Assembly: GCA_029851365.1 (NCBI GenBank)
Contig: CP099832.1
Coordinates: 123,641-184,356 of the forward strand
DNA length: 60,716 nt
Direction of reading: 5' to 3'
Source: Candidatus Shikimatogenerans bostrichidophilus
Lineage (GTDB): Bacteria > Bacteroidota > Bacteroidia > Flavobacteriales > Blattabacteriaceae
The position numbers and the translations under genes were made by a program. Each line of letters starts with the position of its first letter. Within the stretch, counting starts at the first letter, position 1. A model generated the notes under the pieces. The model did not search any database. It had not been told where the DNA came from and saw only the letters and a list, made by a program, of their open reading frames with translations. Below are positions 1-60,716 of this stretch, one piece after another.

Positions 1-1380
1 TTAAAAGTAAAAAAAAATAAAAAAATTTTAAATAAAAAAATTTTTTTTTTAAAAAATAAAAAATTAAAAAATATTTTTAGAAAAAAAAATTTTAAAAAGT
101 TATTAATAGTTTTAAAAAAATATAAAAATAAAAAAAAAAGACAATTAAAATTAAAAAAAATTTTAAATAATTTTAAAAATAAATTAAATAAAGATTTTAT
201 TTTATATAATGAATTTTTAATATTTAAATATTATCATTATTATAAAAAATTAATAATAAGAGGATTAATTAAAAAAAAAAATATAAGAATAGATGGTAGA
301 TTTATAGATGAAATTAGAGATATAAAAATAATAAATGGTTATTTACCTGGAGTACATGGATCTACATTATTTACTAGAGGAGAAACACAATCTTTAACTA
401 CTGTTACATTAGGATCTTCTTTAGATGTTAATAGAATTGATAACGTAGTAATTGAGGATAATGAAACATTTTATTTACATTATAATTTCCCTCCTTTTTC
501 TACAGGTGAAGTTAAAAAGATTTTAGGAGTTTCTAGAAGAGAAATAGGTCACGGAAATTTAGCTAAAAATGCATTAAAATATATGATTCCAAAAAATAAT
601 CCATTTACGATTAGAGTAGTATCTGATATATTATCATCTAATGGATCATCTTCAATGGCAACAGTATGTGCAGGTAGTTTAGCTTTAATTGATGCAGGTA
701 TAAAAATAAAAGAAAAAGTAGCTGGTATTGCTATGGGATATATTAAGGATGGTATTATTTTATCTGATATTTTAGGTGAAGAAGATCATTATGGAGATTT
801 AGATTTTAAAATAACTAAAACTAAAAATGGAATTACATCATGTCAAATGGATATAAAAGATTATAGAATTAATATTTTAAATAAAAGTATTTTAAAAAAA
901 ATATTAAAAAAATCAGATATTTCTATAAATATAATTTTACGTAAAATGAGTAAAAGTATAATATATTCTAATAATAAAAATAAAATTATTAGTAAATTTA
1001 ATTTACTAAAAATACCTAGTAAATATATAGGTACTATAATAGGTAAAGGAGGTCAAAATATTAAAAAAATTGAACAACTAACAAATACTAATATAATAAT
1101 TAAAGAAAAAGATGATAGTGGAATAATTGAAATATTTGGAAATAAAAAAGATAATATAGATAAAGTAATAAAAATAATTAATAAATTAATATTTTATCCT
1201 AAAGTAGGATATATATATAACGCTATTATTATAAATATAAAAAATAATAATATATTAATAAAATTATCAAGAAATAATATAATATCATTAAAAATATCAA
1301 ATAATTTGAAAAAAAAATATAAAATAGGTGACATTGTAAAAATTAAATATTTAGGTATAAAAAATGAAAAAAAATCTTAA
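1..1380 (+). CDS. pnp: Polyribonucleotide nucleotidyltransferase (PNPase), 5'-truncated by window edge
   Basis: Phosphorolytic 3'-5' exoribonuclease of RNA turnover. The reading frame is open from base 1, so the N-terminal RNase PH domain lies outside the window and 459 residues are visible. Translation from about base 280 gives the second RNase PH core, with IRIDGRF, then [15 protein letters not shown] and the [10 protein letters not shown] block. A KH domain follows ([16 protein letters not shown], near base 1030) and then a short C-terminal S1-like domain ([13 protein letters not shown]). The first ATG in this stretch (583) is internal to the core and is not the start. The 3' end overlaps rpoD by 17 bases, so the two are probably co-transcribed. 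Identification rests on these motifs and the domain order. Confidence 0.95.
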
Positions 1381-2251
1381 TAAAGAAGAATCAAGATCTT
1401 TAAATAAATATTTAAATGATATAAGTAAAATACCGTTATTAGATAATAAAACAGAAAAAAAACTAGCTAGAATTATACAAAATAGTAAAAATAATAATAA
1501 TCTTACTAATAAAGAAATAATAATAAAAAAATATGCTGAAAACTTATTAATTAAATCTAATTTAAGATTTGTTGTATCTATAGCAAAACAATATCAAAAT
1601 CAAGGTTTATCATTATCTGATTTAATTAATGAAGGTAATTTAGGTTTAATAAAAGCAGCAGAAAAATTTGATGTTAATAGAGGATATAAGTTTATATCAT
1701 ATGCTGTATGGTGGATTAAACAAAGTATTTTACAATCTATAGCTGATTTTTCTAAATGTGTTAGATCTCCAACTAATAAAATAGCTTTTTTAAATAAAAT
1801 TAATAGAGTAACTACTTATTTAGAACAGAAATTACAGAGACCCCCTAGTATAAAAGAATTAGCTAAAAATTTATCTGTATCAGAAAAAGAAATAGAAGAT
1901 GTACTAAAATTAAGTGGTAAAAATATTTCTTTAGATGCTCCTTTAATTGAAGGAGAAGGAATAAATTTATACGATGTAATTAGCTCTAAAGATGTACCTA
2001 ATCCAGATAAAAAAATGAAAGTTGAGTCTTTGCAAAAAGATATTAAAAAATGTTTAACTATTTTGTCTAAAAGAGAAAAGCAAGTTATTATATATTCTTG
2101 TGGATTATTTGGTCAAAATTTAATGACTTTTGAAGAAATAGCTAAATTATTTAATTTAACTAGAGAAAGGGTGAGACAAATACAAATTAGTGCAATTAAT
2201 AAATTAAAAGAAACTAATAAAATTAAAATACTAAAATCTTATTTAGGTTAA
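1364..2251 (+). CDS. rpoD: RNA polymerase primary sigma factor (sigma-70 family)
   Basis: Housekeeping sigma factor that directs core RNA polymerase to promoters. The 295-residue protein has a short region 1.2 ([15 protein letters not shown]), a strong region 2 around residues 60-130 ([18 protein letters not shown], then [10 protein letters not shown] for -10 recognition and melting), region 3 ([20 protein letters not shown]) and region 4 with the helix-turn-helix TRERVRQIQ near residue 265. The length suits the short Bacteroidota primary sigma, which lacks a long region 1.1. The start ATG lies inside the end of pnp (17-base overlap). The stop is followed directly by a perfect 14-bp hairpin shared with the convergent pfkA. 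Confidence 0.95.
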
Positions 2252-2252
2252 A

Positions 2253-2286
2253 TTTATAAGAGATATTAAATTATATCTCTTATAAA
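2253..2286. terminator. Bidirectional hairpin between rpoD and pfkA
   Basis: The stem 2253-2266 pairs perfectly over 14 bp with 2273-2286 around a 6-base loop. It lies between the stop codons of two convergent genes, and the pfkA stop is inside the 3' arm. No long T-run follows on either strand, so it may act as a processing or stabilising hairpin rather than a classical intrinsic terminator. Confidence 0.6.
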
Positions 2287-3239
2287 TAAATATTATAAAA
2301 ATTATTATTATTAAATTTTTTATTAAAATTTATTAATTTTTTTAATTTTATATTAATAATTTTATTATTTTTTACTCCAAGTACTATATTATTTTTATAA
2401 TTAATTAATCTTTTAATTGATTCTTTACCAAATAAATAACCTAATAGTCTATCTATACTACTAGGTTTTCCTCCTCTTTGTATATAGCCTAATATAGTAT
2501 GTCTAAATTCGTAATTTTTAATATTTTTTTTAATTTTTTTATATATTAATTTAGAAGCATTACCAATATATTTATTTTCTGCTACTATAATAATATTAGA
2601 TTTAATTTTTTTTTTTTTTAATTCTTCTTGAATATTATTTAAATTATATTTATTATTATGAACTATATATAATGGACTTAATGCTATACCACTATAATAA
2701 GCTAAATATCCAGTATTTTTACCCATTACTTCTATAATAAAAATTCTATTATTAGAATATGCAATTTCTTTTAAATTATCTACAGTATTTACTATAGAAT
2801 TTAATGCAGTATCATATCCTAATGTCAAATCTGTACCATATATATCATTATCTATAGTTCCTGGTATTCCTATTATAGGTATTTTATATTCATTACTAAA
2901 TTTACTTATACCTTTTAAAGTACCATTACCACCTATTACAATTAGAGCATTAATTTTATTTTTTTTTAAATTTTTATAAGATATTTCACGGCCTTTAGTA
3001 GTAAAAAATAATTTAGATCTACTAGTACCTAAAATAGTACCTCCTAAATGTATAATATTATTAACATAAAAATTAGATAATATTTTATAATTATTTAAAA
3101 TTAATCCTTTATATCCATATAAAAATCCAAAAACTTTTATATTATAAATTGATGCAAAATTAACTATAGCTTTAATAGCTGAATTCATACCTGGAGAATC
3201 ACCACCAGAAGTTAATATACCTATATTATTTAATATCAT
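2280..3239 (-). CDS. pfkA: 6-phosphofructokinase
   Basis: Phosphorylates fructose 6-phosphate to fructose 1,6-bisphosphate, the committed step of glycolysis. The 319-residue length matches bacterial PfkA. Visible motifs are the nucleotide loop GILTSGGDSPGMN (residues 7-19), the catalytic PGTIDNDIYGTD (residues 126-137, with the aspartate base), VMGKNTGYLA and the sugar-phosphate site LGYIQRGGKPSSIDR. One oddity is VIGGNGTLKG at residues 101-110, where the family normally has GGDGS or GGDGT; the aspartate that coordinates Mg-ATP is asparagine here. The gene ends in the hairpin shared with rpoD and starts 2 bases after the stop of the upstream DUF3127 gene on the same strand. Confidence 0.92.
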   Translation of the reverse strand: MILNNIGILTSGGDSPGMNSAIKAIVNFASIYNIKVFGFLYGYKGLILNNYKILSNFYVNNIIHLGGTILGTSRSKLFFTTKGREISYKNLKKNKINALIVIGGNGTLKGISKFSNEYKIPIIGIPGTIDNDIYGTDLTLGYDTALNSIVNTVDNLKEIAYSNNRIFIIEVMGKNTGYLAYYSGIALSPLYIVHNNKYNLNNIQEELKKKKIKSNIIIVAENKYIGNASKLIYKKIKKNIKNYEFRHTILGYIQRGGKPSSIDRLLGYLFGKESIKRLINYKNNIVLGVKNNKIINIKLKKLINFNKKFNNNNFYNIYL

Positions 3240-3241
3240 AT

Positions 3242-3736
3242 TTATTTATAAGGAAGTTTTCTTTTTTTTTTAAAATCATCATCTTCGTCATAGTCGTCAT
3301 CTTCATCATCATCATCATCTTCGTCATAGTCGTCATCTTCATCATCATCTTCTTCTTCGTCTAATTCATTATTATCATTATTTAAATCATCTTCATCATT
3401 TATATCATAACTACGATAAAGATCTAAATTAGGATCACTTTTTAAAAAATTTAAATCTTTATTATCAACTTTTTCTATTTTCCAAGCTTGAATAGTATTA
3501 AAATATCTAGTAGTACCATCTTTATTAATAAATTCTCTACCTTTTATATTAATATATACTTTTACTTTATCATCTATTTTAATATAATTTAATAAATCTA
3601 TTTTTTTTTGTACAAAATCTATAATTATATTTTGAGGATATTGTTCATCAGTTATTAATATAATACTTTTTTTTTTAAAATTATTTTTAAATTCCTGTAA
3701 TTCTAGTATATTTTTAATTCTACCAATTAAATACAT
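3242..3736 (-). CDS. DUF3127 domain protein with acidic repeat tail
   Basis: This 164-residue protein has an N-terminal part (1-95) matching the Bacteroidota DUF3127 family, recognised from ITDEQYPQNIIIDF, IKGREFINKDGTTRYF and IQAWKIEKV. That family is small and probably OB-fold-like, and its function is unproven. Residues of about 110-155 are almost only Asp and Glu with a few Tyr, ending in a basic FKKKRKLPYK. The acidic tail is partly built from a perfect 36-bp tandem duplication. An acidic C-terminus could mimic nucleic acid or bind basic proteins, as SSB tails do, but this is inference. It lies 2 bases upstream of pfkA on the same strand. Confidence 0.75.
   Translation of the reverse strand: MYLIGRIKNILELQEFKNNFKKKSIILITDEQYPQNIIIDFVQKKIDLLNYIKIDDKVKVYINIKGREFINKDGTTRYFNTIQAWKIEKVDNKDLNFLKSDPNLDLYRSYDINDEDDLNNDNNELDEEEDDDEDDDYDEDDDDDEDDDYDEDDDFKKKRKLPYK
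3278..3349. repeat. Two perfect 36-bp tandem copies in the acidic tail
   Basis: Bases 3278-3313 are repeated exactly at 3314-3349. The unit is 12 codons on the minus strand and encodes only Asp, Glu and Tyr. The copies are identical including third positions, so the duplication is recent or kept homogeneous by slippage. Confidence 0.9.
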
Positions 3737-3818
3737 ATATATATTATTATTTTTTTTTTACTTTAATTTATTATATAATATGTAATATAAAATTTAATGA
3801 CTAAATAATATTTAAGTA

Positions 3819-4121
3819 CTAAAATAGCCCTAATTTAAATTTTGCTTCATCAGTCATCATATTTATATTCCATACAGGATTAAACGTCAATTTAATATTT
3901 ATTTCCTTTATAAAAGGAATTTTTTTTTTAATTTTATATTTAATTTTATTTATTATTTTATCTACTAAAGGACAATTAGGAGTTGTTAATGTCATTAAAA
4001 TAAATATACTTTTAACTAATTTATTATATTTAATTTTATATATTAATCCTAAATCATAAATATTAATTTTTATTTCAGGATCTATTATTTTTTTTAAAAT
4101 AGAAATAATTTTATTTTTCAT
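3819..4121 (-). CDS. MIP18 / DUF59 family Fe-S assembly protein (SufT-like)
   Basis: A small protein of 100 residues in the MIP18/DUF59 family, which helps iron-sulfur cluster maturation. Visible signatures are ILKKIIDPEIKINIYDLGLI near residues 8-27, the TLTTPNCPLVDKI block with the family's conserved cysteine, and the C-terminal NPVWNINMMTDEAKFKLG. The family name is secure; calling it SufT rather than a PaaD-like paralogue is inference, although SufT is the usual member in Bacteroidota. No other suf genes are in the window. The next gene in either direction is unrelated. Confidence 0.8.
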   Translation of the reverse strand: MKNKIISILKKIIDPEIKINIYDLGLIYKIKYNKLVKSIFILMTLTTPNCPLVDKIINKIKYKIKKKIPFIKEINIKLTFNPVWNINMMTDEAKFKLGLF

Positions 4122-4177
4122 ATAATTAATATTTTTTTATATTTATAAAAATAAAATTTAAGTATAAAAAATTAATA

Positions 4178-4804
4178 ATGATTATAAATAAAAAATTATA
4201 TAATTATATAATAAATCTAACTAATGATAAAGAATATAAATATTTAAAAAAAATAAGAAATAAAAAATATAATAATATAAATAAAAAGAATATGTCAGAT
4301 TTTTTACAAGGTAGATTTTTAAGTATTATTTCTAGAATAAAAAATCCTAAATATATATTAGAAATTGGTACATTTATAGGATATTCTAGTTTATGTTTAT
4401 GTGAAGGATTAAAAAAAAAAGGAAAATTAATTACTATAGAAAAAAATAAAAAAATTTTTAAATATGCTATAAATAATATATCTAATACAAAATATAAAAA
4501 TAAAATAAAAATACTATTAGGGAATGCATTAAATATAATACCTAAATTAAATATAAAATTCGATATAATTTTTATAGATGCAGATAAAAAAAATTATATA
4601 AATTATTTAAATTTAATAAAGAATAAAATTAAAAAAAAAGGTATAATATTAGTAGATAATGTATTATGGAAAGGATTAATAATAAAAAATAAAAAAGATA
4701 AAATAACTAAAATAATTAATAATTTTAATATAGAATTAAAGAATAAAAATTATAATAATATAATATTACCTATTAGAGATGGTATTAATCTAATAATTAA
4801 TTAA
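4178..4804 (+). CDS. SAM-dependent O-methyltransferase (family 3)
   Basis: A 208-residue class I methyltransferase of the caffeoyl-CoA/catechol O-methyltransferase family. Motif I is ILEIGTFIGYSSLCLCEGL near residues 60-80, followed by the acidic loop LITIEKNKK. FIDADKKNYINYLN and ILVDNVLWKGLI carry the usual metal-binding aspartates and asparagine. The length is normal for the family. The natural substrate cannot be told from sequence. The stop codon abuts the stop of the convergent cysS with no bases between them. Confidence 0.85.
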   Translation: MIINKKLYNYIINLTNDKEYKYLKKIRNKKYNNINKKNMSDFLQGRFLSIISRIKNPKYILEIGTFIGYSSLCLCEGLKKKGKLITIEKNKKIFKYAINNISNTKYKNKIKILLGNALNIIPKLNIKFDIIFIDADKKNYINYLNLIKNKIKKKGIILVDNVLWKGLIIKNKKDKITKIINNFNIELKNKNYNNIILPIRDGINLIIN

Positions 4805-6244
4805 TTATTTATCATTTATCATAATATATTTACTAATTATATCTCTTATTCTATCAGAATATTCATAATCTTTTTTTATTCTCATTTCGTTTCTAAGCTT
4901 TAACAAATTATTAATTACTATTTTTATATTTGTTTGTTTTTTACCTTTTATTTTTTTTAATCCTAATATATCAATTAAAAAATATTTTAATATTTTTTTT
5001 AGTTTATTTAAATCATCTTTACTTATTTGTAGTATATTATTAATACATTTATCTATTATATTATTTATTCTATTTAAATTAAATATCAATAAAGGTATAT
5101 TAAAATCATCATTTATAGAATTATAACATTTATCGTAAATACTTACTATATTAATATATGATGAAGTATTATTTTTGGGAATAATTCTTTTAAATTTATT
5201 AAAAATATTTAATAAATTAAAATACTTATTAATTGTATTTTTTAAATTTTTATAAGAAAAATTTAATTTATTTCTATAATGAGTTTGTATTAAATAAAAT
5301 CTAATTATAAATGGATTAATATCTACATTATCTGTAATTTTATAACGTCCTTTTATTATATCATATGGAAGTATAAAATTATTTAATGATTTACTCATTT
5401 TTTTATTATTAATAGTTAACATATTAGTATGTATCCAGTATTTAGCTAAATTATTATTATTATTATTAATAATATTTGATTGAATAATTTCACATTCATG
5501 ATGTGGAAACTTTAAATCTATACCACCTCCATGTATATCAAAATAATCTCCTAATAGTTTATTACTAATAGTAGTACATCCTATATGCCAACCTGGTATA
5601 CCTGTTCCCCATTTAGTTTTCCATTTAAATATATCATAATTATTAATATTTTTCCAAATAGAGAAATCATAAATTTTATTTTTTAAATATTTATTTAATT
5701 TATTTTTATTATATATTATATTTAAATTATTTAATATTTTTCCAAATTTTATAAAATTTTTATTATTATTATATTTATATATATCAAAATAAACTGATTT
5801 ATTTCTTATATACGCATATTTTAATTTTATTAAATTTTTTATATTATTAATCTGATCCATTATATAATTTGTTACTCTAGGTTCAAGATTAGGTTCTAAT
5901 ATATTAAATAATTTTAATATTTTATAATATTTTAAATAATATTTTTTTATTTTATATAAATATAAATAATTATTATTATAAAAATTATTATTTAATTTAA
6001 AATTATAATCAGTTATATTTCTTATATATCTAATATTATATTTTAAATGTATAAAATATCTATATATAATATCGAATAATATAAAAGTTCTACAATTTCC
6101 TAAATGTATATTTTTATATATAGTAGGTCCACACACATACATATTAATAATATTATTATTAATAGGTATAAACAATTCTTTTTTATTTTTTAAAGTATTG
6201 AAAATATTAATTTTTTTTTTATATTTATATATAATTTCTTTCAT
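4805..6244 (-). CDS. cysS: Cysteinyl-tRNA synthetase
   Basis: Class I aminoacyl-tRNA synthetase charging tRNA-Cys. The protein of 479 residues is near the usual 460-500. The N-terminal active site reads MYVCGPTIYKNIHLGNCRTF, containing the first zinc cysteine and the HIGH-type motif. GWHIGCTTIS and HGGGIDLKFPHHECE supply the other zinc ligands, and KMSKSLNNF is the KMSKS loop. The C-terminal anticodon-binding part is short but ends in the family-like RDIISKYIMIND. It is convergent with the methyltransferase gene and divergent from proS. Confidence 0.95.
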   Translation of the reverse strand: MKEIIYKYKKKINIFNTLKNKKELFIPINNNIINMYVCGPTIYKNIHLGNCRTFILFDIIYRYFIHLKYNIRYIRNITDYNFKLNNNFYNNNYLYLYKIKKYYLKYYKILKLFNILEPNLEPRVTNYIMDQINNIKNLIKLKYAYIRNKSVYFDIYKYNNNKNFIKFGKILNNLNIIYNKNKLNKYLKNKIYDFSIWKNINNYDIFKWKTKWGTGIPGWHIGCTTISNKLLGDYFDIHGGGIDLKFPHHECEIIQSNIINNNNNNLAKYWIHTNMLTINNKKMSKSLNNFILPYDIIKGRYKITDNVDINPFIIRFYLIQTHYRNKLNFSYKNLKNTINKYFNLLNIFNKFKRIIPKNNTSSYINIVSIYDKCYNSINDDFNIPLLIFNLNRINNIIDKCINNILQISKDDLNKLKKILKYFLIDILGLKKIKGKKQTNIKIVINNLLKLRNEMRIKKDYEYSDRIRDIISKYIMINDK

Positions 6245-6306
6245 AAATGAAATTTCTTTTTTTAAAAAATATAATAATTTAATTTCATTAAAAATAAATA
6301 AAATAT

Positions 6307-7740
6307 ATGGATGACAAAAAATATATAAATTTAATTAAATCTACTAATATAGCAGATTATTCTGATATAAAAGGAATAATTATAATAAAACCTTATGGAT
6401 ATAGTATTTGGGAAAATATAAAAAATATTTTTAATAAAATATTAATAAAAAATAATTATAATAATTTATATTTTCCTTTATTAATATCGAAAAAATTATT
6501 TGAATTAGAAAATAAAAAATTAAATATAATACCTAAAGAATGTGCTATTGTAACTCATAGTAAATTTAAAATAAATTATAATAATAAATTAATAATAGAT
6601 AAAAAATCTAAATTAAATCAAGAATTAATTATAAGACCTACTTCAGAAACTATTGTATGGTATACATTTAAAAAATGGATAGAATCTTATAGAAATTTAC
6701 CAATTAAGATTAATCAATGGTGTAATGTAGTAAGATTAGAAATGAGAACTAAGTTTTTTATAAGAAATTCTGAATTTTTATGGCAAGAAGGACATAGTGC
6801 ACATAGTTCAAAAAATGAAGCATTATTAGAAGTTAAGAAAGTTAAACTTATGTATAAAAAATTATTAAAAAATTATCTATGTATACCATTTATTTCAGGA
6901 TATAAAACACGTAAAGAAACTTTTCCTGGAGCTAAATTTACATATACTTTTGAAACTATAACAAAAGAAAAAGGAAAATCTATACAATTAGCCACTATAC
7001 ATTATTTATCTAATAATTTTTCTAAAGTTTTTAATGTTAAATATACTAATGAAATAGGGAAAAAAGTTTATACATGGGGTATATCTTGGGGAATTTCTAC
7101 TAGATTAATCGGAGCTATTATAATGATTCATAATGATAAAAAAGGACTTATATTACCGCCCAAAATAGCTCCGATTCAAGTTATTATTATACCCCTAATT
7201 AATAATTATATCTTAAAAAAACGAATTTTTTTTATTAAAAATATATTAATAAAATCAAATATTTCTGTTGAAATAGATAATAATTTTAATATAACTCCAG
7301 GTAAAAAATTTTATAAATACGATAATATGGGGATTCCAATTAAGCTTATCATAGGCATCAATGAGTTAAAAAATAATACTGTCGAATTAATTCGAAGAGA
7401 TACTTTTAAAAAATATTATTTAGATATTAATAACAATATATATATAAAAATCTTGAAAATTCTAAGTAATATTCATAAAAGAATGTATATATTCGCGAAA
7501 ATAGAAATGAAAAGAAAGACATATTTTGTTAAAAGTTTTAAAAATTTTAAAAAAAAAATAAATAGAAATTATGGTTTTTATTCTGCTTACTGGTATAAAG
7601 ATTCTAATAATGAATCTAATATACAAAGTATTACTAAATCTACTATAAGATGTATAACAAGTAAATCAAAAAAACAACATAAATGCTTTTATAGTAATAA
7701 ATTTACAAATATTAAAATAATTTTAGGTAAATCATATTAA
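6307..7740 (+). CDS. proS: Prolyl-tRNA synthetase (short, archaeal/eukaryal-like type)
   Basis: Class II synthetase charging tRNA-Pro. The 477-residue protein lacks the long editing insertion of the E. coli type and fits the ProS type 3 found in many Bacteroidota. Motif 2 is RTKFFIRNSEFLWQEGHSAH with the preceding RPTSETIVWYTF. Motif 3 is GISWGISTRLIGAIIMIH, and the anticodon-binding domain starts at PPKIAPIQVIIIP. The C-terminal zinc-like domain is present but shortened (IRCITSKSKK). It faces away from cysS across about 60 AT-rich bases and converges on miaA. Confidence 0.95.
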   Translation: MDDKKYINLIKSTNIADYSDIKGIIIIKPYGYSIWENIKNIFNKILIKNNYNNLYFPLLISKKLFELENKKLNIIPKECAIVTHSKFKINYNNKLIIDKKSKLNQELIIRPTSETIVWYTFKKWIESYRNLPIKINQWCNVVRLEMRTKFFIRNSEFLWQEGHSAHSSKNEALLEVKKVKLMYKKLLKNYLCIPFISGYKTRKETFPGAKFTYTFETITKEKGKSIQLATIHYLSNNFSKVFNVKYTNEIGKKVYTWGISWGISTRLIGAIIMIHNDKKGLILPPKIAPIQVIIIPLINNYILKKRIFFIKNILIKSNISVEIDNNFNITPGKKFYKYDNMGIPIKLIIGINELKNNTVELIRRDTFKKYYLDINNNIYIKILKILSNIHKRMYIFAKIEMKRKTYFVKSFKNFKKKINRNYGFYSAYWYKDSNNESNIQSITKSTIRCITSKSKKQHKCFYSNKFTNIKIILGKSY

Positions 7741-7745
7741 CTATT

Positions 7746-8636
7746 TTATATTAATATATGTAAAATTTTTTTTTTAATTTTATTAAATTCATTTGGGTTA
7801 AACCAACATACATCTACCATTTTTCTTAACCATATAATCTGTTTCTTAGCATAATTTCTAGTATTTTTTTTTATATTATTTATTATATTATATAAATTAT
7901 TATACAAAAAAAATTCTTTATATCCAATTGTATTAAGTGAGTTTAATTTACTATATTTTTTAATTGATTTTACTTCTTCTATTAACCCATTATTTATCAT
8001 ATAATCTACTCTCTTATTTATATTATAGTAAATTTTTTCTCTTTTATCAATTAATCCAATTCTTAAATATTTATTAAATGGTTTTTTTTTTTTTTTAGAA
8101 AAATAACTAGATAATTTTTTATTAGTAAAAAATTTTACTTCTAATGCTCTAATTATTTTTCTATTATCTTTTTTATTTTTTAAATTTTTATAATAATTAT
8201 AATCTATTTGTTTTAATTTTTTTAATAAATAATTATTTTTTTTTTTTAATAATTTATTTCTATATAGATATAATTTATTTTTATCTATATTAGGTATATA
8301 ATCTATTCCATCTATTATAGATTTTTCATATAATAATGATCCACCTACTAAAAATAAAATATTATATTTTTTATATAATATTTTCATTTTTTTATATGCA
8401 TCTATATAATAATTATATACATTATAATCATCTAATATACTTTTATGTCCTATAAAATGATGTTTTACTATATTTAACTGATTTTTATTAGGTCTAGAAG
8501 TACCTATTTTTAATTCTTTATAAAATTGTCTAGAATCACAAGATATTATTTCAGTATTAAAATATTTAGCTAATTTAATTGATATATTAGTTTTACCTAT
8601 ACCTGTAGGCCCTATTATAGATACTAATAAATTCAT
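7746..8636 (-). CDS. miaA: tRNA dimethylallyltransferase
   Basis: Adds a dimethylallyl group to A37 of tRNAs reading UNN codons. The 296-residue length is typical. The P-loop is IGPTGIGKT (residues 8-16), followed by the substrate-binding SCDSRQFYKELKIGTSRP and the FLVGGSLLYEKSIIDG motif. The C-terminal RNYAKKQIIWLRK is the family's RQ..WFR signature region. The start ATG shares one base with the aroC stop (TAATG), so the two are translationally coupled. The diphosphate donor must come from an isoprenoid pathway not seen in this window. Confidence 0.93.
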   Translation of the reverse strand: MNLLVSIIGPTGIGKTNISIKLAKYFNTEIISCDSRQFYKELKIGTSRPNKNQLNIVKHHFIGHKSILDDYNVYNYYIDAYKKMKILYKKYNILFLVGGSLLYEKSIIDGIDYIPNIDKNKLYLYRNKLLKKKNNYLLKKLKQIDYNYYKNLKNKKDNRKIIRALEVKFFTNKKLSSYFSKKKKKPFNKYLRIGLIDKREKIYYNINKRVDYMINNGLIEEVKSIKKYSKLNSLNTIGYKEFFLYNNLYNIINNIKKNTRNYAKKQIIWLRKMVDVCWFNPNEFNKIKKKILHILI

Positions 8637-9700
8637 TAATATTTATATATTTTATTTATTAAATAATAATCTACTAATACTAAAGCAGCCATAGATTCTA
8701 CTATAGGTATTGCACGAGGTAATACACAAGGATCATGTCTACCTTTTATTTTTATTTTAATTTTATTATTATTTTTATCTACAGTATATTGTTCTTTTTT
8801 TATAGTAGATATAGGTTTAAATGCGATTTTAAAATATATATCCATTCCATTAGATATACCTCCTTGTATACCACCAGAATAATTAGTTTTAGTTGTAAAA
8901 TTTTTAATAAATGGGTCATTATGTTTAGATCCTAACATTTTAGTACCACTAAATCCACTACCATATTCAAATCCTTTTGCAGCATTTATAGTTAACATTG
9001 CTTTTCCTAATTCTGAATGTAGTTTATTAAATATAGGTTCACCTAATCCTATAGGTGCATTTTTAATAACACAGATTATAGTACCACCTAAAGTGTCTCC
9101 TTTTTTTTGATATTTTTTTATTAATTTTATCATTTTATTAGATAAATTATTATCAGGACACCTTATTATATTAGATTCTATATCATTTTTATTTATTAGA
9201 TTATATTTTTTATTTAATTTTATATTACCTACAGAATTTACATAAGCATAAATTTCTATATCTTTTATTATTTGTTTTGCTATACTTCCTGCTAGTACTC
9301 TACACACAGTTTCTCTAGCTGATGATCTACCACCACCTCTATAATCTCTATAATTATATTTTTTATGATAAGTAAAATCTGCATGAGATGGTCTATATGC
9401 ATCTTTAATATTTGAATAATCTTTAGATTTTGTATCTTTATTATATATAATAAAACCTATTGGAGTACCTGTAGTAATATTATTATATATACCTGATAAA
9501 ATTTCAAATTTGTCTTTTTCTTTTCTTGGTGTAACTATATCAGATTGTCCAGTTCTTCTTCTATTTAATTCATATTCTATTTTTTTATAATCTATTTTAA
9601 TTCCTGAAGGACATCCATCTATTATACCTCCTAATGCTTTACCATGACTTTCACCAAATGTAGTTAATTTAAATATTTTACCGAATGTATTACCAGGCAT
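8636..9700 (-). CDS. aroC: Chorismate synthase
   Basis: Last step of the shikimate pathway: EPSP to chorismate with reduced FMN as cofactor. At 354 residues it is full length. Signatures seen are [19 protein letters not shown] near the start, the Arg/Gly-rich [15 protein letters not shown], and the C-terminal [19 protein letters not shown]. It is one of three shikimate genes in the window (with aroK and aroB), dispersed rather than in one operon. A short AT-rich intergenic region separates it from the divergent gyrB. Confidence 0.97.
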
Positions 9701-9778
9701 ATTATTTTAAAAAAGAATAAATTATATTTTATATATTAAAATATATTATAATAATTATTATAAAAAAAATATTAATGT

Positions 9779-11692
9779 ATGAATTATAAAACATATACAG
9801 CAAAAAATATACAATATTTAGAAGGTATTGATCATATTAGAAAAAGACCATCTATGTATATAGGTGATACTAATATAAATGGTTTACATCATTTATTATA
9901 TGAATTATTAGATAATTCTCTAGATGAATTTTTAGAAGGTTATTGTACAAAAATAAGAATTATTATATTAAAAAATGATAAAATATCTGTAGAAGATAAT
10001 GGTAGAGGAATACCTATAGATTATAATAAAAAAAATAAAAAAACAGCTTTAGAATTAGTTTTAACTAAAATAGGAGCAGGAGGTAAATTTAATAGAAAAG
10101 CTTATAAAATTTCTAGTGGATTACATGGTGTAGGATTATCATGTGTTAATGCTTTATCTAAAAAATTAAATATAAGTATATTTAGAAATAATAAAATATA
10201 TAATCAAATATATTCTAAAGGTAAGCCTATAAATAAATTAAAAATTATAGGTAAAACATCTAAGACTGGAACAAAAATTGTATTTACAATTGATGATAAA
10301 ATATTTAAATATAAAAAATATAATTATAATATTATAATAAATAAATTAAAAGAGATAACTTATTTAAATAAAGGTTTAAAAATATTTTTTTTAGATAAAA
10401 GAATAAATAAAAAAAAAATATTATATTCTAATAATGGATTAATAGATTATATAAATTATATAGATACTTATGGTAGATCTGTAAATAAAAAAGATATATA
10501 TATTAAAGAAAATATAAATAATATAGATATAGAATTTATATTAAGATATAAATATAGTATAAAAGAAAGAATTATATCGTTCGTTAATAATATTAAAACT
10601 ATAAATGGTGGTACTCATATAACTGGATTTAAAAGAGGATTAACTAAATCATTTAAAAAATATTTAAATTATATTAATAATATTAAAAATTATATAAATA
10701 AAATAAAAGGTAGAGATATAAGAGATGGTATAATAGCTATATTAACTATAAAATTAAGTAATCCTGAATTTGAAGGACAAACTAAAAATAAATTAGTTAA
10801 TAAAAATATAACTGGATTAATAGAAAAAATAGTAAAAAATTCTGTTAATAAATTTTTAGAAGAAAATCCTAAAGAATCTAAAAAAATATTAGATAAAATT
10901 ATATTATCTTATAAATCTAGATATGCTGCACAAAGAGTTAAAGAATCTATATTTAATAAAAAAATAAAAATATATAATAAAATTACAGGAATACCAGGTA
11001 AATTAGCTGATTCTACTTATGATATACCAGAAAAATGTGAAATATTTTTAGTAGAAGGTGATTCTGCAGGAGGAACAGCAAAACAGGGTAGAAATCGTAA
11101 ATATCAAGCTATATTACCATTAAAAGGAAAAATATTAAATGTACAAAAATCTATAGATAGTAAAGTATTAACTAACAATGAAATAAAAAATATATTTTTA
11201 GCTTTAGGAGTAAATTTAGAAAAAGTGAAAGATAATGTAAAATTAAATATAAGTAATTTAAGATATAAAAAAATAATAATTATGACTGATGCAGATGTAG
11301 ATGGAAAACATATAACATCATTAATATTAGGTTTTATATTTAAATATATGAAAATTTTAATATATAAAGGATATATATATATAGCAAAACCTCCTTTATA
11401 TCTAATATATAATAATAATATTAAAAAATATTTATGGAATAATTTAAATAAAAAAAAAATTATAAATAAATATAAAAATTATAAAATACAAAGATATAAA
11501 GGTTTGGGGGAAATGAATTCAGATCAATTATGGGATACTACTATGAATCCAAAAACTAGAAAATTAAAAAAAATTATTATAAATAATAATAATAAAAGTG
11601 AGTTAATATTTAATATATTAATGGGAGAAAATGTTTCACCTAGAAAAAAATTTATAAAAAAATATTATAGATATGCTAATTTAGATATATAA
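9779..11692 (+). CDS. gyrB: DNA gyrase subunit B
   Basis: ATPase and TOPRIM subunit of the type II topoisomerase. The 637-residue protein has the GHKL ATPase (IRKRPSMYIGD, ELLDNSLDEFLEG, EDNGRGIP, SSGLHGVGLSCVNALS), the TOPRIM motifs EGDSAGGTAKQGR and MTDADVDGKHITSL, and the C-terminal YKGLGEMNSDQLWDTTMNP. The length is that of the short GyrB without the proteobacterial insertion. It is called GyrB rather than ParE because the partner in the window (gyrA) carries a GyrA box and no second pair is seen. It ends in a hairpin shared with rpsP. Confidence 0.93.
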   Translation: MNYKTYTAKNIQYLEGIDHIRKRPSMYIGDTNINGLHHLLYELLDNSLDEFLEGYCTKIRIIILKNDKISVEDNGRGIPIDYNKKNKKTALELVLTKIGAGGKFNRKAYKISSGLHGVGLSCVNALSKKLNISIFRNNKIYNQIYSKGKPINKLKIIGKTSKTGTKIVFTIDDKIFKYKKYNYNIIINKLKEITYLNKGLKIFFLDKRINKKKILYSNNGLIDYINYIDTYGRSVNKKDIYIKENINNIDIEFILRYKYSIKERIISFVNNIKTINGGTHITGFKRGLTKSFKKYLNYINNIKNYINKIKGRDIRDGIIAILTIKLSNPEFEGQTKNKLVNKNITGLIEKIVKNSVNKFLEENPKESKKILDKIILSYKSRYAAQRVKESIFNKKIKIYNKITGIPGKLADSTYDIPEKCEIFLVEGDSAGGTAKQGRNRKYQAILPLKGKILNVQKSIDSKVLTNNEIKNIFLALGVNLEKVKDNVKLNISNLRYKKIIIMTDADVDGKHITSLILGFIFKYMKILIYKGYIYIAKPPLYLIYNNNIKKYLWNNLNKKKIINKYKNYKIQRYKGLGEMNSDQLWDTTMNPKTRKLKKIIINNNNKSELIFNILMGENVSPRKKFIKKYYRYANLDI

Positions 11693-11727
11693 TAAAATAT
11701 TATAATAATATATTATAATATTTTATT
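11691..11727. terminator. Bidirectional hairpin between gyrB and rpsP
   Basis: Bases 11691-11707 are perfectly complementary to 11711-11727: a 17-bp stem with a 3-base loop, all A/T. It contains the end of the gyrB stop codon on one side and the rpsP stop on the other. Its perfect length in so compact a gap suggests selection as a shared terminator or 3'-end stabiliser. Confidence 0.65.
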
Positions 11728-11949
11728 TAATATAGATTTAATAGTTTTAGTAGGTTTTGCTCCTTTACTTAACCAATATTTTATATCTTTTATATTATTT
11801 ATAATAACTTTATTATCTATTAAATTAGGATTATATATACCTATTTTTTTTATAATTTTACCATCTCTAGGAGATCTTGAATCAGCTACTACTATATGAT
11901 ATATAGGGTAATGTTTTTTACCATGTCTTTGTAATCTAATTTTTACCAT
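11713..11949 (-). CDS. rpsP: 30S ribosomal protein S16
   Basis: Ribosomal protein of the small-subunit body. The 78 residues begin with the diagnostic VKIRLQRHGKKHYPIYHIVV and continue DSRSPRDGKIIKKIGIYNP. The C-terminal WLSKGAKPTKTI also matches the family. Length is typical of a minimal S16. It is transcribed alone towards gyrB; the other side is tRNA-Gln on the opposite strand. Confidence 0.97.
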   Translation of the reverse strand: MVKIRLQRHGKKHYPIYHIVVADSRSPRDGKIIKKIGIYNPNLIDNKVIINNIKDIKYWLSKGAKPTKTIKSILNKIL

Positions 11950-12009
11950 AATTATTAAATTTTATATTAATATTAAATATATATATATTTATATTTTATT
12001 AGTATATAT

Positions 12010-12081
12010 AGACTCGTGGTGTAATGGTTAGCACTTCAGATTTTGATTCTGATAGTTAAGGTTCGAACCCTTACGAGTCTA
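12010..12081 (+). tRNA. tRNA-Gln (anticodon UUG)
   Basis: The cloverleaf is complete. The acceptor AGACTCG pairs with CGAGTCT, and the D arm stem is GTGT/GCAC. The anticodon stem TCAGA/TCTGA encloses TTTTGAT with anticodon TTG. The T arm is TAAGG-TTCGAAC-CCTTA. CCA is not encoded. The discriminator base is the last base before the stop codon of the convergent fmt. Confidence 0.95.
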
Positions 12082-13047
12082 TCAAAAAAGAAATATATTA
12101 TTTTTATATTCTAAACCATTATATATATCTATAATATTAAGTTTTTTTCTATTATTTAATTGACATTGTAATAATTCTATAAAATTATTTTTAGTTTTTA
12201 TAAATATTTTTTTATTAATATATAGTAATCTACCTAATTGATAATTTTTATATTTTTCTAAATTTATATTCAAATTAATATTAATTTTAAAAATATTTAT
12301 TATATATATATTTTTTTTAGTATTTAAAAAACACCAAGCTGGTTTATTTTCTGGTAAACCTAAAATTAATTGTAATATATCTTTTTCACTATATAAAAAA
12401 AAATATATTTTACTATAATAATTATTTATTTTAGGAGCTAATTTTATATTTTTAAATTTATTTTTATTTATATAATTTATTTTTTTATTATTTTTTTTTA
12501 AAAATAATACTTTTTTTAAAGTTTTTATTAAAAAATTTTTAGTTAAATTAGATAATATATTATATAATTTTATATAATTAGTATTTTCTTTTATTTTTAT
12601 TTTTTTTTGTAATATAATTTTACCAGAATCTATATCATTATTTATAAAAAAACTAGTTAATCCAGTAATTTTATCTCCATATATAATAGACCAATTTATA
12701 GGACTTGGTCCTTTATATTGTGGTAATAAAGATGGATGAATATTAATAGTTCCATATTTAGGTATTTTCCAAATTTTTTCTTTAAGTATTTTAAAAGAAA
12801 TTACTATAGATAAATGAGGTCTACTATCAATAATTTTTTTTATATATATTATATTATCAATATCTTCACTATATATAATTTTTATATTATTATTTATAGA
12901 TATTTTTTTTATTAAATTAAGTTTATTATTAATATATTCTTTTTTTGAAGTAATAATATAATTAATTTTTATATTTTTATTATTTACTAAATATTTTAAT
13001 GTAGGTATAGCAAATAATCCATTACTCATAAAGATAATTTTAATCAT
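12082..13047 (-). CDS. fmt: Methionyl-tRNA formyltransferase
   Basis: Formylates initiator Met-tRNA with 10-formyl-tetrahydrofolate. The 321-residue length is normal. The N-terminal MIKIIFMSNGLFAIPTLKYL and the folate/catalytic signature INIHPSLLPQYKGPSPINW (with the catalytic His and neighbouring residues) and IDSGKIILQ are clear. The C-terminal tRNA-binding part retains KPAWCFLNT. The gene ends with TGA immediately next to tRNA-Gln, which shows that TGA is a stop codon here. Confidence 0.93.
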   Translation of the reverse strand: MIKIIFMSNGLFAIPTLKYLVNNKNIKINYIITSKKEYINNKLNLIKKISINNNIKIIYSEDIDNIIYIKKIIDSRPHLSIVISFKILKEKIWKIPKYGTINIHPSLLPQYKGPSPINWSIIYGDKITGLTSFFINNDIDSGKIILQKKIKIKENTNYIKLYNILSNLTKNFLIKTLKKVLFLKKNNKKINYINKNKFKNIKLAPKINNYYSKIYFFLYSEKDILQLILGLPENKPAWCFLNTKKNIYIINIFKININLNINLEKYKNYQLGRLLYINKKIFIKTKNNFIELLQCQLNNRKKLNIIDIYNGLEYKNNIFLF

Positions 13048-13060
13048 ATATTTATATTTA

Positions 13061-13133
13061 TGACCTGGCTGGGATTCGGACCCAGGACCCTTACATTAAA
13101 AGTGTAATGCTCTACCAGCTGAGCTACCAAGTC
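13061..13133 (-). tRNA. tRNA-Lys (anticodon UUU)
   Basis: On the minus strand the acceptor GACTTGG pairs with CCAGGTC with one G-U pair. The D arm is GCTC/GAGC. The anticodon stem TTACA/TGTAA holds loop CTTTTAA with anticodon TTT. The T arm is CTGGG-TCCGAAT-CCCAG. CCA is not encoded. Confidence 0.96.
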
Positions 13134-13205
13134 ATATATCTATATTATATATAATAGGATAATTAAATAATAGTTATTATTTTTATAAAAAAAAATATAT
13201 AATAA

Positions 13206-13730
13206 ATGAAAATTTTTTTATTAGGATATATGGGATGTGGTAAAACATATATAGGATCTTTATTATCAAAAAAAATAAAATTTTTACATATAGATTTAGA
13301 TAAAGTTATAGAATTAATTTTTAAAATGAATATAAGTACTTATTTTAAAAAATTTGGTGAGTATAATTTTAGAGTATTAGAAAATAATGTATTAAAATTT
13401 ATTTTAAGAAATAGTAAAATAAAAAACTATATATTTTCTTTAGGAGGTGGAACACCGTGTTTTTTTAATAATTTAAAATATATAAAAGAATATGGTAAAA
13501 GTATTTATATAAAAGTTAATCATAAAATATTATATAAAAGATTATCAATAGATAATGATAATAGACCTCTTTTAAAAAATAAAAAAGGAAAAGTTTTATA
13601 TAATTTTATAAAAAATCATATTAAATTAAGAAATAAATATTATAATAAAGCTAATTATATAATTAATGCTAATAATAATAATTTTAAAGATATTGCAAAT
13701 TATATAAATAATAATTTATTACATAATTAA
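13206..13730 (+). CDS. aroK: Shikimate kinase
   Basis: Phosphorylates shikimate at O3 using ATP. The 174-residue protein has the Walker A loop GYMGCGKTYIG (residues 7-17), the substrate-binding HIDLDKVIE, GEYNFRVLE, the glycine loop SLGGGTPCF and the lid arginine region DNRPLL. The length is typical. It starts the aroK-tilS-thrS run, in which each gene overlaps the next; the tilS ATG shares a base with the aroK stop. Confidence 0.95.
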   Translation: MKIFLLGYMGCGKTYIGSLLSKKIKFLHIDLDKVIELIFKMNISTYFKKFGEYNFRVLENNVLKFILRNSKIKNYIFSLGGGTPCFFNNLKYIKEYGKSIYIKVNHKILYKRLSIDNDNRPLLKNKKGKVLYNFIKNHIKLRNKYYNKANYIINANNNNFKDIANYINNNLLHN

Positions 13731-15067
13731 TGTTAAAAAAGTTTAAAAACTATTTTTTAAATAATAAGTGGATAAATAAAAAATTTATTATAGCTGTTAG
13801 TGGTGGATTAGATAGTATTATATTATTAAATATTTTTATAAAAATATTTAAAAGGAATATAATAGTGTGTAATTGTAATTTTAATTTATCTAAAGATAGA
13901 AAACATAATATTTTAGTTTTTAATATATGTTATAAAAATAATTTAAAATTATATTTTAAAGATTTTAATACCTTAAAATATATAAAAAATAAAAAATATT
14001 CTATTCAAATGGGAGCTAGAGAATTAAGATATAAATGGTTCTATAAAATATTAAAAAAAAATAAATATGATTATATAGTTACTGGGCATCATATAAACGA
14101 TGATATAGAAACTTTTTTTATAAATTTATTAAAAGGTAATAGTTTATTTGGATTAAAAGGTATAAAATCTATAAATAATAAAATTTTAAGACCTTATTTA
14201 ATTTTAAAAATAAATAAGGAATATATATATAAATATGCAATAAAAAATAATATTAGATGGATAGAAGATAAAAGTAATATAAAAAACTATTATTTTAGAA
14301 ATAATATAAGAAATAATTTAATACCTTATATAAAAAATGTTTATAATAAATATTATAATAATATTTATAATACATTATATAAGTTAAAAATAGAGTCTAA
14401 TATATTAAATAATTATATAAAATATATTTATAAAAATATATTAAAAACTAAATATATATTAAATATAAAATATATTTGTATATATTTTTATAAAATTTTA
14501 AAAATTAAAAATTATGATTATATAATATATAGGAATTTAATAAAGTATGGATTTTGTAATTTTAATTATTTTATAAATATTAATAATAAAAGAAAAGGTT
14601 ATATAATTTATTCTAATAGTAATAAATATAAAATTATAAAAGATAATAAAAAATTAATTCTATTTAAAAATAAAAAAAATAAAATTAATTTTTTAATAAA
14701 AAAATCTACTATTATTAATATTAATAAAAATAATAAAATAATTTTTAAATTTGTTAAAAATAAAAATATTATTTTTAATAATAAATATATATATTTAAAT
14801 TTAGATTTAATTATTTTACCTATATATATAAAAAATTGGAGAAAAGGATATAAATATTCATATAAAAATAAAATTATAAAAATTAATAAAATTTTTAAAA
14901 AATTAAAAATTTCTAGATTTTATAAAGATAAAATTTTATTTTTAGTAGATAGTAATAATATAATATTATCTAGTTTAAATATGATTTATATATATAATAA
15001 TAATTATATAGTTAATAATAATACTAAAAATATATTATATTATAATTTTTTATTTAATTTAAAATGA
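13730..15067 (+). CDS. tilS: tRNA(Ile)-lysidine synthase
   Basis: Modifies C34 of the CAU-anticodon tRNA-Ile to lysidine so that it reads AUA, which is heavily used in this genome. The PP-loop motif is AVSGGLDSIILLN near residues 22-34. The N-terminal domain continues with GARELRYKWFYKIL, VTGHHINDDIETFFINLLKG and GLKGI. At 445 residues it is full length, including a divergent lysine-rich C-terminal domain. It starts with a TAATG overlap with aroK and ends with an ATGA overlap with thrS. Confidence 0.93.
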   Translation: MLKKFKNYFLNNKWINKKFIIAVSGGLDSIILLNIFIKIFKRNIIVCNCNFNLSKDRKHNILVFNICYKNNLKLYFKDFNTLKYIKNKKYSIQMGARELRYKWFYKILKKNKYDYIVTGHHINDDIETFFINLLKGNSLFGLKGIKSINNKILRPYLILKINKEYIYKYAIKNNIRWIEDKSNIKNYYFRNNIRNNLIPYIKNVYNKYYNNIYNTLYKLKIESNILNNYIKYIYKNILKTKYILNIKYICIYFYKILKIKNYDYIIYRNLIKYGFCNFNYFININNKRKGYIIYSNSNKYKIIKDNKKLILFKNKKNKINFLIKKSTIININKNNKIIFKFVKNKNIIFNNKYIYLNLDLIILPIYIKNWRKGYKYSYKNKIIKINKIFKKLKISRFYKDKILFLVDSNNIILSSLNMIYIYNNNYIVNNNTKNILYYNFLFNLK

Positions 15068-16266
15068 TAATAAATAATCATAAAAAAATAGGGGAAAAAT
15101 TAGAATTATTTTTTTTCTATAAAAATATAAATACTGGATTACCCATATGGTTACCTAATGGTATATATATATATAATAAAATTAAAAATATTATAAGAAG
15201 AATAAATATAAGTAATAAATATTTAGAAGTTAATACACCTTTAATAGGTAATTATAGTTTATATAAAAAGTCTGGACATATTGAAAAATATATTAATAAT
15301 ATATTTAAAATATTATATAAGAAAAAAATTTATTTAAAACCTATGAATTGTCCATATCACTGTTTAATATACAAATATTATAATAATATATCTTATAAAA
15401 AATTACCTATTAAAATATTTGAATTTGGTACTGTATTTAGAAATGAAAAACATGGAGAGTTAAATGGGTTATTTAGAACTAAAATGTTTACTCAAGATGA
15501 TGGACATATATTTTGTAAAAATAATATAGAAATAATTAATGAAATAAATAAAATAATAAAAATAATAAAAAAATTATATATAAAATTTAATATAAAAGAA
15601 TATTATATTCAATTGTCTTTAAGATCTAAAGATAGTAATAAATATATAGGTATAAGAAAAAATTGGTTAAAATCTGAAAGAATATTATTATCTGTAGTTA
15701 AAAAAAATAATATTAAATATAAAATAATTTATGGAGAAGCTGCATTTTATGGTCCTAAAATAGATTTTATAATTAAAGATAGTATTAATAGAAAATGGCA
15801 ATTAAGTACTATACAAATAGATTATAATACACCTAAAAAATTTAATATTAAATTTATTGATAATAATAATAAAATTTGTACTCCTATTATGATACATAGA
15901 GCATATATAGGATCAATAGAAAGATTTATAGGTATATTAATAGAAAATTCAAATGGTAATTTACCTATTTGGTTATTAAAACTTCAAATAATAATATTAC
16001 CTATTTTTAATTATAATGATATATATATATTGAATCTATATAAAAAATTAAAAAAAAATAAAATTAGATGTAATATAGATAAAACTAAAGATAATATAAA
16101 TATAAAAATTAAAAAATATGAGAAATTAAATATACCTATTATAATTATAATAGGAGAGAAAGAAATATTAAATAAAAAAATTTTTATAAGACAAAAAGAT
16201 AAAAAATTTAGTATTAGTTTAAATAAAGGATATAAATATATAATAAATTATATTTATAATAATTAA
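15064..16266 (+). CDS. thrS: Threonyl-tRNA synthetase, lacking the N-terminal editing domains
   Basis: Class II synthetase for tRNA-Thr. Only 400 residues are present against about 640 in E. coli. The protein begins at the HKKIGEKLELF block, which is the start of the catalytic core, so the TGS and editing (N1/N2) domains are missing. The core is intact: KPMNCPYHC, VFRNEKHGELNGLFRT, FTQDDGHIF, GEAAFYGPKIDF and MIHRAYIGSIERFIG, including the three zinc ligands (Cys, His, His). A short anticodon-binding domain follows. The upstream overlap with tilS (ATGA) leaves no room for a longer start. Confidence 0.93.
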   Translation: MIINNHKKIGEKLELFFFYKNINTGLPIWLPNGIYIYNKIKNIIRRINISNKYLEVNTPLIGNYSLYKKSGHIEKYINNIFKILYKKKIYLKPMNCPYHCLIYKYYNNISYKKLPIKIFEFGTVFRNEKHGELNGLFRTKMFTQDDGHIFCKNNIEIINEINKIIKIIKKLYIKFNIKEYYIQLSLRSKDSNKYIGIRKNWLKSERILLSVVKKNNIKYKIIYGEAAFYGPKIDFIIKDSINRKWQLSTIQIDYNTPKKFNIKFIDNNNKICTPIMIHRAYIGSIERFIGILIENSNGNLPIWLLKLQIIILPIFNYNDIYILNLYKKLKKNKIRCNIDKTKDNINIKIKKYEKLNIPIIIIIGEKEILNKKIFIRQKDKKFSISLNKGYKYIINYIYNN

Positions 16267-16299
16267 TTAAAATATTTTAAAACTATAAAAAAAAAATAT

Positions 16300-16815
16300 A
16301 TTTTAGATAAAAAATTATCTAAATTTAAAATTAATAATAATATAAAATATAAATTAGTAAAATTAGTAGGTAGTGATATACTAGAAAATAAAACATATAA
16401 ATTATCAGATTTACTTTATAAAAAACGAATAAATAATATAAAATTAGATTTAATGATTATTAATGAAAATATACACCCACCATTAGTTAAATTATTAGAT
16501 TTTAATAAATATTTATATAATATAAAGAAGAAATTAAAAAAAAATTTAAAAAATAACCCAATAAAAATAGTAAGATTAAGTCCTCAAATAAGTGAACATG
16601 ATATAGATTTTAAAATAAAACAAGTTATAAAGTTTTTAAATAAAAAATATAAAGTAAAACTTTATGTTTTTTTTAAAGGTAGATCTATAATATATAAAGA
16701 TCAAGGTGAAAAAGTATTAATGTTCTTTTATAATAAGTTAAATAATTTATGTATAATTGAAAAAAAACCTTATATGGATTTTAATAAAATGTTTATGATA
16801 ATAAAACCAAAATAA
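16300..16815 (+). CDS. infC: Translation initiation factor IF-3, probable ATT start
   Basis: Prevents premature subunit joining and proofreads the initiation codon. The first ATG (16453) would give only 120 residues, but the same frame is open upstream to the thrS stop and encodes the missing N-domain, seen as KLVKLVGSDILENKTYKLSD and then LDLMIINENIHPPLVKLLDF. The C-domain has KIVRLSPQISEHDIDFKIKQ and FFKGRSIIY. No ATG, GTG or TTG occurs upstream, so I chose ATT at 16300 (171 residues); ATA at 16285 is the alternative. An AUU start with self-regulation by IF-3 is well known for infC. It heads infC-rpmI-rplT. Confidence 0.88.
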   Translation: MLDKKLSKFKINNNIKYKLVKLVGSDILENKTYKLSDLLYKKRINNIKLDLMIINENIHPPLVKLLDFNKYLYNIKKKLKKNLKNNPIKIVRLSPQISEHDIDFKIKQVIKFLNKKYKVKLYVFFKGRSIIYKDQGEKVLMFFYNKLNNLCIIEKKPYMDFNKMFMIIKPK

Positions 16816-16824
16816 TATAAATTT

Positions 16825-16992
16825 ATGAAATTAAAAAGTAAATCAAGTTATAAAAAAAGATTCAAATTTATATCTAATAATAAAATTAAAAGAAGAAAAT
16901 CTAATAAAAATCATAATTTAACAAAAAAATCTAAAAAAAGAAAAAAAAGATTATCTAAAAAAAAAATTTTAAATAAAAATAAAATAAAATAA
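16825..16992 (+). CDS. rpmI: 50S ribosomal protein L35
   Basis: A 55-residue, very basic protein. It begins MKLKSKSSYKKRFKF, continues KIKRRKSNKNHNLTKKSKKR, and ends in KNKIK, which matches the L35 pattern of KSSAKKRFK and HLLTKK. Its place between infC and rplT is the conserved operon order. It lies 9 bases after the infC stop, and rplT begins 1 base after its own stop. Confidence 0.93.
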   Translation: MKLKSKSSYKKRFKFISNNKIKRRKSNKNHNLTKKSKKRKKRLSKKKILNKNKIK

Positions 16993-16993
16993 T

Positions 16994-17341
16994 ATGCCAA
17001 GATCAAAAAATAAAGTTGCTTCTAAAAAAAGAAGAAAAAAAATATTAAAACTAGCAAAAGGATATTATGGTGTAAAAAGTAAAAGTTATACTATTGCTAA
17101 AAATGCTGTAGAAAAATCATTATTACATTCTTATTTAGGTAGAAAAGAAAAAAAGAAATTCTTTAAAAGATTATGGATAATAAGAATTAATGCATATGTA
17201 AGAAAATATAGTAATTTAAATTATTCAAAATTTATGTATTTATTAAATAAAAATAAATATAAATTAAATAGGAAGATATTATCTTATTTAAGTATAGAAT
17301 CTAAAAATAATTTATTAAGACAAATTTTAAATAATAAATAA
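16994..17341 (+). CDS. rplT: 50S ribosomal protein L20
   Basis: Binds 23S rRNA early in 50S assembly and, in other bacteria, represses its own operon. The 115 residues begin PRSKNKVASKKRRKKILKLA, followed by KGYYGVKSKSYTIAKNAVEK and WIIRINAYVRKYSNLNYSKF, all diagnostic. Length is typical. Its stop codon directly abuts the stop of the convergent rnz. A 7-bp inverted repeat at 17342-17358 is the only hairpin there. Confidence 0.97.
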   Translation: MPRSKNKVASKKRRKKILKLAKGYYGVKSKSYTIAKNAVEKSLLHSYLGRKEKKKFFKRLWIIRINAYVRKYSNLNYSKFMYLLNKNKYKLNRKILSYLSIESKNNLLRQILNNK

Positions 17342-18259
17342 TTAAATATAATATTTAACTAATGTTTTAGGTATTATTGTGTTTTTAAAAATTTTTTTAG
17401 CCTCTTTTTTAAACATTGATTTATTTGTAAAACGATTTGAAAAATGACCAATAATTAATTTTTTAGTATTAGATTTTTTAGCTATTTTAGCTGCATTTAT
17501 TGATGTAGAATGACCTCTTTTATTTGCTAAATCTTTATATTTATGTAAATATGTAGTTTCATGATATAATAAATCTACATTTTTTAAATATTTTACTACT
17601 TCAGGATTATATTTAGTATCACTACAAAAAGCATAACTTAATGATTTTATTCTATTATATGTAAGATATTTATTAGGTATAATAGTACCATTTTTTTTAA
17701 TATAATTATATCCTTTTTGTATAGAACGATAATCTTTTATTTTAATTTCTTTTATTTTTTTTATTTTATCTATTTTTAATCTTTTAAAATTTTTTTTTTC
17801 TTTAAATAAAAATCCATTTGTATATATTTTATGTTTTAATGGTATGGTATATATTTTTACATTTTTATTTTCATAAATTTTTTTTTGTTTTATTGATGAT
17901 AATACAACAAATCTTAATGGATAATTAATATTTGAATTAGACCATTTAATATGTATTTCTATAATTTCTTTTAATCCTTTAGGAGCATATATAGTTAATA
18001 AACTATTGCGTCTTAATAGTTGATATGTTGATAAAATACTAATTAATCCAAAATAATGATCTCCATGTAAATGTGATATAAATATATTATTTATTTTATT
18101 CATTTTTATTTTAGTTTTTAATAATTGAGTTTGAGTACCTTCACCACAATCTATTAAAAATAAATTATTTTTCATGCTTAATATTTGAGAAGTAGGATGA
18201 TGATTATAAAATGGTAAAGAAGAATTATATCCTAATATTATTATAAATGATTTTTCCAT
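17342..18259 (-). CDS. rnz: Ribonuclease Z
   Basis: Metallo-beta-lactamase-fold endonuclease that removes the 3' trailer of tRNA precursors. This fits the lack of encoded CCA in every tRNA of the window. Signatures are LIDCGEGTQTQLL, the zinc motif SHLHGDHYFGL near residue 62, CSDTKYNPEV, LYHETTYL, RGHSTSINAAKIAKK and LIIGHFSNRF. At 305 residues it is the normal short form. It starts 25 bases from the divergent mutS. Confidence 0.96.
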   Translation of the reverse strand: MEKSFIIILGYNSSLPFYNHHPTSQILSMKNNLFLIDCGEGTQTQLLKTKIKMNKINNIFISHLHGDHYFGLISILSTYQLLRRNSLLTIYAPKGLKEIIEIHIKWSNSNINYPLRFVVLSSIKQKKIYENKNVKIYTIPLKHKIYTNGFLFKEKKNFKRLKIDKIKKIKEIKIKDYRSIQKGYNYIKKNGTIIPNKYLTYNRIKSLSYAFCSDTKYNPEVVKYLKNVDLLYHETTYLHKYKDLANKRGHSTSINAAKIAKKSNTKKLIIGHFSNRFTNKSMFKKEAKKIFKNTIIPKTLVKYYI

Positions 18260-18284
18260 ATTGTTAATTATTATTTAATTAAAT

Positions 18285-20801
18285 ATGTATAAAGAAACAC
18301 CATTAATAAAACAATATTATAATTTAAAATTTAATAATCCTGATTGTATATTATTTTTTCAAGTAGGAGATTTTTATGAAATTTTTGGATATGATGCTAT
18401 AATATGTTCTAGATTATTAGATTTAACATTAACTAAAAGAAATAAAAATAGTATTTATTTAGCAGGATTTCCATGTAATTCATTAATAATATATATAAAT
18501 AAATTAATAAAACATGGTTATAAAATAGCAATATGTGACCAAATAAATGATAAAGAAAAAAAAGATAAAATATTAATAGATAGGATAGTAACTAATATAA
18601 TATCACCAGGAATATCATTATATGACAATATTAATAAGTCTAAAAATATTATAAAATTTATAGCTACTTTGTTTTTATATAAAAATAAAATTGGTATATC
18701 ATTATTAGATTTTTCTACTGGTGAATTTTTAGTTACTGAAGGTAATTATAATTATATAAAATATATAATAATTAGTTATAAACCTAAAGAATTTTTTATT
18801 TCTAAAAGTCAATTATCTTTTTTTAAACAATTTTTATATAATATTAAAAATTTAATTATAAATTTATTAGATTATAATATATTTAATTATAATTTTAGTT
18901 ATATAAAATTATTAGAACATTTTAATTATAAAAAAATTAAAAAAATAATAGAATATAAATTATGTATAATAACATCTGGAATATCTATTTATTATATAAA
19001 AAAAAATTATAATTTAAATTTAAATCATATTAATAAAATAATTTTTATTAAAAAGGAATTATTTTTATTATTAGATGAAAATACTATTAAAAATTTAGAA
19101 ATTATAAAATCTTTAAATAAAAATGGTAAATCATTATTATCTATATTAGATAATACTTATACTTCTATGGGATATAGGTTGTTAAATAATTGGATAATAT
19201 TACCTTCAAAAAATTATAATATTATAAAAAATAGACATAATATAATAAAATTTTTTTTTAAAAAAAATAAATATAAAAATAATTTAGAATTATCTATATT
19301 ATATAATTTAAAAAATATCTATGATATTGAAAAATTAGTTTCTAAAATAACTAATAAAAAAATTTTTCCTAATCAATTATATAAGTTATCTATATCTATT
19401 AAATATATAAATAATATTTTAAAAAATTTAAATATAAATAATATAAAAATTAGAAGAATTTTTAATTTTAAATATAATTTATATAAAAAAATTAAATATA
19501 TATATAAAATAATAAAAAAAATAATAATAGATAATCCTATAAATACATTTAATAAAAGTTATATAATAAAAAAAAAAGTTTCTAATAAATTAGATAATTA
19601 TAAATTAGAATTAAAAAAAAAAATATATAAAATTAATAAATATTATATTAATAATATAAAAAAAGAAGTAAAATTAAAATATTTAAAATTTAATAATAAT
19701 GATTTGATAGGATATTATTTTGAAATTAAAAAATCTGATTTTAATAAGGTACCTATAAATTGGATAATTAAGCAAAGATTATCTAATTATATAAGATATA
19801 CAACTAGTATTTTAAATAAATTTGAATATTATGTTTATAATTTAAATAAAAAAATTTTTATTTTAGAAAAAAAAATTTATGACAAAATTATTAATTTTTT
19901 AGAAAATAATATAGTTTATTTAAAAAAAATATCTAATTTTGTTGCTAAAATAGATGTATTATTTTCATTATTTTTAACAGCAAAATATAATAAATATGTA
20001 GAGCCTATTATTTTAGATAATAATAATAAATATAGTTATATTAATATAATTAAAGGTAGGCATCCAGTAATAGAAAAAAATATTAAAAAAAAATATATAC
20101 CTAATAATATATATATAGATAATAAATTAAATCAAATTTTAATTATTACTGGCCCTAATATGTCAGGGAAATCAGCTATACTTAGGCAAACAGCTTTAAT
20201 AATAATAATGGGTCAAATGGGAAGTTATGTACCAGCAAAATATGTTAAATTTAATATAATAGATAAAATTTTTAGTAGAATAGGAGCTACTGATAATATA
20301 TCTAAGGGAGAATCTACATTTATGTTAGAAATGAATGAAACATCGTATATATTAAATAATTTTACTAAAAATAGTTTAATTTTAATGGATGAAATTGGTA
20401 GAGGAACAAGTACATATGATGGTATATCATTATCTTATTCAATAATAAAATATTTAAATAATAGTAATTTAAAACCTAAAGTTTTATTTACTACTCATTA
20501 TTATGAATTAAAAAAAATATTAAATATTAATGAAGGTATAAAATATTATAATTTATCTATAAAAAGGAATGATAAAAAATTAATTTTTAGAAGAAAATTA
20601 AGAATTGGTATAAATAATAATAGTTATGGGATATATATAGCTGAAATTTCAGGTATACCTACTAAAATTATTAAAGATTCTAAAAAAATTTTTAATAAAT
20701 TTAACACTAAAAATAATATTATTATTGTTTTTTTTAAAAAATTATTTAGATTATTTAATATAATAAAAGATTATATAATCTATGCGATAGTAGTTCATTA
20801 G
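18285..20801 (+). CDS. mutS: DNA mismatch repair protein MutS, 3' end overlapping tRNA-Gly
   Basis: Mismatch recognition ATPase. The 838-residue protein has the mismatch-binding FFQVGDFYEIFG near residue 24 (the F-x-E motif), the Walker A loop ITGPNMSGKSAILRQTA, the STFMLEMNET signature, Walker B LILMDEIGRGTSTYDG and the switch TTHYYELKK. The C-terminal region after GIPTKIIKDSKKI is divergent. The frame has no stop before the tRNA and ends at TAG 20799-20801, 18 bases inside tRNA-Gly. No mutL lies in the window. Confidence 0.92.
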   Translation: MYKETPLIKQYYNLKFNNPDCILFFQVGDFYEIFGYDAIICSRLLDLTLTKRNKNSIYLAGFPCNSLIIYINKLIKHGYKIAICDQINDKEKKDKILIDRIVTNIISPGISLYDNINKSKNIIKFIATLFLYKNKIGISLLDFSTGEFLVTEGNYNYIKYIIISYKPKEFFISKSQLSFFKQFLYNIKNLIINLLDYNIFNYNFSYIKLLEHFNYKKIKKIIEYKLCIITSGISIYYIKKNYNLNLNHINKIIFIKKELFLLLDENTIKNLEIIKSLNKNGKSLLSILDNTYTSMGYRLLNNWIILPSKNYNIIKNRHNIIKFFFKKNKYKNNLELSILYNLKNIYDIEKLVSKITNKKIFPNQLYKLSISIKYINNILKNLNINNIKIRRIFNFKYNLYKKIKYIYKIIKKIIIDNPINTFNKSYIIKKKVSNKLDNYKLELKKKIYKINKYYINNIKKEVKLKYLKFNNNDLIGYYFEIKKSDFNKVPINWIIKQRLSNYIRYTTSILNKFEYYVYNLNKKIFILEKKIYDKIINFLENNIVYLKKISNFVAKIDVLFSLFLTAKYNKYVEPIILDNNNKYSYINIIKGRHPVIEKNIKKKYIPNNIYIDNKLNQILIITGPNMSGKSAILRQTALIIIMGQMGSYVPAKYVKFNIIDKIFSRIGATDNISKGESTFMLEMNETSYILNNFTKNSLILMDEIGRGTSTYDGISLSYSIIKYLNNSNLKPKVLFTTHYYELKKILNINEGIKYYNLSIKRNDKKLIFRRKLRIGINNNSYGIYIAEISGIPTKIIKDSKKIFNKFNTKNNIIIVFFKKLFRLFNIIKDYIIYAIVVH

Positions 20802-20856
20802 GTAGAACATAACCTTGCCAAGGTTAAGGTAATGGGTTCGATTCCCATCTGTCGCT
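20784..20856 (+). tRNA. tRNA-Gly (anticodon GCC)
   Basis: The acceptor GCGATAG pairs with CTGTCGC with one U-G pair. The D arm begins GTTC. The anticodon stem TAACC/GGTTA holds TTGCCAA with anticodon GCC. The T arm is ATGGG-TTCGATT-CCCAT. CCA is not encoded. The first 18 bases are also the 3' end of the mutS reading frame, and tRNA-Leu follows after 8 bases. Confidence 0.96.
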
Positions 20857-20864
20857 TAATAATA

Positions 20865-20954
20865 GTCTAGATGGTGAAATAGGTAAACACGCAGGACTTA
20901 AAATCCTGTAATTCAATTAAATGAGTTTTGCGGGTTCGATTCCCGCTCTAGACA
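20865..20954 (+). tRNA. tRNA-Leu (anticodon UAA)
   Basis: A class II tRNA with a long variable arm. The acceptor GTCTAGA pairs with TCTAGAC. The anticodon stem CAGGA/TCCTG holds CTTAAAA with anticodon TAA. The T arm is GCGGG-TTCGATT-CCCGC. CCA is not encoded. It reads UUA, which by eye is the dominant leucine codon here. It follows tRNA-Gly by 8 bases and precedes dnaE by 14. Confidence 0.95.
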
Positions 20955-20968
20955 AAACAAATTAATAT

Positions 20969-23900
20969 ATGTTTTTGTTTATAGATACAGAAACTACTGG
21001 ATTACCATATAATAATATATTTAAAAAAAAATATATTTATGAATGGCCTAGATTAATACAAATATCTTGGCAAATGTATGATTTAAATGGTAATTTAATA
21101 AGTAATAAAAATTTTTATATAAAATTAAAAAAAAAATATAAAATAAGTTTAGATTCTATTAATATTCATGGAATTAATAAAAAATATTTAAATAAATATG
21201 GAAAAAATATTAAATATGTCTTAAATAAATTTAATTGTATTTTAAAAAAATCAAATTATTTAATAGGATTTAATATAAATTATGATATAAATATTTTAAT
21301 TTCTGAATATTTTAGATATAATAAAAAAAAAATTATAAAAATTTTAAAAAATAAAAATAAAATAGATATACAAAAAATTTTATTATTTAATTATAATAAA
21401 TGGATAAGCTTAGAAAAATTATATAATATATTATATAAGAATAATATATATAAATTACATAATTCTTATATAGATATAAATATAACTATTTTATGTTTTT
21501 TAAAATTAATATATTATAAGATATTAATTTTTAATTTAAAGTTAAATATTTTGAAATTTTATAATAATATTCCTTTATTAAAAGGAAGTAAAAAAGAAAT
21601 ATATAATGATTATAATAATAAAAAAGAATATAAATATTTTTTTAATATTCATAATCATACACATTATAATATATTAAATTCTACTATAAAAATAGATGAT
21701 TTAATAAATAAAGCTATAAAATATAAAATGATAGCAGTTGGTATATGTGATAATAATATGATGGGGGCTTTTGAATTTATTAATAATATTAATATAATAA
21801 ATAAGATAAAAGGTATTTTAAGTTATAATATTTTTATACGTGATAAAAAAAAAAATATTTTTTTTAATCATGTATTAGTAGTAAAAAATACAATAGGATA
21901 TTATAATTTAATTAAGATATCTACATATAGTTATTTAAATAATTGTTATAGTTATGATAATAATAAAAATAATAATATTTATTATATTGATAAAGATATA
22001 ATAAAAAAATATAGTAAAGGTTTAATATTTTTAACAGGTAATTTAAATTCAGAAATATCATATTATATAATAAAAAATAAAATTAAAAAGGCTGAAAAAA
22101 TTTTATTATATTGGAAAAAAATATTTAAAAAAGATATTTTTATTGAAATATTTTTTAATAAAATAAAATATGAAGATAAAGTAAATAAGATATTATTAAA
22201 TTTTTCTAAAAAATATAATATATTATATATAAATCAATATGATTCTTATTATTTAAATAAAAAAGATTATATATATCATGATATATTATTTTGTATAAAA
22301 AATAAAATTACTTTTATAGAGGATATAAAAGAAAATAAATTTATAAAACGATTACCTAATAAAAATTTTTATTTTAAAAAATTTTCAGATATTAAAGATA
22401 AATATAAAAAATATAAAGAGGGGTTTTATAATTTAAAAAGATTATATAATAAAATAGATAATATAACATTAAAAAAAAGAAATTTATTACCCAAAAAATT
22501 TAATATACCTAAAAAAATAAAAAAAAAATATAAAAATAAGGATAAAATTAATTATTTATATTTAAGATATTTAACATATAAGGGAGCTAAAAAAAAATAT
22601 GGAAAATTAAATAATAAAATAATTTTAAGAATTAAAAAAGAATTAAATTTAATAAAATTTAGGGGTTTTACAAATTATTTTTTAATAGTTAAAGATATTA
22701 TTGATATAGCTAAAAAAAATGATATAGATATAGGTCCTGGAAGAGGTTCTGTAGCAGGGTCAATTATAGCTTATAGTCTAAATATAACTAAAATAGATCC
22801 ATTAAAATATAAATTACTATTCGAACGATTTTTAAATATATATAGGAATAAGATGCCTGATATAGATTTAGATTTAAATTATAAAACTAGAAAAATATTA
22901 ATAAATAAGATAATAAAAAAATATAAGAATAGTTATGTAAGTTATATAATTACCTATGGTAAAATAGGAGCTAAAACTGCTATAAGGGATTGTAGTCGTG
23001 TATTTAATCTTCCATTAAGTAATGTAAATTTTATTACTAGTTTAATAGATAATAAAACTTCTATAAAAAAATTATTAGATAAAATAAAAAATAAGGAAAT
23101 TTATTTAAATGAAACAAATTATAAAAAATCATTTTATTTAAATAGAATAATAAATGTAAAAATAAGTTTAGATAGTTTTATTTTAAATATTGCAAAAAAT
23201 TTAGAAGGTTTAATACGTAATATTGGTGTTCACGCTTGTGGTATAATAATATCTAATGAAAAACTAAATAGATATGTACCTTTATTAAAGTGTTATAATA
23301 ATACATTTAATAAAGATATAATATTAACACAATATGATTCAATAGCTATTGAAAATATAGGATTATTAAAAATAGATTTGTTAGGATTAAGAACTTTAGC
23401 TGTTATAAAAGAATCTTTGTTAAAAATTAAAAATAATAATAAAAAATTTAAATTAAATTTAAAAGATAAAGAAACATATAAATTATTTCACAATAATCAA
23501 ACTACAGGTATATTTCAATATGAATCTAAAGGTATAAAAATAATAGCTTCTAAATTTAAAGCTAGAAAATTTAAAGAATTAATAGATTTTAATGCATTAT
23601 ATAGACCAGGACCTTTACAATATATTCCTATTTATATAAAAAGAAAAAATGGTAAAAAAAAGGTAAAATATGATTTACCTATTATGAAAAAATATTTAAA
23701 AGATACATATGGTATAACTATTTATCAAGAGCAAGTTATATTATTAGCTAAAATAATATCTGGTATTAATGAATATGAAGCAGATATTCTTAGAGAAGCT
23801 ATTGCAAAAAAAAATAAAATAGCTTTAACTAAATTAAAAAATAAATTTTTTAAAAATTCTTTAAAAAAGGGATATAATATAAATATATTAAATAAAATAT

Positions 23901-25141
23901 GGAAAGATTGGGAATCTTTTGTATCTTATGCTTTTAATAAATCACATGCTACTTGTTATGCTTATTTAACTTTTAAAACTGCTTATTTAAAAAAGAATTA
24001 TGAAAAAGAATTTTGGTCTAGTATTTTAAATAATTATATAGATAATACTAAAAAACATATTATATTATTAAATGAAGCTAAAAATATGGGGTTAAAATTT
24101 TTATTACCTAATATTAATATAAGTATTAATGAATTTATTATTGAAAAAAATAAATTTATTAGATATGGTTTATCTGGTATTAAAGGATTAGGTGAAAAAT
24201 CTACTATAGCAATATTAAAAGCTAGATCAAATAATAAATTTAAATCTATACTAGATTTTTTATATAGAGTAGATTTAAGAATAATTAATAAAAGATTGGT
24301 TAAAATATTAATTTTAAGTGGAGCTTTTGATAATTTTAAAATTGCAAAATATAAATATTTTTTAATTGATAATAAAAATAATATTCCAAAAATTGAAATA
24401 TTAATTAGGGAAATATCTTTATATAAGAAAAAAAATAAAAATTATATTTTTATAAAAAAAAAATTTAAAAATTTTTTTGAAATAGATAAAAGTTTAGAAA
24501 AACAATTTAAAAATGATTTAAAAATAATAGAATATTATAGAAAACAAGTAGAATATTTAGGTGTAAATTTAATTAAAGAATTATATTATAAAAAAAGAAT
24601 TATATTTGATATTATTAATTTAATAGAATATAAAAATATTTCTACAGTAAATAATGTAATATTATTATCAGGTATAATATTAAAATTTTATAAATATAAA
24701 AATATATACAACTTAAAACTATTATATTATGATAATTATAATCAAACATTAATAAAAAAAATTAATATAAGTAATGATAAAATTAATATTATAAAAAATA
24801 AAATTAATAAAAATATATATATTAATAATATAATAGTTTTAAAAATATATAATGATAAAATTTATGATATTAAAATATTAAAAAAATTATTAAATAGTAT
24901 AAATACTATATATATAAAAATATATCAAAAATTTTATTTTAATTCATATAATAAAATTATTAATAATATAATTAATTTATTTAGCTATTCTATAAATAGT
25001 AAATATTTAAAGAATATTTATATTAAAGTTTATAATAAAAAAAAAGAAATAATATATAAAAAAAAATATATTTTTAAATTAAATGTTAATATTTTATATT
25101 TAATAAAAAAAAAATATCCTAATATATATATTAAAATATAA
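20969..25141 (+). CDS. dnaE: DNA polymerase III alpha fused to an N-terminal epsilon-like proofreading exonuclease
   Basis: Replicative polymerase, 1390 residues. Residues 1-190 form a DnaQ-type 3'-5' exonuclease with Exo I FIDTETTGLP, Exo II IGFNINYDINILI and Exo III HNSYIDINI, so the DEDDh active site looks complete. A PHP domain follows (FNIHNHTHYN near residue 226, GICDNNMMGAFEF). The polymerase core is GPGRGSVAGSIIAYSL, MPDIDLDLNYKTR (two catalytic Asp), LLKIDLLGLRTL (third Asp), NALYRPGPLQYIP and SYAFNKSHATCYAYLTF. A degenerate C-terminal part (OB region) follows. The last 11 bases overlap the convergent korB. I recall related fused forms in other Bacteroidota but have not checked. Confidence 0.94.
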   Translation: MFLFIDTETTGLPYNNIFKKKYIYEWPRLIQISWQMYDLNGNLISNKNFYIKLKKKYKISLDSINIHGINKKYLNKYGKNIKYVLNKFNCILKKSNYLIGFNINYDINILISEYFRYNKKKIIKILKNKNKIDIQKILLFNYNKWISLEKLYNILYKNNIYKLHNSYIDINITILCFLKLIYYKILIFNLKLNILKFYNNIPLLKGSKKEIYNDYNNKKEYKYFFNIHNHTHYNILNSTIKIDDLINKAIKYKMIAVGICDNNMMGAFEFINNINIINKIKGILSYNIFIRDKKKNIFFNHVLVVKNTIGYYNLIKISTYSYLNNCYSYDNNKNNNIYYIDKDIIKKYSKGLIFLTGNLNSEISYYIIKNKIKKAEKILLYWKKIFKKDIFIEIFFNKIKYEDKVNKILLNFSKKYNILYINQYDSYYLNKKDYIYHDILFCIKNKITFIEDIKENKFIKRLPNKNFYFKKFSDIKDKYKKYKEGFYNLKRLYNKIDNITLKKRNLLPKKFNIPKKIKKKYKNKDKINYLYLRYLTYKGAKKKYGKLNNKIILRIKKELNLIKFRGFTNYFLIVKDIIDIAKKNDIDIGPGRGSVAGSIIAYSLNITKIDPLKYKLLFERFLNIYRNKMPDIDLDLNYKTRKILINKIIKKYKNSYVSYIITYGKIGAKTAIRDCSRVFNLPLSNVNFITSLIDNKTSIKKLLDKIKNKEIYLNETNYKKSFYLNRIINVKISLDSFILNIAKNLEGLIRNIGVHACGIIISNEKLNRYVPLLKCYNNTFNKDIILTQYDSIAIENIGLLKIDLLGLRTLAVIKESLLKIKNNNKKFKLNLKDKETYKLFHNNQTTGIFQYESKGIKIIASKFKARKFKELIDFNALYRPGPLQYIPIYIKRKNGKKKVKYDLPIMKKYLKDTYGITIYQEQVILLAKIISGINEYEADILREAIAKKNKIALTKLKNKFFKNSLKKGYNINILNKIWKDWESFVSYAFNKSHATCYAYLTFKTAYLKKNYEKEFWSSILNNYIDNTKKHIILLNEAKNMGLKFLLPNINISINEFIIEKNKFIRYGLSGIKGLGEKSTIAILKARSNNKFKSILDFLYRVDLRIINKRLVKILILSGAFDNFKIAKYKYFLIDNKNNIPKIEILIREISLYKKKNKNYIFIKKKFKNFFEIDKSLEKQFKNDLKIIEYYRKQVEYLGVNLIKELYYKKRIIFDIINLIEYKNISTVNNVILLSGIILKFYKYKNIYNLKLLYYDNYNQTLIKKINISNDKINIIKNKINKNIYINNIIVLKIYNDKIYDIKILKKLLNSINTIYIKIYQKFYFNSYNKIINNIINLFSYSINSKYLKNIYIKVYNKKKEIIYKKKYIFKLNVNILYLIKKKYPNIYIKI

Positions 25142-26018
25142 TATTTTTATTAAATAATTTTTTAATATCATTTATATATTTTTTTTTAATATATTTTTTA
25201 TTTTTTGCTATTTTTTTTTTATATATTATACCTATTGGTATAGGTAATCTATTATTAATTTTGTTAAAATTTGATAATATAAATGATTTGTATAAATTAT
25301 ATATATTGTGTGTCCAAATATTATTTAAATTAGTATTAAATATTTTTATTATTGGTTTATTTTTTTTTAATATTATACATTTATTATTATATATTAAGTA
25401 AGAATTATTTTTCAAATATAGAATATTTTTAATTTTATCTTTTATATTATTATAAATAGGACAATTTTGTATAATTTCAATACATGATGTTCCAATATGT
25501 TTATTAGCAGATAATAAAATTTTTCTTAAATTTATAGGATTATTATATAGTGTTCTAGCTACATATGTTGCACCAGAACTTAACATTAAAGATATTATAT
25601 TAAATGAATTATTATTATTATATGTATACGACTTTTGTCCTTTTGTTAATGCATATATACCATTATTAAATATTAATATATTTATATTAATATTTCTTCT
25701 AATAGTATGTAATAAATGTTTCAAACCTATAGAAAAACTATCTCCATCACCAGTTATTACCCATACATTAAATTTATTATTTGATAATTTTATTCCTGTA
25801 GCTATTGAGAATGCTCTACCATGAATAGTATGTACACCTTTAAGATTTATATAATATGGTAATCTAGATGAACAACCTATACCAGAAACTATTACTATAT
25901 ATTTTTTTTTAATTTTTAATATATTCAAAATTTTAGATAACTGATTAATTATAGAATAATTTCCACATCCTAAGCACCATTTAATTTTATTATAGATTAT
26001 ATAATTATTATTATTCAT
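25131..26018 (-). CDS. korB: 2-oxoacid:ferredoxin oxidoreductase beta subunit (2-oxoglutarate type)
   Basis: Thiamine-diphosphate subunit of a 2-oxoacid:ferredoxin oxidoreductase that decarboxylates a 2-oxoacid, probably 2-oxoglutarate, to the acyl-CoA. In 295 residues one sees WCLGCGNYSIINQL near the start, VSGIGCSSRLPYY, HTIHGRAFSIATGIKLS and the TPP/Mg motif WVITGDGDSFSIGLKHL with NNGIYALTKGQ. The partner alpha/gamma subunit (korA) lies 11 kb away, so the genes are split. No separate ferredoxin-like delta subunit is seen. The stop region overlaps the 3' end of dnaE by 11 bases. Confidence 0.9.
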   Translation of the reverse strand: MNNNNYIIYNKIKWCLGCGNYSIINQLSKILNILKIKKKYIVIVSGIGCSSRLPYYINLKGVHTIHGRAFSIATGIKLSNNKFNVWVITGDGDSFSIGLKHLLHTIRRNININILIFNNGIYALTKGQKSYTYNNNNSFNIISLMLSSGATYVARTLYNNPINLRKILLSANKHIGTSCIEIIQNCPIYNNIKDKIKNILYLKNNSYLIYNNKCIILKKNKPIIKIFNTNLNNIWTHNIYNLYKSFILSNFNKINNRLPIPIGIIYKKKIAKNKKYIKKKYINDIKKLFNKNIIF

Positions 26019-26047
26019 ATTATTTTATTATATTTTATATATAAACT

Positions 26048-26131
26048 CCCCGAGTGGCGAAATTAGGTATACGCTCTGATCTCAAAATTCAGTGATAATT
26101 TATCATATGGGTTCAAATCCCATCTTGGGGA
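26048..26131 (+). tRNA. tRNA-Leu (anticodon CAA)
   Basis: A class II tRNA with the long variable arm TGATAATTTATCA. The acceptor CCCCGAG pairs with CTTGGGG with G-U at one position. The anticodon arm CTGAT-CTCAAAA-TTCAG has one T-T mismatch next to the loop; the anticodon is CAA. The T arm is ATGGG-TTCAAAT-CCCAT. CCA is not encoded. It is the second leucine tRNA in the window, reading UUG. Confidence 0.9.
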
Positions 26132-26146
26132 TAAAATAATAATAAT

Positions 26147-28639
26147 ATGATTCATTTAATTAAAAAAAAAATTAAAGAATACATTAATAAAAAAAAAAAA
26201 TATATTTTTATTTTACCTAATAAATATTATAAAAGTATATTAAAAAAAATTTATATTAATTATAGTAAAAAAAAAATAGGTATTATACCTAAAATATTTT
26301 TTACTAAAGAGGAGTTTATAGAAAATATTTCTAATTTAAAAATTACTAACAATTTTATATATTTTATAAATATTTTTATAAAATTATTATTAAAATTTAA
26401 AAAAAAAATAGATAATTATGATATAATATTTTTTTTTCAACTTTTAAATGATTTAAAAATTATAAATAGTAATTTAATAAATTTAAAATACATAATAAAA
26501 AATTATTTAAATTATTATAAAATATCTAAATGGTATCCTAATAAAAGATATAATATTAAATATAATATAAAAAGATATTTTTTTTTATATAAAAATTTTA
26601 ATAAAAGTATATATATAAAAAAAAAGGTAACATACGAACTAGCTTTAAAAATTGCATATAAAAAAATTAATATTTATTTAAAAAATATTAATTATAAAAT
26701 AATTTTTATAGGTAAGATATTTGTTAATAAAATAGAAATAAAAATAAAAAAAAAATTAAAAAATTTTAGTAAATTTTATTATAACAAAGAAAAATTTAAT
26801 AATAAAAAAATAATTATAAAAACAAATAATAATATAAATAAATATTTATTTATAAATAATCAAATTAAAAAAAAAAAAAATATAACTATTATTTTTACAA
26901 ATAATAAAATAGATAATAAATTTTTAAATTTTTTTAAAAAAAGAGATATATTAAAAATAAATTTTAATTTACATTTTTATTATAACGACTTATCTATACA
27001 TAGTTTTTTTAATAATTTTTTAAAATTATTAAAATATAAATTTTTAAAAATTGAATATAATTTATTTATAGATTTTATAAATAATAAAAATATTAGATTT
27101 TTTTTAAATGAAGAACATATAATAAAAATAAATAAAATATTGAATAATAAAATACTTAATAAGTATATAAAATTTAATATAAAATATTTTAAGAATTCTA
27201 TTATTTATAAATTATTAAATAATATAAATAATATAAAAAAATTTTTATTATATTTTAAAATTATAATTAAAATATTATTAAAAAAAAATAAAATTAATAT
27301 AATTAATAATATATATTTAAAAAAAATTAATAAATTAATAAATTTTTTATTAAAAATTAACAATTATATTAATTTAAATAATATATATACTATATTTAAT
27401 AAATATATTAACTATAATGATAGTATAATATTTTATTATAATAATTTAAAATCTAATATAGAAATAGTAAATATTGAATTTTTATATAAAGAAAATATTA
27501 TTAATAATAATAATTATTGTTATTTAATATTAAATAAAAAATACAATTTATTTAAAAAATCTAATTTTAATAATTTTATATGTAATAAAACTAATTTAAA
27601 AAATTCTATTTTAAATTATAGAAAAATTGATAATATATTAAGATTATTTAAAAATCCTTATATTATTTATAATAATAATGATATATTATTTAATAAAGAT
27701 AATTTATTTATTTTATTAAAAATATTAATTAATAGTAAATATAAAATATATAGATATAAATATTATAATAAATACATATATAAAATAAACAAAAAATTAA
27801 ATATAAAATTCAATTATAAAAAAGATATTAATTTATATATAAACAAAAAAGGATTAAATTATACTTCATTAAGATATTTATTAACTAATAAAATTGATTT
27901 TTTTTATAAATATATTTTAAACATAAAAAATGATGAAAATAATGAACCTAAAATATTTGGTAATATTATACATAAGATATTATTTATTTTATATAAAAAA
28001 TATATTAAATTAAGACTTAAAAAAAAATATATTTATTCTATATTTAAAGTTATTAAAACTACTAAATTAATAAAAAAAATTTATAACAAATATTATAATA
28101 AAATATATATTAATTTTAATTTTAATTATAAAATTATAAAAAAAATAATATTTAATTTTATAAAAAATGATTTAAATTTAATAAAAAAAGGAAATAATAT
28201 AATAATATTATATTTAGAAAAATACTATAAAATTAAATTAATGAATAAAATAGTTTTAACTGGTAAAATAGATAGAATAGAATTATTTAATAATAATTAT
28301 AGAATAATAGATTATAAGACCTATTTATTTATTAATAATAAAAATAGTTTTTATTATAACAATAATAATGATATTAATATATTATTTAATAATGAATCAT
28401 ATTCTAACATATTACAATTATTATTATATGTATTAATTTCTACTATAAAAAATAATAATAAATATAAATATTTTTCAATATCAATTTATTATCCTAGTAT
28501 AATTAAAAATATAAAAATTAATAATTCATTTATAATTAAATTTAAAATTATAGAGAATTTAAAAATTAAATTATATAATTATATATTAAATTTATATAAA
28601 ACTAATTTTAATTATAATATATCATATTTTAAATCCTAA
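26147..28639 (+). CDS. AddB-like protein with C-terminal PD-(D/E)XK nuclease
   Basis: An 830-residue, Lys/Ile/Asn-rich protein. The C-terminal 250 residues carry the RecB/AddB nuclease motifs in order: LNYTSLRYLLT, FGNIIHKILF (the conserved His), VLTGKIDRIELF, YRIIDYKTYL (the D-Y-K active site) and ILQLLLYVLI. The N-terminus (YIFILPNKYYKSILKKIY, IIPKIFFTKEEFIE) resembles the inactivated helicase half of Bacteroidota AddB homologues. Such proteins pair with an AddA helicase-nuclease in double-strand break repair, but no addA is in the window. Its 3' end overlaps the convergent trpS by 18 bases. Confidence 0.75.
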   Translation: MIHLIKKKIKEYINKKKKYIFILPNKYYKSILKKIYINYSKKKIGIIPKIFFTKEEFIENISNLKITNNFIYFINIFIKLLLKFKKKIDNYDIIFFFQLLNDLKIINSNLINLKYIIKNYLNYYKISKWYPNKRYNIKYNIKRYFFLYKNFNKSIYIKKKVTYELALKIAYKKINIYLKNINYKIIFIGKIFVNKIEIKIKKKLKNFSKFYYNKEKFNNKKIIIKTNNNINKYLFINNQIKKKKNITIIFTNNKIDNKFLNFFKKRDILKINFNLHFYYNDLSIHSFFNNFLKLLKYKFLKIEYNLFIDFINNKNIRFFLNEEHIIKINKILNNKILNKYIKFNIKYFKNSIIYKLLNNINNIKKFLLYFKIIIKILLKKNKINIINNIYLKKINKLINFLLKINNYINLNNIYTIFNKYINYNDSIIFYYNNLKSNIEIVNIEFLYKENIINNNNYCYLILNKKYNLFKKSNFNNFICNKTNLKNSILNYRKIDNILRLFKNPYIIYNNNDILFNKDNLFILLKILINSKYKIYRYKYYNKYIYKINKKLNIKFNYKKDINLYINKKGLNYTSLRYLLTNKIDFFYKYILNIKNDENNEPKIFGNIIHKILFILYKKYIKLRLKKKYIYSIFKVIKTTKLIKKIYNKYYNKIYINFNFNYKIIKKIIFNFIKNDLNLIKKGNNIIILYLEKYYKIKLMNKIVLTGKIDRIELFNNNYRIIDYKTYLFINNKNSFYYNNNNDINILFNNESYSNILQLLLYVLISTIKNNNKYKYFSISIYYPSIIKNIKINNSFIIKFKIIENLKIKLYNYILNLYKTNFNYNISYFKS

Positions 28640-29599
28640 TTCTTTATATATTATTCCTATTCTTTTTTTAGCTATTAAATTATTTTTTTTATATCCTTTT
28701 AAAAGTATTTTCTTTATAATTTCTTTATTATCTATATAATAAAGAAATTTTTTTCTTTCTTTATAAAATTTAAATAAAATATAATTTAATAATTTTTTTT
28801 TTATATTATAGAAACCAATTTTATTATTTTTTATTTTTTGTTTAATATATAAATATTCATCAAAATCAGCGATATATTTATAAATTTTTAATAAAATAGT
28901 ATTTTTAATTTCATTATAAGAAATATTATTAATATTTTTATTAACAGTATAAATACTCATTATTTGTTTTTCTAATATATCTTTTGAAGAAAAGATATTA
29001 ATAATATTTCCTAATGATTTACTCATTTTCCTTCCATCTATTCCTGGTATTATTTCATTTTTTAAAATTAGACTTTTAGGTAAATTAAAAATTTTTTTAT
29101 TTAATTTATTATTAATTAATTTAGCTATTTTTCTAGTTATTTCTATATGTTGATTTTGATCTATACCTATTATAACTTTGTCTATATTATATAATAGTAT
29201 ATCAGAAGCCATTAGTATAGGATAATTTATAATTCCTAAATTATAATTTTTATAATTTTTTATAGAATGGAATAATTTTAATCTATTTAAAGGATAAAAA
29301 CAATTTAAATACCAAAATAATTCTGTTATTTCTTTAATATCTGATTGTCTATAAAAAATTATATTATTATTATTATAATTTATATTAAATGCTAACCATA
29401 TAGCTGCATTAACATATATATTATTAATTAATAAATCTTTTTTTTTATATAAAGTTAAACTATGTAAATCAGCAATCATTATATAATATTTATTAATACT
29501 ATTATTTTTTATATATGAAATTGTAGGTATAATAACACTTATTATATTACCTAAATGAGGTATACCACTACTTTTAATACCACTTATAATTTTTTTCAT
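28622..29599 (-). CDS. trpS: Tryptophanyl-tRNA synthetase
   Basis: Class I synthetase for tRNA-Trp. The 325-residue protein opens with KIISGIKSSGIPHLGNII, containing the HIGH-like HLGN. IADLHSLTLY, LMASDILLYN, VIGIDQNQHIEITRKIA and the KMSKS loop GRKMSKSLGNII follow, all typical. The start codon overlaps the rpmA stop by four bases (ATGA), so it is translated together with the ribosomal protein genes upstream. The 3' end overlaps the AddB-like gene by 18 bases. Confidence 0.96.
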   Translation of the reverse strand: MKKIISGIKSSGIPHLGNIISVIIPTISYIKNNSINKYYIMIADLHSLTLYKKKDLLINNIYVNAAIWLAFNINYNNNNIIFYRQSDIKEITELFWYLNCFYPLNRLKLFHSIKNYKNYNLGIINYPILMASDILLYNIDKVIIGIDQNQHIEITRKIAKLINNKLNKKIFNLPKSLILKNEIIPGIDGRKMSKSLGNIINIFSSKDILEKQIMSIYTVNKNINNISYNEIKNTILLKIYKYIADFDEYLYIKQKIKNNKIGFYNIKKKLLNYILFKFYKERKKFLYYIDNKEIIKKILLKGYKKNNLIAKKRIGIIYKELGFKI

Positions 29600-29850
29600 T
29601 TAATTGGTATAATTTTTACATATGTTTTTTTTCTAGTTTTTATAAACTTTACATATCCATTTATTTTTGAATGAATAGTATAGTCCTTACTTATATATGT
29701 ATTATCTCCATTATAATATTTTTTACCTCTTTGCCTAATAATTATTTGACCAGATTTTATATAAGATCCATTAAATTTTTTTACACCTAATCTTTTACCT
29801 ATCGAGTCACGTCCATTTTTAGTACTACCTACACCTTTTTTATGAGCCAT
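29596..29850 (-). CDS. rpmA: 50S ribosomal protein L27
   Basis: Ribosomal protein near the peptidyl-transferase centre. The 84 residues start MAHKKGVGSTKNGRDSIGKR and continue KKFNGSYIKSGQIIIRQRG, which are the family signatures. No N-terminal cleavage extension is present. It follows rplU by 12 bases in the conserved rplU-rpmA order and ends with TGA in an ATGA overlap with trpS. Confidence 0.97.
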   Translation of the reverse strand: MAHKKGVGSTKNGRDSIGKRLGVKKFNGSYIKSGQIIIRQRGKKYYNGDNTYISKDYTIHSKINGYVKFIKTRKKTYVKIIPIK

Positions 29851-29862
29851 GTTGTTAATTAT

Positions 29863-30198
29863 TTATTTTTTTTTATTTTTTTTATTAATTGATAAAACTT
29901 TTATTTTTGTTAAATAATGTCTATAACCTATTTTTTTTTTATATCCTTTTCTTCTTTTTTTTTTAAAAACTATAATTTTTTTATTTTTTATATGATTTAC
30001 TATTAAAATTTTTACTAAATAATCTTTTAAATAAGGTCGTCCAATTTCTATCTTATTATTTTTTTTTAAAATATATAATATTTTTTTTATTACTAAAATC
30101 TTATTAATATTATATTTTAATTTATTTATATAAGTATATTTATTAGGGTATATTAAATATTGATTATTATGAATTAATATTATAGCTTTTTTATACAT
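29863..30198 (-). CDS. rplU: 50S ribosomal protein L21
   Basis: A 111-residue ribosomal protein beginning MYKKAIILIHNNQYLIYPNK, the usual L21 opening (family: a Tyr-Ala-Ile-x-x-x-Gly-Lys/Gln start). The C-terminal block FKKKRRKGYKKKIGYRHYLT matches the conserved KYRRRKGHRQ region. A longer frame exists to 30234, but its first 12 residues overlap the end of glyS and do not look like L21, so I place the start at 30198, one base after the glyS stop. Confidence 0.93.
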   Translation of the reverse strand: MYKKAIILIHNNQYLIYPNKYTYINKLKYNINKILVIKKILYILKKNNKIEIGRPYLKDYLVKILIVNHIKNKKIIVFKKKRRKGYKKKIGYRHYLTKIKVLSINKKNKKK

Positions 30199-30199
30199 T

Positions 30200-31618
30200 T
30201 TAAATTTCTCTTTTAAAAAAATAAGATATATCAAATTCTTTTTTAAAAAAAAAGTATAATAAATCTATTTCATATCTAATTTGTTTCATATTATCTCTAT
30301 ATCTTATAGTAACAGTTTTATTAATTAAACTATATTTATCTATAGTAATACAAAATGGTGTACCTATAGAATCTTGATAGTGATATCTTTTACCTATAGA
30401 ACTTTTGTCATCATAAATTACATTAAACTTATATTTTAAATTATTATATATATATTTAGATATTTTTATAATTTTTTTATCTTTTTTAATTAAAGGTAAT
30501 ATAGCAACTTTAATAGGAGATATAAAATATGGTAATTTTAAAAAAATTCTATTATTTTCATTTATTAAAGATTTACATAATAAACTATAAAATACTCTAT
30601 CTAATCCTAACGAAGTTTCTATAATATAAGGTATATATTTTTTTTTAATTTTACTATTATAAATCATAATTTTTTTTTTAGAATATTTTATATGAGATTT
30701 AATATCAAAATTTTTTCTAAAATGAATACCCTCTAATTCTTTATATTTATTTAAAAATTTAAATTCTATATCTGTTGCATATGTAGTATAATGTGATAAA
30801 TTAGTATGTTTTTTAATTTTATAATTATTACTACCTAAATTAAAAAAATAATGCCAACTTAATCTACTATTTATCCAATATTTAAACCATTTTTTTTCTT
30901 CACCTGGATATATAAAAAATTGCATTTCCATTTGTTCAAATTCTTTAGTTCTAAAAATAAATTCTTTTGTTATTATTTCATTTCTAAAAGATTTACCTAT
31001 TTGTGCTATACCAAATGGTATTTTCATTTTAGTAGAATTAATAATATTTTTAAAATTTATAAATATTCCTTGAGCTGTTTCTGGCCTTAAATATGTATAT
31101 TTATCTTTATAAAAAGAATTAATTTTAGTATTAAACATTAAATTAATTTTTTTAATTTTTATATTTTTTAAATATAATAATTTTTTATATTTTATTATTA
31201 ATTTTAATTTTTTTAAAATTAATTTAAATTTTTTATTTTTATATAATAATAGTATTTTATTATATATATATCTATATTTTTTTTTATAATCTATATGTTT
31301 AAAAACTAAAAAAATAAATTTTTTAATATCATATATTTTATTTTTAATTTTTATAAAATATTCATTAAATTTTTTTTTATGTCCAGAAGCTATCCATACT
31401 TTTTTATTCATCAATATAGATGTATCTATTCCAACTATATTTTCTCTATATCGTACCATATAATTCCACCAATATTCTTTAATATTATTTTTCATTTCTA
31501 CTCCGTATGGACCATAATCATATACACCTTTAATACCATTATAAATTTCTGATGATTTATATATAAATCCATAACGTTTAGCATGATTTATAATTAAATT
31601 TAATTTTTCTTCATTCAT
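30200..31618 (-). CDS. glyS: Glycyl-tRNA synthetase (homodimeric type)
   Basis: Class II synthetase of the alpha-2 type shared by archaea, eukaryotes and many bacteria. Motifs include AKRYGFIYKSSEIYNGIKG, YDYGPYGVEMKNNI, RPETAQGIFINF, motif 2 IGKSFRNEIITKEFIFRTKE with FEQMEMQFFIYP, and motif 3 IIETSLGLDRVF. I set the start at MNEEKLNLII (31618), giving 472 residues. The open frame runs 16 codons further, but those codons lie in tRNA-Phe sequence. rplU starts one base after its stop. Confidence 0.95.
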   Translation of the reverse strand: MNEEKLNLIINHAKRYGFIYKSSEIYNGIKGVYDYGPYGVEMKNNIKEYWWNYMVRYRENIVGIDTSILMNKKVWIASGHKKKFNEYFIKIKNKIYDIKKFIFLVFKHIDYKKKYRYIYNKILLLYKNKKFKLILKKLKLIIKYKKLLYLKNIKIKKINLMFNTKINSFYKDKYTYLRPETAQGIFINFKNIINSTKMKIPFGIAQIGKSFRNEIITKEFIFRTKEFEQMEMQFFIYPGEEKKWFKYWINSRLSWHYFFNLGSNNYKIKKHTNLSHYTTYATDIEFKFLNKYKELEGIHFRKNFDIKSHIKYSKKKIMIYNSKIKKKYIPYIIETSLGLDRVFYSLLCKSLINENNRIFLKLPYFISPIKVAILPLIKKDKKIIKISKYIYNNLKYKFNVIYDDKSSIGKRYHYQDSIGTPFCITIDKYSLINKTVTIRYRDNMKQIRYEIDLLYFFFKKEFDISYFFKREI

Positions 31619-31634
31619 ATATTTTATATATATA

Positions 31635-31707
<73 letters not shown>

Positions 31708-31722
31708 ATTAGTATTTTTATA

Positions 31723-32448
31723 TTATATATTAATAATATAATAATTATATATAATAATGTATTTAAAATAATATAAATATTTATTAATATTTAATCCAAT
31801 TCTTTTTAATAAAATTGGATCTATATTATTATTATTATAATATTTATTTAAAAATTTTATATTTTTATTATTTAATTTATTATTACCTATAATATCTAAA
31901 CTTATATATTTAATAATTCTTTTAATTATATTATTATTTTTTTTTATTTTAAATCCTATTAAAGAAGATATTTTATTATTATAATGATTATAATTAAAAA
32001 TATAATCTGAATTTAATTTTTTAAAATTACTAATTTTTATAGTATCTTTAAATTTTATATTATTTTCTAACAATATATCTTTTATATTTTTATTTTTATT
32101 AAATTTACTTTTATAAATATCGTTTATATTATTACATTTATTTATTATAGATATATTAATAATTTTTTTTAATATTTTAAATATTATTATATTATTAGCT
32201 ACATCTTCATATTTTACTTTTAATTCAATAATATGTCCTAATGTTTTATTTTTATTTAATTTAGAATACACTAATCCATTATTTAATTTATTTATATTTA
32301 TATTTTTTATATCTTCTTTATGAATTAAATATTTTAATGTTTTATTTATATCAAAATTATTTTTTATTAAAGCTTCTTTACATAAAATTATGCTATAATT
32401 AGTTATTTTTCGTAATTTTAAAATTTTATTTATTTTTTTTTTCTTCAT
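31723..32448 (-). CDS. tsf: Elongation factor Ts
   Basis: Nucleotide exchange factor for EF-Tu. The 241-residue protein has the N-terminal UBA-like module LRKITNYSIILCKEALIKNN (family pattern LRExTGAGxxDCKKAL) and then GHIIELKVKYEDVANN at residues 71-86. The last block is where the family normally has the EF-Tu-contacting TDFV motif; here it reads YEDV. The core is shorter and more divergent than usual. Its first 23 bases overlap rpsB, the conserved upstream neighbour. Identity rests on the N-terminal module and synteny. Confidence 0.85.
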   Translation of the reverse strand: MKKKKINKILKLRKITNYSIILCKEALIKNNFDINKTLKYLIHKEDIKNININKLNNGLVYSKLNKNKTLGHIIELKVKYEDVANNIIIFKILKKIINISIINKCNNINDIYKSKFNKNKNIKDILLENNIKFKDTIKISNFKKLNSDYIFNYNHYNNKISSLIGFKIKKNNNIIKRIIKYISLDIIGNNKLNNKNIKFLNKYYNNNNIDPILLKRIGLNINKYLYYFKYIIIYNYYIINI

Positions 32449-33157
32449 ATTTTTTAATCATTTTATTTCTATATATAATACCTTTTTTAATATATTTAGT
32501 TAATCCATATAATATATATTCTATAGATCTAGATAAATCATCGTTAGATGGTATGGGATAATCTATATTATCTGGATTTGAATCAGTATCTACAATACCT
32601 ATAGTATATATAGAAGTTTTAATAGCTTCTTTTAATGCTATATTTTCTTTTTTAACATCTGCAATTATTATTGCCATAGGTAATTTTTTCATTTTAAAAA
32701 TAGTCCCAAATTTTTTATTAATTTTTTTATATCTTCTTTTTATTAATATTTTTTCTTTTTTTGATAAATATTTATATAATGTTTTATTTACATTTTTTAA
32801 ATTATCTTTTTTTTTTATTGTAGATATAGTATTTGAAATATTAGTTAATAATCCAGCAGGCCATTTATAATTTATATATGGCATATTAACTTTATTAGCA
32901 TATTTTTCAATTGATTTTTTTAATTGTTTTTTAGTACCTACAAATAATATAGTACCTCCTAATGAACTACATTTTTGTAAAAATTTTTGAGCTCTAAGCT
33001 TATATTTTATTATTTTAAATGGATTAATTATATCAAAATTTTTAGTTTTTAATAATATAAATTTAGACATTCTAGGATTTCTTAATGAACTAGTATGACC
33101 TAAATTAACCTTATTTTTATATAATATTTTTAATATTTTAAATATTTTTTTATTCAT
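32426..33157 (-). CDS. rpsB: 30S ribosomal protein S2
   Basis: A small-subunit protein of 243 residues. Visible signatures are VNLGHTSSLRNPRMSKFILL near residue 16, GTILFVGTKKQLKKSIEKYA, MPYINYKWPAGLLTNISNTI and the C-terminal IGIVDTDSNPDNIDYPIPSN. The length matches the family. It sits in the classic rplM-rpsI-rpsB-tsf order. The end overlaps tsf by 23 bases. Confidence 0.97.
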   Translation of the reverse strand: MNKKIFKILKILYKNKVNLGHTSSLRNPRMSKFILLKTKNFDIINPFKIIKYKLRAQKFLQKCSSLGGTILFVGTKKQLKKSIEKYANKVNMPYINYKWPAGLLTNISNTISTIKKKDNLKNVNKTLYKYLSKKEKILIKRRYKKINKKFGTIFKMKKLPMAIIIADVKKENIALKEAIKTSIYTIGIVDTDSNPDNIDYPIPSNDDLSRSIEYILYGLTKYIKKGIIYRNKMIKKYEEKKNK

Positions 33158-33163
33158 ATATAA

Positions 33164-33565
33164 TTAACGTTTTGAAAATTGAAATTTTTTTCTTGATTTT
33201 TTTCTACCATATTTTTTTCTTTCTACTATTCTAGAATCTCTAGTTAATAATTTTTTTTTTTTTAATATTAAAGTATATTTATTATTCATTTTACATAAAA
33301 TTCTAGATATACCTAAAGTAATTGCATCTATTTGTCCATTTAATCCTCCACCTTTAACTTTTATATTAAATTCTAAATTATTATTTAAATTTTTTGTTAA
33401 TAATAACGGTAAATAAATTTTATTATAAAAATATTTATTACTTTTAAAATATACTGTAATATTTTTATTATTAATTAATATTTTATTTTTATTATTTAAT
33501 TTTTTATTTTTTAAAATAATAATTGCTATAGATGTTTTTCTTTTTCCTACTGAAAATAATATCAT
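33164..33565 (-). CDS. rpsI: 30S ribosomal protein S9
   Basis: Ribosomal protein of 133 residues with [15 protein letters not shown] at the start, [20 protein letters not shown] in the middle and the highly basic C-terminus [20 protein letters not shown], ending FSKR, which reaches the P-site tRNA. The start overlaps the rplM stop by four bases. Confidence 0.97.
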
Positions 33566-33987
33566 ATTTTATATTTAATTAAATTAGTTATATTTTTATT
33601 ATATTTATTATTATTATATATAAATATATTCTTTTTAGCATATTTACCTAATAAATTTTTAGGTAACATTCTATTTATAGATAACCTTAATAATATAGAA
33701 GGATTATTTTTAAATAAATTTTCAGCTTTTTTTTTTTTAATATTTCCAATATATCCTGTATATTTTTTATATATTTTATTTTTTTTATATTTAATTTTAT
33801 TAGCATTTATTATAATTACTTTATTAATATTATTATAATTAGGTGTATATATTGAATTATTTTTATTTATTAATAATTTAATAATATTTGAAGATAATCT
33901 ACCTAATATTTTATTTTTTGCATTAATTAAATAATTTTTTTTTTTAATTTGAAAAAAAAATTTAGTTTTTAAATTAAAATATATCAT
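33562..33987 (-). CDS. rplM: 50S ribosomal protein L13
   Basis: Ribosomal protein of 141 residues. The conserved block [19 protein letters not shown] is near residue 22, [14 protein letters not shown] follows, and [18 protein letters not shown] is near the C-terminus. It is first in the rplM-rpsI-rpsB-tsf cluster and divergent from dnaK across about 65 AT-rich bases. Confidence 0.95.
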
Positions 33988-34051
33988 TATTTTTTTAATA
34001 ATTTATTAATATATTATAAGATAAAATATATATTTAAAAATATTATTAAAT

Positions 34052-35914
34052 ATGAATAATAAAATAATAGGTATTGATTTAGGGACTACTAATTCTTGCG
34101 TATCCGTAATGGAAGGAAATAATCCTGTAGTTATACCTAATTCCGAAGGTAAAAGAACTACACCTTCTATAGTAGCTTTTACTGAAAATAATACAAAAAA
34201 AATTGGAGATCCTGCTAAAAGACAAGCAGTTACAAATTCTAAAAAAACTATATATTCTATTAAAAGATTTATAGGAAGAAAATATGATGAAGTTATTAAT
34301 GAATTAAAAGATTTTCCTTATACTATAAAAAGAGGAAAAAATAATACTCCATGTGTAGAAATAGATAATAAATTATATACTCCACAAGAAATTTCTGCAT
34401 ATATATTACAAAAATTAAAAAAAGATGCTGAAGAATATTTAGGATATAAAATAAATAAAGCAGTTATAACTGTTCCAGCATATTTTAATGATGCTCAAAG
34501 ACAAGCAACAAAAGAAGCTGGTGAAATATCTGGATTAAAAGTAGAAAGAATAATAAATGAACCTACATCTGCAGCTTTAGCATATGGATTAGATAAAAAA
34601 AATAAAAATATTAAAATAGCTGTTTATGATTTAGGTGGTGGTACATTTGATATATCTATATTAGAATTAGGAGATGGTGTATTTGAAGTATTATCTACTA
34701 ATGGTGATACTCATTTAGGAGGTGATGATTTCGATCAAGTTATAATTGATTGGTTAAATGAAGATTTTTATAATAAAGAAAAAATAGATTTAAAAAAAGA
34801 TTCTATATCTCATCAAAGATTAAAAGAAGCTGCAGAAAAAGCTAAAATAGAATTATCTTCTAGTTTACAAACAGAAATTAATCTACCATATATAACTGCT
34901 ACTTCTGATGGACCTAAACATTTAATAAAAACATTAACAAGATCTAAGTTTGAAGAATTATCATATAATTTAATAAAAAGAACTATTAATCCTTGTAATA
35001 AAGCTTTAAATGATGCTAAATTAAAAATAAATAATATAGATGAAATAATATTAGTAGGTGGAGCAACAAGGATACCAAAAATACAAGAAGAAGTAGAAAA
35101 ATTTTTTGGTAAAAAACCATCTAAAGGAGTTAATCCTGATGAAGTAGTTGCTATTGGTGCAGCTATACAAGGTGGTGTTTTATCTGGTGATGTTAAAGAT
35201 GTATTATTATTAGATGTTACACCATTATCTTTAGGTATAGAAACATTAGGTGGAGTATTCACAAAATTAATAGAAGCGAATACTACTATACCAACTAAAA
35301 AATCAGAAATATTTTCTACTGCAGTAGATAATCAATCAACAGTTACTATTAGAGTAGGACAAGGAGAAAGACCTATGTTTGATGATAACAAAGAAATAGG
35401 TAGATTTGATTTATTAAATATACCATTAGCACCAAGAGGTATACCACAAATAGAAGTTACATTTGATATAGATGTAAATGGAATTTTAAATGTATCAGCT
35501 AAAGATAAAGGTACAGGTAAAAAACAATCTATTAAAATTGAACCATCTTCTGGACTTACTAAAGATGATATAGAAAAAATGAAAAAAGAAGCTGAATTAA
35601 ATGCAGAAGAAGATAAGAAAAAAAAAGAAGAAATAGAAAAATTGAATATGACAGATTCATTAATATTTCAAACAGAGAAACAAATAGAAGAAAATAAAGA
35701 CAAAATTTCAAAAGATAATATAGATAACTTAAATAAAATTTTAAAAAAATTAAAAGAAGCTCATAAAAATAGAAAATTTAATAAAATAGATAAATATACT
35801 AAAAAATTAAATGATATATGGGCTAACATATCTAAAGATTTATATTCTAATACTAATAAAGAAGATAAATCTAATAATGAAGATATACAAGAAGCAGAAG
35901 AAGTAAAAAATTAA
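34052..35914 (+). CDS. dnaK: Chaperone protein DnaK (Hsp70)
   Basis: ATP-dependent chaperone of 620 residues. The ATPase domain starts [18 protein letters not shown] and has [48 protein letters not shown] and [12 protein letters not shown]. The substrate domain begins [14 protein letters not shown] and includes [21 protein letters not shown] charged lid ends in AEEVKN. It is the least AT-biased coding region in the window, as expected for the strongest purifying selection. A hairpin follows its stop. dnaJ and grpE are not adjacent. Confidence 0.99.
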
Positions 35915-35940
35915 TTATATAAAAATTAATATATAATTTT
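35913..35940 (+). terminator. Hairpin after dnaK
   Basis: AATTATATA at 35913-35921 pairs over 9 bp with TATATAATT at 35930-35938 around an 8-base loop, followed by only two more T. It begins in the dnaK stop codon. All-A/T composition makes chance pairing likely, so support is moderate. Confidence 0.45.
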
Positions 35941-35946
35941 AATATA

Positions 35947-36019
35947 TAGCCTCGAAAGGATTTGAACCCTTAACCTTCTGATCCGTAGTCAGATGCTCTA
36001 TCCATTAAGCTACGAGGCC
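35947..36019 (-). tRNA. tRNA-Arg (anticodon ACG)
   Basis: On the minus strand the acceptor GGCCTCG pairs with CGAGGCT with G-U at the first pair. The D arm is GCTT/GAGC. The anticodon stem CTGA/TCAG region holds loop CTACGGA with anticodon ACG. The T arm is AAGGG-TTCAAAT-CCTTT. CCA is not encoded. A34 is normally deaminated to inosine by TadA, which is not in the window. Confidence 0.94.
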
Positions 36020-36032
36020 TTAATTTATAAAT

Positions 36033-36893
36033 ATGAATTTAATAGAAGATAAAAGATTATTTTTAATAGATTCTTTTATATATATATATAAATATTATTA
36101 TTATTATAAAAAATATTATAAAGAAAATTCTATTATATATGGATTTACTAATTTTATAATAAATATATTAATAAAAAAAAGACCGACATATATATATGTA
36201 ATTTTAGATGATAAAATTAAAAATAATTATAAAAAAAAAATATTTAAAAAATATAAGTCAAATAGAAAAAAAATACCTTTTAATTTAAAAAAAAATTTAT
36301 TAGTTATAAAAAAAATATTAAATATTTTAAGTATTAAATTTATAAAATATAAAAATATTGAAGCAGATGATATAATAGGTAGTATAGTAAAAAATAGTGA
36401 AAAAAAAGGATTTGTAAATTATATTTATACTGAAGATAAGGATTATTATCAATTAGTTTCTAGTAGAACATTTATAATAAAAAATAATTTATTAATTGAT
36501 GAAATATTTATTTTAAATAAATTTAATATAAATAATACTAAACAGTATATTGATTTAATTAGCTTAACAGGTGATAAAAGTGATAATATACCAGGTATAC
36601 CTTATATAGGTTATAAAACAGCTAGTCAATTATTAAAAATTTATAATAATATAGAAAATTTATTTTTAAATATTAATAAATTAAATAATAATATAAAAAA
36701 TAAAATAAAAAATTTTAAAAATTTAGTCTTTTTATCTAAAAGAATTATAAAAATTAGTAGTAATATTAATATAAATAATTTATATCCTAGATATAAAATT
36801 AGAAATATACAAATTAATATTTTATTAATTAAAATAAATTATATTTTTTTTTATAATAAAATAAAAAAAATAAAAAAAATATTATATTTATAA
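36033..36893 (+). CDS. Stand-alone 5'-3' exonuclease (PolA N-terminal domain homologue)
   Basis: A 286-residue flap/5'-3' exonuclease corresponding to the first domain of DNA polymerase I. Metal-binding acidic motifs are all present: LIDSFIYIYK, YVILDDKIKN with KYKSNRKKIPF, IEADDIIGSIV, YTEDKDYYQLV and the helix-hairpin-helix SLTGDKSDNIPGIPYIGYKT. Nothing resembling the proofreading or polymerase domains follows; korA starts 2 bases after the stop. It probably removes RNA primers during Okazaki fragment maturation. Reduction of polA to its exonuclease part is known in some reduced genomes. Confidence 0.88.
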   Translation: MNLIEDKRLFLIDSFIYIYKYYYYYKKYYKENSIIYGFTNFIINILIKKRPTYIYVILDDKIKNNYKKKIFKKYKSNRKKIPFNLKKNLLVIKKILNILSIKFIKYKNIEADDIIGSIVKNSEKKGFVNYIYTEDKDYYQLVSSRTFIIKNNLLIDEIFILNKFNINNTKQYIDLISLTGDKSDNIPGIPYIGYKTASQLLKIYNNIENLFLNINKLNNNIKNKIKNFKNLVFLSKRIIKISSNININNLYPRYKIRNIQINILLIKINYIFFYNKIKKIKKILYL

Positions 36894-36894
36894 T

Positions 36895-38619
36895 ATGAAA
36901 TCTGATATTAATATAATATTATCAGGATATTCAGGAGAAGGTATACAATTCATGGGATATCATTTATCTTATATTTTATATATAAATAATTATTATATAA
37001 AAACATATAATAATATTCCTTCAGAAATTTTATCTCCTACTAAAACTATTACAGATTTATCTGAATTTATTATACGTTTTTCTAATAAAAAAATAAATAG
37101 TTATTTTAATTTTAAAAATAACATATTCTTATTTACAAATTATATTTCTTTTAAAAAAAATTTAATTTATATAAAATATTATAGTATATTAATATTAGAT
37201 TTTAATGATATTGAATTAAAAAAAATATTAAAATCTAACATTTTAAATAAAATAAAATATAAATATATATATTATTTAAATAGTAAAAAAAAAATAAATA
37301 TTAAATTAAAAATAAAATATAATATATTAGAAATTAATAGATTAAAAAATTCTTTTTATATTGGATTTTTATTATATTTATTAAATTTATCTATAAATAC
37401 ATCAAAAAAATTTTTAAAAAAAAAATTAATACATAAAAAAAAATTATTTTTATTAAATTATAGATTATTAAAATTAGGTTATAAAATAGGTAAGAAAAAT
37501 AAAATATTAAAAATTAATTTATTAAAAAATAAGTTAAAATCTAATATAACTAATCAATTAATAAATGGAAATTTAGGTATAACTTTAGGTCTAATTTTTT
37601 CTAGTATAAAATATAATAAAGGTATATTTTATTCTAGTTACCCAATAACTCCTTCTACTAGTATAAATTATTATTTAAAAAAAAATTTAAAATATATAAA
37701 ATCATTAAAAATATTTGATGCTGAAGATGAAATAAGTGCAATTAATACTTCTATAGGAGCATCTTTATATAATAAATATATAGGTGTAGTTTCTACTTCT
37801 GGACCTGGTATGTCATTAATACAAGAATCTTTAGGCTTAGCTGTAGTTTATGAAATACCATTGATTATAATTAATGTGCAAAGAGTAGGTCCTTCTACAG
37901 GATATCCTACTAAGATAGAACAATCTGATTTAATGCAAGCTATTTATGGAAGACATGGTGAAGCACCAATACCAGTATTTGCAATATATAAAATTAGTAA
38001 TATTATAAAATTAATTAGTTTTATATTTAAATTATCATTTAAATTACAAACTCCAATAATAATTTTAAGTGATATTAGTATTTCAAATAATTATTCATTA
38101 TCTAAAAAATTAAAATATTATAATATTAAAATAAATAATATAAAAATTAAAAAAAAATTAGTTAATAATATTAATAAAGATAAATGTATAGGTGGTTTAG
38201 TAACTGATATTAATAATCATTATAATATTATAAAAAAAAGACAAAGTAAAATAAATTATATTTTAAATTATAAAAAAATTAATTATTTATTTAATATAGA
38301 TAAATATGGTAAAATATTAATTATAAGTTGGGGATCTACTTATGAAATTATTATAGAATCTATTAATAAATTAATAAAAAAAAAATATAAAATAGGATAT
38401 ATCCATTTTATATGTTTATATCCTATTCAATATGAATTAATAGAAAATAATTATTATAAATTTAAAAAAATAGTAGTATTCGAATTAAATAATAAACAAC
38501 TTTATTATATTATTAAAAGTTATTCTAATATTAATCTTAATTTATTTTATTATAATAAAATGAACGGTCAGTCATTTACTATATCTGAAATAGTTAAATA
38601 TATTAAAAAGATATATTAA
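36895..38619 (+). CDS. korA: 2-oxoacid:ferredoxin oxidoreductase, fused gamma-alpha subunit
   Basis: Partner of korB. Residues 1-190 are the gamma domain (ILSGYSGEGIQFMGYHLSYI, the SPTKTITDLSEFII block). Residues of about 215-574 are the alpha (pyrimidine-binding) domain, with YPITPSTSINYYL, IFDAEDEISAINTSIGASL, STSGPGMSLIQESLGLAVV, EIPLIIINVQRVGPSTGYPT and QSDLMQAIYGRHGE. The GPSTG and YPITPS motifs define the 2-oxoacid:acceptor oxidoreductase alpha subunit. A 2-oxoglutarate substrate is likely but not proven. The 3' end overlaps the convergent dnaB by four bases. Confidence 0.9.
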   Translation: MKSDINIILSGYSGEGIQFMGYHLSYILYINNYYIKTYNNIPSEILSPTKTITDLSEFIIRFSNKKINSYFNFKNNIFLFTNYISFKKNLIYIKYYSILILDFNDIELKKILKSNILNKIKYKYIYYLNSKKKINIKLKIKYNILEINRLKNSFYIGFLLYLLNLSINTSKKFLKKKLIHKKKLFLLNYRLLKLGYKIGKKNKILKINLLKNKLKSNITNQLINGNLGITLGLIFSSIKYNKGIFYSSYPITPSTSINYYLKKNLKYIKSLKIFDAEDEISAINTSIGASLYNKYIGVVSTSGPGMSLIQESLGLAVVYEIPLIIINVQRVGPSTGYPTKIEQSDLMQAIYGRHGEAPIPVFAIYKISNIIKLISFIFKLSFKLQTPIIILSDISISNNYSLSKKLKYYNIKINNIKIKKKLVNNINKDKCIGGLVTDINNHYNIIKKRQSKINYILNYKKINYLFNIDKYGKILIISWGSTYEIIIESINKLIKKKYKIGYIHFICLYPIQYELIENNYYKFKKIVVFELNNKQLYYIIKSYSNINLNLFYYNKMNGQSFTISEIVKYIKKIY

Positions 38620-39977
38620 ATATTTTCAAAAATAGCTTTTTCTTTAATAAATTTTAATTTAATATTACCTAATTTACCATTTCTATGTTTAGATATAATA
38701 ATCTCTGCTTCACCTTTACATGGTTTAGATCTATCTCCATCCCAATATTTAAATCCATAATATTCAGGTCTATATAATAATAATACTATATCAGCATCCT
38801 GTTCTATAGCACCTGATTCTCTTAAATCAGATAAAAATGGTCTTTTATACCCACCCCTAATTTCTACAGCTCTAGATAATTGAGATATTGCTATAATAGG
38901 TATTTGAAATTCTTTAGCTATATATTTAATATTTCTAGATATTGTAGATATCTCTTGTTCTCTAGTTCTAAATTTATTATTATCTACATAAATTAATTGT
39001 AAATAATCTAATATAATTAATTTAACTTTATATTTATATATTAATTGTCTACATCTATTTTTGAAATCTGTTATAGTTAAATACGAAGAATCATCTATAA
39101 AAAATTTATATTTATTAAATTCATTAATTTTTAATTTAAATAATTTAATTTCTTCTTTTGTTAAATCTAAATTATTTAATCTTTCATATGGTATACCAGT
39201 TTCAAATATTAAAAATCTAGACATAATTTGATAATACGACATTTCTAAAGAAAATAAACCTACTGGTATATTTTTTTTTAAATAATTAATTAATAACGAT
39301 AACGCAAAAGATGTTTTACCCATACCAGGTCTAGAAGCTATAACTATTAAATCTGATTTATGTAATCCTAAAATTATATTATCTAATTTAGTAAATCCTG
39401 TAGGTAAAAATACTTTTTTATTAATTTTTTTTATAGTTTTAGGTAATAACTTATTAATAGATTTAATATTATTATCTATATAATTAATATAAAGATTATC
39501 AATATTTTCTTGTATTTCATTTAATAATATAATAGGATTTACTCCTACTCTATTAATTTTATTAATAATATTTACAGATATTTTAATTAACTTTCTTAAA
39601 AGAAATTTTTCTATTAATAATTTTACATTTTTTTTAATTTTATAAAAATTTGTATAATTATTTAATATATAAGTTATATATATTTCTCCCCCTATTTTTT
39701 CTAATTTATTACTTTGTTTTAATTCTGATATTAAAGTAGTAAAATCTATTTTATTATATTTATAATAAATAATTTTTATATACTTAAAAAGTGTTTTATT
39801 TTTTTTTTTATAAAAAACTTCTGGTTTTAATAAATCTATAACTTTAATTAAACTTTTTTTATTTAAAATAATAGATCCTAAAATTGCTTCTTCTAATTTA
39901 ATTAAATTAGGAGATTCTTTTTTAAATTTTATAATTTGAAATATTTTATTTATTATATATAATATATATATTTTATT
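38616..39977 (-). CDS. dnaB: Replicative DNA helicase DnaB; no standard start codon
   Basis: Hexameric helicase that opens the fork. From the only ATG (39323) the protein would start at MGKTSFALSL, cutting the P-loop SRPGMGKTSFA in half. The same frame is open upstream to 39977 and encodes a normal DnaB N-domain (SPNLIKLEEAILGSIIL, then KPEVFYKKKNKTLFKYI and KLEKIGGEIYITYILNN) and the linker VFLPTGFTKLDNIILGL. That N-terminal frame contains no ATG, GTG or TTG. The best guess is ATA at 39969-39971, one base after the pheT stop. The C-terminal domain has FSLEMSYYQIMSR, ILDYLQLI, ISQLSRAVE, LSDLRESGAIEQDADIVLLL. Coordinates give the open frame; the start is unresolved. Confidence 0.88.
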   Translation of the reverse strand, partial: NKIYILYIINKIFQIIKFKKESPNLIKLEEAILGSIILNKKSLIKVIDLLKPEVFYKKKNKTLFKYIKIIYYKYNKIDFTTLISELKQSNKLEKIGGEIYITYILNNYTNFYKIKKNVKLLIEKFLLRKLIKISVNIINKINRVGVNPIILLNEIQENIDNLYINYIDNNIKSINKLLPKTIKKINKKVFLPTGFTKLDNIILGLHKSDLIVIASRPGMGKTSFALSLLINYLKKNIPVGLFSLEMSYYQIMSRFLIFETGIPYERLNNLDLTKEEIKLFKLKINEFNKYKFFIDDSSYLTITDFKNRCRQLIYKYKVKLIILDYLQLIYVDNNKFRTREQEISTISRNIKYIAKEFQIPIIAISQLSRAVEIRGGYKRPFLSDLRESGAIEQDADIVLLLYRPEYYGFKYWDGDRSKPCKGEAEIIISKHRNGKLGNIKLKFIKEKAIFENI

Positions 39978-42105
39978 TTAATTTTGCATTTAAATATTTA
40001 TTATATAAATTTATTAATTTTTTTAAAATATTATTTATATAAAATTTATTAATTCCTTTTTTATTTTTAATATATAATCTTAATGTATATGATTTTTTAT
40101 TATATGGTAGATTATTATAATATATATCAAATAATTTTAATTTTATTAAATTATTCTTTAATTCATTTTTAGTAATTTTATAAAAATCATTATAATAAAT
40201 ATTTTTATCTATTATTAAAGTTAGATCTTTTTTTATATAATGTAATTTACTATATTTTTTAAATATAATTTTATTATTATTATTATTTAATAGTTTAAAT
40301 ATTTTATCTATATAAATTATAGAATTATATATTATATTATTTTTTAATAAATAATAATTTAATTCTATTATACATATTTTATTTTTAATAATTTTAATTT
40401 TTTTATTATTATAAATTTTTAATTTATATTTATATATATTTATTTTCTCTAATATAATTTTAATAATATTAAATATTTTATAATAATTATTTAAAATATT
40501 TTTATTATTTTTTAATATTAATATTTCTATTAATTTTTCTTCTTTAATTTTTTTTAATTTATTAAAAATATAACTATTACCTATTTCATAGAATTTTAAA
40601 TTATTATTTTTTCTATTTAAATTATAAATTATATTATTTTTTATACTACTAAATAAATTAGTTCTTAAAAATACTTTATTATTAATTATAATAGAATTTT
40701 TATTTTTTTCTTCTATAAAAGGTGTATTTATAACTTCATATATGCCATAATTAATTAATATATTACTAATATTATCAATTATTATAGTTTTATTAATTTT
40801 TTCTTTTTTTATATAATTAATTCTACTTTTTAATATATTTTTTTTATTTTTAATTTTATTAATATTTAAAAATTTAATTATATCATTTATAATGTCTATT
40901 TTATTATTTATATATAAAAAATTATTAACTAATATAATAAAATATTTATTATTAAATTTTAAAATATTATAATTTAATGATTTAATAATTTTTAATATTT
41001 TATTTCTATTTATAAATAAACCTATAAAATTATATATATATTTAAAAGTAATTAAAATTTTTTTATATTTTATTTTTATATTATTATATTTATATATAGA
41101 CTCAATATTATTAAATTTTTTCTTTAATTGATAAATTAAATATTTAATATTAAAAATATTAATTTTATTTTTATATAAATTAGATATATTATTATTTATT
41201 TTAAAAAATTTAATAAATTTTCTAATATTTTTGTTTTTTAATATATATATCAATAATATAGCTTTATCAGTATTATTATTTACATTATAATTATAATTAT
41301 TAATAATTCCATTTAAATTAATTTCTTTATCATTGTTATATATTATTATATTTCCCTTATTTTTTAAAAAAATAAATTTATTTTTTTTTATATAAAATTT
41401 AATTTTATTATTATTTTTTTTAATTATATATTTATTATTTTTATTATAATTAAATAATATTAATGGTATCCCAGTCTCTTGAATTAAATAATTAATATAA
41501 TCTATTAAATTATTTTCTATTTTATAATTATTTGATAATAAAAGATTATTATATATATCATTATTATATATTTTTTTATTCTTTATAATAAAACAATTTA
41601 AATATACTATATCTTTTTTATTTATTAATTTAAATTTTATTTTATTATTTATTTTAAATAAAACTTTTTTATTATAATTTAATAAAGTTTTATATGGCTT
41701 TCCTTTATAATTTAAATAACTTATAATTATATTAGAAATATTAATATAATATATTAAATAATTAATATTAGGAGTACAATTTATTCTAATTAAATAATCT
41801 GTATCATATTCACTATAAATAAGTGATTTTTTTTTATTTATAAGTATTAATGTATTTTTAAATAAATAATATTTAGATTTAACTATTTTATTATTTTTAA
41901 TTAAAAATATATATCTATTATTATTCTTAGTTACATGTTTTATTCTAGATAAAAAGAAATTTTTGTTGTATTTATAATAATAAATAGGATATATTTTATT
42001 TATATTTAATATTTCTATACCTATAATATTAAAAATATTTATTACTTCTTTTATATTTAAATTATAATTAATAAATTTTTTTATCCAACTTAATAAAAGA
42101 TTCAT
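39973..42105 (-). CDS. pheT: Phenylalanyl-tRNA synthetase beta subunit
   Basis: Non-catalytic subunit that with PheS charges tRNA-Phe. The 710 residues (family about 790-820) open MNLLLSWIKKFINYNLNIKE, the normal N-terminus. A B3/B4-like region (IQETGIPLILFNYNK) and a B5-like region follow. The late part shows YGIYEVINTPFIEEKN and the pseudo-catalytic KFYEIGNSYIFN. The C-terminal FDX-ACB anticodon domain begins YSKLHYIKKDLTLIIDKNIY and ends with YTLRLYIKNKKGINKF. The sequence is very Asn/Lys/Ile-rich and divergent. pheS is not in the window. Confidence 0.88.
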   Translation of the reverse strand: MNLLLSWIKKFINYNLNIKEVINIFNIIGIEILNINKIYPIYYYKYNKNFFLSRIKHVTKNNNRYIFLIKNNKIVKSKYYLFKNTLILINKKKSLIYSEYDTDYLIRINCTPNINYLIYYINISNIIISYLNYKGKPYKTLLNYNKKVLFKINNKIKFKLINKKDIVYLNCFIIKNKKIYNNDIYNNLLLSNNYKIENNLIDYINYLIQETGIPLILFNYNKNNKYIIKKNNNKIKFYIKKNKFIFLKNKGNIIIYNNDKEINLNGIINNYNYNVNNNTDKAILLIYILKNKNIRKFIKFFKINNNISNLYKNKINIFNIKYLIYQLKKKFNNIESIYKYNNIKIKYKKILITFKYIYNFIGLFINRNKILKIIKSLNYNILKFNNKYFIILVNNFLYINNKIDIINDIIKFLNINKIKNKKNILKSRINYIKKEKINKTIIIDNISNILINYGIYEVINTPFIEEKNKNSIIINNKVFLRTNLFSSIKNNIIYNLNRKNNNLKFYEIGNSYIFNKLKKIKEEKLIEILILKNNKNILNNYYKIFNIIKIILEKINIYKYKLKIYNNKKIKIIKNKICIIELNYYLLKNNIIYNSIIYIDKIFKLLNNNNNKIIFKKYSKLHYIKKDLTLIIDKNIYYNDFYKITKNELKNNLIKLKLFDIYYNNLPYNKKSYTLRLYIKNKKGINKFYINNILKKLINLYNKYLNAKLK

Positions 42106-42113
42106 ATAGTATT

Positions 42114-43253
42114 TTAGTTTTTTATATTAGTTATTAAACCCATAAATAATATTTTATTATTAATTTTTTTTTTTATAAAAATATTTTTTTTATTTATATA
42201 TATATATTTATTATTTAATATTAACAATAATTTTATAAATAAATATAAATTAATTATTAATTTAATTTTTTTACCTTTATAAGTAAAATTTTTAATTATA
42301 TTTTTTAAATTAATAAATTTATTCTTATATGACAATATAATTTTTCTTTTAAGTATTTTTAATTCTATAAAATTTATTATATTATTTTTATTAATAATAT
42401 TATATATTTTAATTAATTTATTTAATATATTTTTTTTATCTATTATTAAATAATAAAATTTTTTTATATTTAAATTAATTAAAAAATTAAATTTATTTAT
42501 TTTATTAATTAATTTAATTTTTAATATATAATATGTTTTTTTAGTATTTATATATAAATATTTATTATAAAACAATATATTAATATTATTTTTATATTTT
42601 TTAAATATTTTTATATATATTAACAAAGATTTTTTAGATATTTTATATAAAATATTATTAAAATTATAAGATTTTATTTTAAATTTAAAATATAAAAAAT
42701 AATAATTATAATCAGTACTTATAAAATATATTATATTATTATAAATTTTTATAAATAAGTTATTTTTTTTAATTAATATATTTTTATTATTTAAATTAAA
42801 AAATAATTTATTTAAAATTGATATAAATATTTTATTATTAATTTTTATATATTTAGGTTTTTTAATAATATATTTATTAAATTTTATTTTATAATTAAAT
42901 TTATAAATTTTTAATTTATAATAATCATAATAATTAGTTATATAAATATTTTTATTTTTAATTAATATATTATATTTATTATTATTAAATATTAAAATTT
43001 TAATAAAATAATTAATATTTTTAATAATAAAAATTTTTTTTATATTATATTTATTATATATTTTTATATTAGTTAATAGAATAAAATTATTTTCTTTTAT
43101 ATATATAAAAAAATTATTTTTATATATATAACAATATGTAATATTAAATATTTTATAATAATTATATTTTATATAAAAAAAGTTAATTTTATTTAAATAA
43201 TATATTAAAAAATTTTTTAAAAATATATTAATTTTTTTTATTTTTATATACAT
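42114..43253 (-). CDS. dnaN: Probable DNA polymerase III sliding clamp (beta subunit)
   Basis: A 379-residue, extremely AT-driven protein. Length and layout fit DnaN (usually 365-380). The middle FISTDYNYYFLYFKFK aligns with the family's ATDxHRL block. The preceding INNKIFISILNKLFFNL aligns with the second-domain start, and the C-terminal NKILFMGLITNIK resembles the terminal LMPMRL-type strand. Genes beside it include other replication and tRNA-charging genes. Similarity is weak by eye and a profile search would be needed to be sure. It lies 8 bases upstream of pheT on the same strand. Confidence 0.6.
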   Translation of the reverse strand: MYIKIKKINIFLKNFLIYYLNKINFFYIKYNYYKIFNITYCYIYKNNFFIYIKENNFILLTNIKIYNKYNIKKIFIIKNINYFIKILIFNNNKYNILIKNKNIYITNYYDYYKLKIYKFNYKIKFNKYIIKKPKYIKINNKIFISILNKLFFNLNNKNILIKKNNLFIKIYNNIIYFISTDYNYYFLYFKFKIKSYNFNNILYKISKKSLLIYIKIFKKYKNNINILFYNKYLYINTKKTYYILKIKLINKINKFNFLINLNIKKFYYLIIDKKNILNKLIKIYNIINKNNIINFIELKILKRKIILSYKNKFINLKNIIKNFTYKGKKIKLIINLYLFIKLLLILNNKYIYINKKNIFIKKKINNKILFMGLITNIKN

Positions 43254-43271
43254 GTTATTATTTTAATAATT

Positions 43272-43346
43272 GGTTTGGTAGTTCAAATTGGTTAGAATAC
43301 GTGCCTGTCACGCACGAGGCTACGGGTTCAAATCCCGTCCAAACCG
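43272..43346 (+). tRNA. tRNA-Asp (anticodon GUC)
   Basis: The acceptor GGTTTGG pairs with CCAAACC. The anticodon stem CGTGC/GCACG holds CTGTCAC with anticodon GTC. The T arm is ACGGG-TTCAAAT-CCCGT. The discriminator is G, as expected for Asp. CCA is not encoded. An open frame reading through it from 43301 is not a gene start. Confidence 0.97.
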
Positions 43347-43366
43347 TAAAATTTTTTTATAATTTA

Positions 43367-44140
43367 ATGTTAAAAATAATTAAACAACTAGAATATATTT
43401 ATAGTTTACAATTATTAGAAAATAAAAAAAAGAAAATAAACAAAATTTATAAATATATACCTAAGCTATATAAAAAATATATTAAAAATATTAAAAATAA
43501 AAAGAATAAAATAATTATAATAAATAAAAAATTATTATACAATAAAAATAAAATATTATATTTAAATAAACAAGAAAATATTCATAATTCTTTAATTAAT
43601 AAATATCAAATTGATAAAAATATTATAGATAATTTAAAAGATTTAAATAATCTTAATAAAGAAATAGAATATAGTAAATTAAAAATTAATTATATTAATA
43701 AACAAAGAAAAAAAATTAATAAAAATATAGTTAAAATTAATAAAATAAATGAATCTATTTTAAATCATATTGATATTATTAAATATAAAATAAAAATAAA
43801 AAAAAAAAAATTAAAAATATTATTATTATATATTAAAAAAAATTTACCAAAAATTTATAAATTAATTAATTATTACATAAATAAAGTAAAGTCTTATAAA
43901 ATATATAAAAAATTTTTATTTATTAAAAATAAATCTATAGATAATATAGGTATAGTATCAATATATAAAAATAAAGCTATTGAAGGTATATATTTAACAA
44001 TACCAAAATATATATATTATAAATTAAATAAAAATAAGAAAATATTTTATGATTATTATACTGGAAAAATTTTAATTAGTAAAAATTTATCTGATAAAAT
44101 AAAAAATAAATTAAATAAAAAATTAATGATATATTTATAA
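43367..44140 (+). CDS. C4-type zinc-ribbon family coiled-coil protein lacking the zinc cysteines
   Basis: A 257-residue protein, mostly a long Lys-rich coiled coil (residues 1-190), followed by a small C-terminal module. The coiled coil has the NLNKEIEYSKLKI block typical of the family (NREYDALSKEIE). The end NIGIVSIYKNKAIEGIYLTI and KKIFYDYYTGKILI align with the family's RACGGCFNKIPP and IVCEYCGRIL ribbon, but all four cysteines are replaced. The start at 43367 is chosen because the frame upstream is tRNA-Asp sequence. The family's role in bacteria is poorly defined. The gene converges on rpsU. Confidence 0.7.
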   Translation: MLKIIKQLEYIYSLQLLENKKKKINKIYKYIPKLYKKYIKNIKNKKNKIIIINKKLLYNKNKILYLNKQENIHNSLINKYQIDKNIIDNLKDLNNLNKEIEYSKLKINYINKQRKKINKNIVKINKINESILNHIDIIKYKIKIKKKKLKILLLYIKKNLPKIYKLINYYINKVKSYKIYKKFLFIKNKSIDNIGIVSIYKNKAIEGIYLTIPKYIYYKLNKNKKIFYDYYTGKILISKNLSDKIKNKLNKKLMIYL

Positions 44141-44147
44141 AATTATA

Positions 44148-44354
44148 TTAATTAATATTATTTAAATTTTTTATTTTTTTTAATATTAAGTACTCTTTTC
44201 TAATTTTTTTTAATCTTTTAATTTCAGAAGGTTTTTTGTAATATAATTTATTTTTTATATTTTTAATTAAATTTAATTTAGTAATTTTTTTTTTATGTAT
44301 TTTTAATCCTTTTTCTATATTTTGACCTTCTTTTATAATAGTTATTAAATTCAT
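44148..44354 (-). CDS. rpsU: 30S ribosomal protein S21
   Basis: A 68-residue basic protein. ITIIKEGQNIEKGLKIHKKK and the YYKKPSEIKRLKKIRKEYLI block match S21 (family: IxVKxGExIDxALKRFKRK and KPSxxRKRK). Bacteroidota S21 has a similar length. It is divergent from hisS across 27 bases. Confidence 0.9.
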   Translation of the reverse strand: MNLITIIKEGQNIEKGLKIHKKKITKLNLIKNIKNKLYYKKPSEIKRLKKIRKEYLILKKIKNLNNIN

Positions 44355-44381
44355 ATATATTAAAATATATAAAAAAAAATA

Positions 44382-45077
44382 ATGAATAAAATTAATAAAA
44401 TAAAAGGTACTATAGATTTATATAATGATAAATATTATATATTTAAATATATCGTAAATAAAATTAAAAAAATTTTTAAAAATAATGGATATATACCAAT
44501 AAATACTCCATCTATAGAAGATAAAAAGATATTAACTAATTTAAATATAAATCTATCTAATAAAATTATATATTATTTAAATAATAATAAATTTTTAATT
44601 TATGATTTAACTATACCTTTAATAAGATTTTTAAATAATAATTATAATAATTTAATATTTCCATTTAAAAGATATCAAATTCAAAAAGTATGGAGAGGTG
44701 AAAATCCACAATATAATAGATATAGAGAATTTTATCAATTCGATATAGATATAATATCATTTAGATATAATGATAAATATTATTTAGAATTAGAATTATT
44801 AACAATATGCGAAAAAATATTCAGTAATTTAAAATTAAAAGCTAATTTAGAAATAAATAATAAAAAATTATTATATGATTTATGTAAATTTTTATCTATA
44901 AAAAAAAATAAAATAAATAAATTTATTACTATTTTAGATAAAATTAATAAAGTTAAAATATATAATATTTTAAATTATATAAAAGTTAATAAAATTATAA
45001 AAAAAAAAAAATATAAAAAATTTATATATATTTATAAAAAAAATTTATTAAAAAATAATAAAAAAAAAATAAAATTT
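44382..45077 (+). pseudogene. hisS: Histidyl-tRNA synthetase, 5' part (interrupted gene)
   Basis: Encodes the first 232 residues of a class II HisRS. KGTIDLYNDKYYIFKYIVNK is the N-terminal block, LIYDLTIPLIRFL and FPFKRYQIQKVWRGENPQ lead into motif 2 (RYREFYQFDIDII). The family sequence stops at about KKKIKF, after which the frame continues 26 codons into unrelated repeat DNA and ends at 45155. Joined to the 3' part it would give about 443 residues, the normal HisRS length, with no gap. No other HisRS is in the window. It is therefore either broken, or intact in the real genome with an artefactual insert. Confidence 0.85.
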
Positions 45078-46238
45078 CTTGTCTTCACTCAAGATTTTGA
45101 ACTTAAAATTTTGTGTTTGAACTCAAAATTTTGGGTTAAAATGAGGAACTTTTAAGTCTACAATTGAAATTTTGAGTACAGACAAAGTTTATAAACGCAA
45201 AGTTTCTTGTCTTCATTCAAAATTTTGTACTTAAACTTAAACCCAAATAGAAAATTTTGAGTTGGCACAGTTTCAAGTAAAAAAATAAGATTTTGAACTT
45301 AAAATTTTATCAACACAAAATTTCTTGTCTTCAATCAAAATTTTGTACCACAACTTGAATCTTGTGTTTTGAACCAAAATTTGAAATTTGAATTCGAAAA
45401 TAAGATAAGAAACTTTTAAATTGCAATATCAACATTTTAATTAGGTACACACAGTTTCCAGTCGCAAGTATAGACAAAATATTAAAAATAGATTTTTAAA
45501 AACGAAATTTCTTGTCTGCACTCAAAATTTTTTACTTAAACCTGAAGTTTTGTGTTTGAACTTATATGTATACTTCCCTGTTTAAATAAAAAAATCGCAG
45601 ATTTCAACTAAAATTTTTTTTCTCAACTTGGAATTTTTGGTAAAACGAGGTAGTTTTAAGTCCAAAATTGAAATTTTGAGTTCAGAGACAAAGTTTCAAG
45701 TCACAAAGATACAATTATGAACTTAAATCTTTATAAACACAAACTTTCTGGCCTCAATTCAAAGATTTTGTTTGAATGCGCAAGTTTGATTTAAAACAAG
45801 ACTCAATAAAAAAATTTGACTACTCATATGAAATTCCAAATTTGAACTTTATATTTTGAGTTAAATGTAGAAACGAAAATTTGCTTCCAAACATAAAATA
45901 TTAAATTGAAACACAAAGTTTCAAATGCCAAAGATAAGATTATGAACTTTAAATGTTTTTAACAAAAAAATTCTTGTCTTCAATCAAAATGTTGTGCGTT
46001 GTTCTTACTTGAACTAGAAATTTTGTGTATAGACGCAAATTTCGTGTTTGAACTCGAAATTTTGAGTTAAAACAGAAGCTTTTGAGCCTGAAATCCAAAA
46101 TAGTGATTTCAAACTCAAAATTTTGTATTTGAATTTGAAGTTTTGTGTTTTGAACTGAAATTTTTAGTTAAAACAAGAAACATTTAAGTCTAAACAAAAA
46201 AATTTTGGTAGACAAAAAAAATGTAAACAGATTTATAA
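45078..46238. repeat. About 1.16-kb non-coding, higher-G+C degenerate tandem-repeat block inside hisS
   Basis: This stretch has no gene. Base composition differs sharply from its flanks (17 G+C in 45661-45720, about 28%, against about 3% in 44941-45000). It is made of diverged copies of one unit. The phrase TTTCTTGTCTTCANTCAAAA recurs near 45075, 45203, 45320, 45506, 45746 and 45969. A second phrase, TTTAAGTCTAAAATTGAAAT with variants, recurs near 45150 and 45655. Spacing between anchors runs from about 117 to 238 bases, so the unit is probably 190-240 bp with deletions. It contains many palindromic AAATTT/AAAATTTT cores. No transposase, terminal inverted repeat or tRNA is seen. It looks like eukaryotic satellite or host DNA. 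Boundaries are approximate. Confidence 0.85.
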
Positions 46239-46874
46239 AAATTATTGTATAATATATTTAATAAAAATAATTTAAATATAAAAAATTTAAATTATATAAA
46301 ATTATTATATAATAAATTATTAAAATATAATTTTAAATATCTTAATATATATATAAATTTTTTATTATCTAGAGGATTAAATTATTATAAGAATATTATA
46401 TTTGAAATTAAAACAAATACTTATAATACTTCTTTATTAGGTGGAGGATCTTATAATAATTATTTAAAAATTAATAATAAAAATACTTATTATATAGGTA
46501 TGTCTATAGGAATTTATAGAATATTAAATTATTTTATTGAAAAATTTAATAATATAAAAATAAAAAATAAAAATATAAAAATATTATTTATAAACTTAAA
46601 TTTAGAATATAATATTTATTATAAATATTTAAATTTATTAAATAATGAATATATAGTAGAAATTTATCCTAATTATATAAAAATTAAAAAACAAATAAAA
46701 TATGCAATTAAAAAAAAAATAAATATTTTAATATTTATAGGTAATAAAGAAATAAAAAATAATATAATAAAGATAAAAGATTTAAAAAGGGGGAAAGAAT
46801 ATATATTTTATAAATTAAATAAATTTTTAAATTTTTTAAAAAATTATAAATTATATATTTTATCTAAAATATGA
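46239..46874 (+). pseudogene. hisS: Histidyl-tRNA synthetase, 3' part (interrupted gene)
   Basis: Encodes the last 211 residues of HisRS in the same frame as the 5' part. The histidine-specific motif LLSRGLNYYKNIIFEIK, LLGGGSYNNYL and motif 3 YIGMSIGIYRIL are present, followed by a small anticodon-binding domain (ILFINLNLEYNIY to FIGNKEIKNNIIKIK). There is no ATG at its 5' end (TTG at 46245 is the nearest possible start), and in-frame TAA stops lie just upstream at 46224 and 46236. It overlaps the 3' end of the convergent dnaG by 31 bases, as intact gene pairs do in this genome. Confidence 0.85.
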
Positions 46875-48682
46875 TTTTTTTCTTTTATTAAATTATAAAA
46901 ATTATTTAAATAATAAGTATTATTTCTATTTATTTTTATTTTTAATATATGTATATTAATAGTTTTTAATACTATATAATATTTATATTTTAATGCATTT
47001 TCTTTAAAAATATATTTTATATTTTTATATTTTATAATTCTTTTATTTTTTTTATAAGTTAATTTTTTAAATTTTATATTATTCTTTTTAATTATATTTA
47101 AATATAAATTATTAGATTTATGATAAAAATTAATTTTATATTTTTTTAATATATTAAAAATATATTTTAAAATATTATATGAATATATAATTTTATTTTT
47201 ATTATTGTATTTATAAATCAAATTATATTTTCTTAATTTATAATATTTTTTTATTATATTAAAAATAATATTATTATAATATTCAATTTTTAACTTTAAA
47301 TTTATTTTTTTTGATATTTTTTTGTTATTTTTTTCTTCTTTTTCTTTACTATTTCTTTTTTCAATATTGATAGTTTTACTAAAATGAATTTTATTAATTT
47401 TATAAATTTCGTTATATACATATTTTTTTGATATTTTAAATTTTTTAATTATTTTTTGTATATAGAATTCTTTTACTATATTATTATTAATATATAAAAT
47501 TTTTTTTAAAAGTATACTTAATAATTTATATTTTAAAAATGGATCATTTAATTCTTTTTTATATATAATAAAAAAATAATCTATAAAATTTTTACTATTC
47601 TTTAGAAAATAATTATTTATATTATTTTTTAATTTATTATGTTGAATATAACTACTTGGATCTTCATTATCTTTAAAATAGAATAATCTTATATTAATAT
47701 CATTTTTAAAAAAAATAATAATGTTTTTAATTACTGCATCTATACCACTATTATCTCCATCATATAATAAAATTACATTATCTGTATATTTTTTAATTAA
47801 ATCTATATGGTATTGACTAATATTAGTACCTAGTGTAGCTACTACATTTTTTATATTAGCATTATATAAAGATAGAAGATCCATATAACCTTCTACTATA
47901 TAACATGAATTATTAATACTTATATATTTATTAGTTTCATATAAACCATATAATATTTTACTCTTATTAAAAAATAAATTATTTCTTGAATTTATATATT
48001 TATTAATTTTTACAGATAAATCAAAATTTCTACCTCCAAATCCTATAATATTACCATTAATATTTTTTATAGGAAACATTATCCTATTTTTAAATAAATA
48101 ATAAAATTTTTTATTAATAATAGTAAATATACCTATATTATTTAAAATATAATCGTTGAATTTTATTTTATTTTTTATAAAAAATGATTTTATAGATATA
48201 TTACTAGGTGAATATCCTATATTAAATTTTTTAATTGTTTTTTTATTTAAATTTCTTTTAATTAAATATTTATATACTTTTTTATTATTAAATAAAAATT
48301 TAACATATAATTTATTTATATTAATTAATATTTTATTTATTATAAATAAAAAATTATTCTCTTTTTTATATAAATTATTATTTTTTTTAAAATTAATATT
48401 TTTTATATTATATTTGTAATATTTATTAATTAAATAATTTATAGCTTGATAATAATTATAATTAAATATATACATAATAAACTTAACTAATGTACCACCC
48501 TTTCCACTACTAAAATCTTTCCAAATTTTTTTAGTAGGGGAAACCATAAAAGAAGGATTAGTTTCTTTTTTAAATGGACTAAATCCTTTATAATTATTAC
48601 CACATTCTTCTAATTTTACAAATTCACTTATAATTTTAACTATATTTAATTTTTTTATTAATTTATTAAAATAATTATTCAT
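46844..48682 (-). CDS. dnaG: DNA primase
   Basis: Synthesises RNA primers at the fork. The start at MNNYFNKLIKK (48682, 612 residues) is preferred over an ATG at 48721, because the longer form overlaps the divergent dapA start and adds residues foreign to the family. The N-terminal zinc-binding domain region reads NYKGFSPFKKETNPSFMVSP and IWKDFSSGKGGTLVKFI, so the usual Cys/His ligands are absent. I recall the same substitutions in other Bacteroidota primases. The core has IGFGGRNFD and SRNNLFFNKSKILYGLYE. The TOPRIM is YIVEGYMDLLSLY with LLYDGDNSGIDAV. The C-terminal helicase-binding part is divergent. Confidence 0.94.
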   Translation of the reverse strand: MNNYFNKLIKKLNIVKIISEFVKLEECGNNYKGFSPFKKETNPSFMVSPTKKIWKDFSSGKGGTLVKFIMYIFNYNYYQAINYLINKYYKYNIKNINFKKNNNLYKKENNFLFIINKILININKLYVKFLFNNKKVYKYLIKRNLNKKTIKKFNIGYSPSNISIKSFFIKNKIKFNDYILNNIGIFTIINKKFYYLFKNRIMFPIKNINGNIIGFGGRNFDLSVKINKYINSRNNLFFNKSKILYGLYETNKYISINNSCYIVEGYMDLLSLYNANIKNVVATLGTNISQYHIDLIKKYTDNVILLYDGDNSGIDAVIKNIIIFFKNDINIRLFYFKDNEDPSSYIQHNKLKNNINNYFLKNSKNFIDYFFIIYKKELNDPFLKYKLLSILLKKILYINNNIVKEFYIQKIIKKFKISKKYVYNEIYKINKIHFSKTINIEKRNSKEKEEKNNKKISKKINLKLKIEYYNNIIFNIIKKYYKLRKYNLIYKYNNKNKIIYSYNILKYIFNILKKYKINFYHKSNNLYLNIIKKNNIKFKKLTYKKNKRIIKYKNIKYIFKENALKYKYYIVLKTINIHILKIKINRNNTYYLNNFYNLIKEKNHILDKIYNL

Positions 48683-48711
48683 ATAAAATTCATTTAAATT
48701 AAGTAAATATA

Positions 48712-49593
48712 ATGAAAACAATTAAAAGATTTATACCATTAATTACACCATTAGATAATAATTTTAATATAGATTATTTATCACTTGAAAAAATACTATT
48801 TCATATAATTAATTTAGAGAAAATTAATTATTTAATTATTTTTGATAATATTTCAGAATATCAATTAATTAATTCAAATGATAAAATTGATTTAATTAAT
48901 TGTATTATTAATAATAATAAAAATAATTTAAAAATAATATTAAAAATTAATAATGTTTATAATTATTATGATTTAATATATGAAATTAATAAAAAAATAT
49001 ATAAAGATTTTTATTATATAATTATAGATTTTCCATTATATTATAATAATAAATATAAAGAAGATATTATAGAAAATTATATTAAATTATTTAAATATTA
49101 TAAATATTTATATTTTTATTTTTCTATAGAAGAAAAATCTAATATAGATGAAAATTTTTTTTTAATTTTAAAAAAGGAGTGTAATAATTTTAATGGTATA
49201 TTTAATAAAAAAAAATATATTTTTCAAAATTATGAATTAATAAATAATATTGATATTATAATTAATAATGATGTTAATCTATTTAATAATATACATTTAA
49301 ATATTAAAGGTGTATCATCTCCTTTATTTTATTTTTTTTTAAATTATTTTTATAATGAGATTTTTTATTATATAAAAAAAAATAAAATTTTTAAATTTAA
49401 TAAAATATATTATAATTTAAATAATTTAATAAATATTTTATATAAAAAAATTTATACTATATCAGGTATAAAATATTTATTAAATTATTTAAATTTGTGC
49501 AATTATTATATAAAAGACCCTATATATAATATAAAAGATATTATTTATTATAAAAGATTAATAACATTATTTAACAAAATAATAAATAAATAA
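48712..49593 (+). CDS. dapA: DapA-family protein (4-hydroxy-tetrahydrodipicolinate synthase fold), active site degenerate
   Basis: The 293-residue length and the opening FIPLITPLDNNFNIDYLSLE (family: xxxVTPFxxxGxxDxxxLxxL) identify the DapA aldolase family. YYN at 110-112 also fits. Other key positions do not. The GTTGE phosphate loop aligns with DNISE at 45-49, and the Schiff-base lysine in GIKE aligns with Phe164 in NGIFNKKK. The arginine after the YNVPSRT motif is also not evident. The late GVSSPLFYF resembles the family's ISVxxN region. It may be a decaying lysine-pathway gene or a protein with another role. It is divergent from dnaG and precedes rpoZ by 11 bases. Confidence 0.7.
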   Translation: MKTIKRFIPLITPLDNNFNIDYLSLEKILFHIINLEKINYLIIFDNISEYQLINSNDKIDLINCIINNNKNNLKIILKINNVYNYYDLIYEINKKIYKDFYYIIIDFPLYYNNKYKEDIIENYIKLFKYYKYLYFYFSIEEKSNIDENFFLILKKECNNFNGIFNKKKYIFQNYELINNIDIIINNDVNLFNNIHLNIKGVSSPLFYFFLNYFYNEIFYYIKKNKIFKFNKIYYNLNNLINILYKKIYTISGIKYLLNYLNLCNYYIKDPIYNIKDIIYYKRLITLFNKIINK

Positions 49594-49604
49594 CATAATA
49601 TTAT

Positions 49605-49910
49605 ATGAAAATATTATTAAAAAAAAAAAATAATTTGTTATTTGATATTAAAAATTTAGAAAAAATATCTAATACTTCTATATATAATTTAATAAATATT
49701 ATATCTAAAAGAGCAAAAATAATTAATAAAAATATTAGATTATATACTAAAGAAATATTATTACTTTTAAAAATTAAAAATTATAAGAATAAGAAAGATT
49801 TAAAAAATAAGATATTAAATATAAATAATTTACCTAATCCTTTATATTTAGCTATTATTGAATTATTAAAAAAAAATAAAAAAAATGAGGAAAAAAATAT
49901 ATATAAATAA
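49605..49910 (+). CDS. rpoZ: Probable RNA polymerase omega subunit, Bacteroidota type
   Basis: A 101-residue protein matching the Bacteroidota omega/Rpb6-like family from NTSIYNLINIISKRAKIINK near residues 23-42 (family: NIYEAxxIIAKRANQI) and NLPNPLYLAIIELLKK near the C-terminus (family: PKPxALAxxEWL). Omega binds the beta-prime C-terminus and aids polymerase assembly; rpoC is at the end of this window. Its 3' end overlaps aroB by 26 bases. The call rests on two short motifs. Confidence 0.7.
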   Translation: MKILLKKKNNLLFDIKNLEKISNTSIYNLINIISKRAKIINKNIRLYTKEILLLLKIKNYKNKKDLKNKILNINNLPNPLYLAIIELLKKNKKNEEKNIYK

Positions 49911-50946
49911 TAATTTTTATAAATTAAATCAGTTTTTAAAAATTAAGAAATATATAAATATTATATTATTATTAGATGATAATGTTAAAAAATTTTGTTT
50001 AAATATTTTATATAAATATTTATCTAATAATATAAAAAATAAAATTATATTATTTGAAATAAAATCAGGAGAAAATAATAAAAATTTAAATACATGTATA
50101 AATATTTGGAAAAAATTAATTAAATTAAAAATAAATAAAGATAGTCTAATAATTAATTTTGGGGGAGGTGTAATAACTGATTTAGGTGGTTTTATAAGTT
50201 CACTTTATAAAAGAGGTATAAATTTTATTAATATACCGACTACATTATTAAGTATGATAGATGCTTCTATAGGTGGTAAAAATGGTATAAATTTTTATAA
50301 ATTAAAAAATGAAATAGGTATTATTAAAAATCCTATATCTATATTTATTAATTATAAATTATTATTAAGTTTACCTAAAAAAGAAATTACTTCAGGCTTA
50401 GGAGAAATTTTAAAATATGGATTAATATATAATAAAAAATTATGGAATAGAATTATAAATAAAAATATTGATAATATTAATTGGAAATTTATAATATATA
50501 AATCTATAAAGATTAAATTATCAATAGTAAAAAAAGATCCATATGAATTATTAGGTTATAGAAAAATATTAAATTTTGGGCATACTATAGGTCATGCTAT
50601 AGAAAGTTTATTTTTATATAATAAATATCCTATTACACATGGTGAAGCTATTATGTTAGGTATGATATGTGAATCATGGATATCTAAATATAAAGGATAT
50701 TTAAATAATAATGAATATAAAAAAATATTAAATGGAATATTAAAATATATAGAAATTAAAAAAATTAATGAAATTTTTTTTAAATATATATTAAATACAA
50801 TTGAAAATGATAAAAAAAATTTTAATAATAAAATTTATTTTGTATTATTAAAAAAAATAGGTAAATCTATTTATAATATAGAAATTAAAAAAAAAATTAT
50901 TATAGATAGTATTAAAGTATTGAATAATATAAAAAAAATAATATGA
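49885..50946 (+). CDS. aroB: 3-dehydroquinate synthase
   Basis: NAD- and metal-dependent second step of the shikimate pathway (DAHP to 3-dehydroquinate). The 353 residues show NFGGGVITDLGGFISSLYKR with INIPTTLLSMIDASIGGKNG (NAD and phosphate binding), SGLGEILKYGLI, and the metal ligands in FGHTIGHAIES and THGEAIMLGM. Length is normal. The start lies inside the end of rpoZ, and the TGA stop overlaps the gyrA ATG (ATGA), so it is part of a tightly coupled dapA-rpoZ-aroB-gyrA-rplS run. Confidence 0.96.
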   Translation: MRKKIYINNNFYKLNQFLKIKKYINIILLLDDNVKKFCLNILYKYLSNNIKNKIILFEIKSGENNKNLNTCINIWKKLIKLKINKDSLIINFGGGVITDLGGFISSLYKRGINFINIPTTLLSMIDASIGGKNGINFYKLKNEIGIIKNPISIFINYKLLLSLPKKEITSGLGEILKYGLIYNKKLWNRIINKNIDNINWKFIIYKSIKIKLSIVKKDPYELLGYRKILNFGHTIGHAIESLFLYNKYPITHGEAIMLGMICESWISKYKGYLNNNEYKKILNGILKYIEIKKINEIFFKYILNTIENDKKNFNNKIYFVLLKKIGKSIYNIEIKKKIIIDSIKVLNNIKKII

Positions 50947-53387
50947 AAGATAAATATATAAAATCTATTACTATTAATAATGAAGTTAAAAAATCGTATA
51001 TAGATTATGCGATGTCAGTAATAGTATCTAGAGCTTTACCTGATGTTAGAGATGGATTAAAACCAGTACATAGAAGAATATTATATTCTATGTATAAATT
51101 AGGTATATTTTATAATAAAAATTATAAAAAATCAGCACGTATTGTAGGTGAAGTATTAGGTAAATATCATCCACATGGAGATAAATCAGTATACGATAGT
51201 ATTGTACGTATGTCACAATTATGGAATATAAGATATAAATTAATAATAGGTCAAGGTAACTTCGGATCAATAGATAATGATCCACCTGCAGCCATGAGAT
51301 ATACAGAAATTAAATTAGAAAAAATTACTAATGAAATGTTATATGATATTAAGTACAATACAGTAAAAATGAAGAGTAATTTTGATGATACATTATTAGA
51401 GCCTGTTGTATTACCTACAAAAATACCTAATATAATTATTAATGGATGTACAGGTATAGCAGTAGGTATGGCTACAAATATGCCTCCACATAATTTAACA
51501 GAAACTATTAATACTATATGTAAATATATAGATAATAAAAATATTAATATTAATAAATTAATAAAATCTATAAAAGGTCCTGATTTTCCTACTGGAGGAA
51601 TTATATTATCTTATAATGGTATTATAAATGCTTATAAAAAAGGTAAAGGTAAAATTATTATTAGATCTAAGTATTATATTAAAAAGACTAAAAAAAATAA
51701 GTATTTAATAATTAAAGAAATTCCTTATCAAGTTATAAAAAGTAATTTAATAAAAAAAATTTATGATTTAATAAAAATAGGTAAATTAGAAGAAATAGAA
51801 AACATAAAAGATGAATCTAATAAAAAAGGTATAAGAATAATATTATTATTAAATAAAAATAGTATATCAGATATAGTAATTAATAAATTATTAAAATATA
51901 CTGATTTAGAAGTAAGTTACCATATTAATAATATAGCTTTAGTTAATGGTAAACCTAAAAGATTAAATTTAAAAGAATTAATTTCATATTTTATTAAACA
52001 TAGAAATGAAGTTATTATTAATAAGTCTAAATTTTTTTTATTAACTAATAAAAAAAAATTACATTTATTAAAAGGATTTATAAAAATTTCAAATAAAATT
52101 AATAAATTATTAGATTTAATAAAAAAATCAATATCTTATAAAGATTCTTTTAATAATATAAAAAGAATATTTAATTTATCAGATTTACAAATAAAATTTA
52201 TTTTAAATACTAAATTATATAAATTAACAAATAATGAAATAAAAAATTTAGTTAATAAATATAATGAAGTAAAAGATTTTATAATAAAAAATAAAAATAT
52301 TATAAATTCAGAAAATGAAAGAATGAGTATAATTAAAAATGAATTATTATATATTAAAAATATATATGGTGATTCTAGAAGAACTTTAATTGATTATTCA
52401 GATTATGAATACTTAAATTCTAAAAAAATAAATTTAATTGAAAATTTAAAACTTTTAATAATTTTAACTAAAAATGGATATATAAAAAGAACTTTATTGT
52501 CAGAATATAAAACTCAAAAAAGAGGAGGATTAGGATCTAAATGTATAACTATAGAAAAAAATGATTCTATTAAAAAAGTTTTAGTAGGTAGTAATCATTA
52601 TTACGTTATGTTTTTTACATCTAATGGTAGAGGATATTTATTAAAAATTTATAATATACCTATAGGTAATAAAAAATTTAAAGGTCGTGCTATACAAAAT
52701 TTTATTAAAGTTAAAAAAAAAATACAAACTTATATATTCATAAAAACACTATATGATAAAGAATATATAGATAATCATTATATAGTTATGGTTACAAAAT
52801 ATGGTGTAGTTAAACGTACAATTTTAAATAAATATATAAATATTAGAAAAAATGGTATTAAATCTATAATATTAAGAGATAATGATCCACTATTAGAAGC
52901 AATATTAACTAATGGTTCTTCTAAATTATTAATAGCAATTAATAATGGAAAAGCTATAATATTTAATGAAAAAGATATTAAATTAACAAATAGAACTACT
53001 ATTGGTGTAAAAGGTATATATATAAATAAAGAAAAAGATAAAGTTATAGGTATAGTATCTTATGAAGATATTAATAAAGAAGTATTAGTAGTTTCTGAAC
53101 ATGGATATGGTAAAAGAACTTTATTAAAAAATTATAGAGTAACTAATAGAGGATGTATAGGAGTAAAAACTATAAATATAACTCCTAAAACAGGTAAATT
53201 AATTTCTATTTTAGTAGTTTCTAATAATGACGATTTAATGTTAATAAAAACTAATGGAGTAGCATTAAGAATAAATATATCTACAATAAGAATAGTAAGT
53301 AGAAATTCTCAAGGAGTTAAATTAATAAAATTAAATAAAGATGAAAAAATTGCTAGTGTAGTATTAATAAAAAATAAATATATATAA
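50943..53387 (+). CDS. gyrA: DNA gyrase subunit A
   Basis: Breakage-reunion subunit of gyrase, 814 residues. Signatures are YAMSVIVSRALPDVRDGLKP, HRRILYSMYKLG, GKYHPHGDKSVYDSIVRMSQ, GQGNFGSIDNDPPAAMRYTE (with the catalytic Tyr) and NGCTGIAVGMATNMPPHNL. The GyrA box TQKRGGLGSK (consensus QRRGGKG) marks the wrapping C-terminal domain and supports GyrA over ParC. Later pinwheel blades (TNGRGYLLKIYNIP, RTILNKYINIR) are recognisable. It overlaps aroB by four bases and is followed after 2 bases by rplS. Confidence 0.96.
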   Translation: MKDKYIKSITINNEVKKSYIDYAMSVIVSRALPDVRDGLKPVHRRILYSMYKLGIFYNKNYKKSARIVGEVLGKYHPHGDKSVYDSIVRMSQLWNIRYKLIIGQGNFGSIDNDPPAAMRYTEIKLEKITNEMLYDIKYNTVKMKSNFDDTLLEPVVLPTKIPNIIINGCTGIAVGMATNMPPHNLTETINTICKYIDNKNININKLIKSIKGPDFPTGGIILSYNGIINAYKKGKGKIIIRSKYYIKKTKKNKYLIIKEIPYQVIKSNLIKKIYDLIKIGKLEEIENIKDESNKKGIRIILLLNKNSISDIVINKLLKYTDLEVSYHINNIALVNGKPKRLNLKELISYFIKHRNEVIINKSKFFLLTNKKKLHLLKGFIKISNKINKLLDLIKKSISYKDSFNNIKRIFNLSDLQIKFILNTKLYKLTNNEIKNLVNKYNEVKDFIIKNKNIINSENERMSIIKNELLYIKNIYGDSRRTLIDYSDYEYLNSKKINLIENLKLLIILTKNGYIKRTLLSEYKTQKRGGLGSKCITIEKNDSIKKVLVGSNHYYVMFFTSNGRGYLLKIYNIPIGNKKFKGRAIQNFIKVKKKIQTYIFIKTLYDKEYIDNHYIVMVTKYGVVKRTILNKYINIRKNGIKSIILRDNDPLLEAILTNGSSKLLIAINNGKAIIFNEKDIKLTNRTTIGVKGIYINKEKDKVIGIVSYEDINKEVLVVSEHGYGKRTLLKNYRVTNRGCIGVKTINITPKTGKLISILVVSNNDDLMLIKTNGVALRINISTIRIVSRNSQGVKLIKLNKDEKIASVVLIKNKYI

Positions 53388-53389
53388 GT

Positions 53390-53731
53390 ATGAATAAAAT
53401 AATAAAATATTTAGAAAATAAATATTTAAAAGATAAAATTCAATATGATATTAAGATAGGAGATAATATTAGTGTGTATTATAGTAATATAGAAAAACTG
53501 AAGAATAAAAAAAAAAGTCAAGTATTTACAGGATATGTAATAGCTAAGAAAGGAGATAATAAATTTAATAAAACTTTTATAGTACGTAAAATAATTAATA
53601 ATATAGGAGTAGAAATGATTTTTTTCTTATATTCTCCATATATTAATAATATTATAATTAATAATCGTGGGAAAGTTAAAAGATCTAAATTATTTTATTT
53701 AAGATATAATAATAAAAAAATAAAAAAATAG
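53390..53731 (+). CDS. rplS: 50S ribosomal protein L19
   Basis: A 113-residue protein. The L19 pattern is visible in IKIGDNISVYYSNIEKLKNK, QVFTGYVIAKKGDNKFNKTF, VRKIINNIGVEMIFFLYSP and the C-terminal NNRGKVKRSKLFYLR. It lies 2 bases after gyrA. Its TAG stop forms the first base pairs of a shared terminator hairpin. Confidence 0.95.
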   Translation: MNKIIKYLENKYLKDKIQYDIKIGDNISVYYSNIEKLKNKKKSQVFTGYVIAKKGDNKFNKTFIVRKIINNIGVEMIFFLYSPYINNIIINNRGKVKRSKLFYLRYNNKKIKK

Positions 53732-53759
53732 AGATATAAATAAATCTCTATTTTTTTTT
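53729..53759. terminator. Bidirectional terminator between rplS and the peroxiredoxin-like gene
   Basis: TAGAGAT at 53729-53735 pairs with ATCTCTA at 53744-53750 around an 8-base loop. A run of nine T follows on the plus strand, and A-rich sequence ahead of the stem gives a T-rich tail on the minus strand. Both flanking genes have TAG stops lying inside the stem arms. This is the most classical intrinsic terminator in the window. Confidence 0.75.
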
Positions 53760-54230
53760 AAAATATATGTTACCATATTTATTATAATATTGCCATTTAT
53801 CAATTATTCTTAATATTTCATTTATATTGTAATTAATATTTTTATTATGTATAGATATATGTCTAATAAATTTATTATTATCTATAAAAAATATAGTTTT
53901 ATTTAATTCTTTATTAATTTTTGTTAATAAATTATATTTATATGATATAATTTTATTAGTATCATAGAACAATAAAAATTTAATTTTATTATTTAATTTA
54001 AACTGTATTTTATCTGTTAATATACAAATTACTTCTACATTTCTTATATAAAAATCTTTATATAACAATTGAAATTCAAACAAATCTTGTATAAATCTAT
54101 AAGTAGTAAAAAATAATATTATATATTTGTTATTTATATATTTTTTAAAATTTATTTTCTTTATAATTTTATTATTTTTAATTCCATCATATAAAAAATT
54201 AGGAGTTATTTTATTAATTAAATTTATCAT
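53748..54230 (-). CDS. Peroxiredoxin (AhpC/TSA)-like protein without catalytic cysteines
   Basis: A 160-residue thioredoxin-fold protein. KYIILFFTTYRFIQDLFEFQ (residues 35-54) aligns with the AhpC block FFFYPADFTFVCPTE, followed by VEVICILTD (family VEVxxVSTD), NKTIFFIDNNKFIRHISIHN (family GTFVIDPEGxIR) and a C-terminal LRIIDKWQYYNKYGNIYFKK. The peroxidatic cysteine position is Gln48, and the C-terminal VCPAKW cysteine is also gone. The only cysteine, Cys69, sits in a core strand. It is therefore unlikely to reduce peroxides. It shares a hairpin terminator with rplS and starts 2 bases downstream of efp. Confidence 0.72.
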   Translation of the reverse strand: MINLINKITPNFLYDGIKNNKIIKKINFKKYINNKYIILFFTTYRFIQDLFEFQLLYKDFYIRNVEVICILTDKIQFKLNNKIKFLLFYDTNKIISYKYNLLTKINKELNKTIFFIDNNKFIRHISIHNKNINYNINEILRIIDKWQYYNKYGNIYFKKK

Positions 54231-54232
54231 AT

Positions 54233-54802
54233 TTATTTAATTCGTTCTATATATTTTAGTGTTTTAGTATTTATTTTAATATAATCTCCTATTTTAATAA
54301 ATAATGGTGTATATATAGATAATCCTGTTTCAAGTATAGATTTTTTATATTTATTTTTTTTTGTGTTTCCTTTTATTACTGATTCTGAATTAACTACTTT
54401 TAATATTACATATTTTTTATATTTACAAAATAAAGGTTCATTATTATCTTTATTAAAAATAATTTCAATTATATCATTTTTTTTTATTAACATAGAATAT
54501 TTATTAAAAAAATTTTTAGATAAACTAATTAAATTATAATTAGATTTATTAATTAAGTAGTATTCCTTTTTTTCTTTATATAAATATGTATAATATTTTG
54601 ATATTATATTAATTTTATTAATTTTTGCTCCGCAAGGAATTATATATTTAATTATATTACCATTTTTTATGTTTTTTATTTTAGTTCTAAGAAATGCATT
54701 ACCTTTACCGGGTTTAACATGTAAAAAATCAATTATTTTATAAAAATTATTTTTATTTTTAAAATATATACCTTTTTTAATTTTTGATATATTTATTAAC
54801 AT
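54233..54802 (-). CDS. efp: Elongation factor P
   Basis: Relieves ribosome stalling at polyproline stretches. The 189-residue length is standard. The KOW domain begins INISKIKKGIYFKNKNNFYK, with the tip loop LHVKPGKGNAFLRTKIKN carrying the conserved lysine. The second and third OB domains are recognisable from EIIFNKDNNEP and the C-terminal LETGLSIYTPLFIKIGDYIK. The gene is divergent from rpmH. Confidence 0.95.
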   Translation of the reverse strand: MLINISKIKKGIYFKNKNNFYKIIDFLHVKPGKGNAFLRTKIKNIKNGNIIKYIIPCGAKINKINIISKYYTYLYKEKKEYYLINKSNYNLISLSKNFFNKYSMLIKKNDIIEIIFNKDNNEPLFCKYKKYVILKVVNSESVIKGNTKKNKYKKSILETGLSIYTPLFIKIGDYIKINTKTLKYIERIK

Positions 54803-54833
54803 ATTATAATAATAAAATAATAAAAATATTAAA

Positions 54834-54971
54834 ATGAAAAGAACTTATCAGCCTTCTAATGTAAAAAGATTCAGAAAATTTGGATTTTTAAAAAGAAATA
54901 AGAAAAATAAAAAAATATTATATAGAAGAAGATTAAAAAAAAGAAAATACTTAACTATAAGTAATCGTTAA
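54834..54971 (+). CDS. rpmH: 50S ribosomal protein L34
   Basis: A 45-residue basic protein: MKRTYQPSNVKRFRKFGFLK at the start, then YRRRLKKRKYLTISNR at the end. This is the L34 pattern (MKRTYQPSxxKRxxxxGF, RRRKGRxxLxxS). It is too short for usual length cut-offs but unmistakable. It sits between divergent efp and convergent rplY, 2 bases from the rplY stop. Confidence 0.95.
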   Translation: MKRTYQPSNVKRFRKFGFLKRNKKNKKILYRRRLKKRKYLTISNR

Positions 54972-54973
54972 TA

Positions 54974-55483
54974 TTATTCTTCGCTAATAACTTTTTTAGT
55001 TTTCATAGTTATTACTATTTTATCTAATTCATGTAATATTTTTATATTTTTCTTTAAAATATCTTTAATATATATTTTATCCCCTATATCTAATTTACTT
55101 ATATCTATTATAAATTCATCAAAATAATTTTCTATAGTAGTTAATATTCGTATTTTTTTTAATACTATATAACATATACCACCATTATTTATTCCTATGG
55201 GATTACCTATAGTTTTTACATTTATATAGCATTTAAATTTTTTATTATACTCTATTTTAAAAAAATCTATATGATAAATTTTATTTTTAAATATATTATA
55301 CTGTATATCTTTAATTAAACATAAATATTTATTTTTATTTAAATATAAATTTATTATATAAATTTTTTTTTTAATAATATTATTAACATCTTTTAATTCT
55401 ATAGAACATGGTATATTTATATATTTATTATAAATAATACATGGTATATCATGTTTATTTCTATTTTTAATTATTATTTTCAT
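54974..55483 (-). CDS. rplY: 50S ribosomal protein L25 (CTC-like)
   Basis: Binds 5S rRNA. The 169-residue protein has LIKDIQYNIFKNKIYHIDFF (family: LxDIQYHPVKxKIxHIDF), the VKTIGNPIGINNGGICYIVL turn and the C-terminal domain LTTIENYFDEFIIDISKLDI with GDKIYIKDI. It is a shortened two-domain form compared with the usual 190-220 residues. It lies on the same strand as rsfS, 14 bases downstream of it. Confidence 0.92.
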   Translation of the reverse strand: MKIIIKNRNKHDIPCIIYNKYINIPCSIELKDVNNIIKKKIYIINLYLNKNKYLCLIKDIQYNIFKNKIYHIDFFKIEYNKKFKCYINVKTIGNPIGINNGGICYIVLKKIRILTTIENYFDEFIIDISKLDIGDKIYIKDILKKNIKILHELDKIVITMKTKKVISEE

Positions 55484-55497
55484 ATATTTTTAATTTT

Positions 55498-55866
55498 TTA
55501 TTTAAATTTAATAATTTTTATTTTAGGTAAATTTTCCCATATACTATCTATATTATAATATTTTCTTATTTTTTTTAAAAATATATTTATAATAATATGA
55601 TTGTAATCTATTAATACCCATTCTAAATTATTAACTCCTTCTATATTATATGGTAATATATTTAATTTTTTCTTTATTAATATAATAATTTTATTATAAA
55701 TATTTTTTATATGTATTGTCGATTTACCATTACATATAATTAAAAAATTAAATAAATTATTAGGAGTATTACGAATATCTATTAATTTTATTTTTTTAGC
55801 ATTTATTTTATTTATAATTTTTAAAATTTTTTTAATTAATAAATATTTTTTATTATAAATTTTCAC
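55498..55866 (-). CDS. rsfS: Ribosomal silencing factor RsfS
   Basis: A 122-residue protein of the RsfS/DUF143 family, which binds L14 and blocks subunit joining under starvation. Signatures are IKLIDIRNTPNNLFNFLIIC with NGKSTIHIKNI, LPYNIEGVNNLEWVLIDYNH and INIFLKKIRKYYNIDSIWEN (family: HVEGxxxxxWVLxDxxDVxVHxFxxExRxxYxLExLW). It lies between rplY and the UPF0173 hydrolase gene on the same strand. Confidence 0.93.
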   Translation of the reverse strand: MKIYNKKYLLIKKILKIINKINAKKIKLIDIRNTPNNLFNFLIICNGKSTIHIKNIYNKIIILIKKKLNILPYNIEGVNNLEWVLIDYNHIIINIFLKKIRKYYNIDSIWENLPKIKIIKFK

Positions 55867-55874
55867 AGTTAAAA

Positions 55875-56561
55875 TTAGATTATTATGTTATCAAATTCTT
55901 TTAGTAAAAAAATATTTTTTCCTTTATTTTTAAAATATTTAAATATTTTATTTTTATTAATTTTAATTTCAGTGAATGTATTATAATGTACACCCATAAT
56001 ATTATTACATTTTAATAAATTAGAGGCTAAATATGCACTTCTATAATCCATAGTAAAAATACCACCTATAGGTAAAATTATCAAATTAAATTTTATATTA
56101 AAATAATTCATATCATAAAATATATCAGTATCACCTGCAATATAAATATATTTATTTTTATATTTTATTATAAATCCACCTGCATTACCTCCATATGTAC
56201 CATCATAAAAGCTACTAGAATGCAATGCATAAACATATTTAATATATAAATATTTATTAATTTTTAAAAATGATCCAAAATTTAAATTTATATATTTAAA
56301 TAATTTAAATTTTTTATTATAATATTGGCATATTTCAAAATTAGAAATTATTGTAGAATTATATATTTTATATATATTATTAACATCTTTAGTATGATCT
56401 ATATGTGCATGTGTAATTAAAATATAATCTATTTTTTTAAATATATTTATATTTTTATTCTTTAATATTGGATTATCAGTAAAAAATGGATCTACTAATA
56501 TATATATTTCATTAATAATTAATAATATAGTAGAATGTGATATATATTTAATTTTTATCAT
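55875..56561 (-). CDS. Metal-dependent hydrolase, UPF0173 / metallo-beta-lactamase fold
   Basis: A 228-residue MBL-fold protein. It has KIKYISHSTILLIINEIYIL, VDPFFTDNPI, the zinc motif ITHAHIDHTKDV near residue 50, IAGDTDIFYDMNYF, ILPIGGIFTMDYRSAYLAS and GVHYNTF. These define the UPF0173 family, whose substrate is unknown. Length matches. It starts 2 bases after the stop of rpoC on the same strand. Confidence 0.9.
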   Translation of the reverse strand: MIKIKYISHSTILLIINEIYILVDPFFTDNPILKNKNINIFKKIDYILITHAHIDHTKDVNNIYKIYNSTIISNFEICQYYNKKFKLFKYINLNFGSFLKINKYLYIKYVYALHSSSFYDGTYGGNAGGFIIKYKNKYIYIAGDTDIFYDMNYFNIKFNLIILPIGGIFTMDYRSAYLASNLLKCNNIMGVHYNTFTEIKINKNKIFKYFKNKGKNIFLLKEFDNIII

Positions 56562-56563
56562 AT

Positions 56564-59500
56564 TTATTTTTTTTTATTATCTAATTTTGGATATCCTGTA
56601 CCAGCTGGTATTTGATTACCTATTATAACATTTTCTTTTAATCCATATAATTTATCAATTTTAGCACTAATTGCAGATTCACTTAATATTCTAGTTGTCT
56701 CTTGAAATGATGCAGCAGATAAAAAAGATTTATTATATAAAGCAGATTTTGTAATACCTAATATAACTGGTATAGCTATTGCAGGTCTAGGCTTTTCTAT
56801 TTCAATTGTTTTTTTATTTTTTAATTTTAACATTAAATTTTTAATAGATATATAATATTTATTTAATAACATACCCTTTTTAAATTTTTTATATTTTTTT
56901 TTAATTTTAATTAAATTATTAATTTTTTTATTTATTTTTATAAAATCTATTTTATCTATAATTTTACCTTTAATTAAATTAGTATCTCCTATATCTATTA
57001 CCTTAACTTTATTTGTCATTCTTTTAATAATTATTTCAAAGTGTTTATTATTTATTTCTACTCCTTGCGATTCATATATATTCTGTATTTTATTTATTAA
57101 ATATTTTTCTAAATATCTAAGCCCCTTAATATATAATATATCTTCCAATGATATATAACCTTCAGTTAAAACTGTTCCATCTTTTATATAATCATTATCC
57201 TGAACTAATATTTGTTTAGATATATTTATTAAATATTTTTTAGTTTTATTTAATCTATAAGATTTTACTGTTATTTCATTAAATTTATTATTTTTTCTTT
57301 TTATTTTTACTATACCATCAATTTCAGATAAAACTGAATAATTATAAGGTTTTCTAGCTTCAAATATTTCTGTTAATTTAGGTAGTCCTCCTGTTATATC
57401 TTTATTATAATAAAACCTTCTTGGTATTTTTATTAAAACTTCCCCTTTTTTAATTATATCATTATCATTTACATTTAATATGGCTCCCTTTGGTAAATGA
57501 TATTCTTTTAAAATTTTTCCAGATTTATTTATTATAGATATAGTAGGGAAATATTTTAAATTTTTATTATCTATTATTATTAACTCTTTAAATTCTGAAT
57601 TCTTATCTTTATTTATTTTATAATTTATATTTTCTTTAAAATTATTAAATTTAATTTTACCATTTTTTTCTGAAATTAATACTACATTATATGGATCCCA
57701 TTTATAAATTATATCTCCAATTTTTACTATCTGATTATTCTTTAAATATAATAAACTTCCATATGGTATATTACTTTTATAAATTATTTCTTTATTTTTA
57801 TTTTTAATTATTAATTTAGTTGATCTAGAAATAATTAAATATTTATCTTTTATTTTAATATATTTTAAATATTTAAAACTAATAATACCTTTAAATTTTG
57901 ATTTTATTATATTATCTTTAGATATATTACCAACTGATCCACCAACATGAAATGTTCTTAATGTTAATTGTGTACCAGGTTCTCCTATAGATTGAGCTGC
58001 TATTATACCAATAGGATCTCCTACATTAATTAATCTTCTATTAGATAAATTACTACCATAACATTTAGAGCACACACCATATTTATTTTCACAAGTTAAT
58101 ATAGATCGTATAAATATTTTATTAATTTTATATTTATTAATATAATTTATTATATTTTCATCTATTAATGTATTTTTTTTTATAACTAAATTTTTATTTA
58201 TTTTTATAGATTTCAATAATATTCTACCTAATACATAACTATTTGATAAATTAAATTTATTATTAGTAATTTTTATACCATTTAATGTTTTACAATCTTT
58301 TTCTTTTATTATAATATCATGTACTACATCAACTAATTTTCTAGTTAAATAACCGGCGTCTGCAGTCTTTAATGCTGTATCAGCTAACCCTTTTCTAGCT
58401 CCATGAGTAGATATAAAAAATTCTAAAGAAGTTAATCCTTCTAAAAAATTTGATATTATAGGAGTATCTACTATTGATTTATCTATATTATTTTCTATGT
58501 TACTAGTAATTGACATATTATATTTTTGTGGTCTTGTAATTAATCCACGAATACCTGCCAATTGTCTAATCTGTACTATAGTACTTCTTGCTTCTGAACT
58601 TAACATCATATATAAAGAATTATATCTATTTTTACCCATATTTTTAATTATTTCATTAGCCATATATGATGTTGTATTACTCCAAATATCTATAATATTA
58701 TTATTTTTATCTTTTTCTGTTATAAATCCTAAATTATAATTTTTATATAAAGTATTAATTTTATTTTTAATATTATCTATAACTTTTTTTTTATTTTTAT
58801 ATACTAAAATATCTTCTAAATTAAATGATAAACCACCTTTATAAGAATATAATAATCCTATTTTTTTTAATTTATCTAAAAATTTTCTAATAACATGAAT
58901 ATTAGTATTTATATATATTTCTATTATAATTTTTTTTAAAATTTTTTTTTTAATTAATTTATTTATAAATTTATAATTTTTATGTTTAGGTATAATATTA
59001 TTAAATATAGCTCTACCTACTGTAGTATATATAAATTCATTATTTATTCTTAATTCTATATGATCATGAATATTAATTTTTTTTAAATTATAAGCAATTA
59101 TTATTTCGTTAATAGAATAAAATTTATTAGTTTTATCTTTTTTATCTTTTTTAAAATAAGAAGTTAAAAAATATAATCCCAATATTATATCTTGAGATGG
59201 TATTACTATAGGATTACCATTAGAAGTATTTAATATATTTTGAGGAGATAATATTAATAATTTAGCTTCTAAAATTGATTCATAAGATAATGGTAAATGT
59301 ACCGCCATTTGATCTCCATCAAAGTCTGCATTAAAAGCAGAGCATACTAATGGGTGTAATTTTATTGCTTTACCTTTTATTAATATTGGTTCAAAAGCTT
59401 GAATACTAAATCTATGTAAAGTTGGTGCCCTATTTAATAATATAGGATGATCTTTTATAATATTTTTTAATATTATCCATATAATTTCTTTTTTAGTATC

Positions 59501-60716
59501 TATAATTTTTTTAGCACTATTTATAGTATTTGCTAATCCTAAATTTAATATTTTATATAATAAATATGGTCTATATAATTCTATAGCTATTTTTCTAGGT
59601 AATCCACATTGATATAATTTTAGATGTGGTTCTACTACTATAACAGATCTTGCTGAAAAATCTACTCTTTTACCTAATAAATTTTGTCTAAATCGACCTA
59701 TTTTACCTTTTAAAATATCAGATAATGATTTTAATGGTCTATTATTATCTGTTTTAACTGAATAAGTCTTTCTAGAATTATCTAATAACGCATCTACAGC
59801 TTCTTGTAACATTCTCTTTTCATTTAATAATATTACTTCTGGAGCATCAGATTTAAATAATTTTTTTAATCTATTATTTCTTATAATAATTTTTCTATAT
59901 AAATCATTTAAATCTGATGAAGCGTATTTACCTCCTTCTAATTGTACTAAAGGTCTTAAATCAGGTGGTATTACAGGTAATACTGTTAAAACTAAATACT
60001 CTGGTTTATTTCTTTTTCTACCATTATAAAATAATTCTATAACTTGTATTTTTTTTAAAAGAATTCTACTTTTTATTATATTTTTTTCTTTATTATATTT
60101 ATCTTTATATATAAAATATAATTCTTTTATATTTATTTTTTTTAATATATCATAAATAGCAGATGCTCCTGTTTTAATAGATATATTTTTAGTTTTTTCA
60201 GAATTATATCCTATTAATAATTTTTTTATTTTTATATATATTTCTTCATTAATTAAATCATATTTTTTATAATATTTTTTATTAATTTTTATATATTTAA
60301 ATTCACCTAAATTTAATATTATATATCTGTCATAATAAATTATATTTTCAACCTCTTTAGGACTTTTATTAATTAAATATGAAATTTTATTAGGCATACA
60401 TTTAAAACCCCATATATGTACTACTGGGACCATCAATTTAATATGTCCCATACGTTCTCTTCTAACATTTTTTTTAGTAATTTCTATACCACATCTATCA
60501 CAAACTATACCTTTATATTTTATATTTTTATATTTTCCACATCCACATTGATAATCTTTTATAGGTCCAAAAATTTTTTGACAAAATAATCCATTAGGTG
60601 TTGGTTTTTGTGTTTTATAATTAATAGTTTCAGATATTAAAACTTCTCCATAAGAATCATCTATTATTTTTTTAGGAGAAGATAAATTAATATATATTTT
60701 TTTTATATTATTTTTA
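56564..60716 (-). CDS. rpoC: DNA-directed RNA polymerase beta' subunit, N-terminus cut by window edge
   Basis: Largest RNA polymerase subunit. The frame is open to the window end, giving 1383 residues; only the first few residues are missing, as the visible part already includes SPKKIIDDSYGEVLISETIN. The first zinc site CGCGKY...CDRCGIEI is upstream of the first in-window ATG (60451), which is internal (RRERMGHIKL). Other motifs are RFRQNLLGKRVDFSARSVI, the catalytic NADFDGDQMAVHLPL, the bridge and trigger region IAAQSIGEPGTQLTLRTFHV, the second zinc site CENKYGVCSKCYG and the C-terminal SFQETTRILSESAISAK. Confidence 0.97.
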   Translation of the reverse strand, partial: KNNIKKIYINLSSPKKIIDDSYGEVLISETINYKTQKPTPNGLFCQKIFGPIKDYQCGCGKYKNIKYKGIVCDRCGIEITKKNVRRERMGHIKLMVPVVHIWGFKCMPNKISYLINKSPKEVENIIYYDRYIILNLGEFKYIKINKKYYKKYDLINEEIYIKIKKLLIGYNSEKTKNISIKTGASAIYDILKKINIKELYFIYKDKYNKEKNIIKSRILLKKIQVIELFYNGRKRNKPEYLVLTVLPVIPPDLRPLVQLEGGKYASSDLNDLYRKIIIRNNRLKKLFKSDAPEVILLNEKRMLQEAVDALLDNSRKTYSVKTDNNRPLKSLSDILKGKIGRFRQNLLGKRVDFSARSVIVVEPHLKLYQCGLPRKIAIELYRPYLLYKILNLGLANTINSAKKIIDTKKEIIWIILKNIIKDHPILLNRAPTLHRFSIQAFEPILIKGKAIKLHPLVCSAFNADFDGDQMAVHLPLSYESILEAKLLILSPQNILNTSNGNPIVIPSQDIILGLYFLTSYFKKDKKDKTNKFYSINEIIIAYNLKKINIHDHIELRINNEFIYTTVGRAIFNNIIPKHKNYKFINKLIKKKILKKIIIEIYINTNIHVIRKFLDKLKKIGLLYSYKGGLSFNLEDILVYKNKKKVIDNIKNKINTLYKNYNLGFITEKDKNNNIIDIWSNTTSYMANEIIKNMGKNRYNSLYMMLSSEARSTIVQIRQLAGIRGLITRPQKYNMSITSNIENNIDKSIVDTPIISNFLEGLTSLEFFISTHGARKGLADTALKTADAGYLTRKLVDVVHDIIIKEKDCKTLNGIKITNNKFNLSNSYVLGRILLKSIKINKNLVIKKNTLIDENIINYINKYKINKIFIRSILTCENKYGVCSKCYGSNLSNRRLINVGDPIGIIAAQSIGEPGTQLTLRTFHVGGSVGNISKDNIIKSKFKGIISFKYLKYIKIKDKYLIISRSTKLIIKNKNKEIIYKSNIPYGSLLYLKNNQIVKIGDIIYKWDPYNVVLISEKNGKIKFNNFKENINYKINKDKNSEFKELIIIDNKNLKYFPTISIINKSGKILKEYHLPKGAILNVNDNDIIKKGEVLIKIPRRFYYNKDITGGLPKLTEIFEARKPYNYSVLSEIDGIVKIKRKNNKFNEITVKSYRLNKTKKYLINISKQILVQDNDYIKDGTVLTEGYISLEDILYIKGLRYLEKYLINKIQNIYESQGVEINNKHFEIIIKRMTNKVKVIDIGDTNLIKGKIIDKIDFIKINKKINNLIKIKKKYKKFKKGMLLNKYYISIKNLMLKLKNKKTIEIEKPRPAIAIPVILGITKSALYNKSFLSAASFQETTRILSESAISAKIDKLYGLKENVIIGNQIPAGTGYPKLDNKKK

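Follow-up and report, generated by a model that had tools for sequence, protein, structure and literature searches.

Here we describe an open reading frame that is probably a pseudoenzyme, in which catalysis would have been lost while the fold was kept and the protein retained for a putative non-catalytic role. The frame descends from dapA, the gene for dihydrodipicolinate synthase (DHDPS, DapA, EC 4.3.3.7). Catalytic residues are missing in all eight sequences of its clade, partner genes of the lysine pathway were not found in the nine genus genomes compared, and the protein is under purifying selection. An annotation as dapA by homology would imply a part in making lysine or cell wall, and the evidence does not support this. 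Searches of an open-access library, judged by titles and abstract openings, listed no report of a dead DapA in a symbiont.

The window, meaning the whole stretch of 60,716 nucleotides analysed, is part of a 184,356-bp genome with a GC content of 15.5 %. Its aroB shares 85, 62 and 61 % identity with Candidatus Shikimatogenerans bostrichidophilus isolates SUNI, HHAM and BCAP respectively, which places the genome among, or close to, the Bacteroidota that live as symbionts in bostrichid beetles. Genome sizes within this lineage range from 173 to 200 kb, and a GC content of 16.2 % is given for S. silvanidophilus (PMC8113238). Passages of the symbiont genome paper credit Shikimatogenerans with genetic information processing and almost nothing beyond the shikimate pathway, and assign lysine synthesis to the co-symbiont Bostrichicola; the word "dihydrodipicolinate" is absent from the main text (PMC10284843). 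Our genus set comprises nine genomes, namely the window's own (G000) and eight others of the same genus; three of the nine, G003 and G007 among them, contain stretches of N. Outside the genus, G009 has a GC content of 31-34 % and G012, a draft of 10 contigs that is probably the nearest outside relative of the genus, has 17 % in the stretch read.

The DapA-like frame heads a packed run in which it is followed by an rpoZ-like ORF, aroB, gyrA and rplS; the names gyrA and rplS are ones we presume from their sequences. A sequence-only reading of the window had described a full open frame in such a run, and that description holds:

46844..48721, minus strand: dnaG, the divergent neighbour, with an ATG at 48682, 29 bp short of the DapA-like ORF
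48712..49593, plus strand: the dapA-derived ORF with catalytic residues lost, 293 codons from an ATG start in one open frame
49605..49910, plus strand: the rpoZ-like ORF (PF01192 below cut-off, E 0.022), starting 11 bp downstream of the DapA-like ORF
49885..50946, plus strand: aroB, overlapping the rpoZ-like ORF by 26 bp
50943..53387, plus strand: gyrA, overlapping aroB by 4 bp

Profile comparison and gene order bear on the descent of the ORF. The NCBIfam profile TIGR00674 (dapA) matches every one of the eight clade members with an E of 1 or below, the best at 3.8e-13; the window protein scores E 4.9e-6 and 25.6 bits, below the curated equivalog cut-off of 206 bits. In the Pfam profile search PF00701 gave no match for the window protein; it exceeds the gathering cut-off in three of the nine genus genomes (G001, G005 and G007) and at E up to 1 is matched by five of the eight clade members. 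When a profile of the eight was aligned by hhalign with eight intact symbiont DapA proteins, the match was 99.6 % with E 2e-24 over 284 columns, and both hhalign and TIGR00674 indicate that the homology to DHDPS spans the whole length. In all six family-level relatives examined, dapA is followed by an rpoZ-like ORF, recognised by eye, directly in G009 and G013 and after one or two ORFs in G010, G015, G018 and G034. Because profile homology and gene order near rpoZ agree, the ORF is most simply a dapA orthologue, rather than a paralogue or a chance frame. A PF00701 search of the window's genome found no active DapA paralogue, and two viral-contig scans and a plasmid search found no further homologues.

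The active site was read from an alignment of E. coli K-12 DapA as yardstick, 22 intact relatives and the eight clade sequences (the window's own and those of seven of the eight other genus genomes), on which three mafft modes agree. The main differences in the window protein are as follows:

48844..48858, plus strand: DNISE (residues 45-49) replacing the GTTGE loop, with only E49 retained
48943..48945, plus strand: Lys78 at E. coli Gly76, in predicted strand beta-3, a clade-specific invariant
49120..49122, plus strand: Phe137 at the Tyr133 position (mafft alignment)
49135..49137, plus strand: Lys142 at the Arg138 position (mafft alignment)
49201..49203, plus strand: Phe164 aligned with the Schiff-base Lys161 (three mafft modes and hhalign)
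49264..49272, plus strand: N185-N186-D187 at the GDD motif (G186-D187-D188), with N186 and D187 invariant in all eight

Both substitutions named in the sequence-only reading, Phe164 for the catalytic lysine and DNISE for GTTGE, are thus borne out, and they extend to the clade. The Lys161 position holds F, L or I in all eight members, and all 22 intact relatives have K there. Six E. coli residues, T44, T45, Y133, R138, K161 and G186, are altered in every clade sequence (in the window T44 is replaced by N46, T45 by I47 and G186 by N185). The glutamate that closes the loop (E47, here E49) is retained in all eight, Y106 and Y107 in two, and I203 in six. Active-site residues described for DHDPS include the T44-Y107-Y133 triad and R138, besides Y106, K161, G186 and I203 (passages of PMC3369909); T44, Y133 and R138 are changed throughout the clade, and Y107 survives in the two sequences. 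No conserved lysine substitutes at the Lys161 position, the nearby K166 being lysine in six of the eight. Position 78 is K in 8/8 clade members and G or S in 22/22 relatives, and this new lysine is a candidate for another lysine in the active site, the circumstance that the sequence-only reading had set against itself. Of the overall DapA pattern noted previously, the length of 293 stands; its YYN element is real in the window and in G003 but comes after a one-residue insertion, and both tyrosines are missing in the other six. The protein therefore resembles DHDPS in length, full-length profile homology, gene order near rpoZ and retention of T12-P13, E49, G252, K254 and P270, but differs from it in lacking Lys161, T44, Y133 and R138, in lying far under the family cut-off and in the pathway genes not found around it.

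Those genes were sought by profile. None of asd (PF02774), dapB (PF01113), dapF (PF01678) or a lysA-type gene (PF02784) was found in the nine genus genomes, an absence less sure in three of them because parts read N. In order-level genomes asd, dapF and lysA-type genes are present in 4/4 and dapB in 8/8. Substrate and sink of DHDPS are thus apparently not encoded; dapB and lysA had been named in the earlier reading among the genes to look for. That the protein might keep residual DHDPS activity without its lysine, for lysine or meso-DAP, is extremely improbable: the E. coli variants K161R and K161A do keep some activity, after a 300-800-fold loss (passages of PMC3188589), but here the proton-relay residues are gone as well and the four genes were not found.

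Loss of the catalytic residues has, in most of the genus, not been accompanied by loss of the frame. The frame is open, with no internal stop, in eight of the nine genus genomes and encodes proteins of 288-295 aa. In the unsaturated pair G004-G007, omega is 0.33 (dN 0.075, dS 0.22, 2ΔlnL 12.2), and four other pairs, in which dS is saturated, give 2ΔlnL of 61-112 against omega = 1; G000-G003, one of the saturated pairs, gives 112 and G000-G001 gives 85. In the G004-G007 pair and its controls the frames run between stop codons and take in a few codons upstream of the start. Control omegas are 0.14 for AroB, 0.09 for AroA, 0.04 for GyrA and 0.26 for both RplS and Efp; the constraint on the DapA-like protein is looser than that on the first three and close to that on the last two. 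A neutral nucleotide simulation to 75 % identity, with substitutions only, accumulated a mean of 9.2 stops and left 0 of 2000 runs open; the G000-G003 pair, at 78 % identity, has zero stops. Ranked among 152-157 orthologues, the identity of the G001 protein to its counterparts in G006, G005 and G004 falls at the 19th-20th percentile, so the protein evolves faster than most orthologues yet within the ordinary range. By these codon comparisons the protein is maintained by purifying selection. With no stops in 8/8 sequences and omega below 1, neither the broken frame nor the neutral evolution of a pseudogene is found.

The position of the ORF allows a further reading, in which it would be kept as a leader, to space or help express the rpoZ-like ORF, aroB and gyrA, rather than for its protein. 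It does stand first in the packed run, with the rpoZ-like ORF 11 bp away and then the overlapping aroB and gyrA. Selection, however, operates on amino acids, and G008 has aroB and gyrA without the DapA-like ORF, which makes this very unlikely.

G008 lacks the DapA-like ORF together with the greater part of dnaG and the beginning of the rpoZ-like ORF, all at one place (L071:8100-8760), where, read by eye, remnants of the dnaG and rpoZ-like tails form a deletion-like junction; aroB and gyrA are retained despite the loss. The protein is dispensable in G008, because it has been lost there, unless the junction is an assembly fault. The draft genome G012 likewise gave no match to DapA or its divergent form, and dnaG had no match in G002, G009 and G012 either.

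The tempo of change differs between the origin of the clade and its later history. The stem of the DapA-like proteins measures 2.59 substitutions per site, and their crown is on average 0.65 deep; the corresponding values are 0.56 and 0.51 for AroB, and 0.61 and 0.37 for GyrA. G009 and G013 served as outgroups throughout; the DapA tree also had G034, and the AroB and GyrA trees had G016 (of the same genus). Crown topologies differ among the three trees. Of the 60 residues that are invariant in the clade, 29 coincide with the most frequent residue among the relatives, 7 are mixed and 24 are new, meaning found in at most one of the 22 relatives. In a separate alignment 29 of the 60 match G009, against 72-90 % of invariants for nine controls (aroG, aroB, aroQ, aroK, aroA, aroC, pfkA, def and korB). 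Three genes were set aside from this twelve-gene comparison: sufS (55/66) and iscS (37/39), where the best hits may come from more than one paralogue, and map, which runs contrary to the contrast with 31/112 and is present in G009 only as pieces. Branch lengths and invariants together indicate that the protein is largely rewritten along the stem branch and held thereafter.

Other enzyme orthologues of the lineage have also lost catalytic residues. Their catalytic motifs, and the name HisH-like, are presumed from the sequences:

53748..54230, minus strand, inside the window: an AhpC/TSA-family ORF without the presumed peroxidatic cysteine
L161:17705-18301: a HisH-like amidotransferase ORF (PF00117), with counterparts in six other genus genomes
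L146:16134-17168: a GapA-like ORF (PF00044/PF02800), with counterparts in five other genus genomes

The AhpC cysteine is present in G004, G005, G006 and G007 and absent in G000, G003 and G001, and G002 and G008 gave no match. In the HisH-like ORF the cysteine nucleophile is replaced by Ser or Val in 7/7 genomes, and G009 keeps GICLG; 28 of its 40 invariants match G009, so rewriting of the kind seen in the DapA-like protein is not common to it. The GapA-like ORFs (311-344 aa from ATG) lack the catalytic cysteine in 6/6. HisH-like and GapA-like ORFs are constrained, with 2ΔlnL of 53-104 in five comparisons. Erosion appears gene-specific because the PfkA and AroQ motifs in the window's own genome look intact by eye. 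In G001 the HisH-like ORF adjoins a weak His_biosynth-like ORF.

These series also bear on slow decay, the reading in which the DapA-like protein has no positive function and selection merely purges harmful misfolded or truncated forms, so that the frame lingers. Stages of such a process may be seen within the genus: the AhpC cysteine is present in four of nine genomes, lost with an open ORF in three and accompanied by no match in two; the HisH-like nucleophile is lost throughout and the ORF not found in two of nine genomes (G003 of these partly N); and the DapA-like ORF is gone from G008 and unmatched in G012. On the other side, 24 clade-specific invariants, an ordinary crown rate and an omega of 0.33 exceed what avoidance of toxicity would lead one to expect, and we regard slow decay as a rather unlikely account. 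The plain decay proposed from the sequence, for which dN/dS had been suggested as a check, is not supported: with the frame open in eight of nine genomes, 24 newly fixed residues and omega 0.33 in G004-G007 (2ΔlnL 12.2), "decaying gene" is too weak a description. The accompanying suggestion, that the protein is kept for another reason, suits it better and fits a role other than that of DapA; the word moonlighting does not carry over, as nothing indicates two concurrent functions.

Structure prediction speaks to the fold. Two template-free AlphaFold models built from four sequences are poor (mean pLDDT 46.4 and 46.2), and in them strands and helices alternate. A Foldseek search with the first listed 1291 solved chains at E up to 10, of which 12 reach E 0.001 or better; every one of the 12 is an N-acetylneuraminate lyase, with TM of 0.34-0.40, and other barrels stand lower in the list. 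This weakly supports a barrel fold. These 12 matches to a low-confidence model, together with the five PF00701 matches at E up to 1, liken the protein to the N-acetylneuraminate lyase family, from which it differs in the missing Schiff-base lysine and in a TM that is only 0.34-0.40. At such pLDDT side chains cannot be placed, and fold retention remains a presumption. When strands beta-1 and beta-8 are assigned manually, invariant residues occupy 12 of 48 strand-end or loop positions and 48 of 245 elsewhere, and thus do not cluster. This distribution suits a fold and names no binding site.

The same distribution tells against a neofunctionalised enzyme, which would use a rebuilt site of K78 on beta-3 with E49, N80, N186, D187 and S203 to catalyse another reaction. 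Such a site could draw on K78, N80, N186 and P204, all new and invariant in 8/8, on E49, D187 and S203, retained in 8/8, and on the fact that K78 is the sole invariant lysine in a predicted strand. Yet the invariants are not gathered at strand ends, the orientation of K78 follows solely from its alignment to Gly76, and the fit to a sugar-bisphosphate aldolase pathway is poor, which leaves a rebuilt enzyme improbable. A fuller version, in which the clade, after loss of Lys161, fixed an inner K78 with N80, N186, D187 and E49 for an unknown chemistry needed by a symbiont with few products other than aromatic precursors, is likewise improbable.

Specific roles were also considered and dropped. A sugar-bisphosphate aldolase route to erythrose 4-phosphate, run by the DapA-like protein together with PfkA, fits badly with G008, which has pfkA and lacks both class II fba and the DapA-like ORF, and with G004 and G007, the only two of the nine genus genomes in which class II fba was found, both of which also have the DapA-like ORF. 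PFK was found in seven of the nine; its non-detection in G003 and G007 is no evidence because both partly read N. In the window pfkA (2280-3239) is strongly conserved (PF00365, E 3.8e-90); no other glycolytic genes were recognised by eye among the ORFs of its genome, in which the search for class II fba was negative too. A role as 3-dehydroquinase was dropped because an aroQ-like ORF, presumably so from motifs recognised by eye, is present. Replacement of shikimate dehydrogenase (aroE) was dropped by reasoning, since a DapA barrel is not known to have an NADPH site. The gene aroE is described as absent from Shikimatogenerans in passages of PMC10284843.

We return to the pseudoenzyme. Pseudoenzymes are catalytically dead homologues retained for binding or allostery. 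Like them, the DapA-like protein is an enzyme homologue whose catalytic residues are gone and whose frame and purifying selection are kept; unlike pseudoenzymes in general, it has no active paralogue found beside it in the genome. Since selection preserves the protein after loss of its key catalytic residues, in genomes where the pathway was not found, a job other than the original one is probable. Loss of asd and dapB may have released the active site from constraint, and the catalytic residues would have been lost once, before the last common ancestor of the clade. The (beta/alpha)8 fold would persist, with a role that is presumably no longer DHDPS chemistry, and the protein may bind a small ligand or another protein, or serve as a structural subunit.

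The symbiont lineage retains DapA, HisH-like, GapA-like and, in part, AhpC proteins as constrained ORFs after loss of catalytic residues. If this is general, gene content of reduced genomes overstates their metabolism, and retention of proteins past catalysis is a testable stage of genome erosion.

Elsewhere in the window, hisS (44382-46874) is interrupted at about 45077-46222 by some 1.15 kb of DNA that is repetitive internally and has a GC content of 25.5 %, against 8-10 % in its flanks. HisS in G003 is a single frame of 439 aa, and the split in the window reflects either an insertion, in which case an essential gene is hit, or a chimeric assembly.
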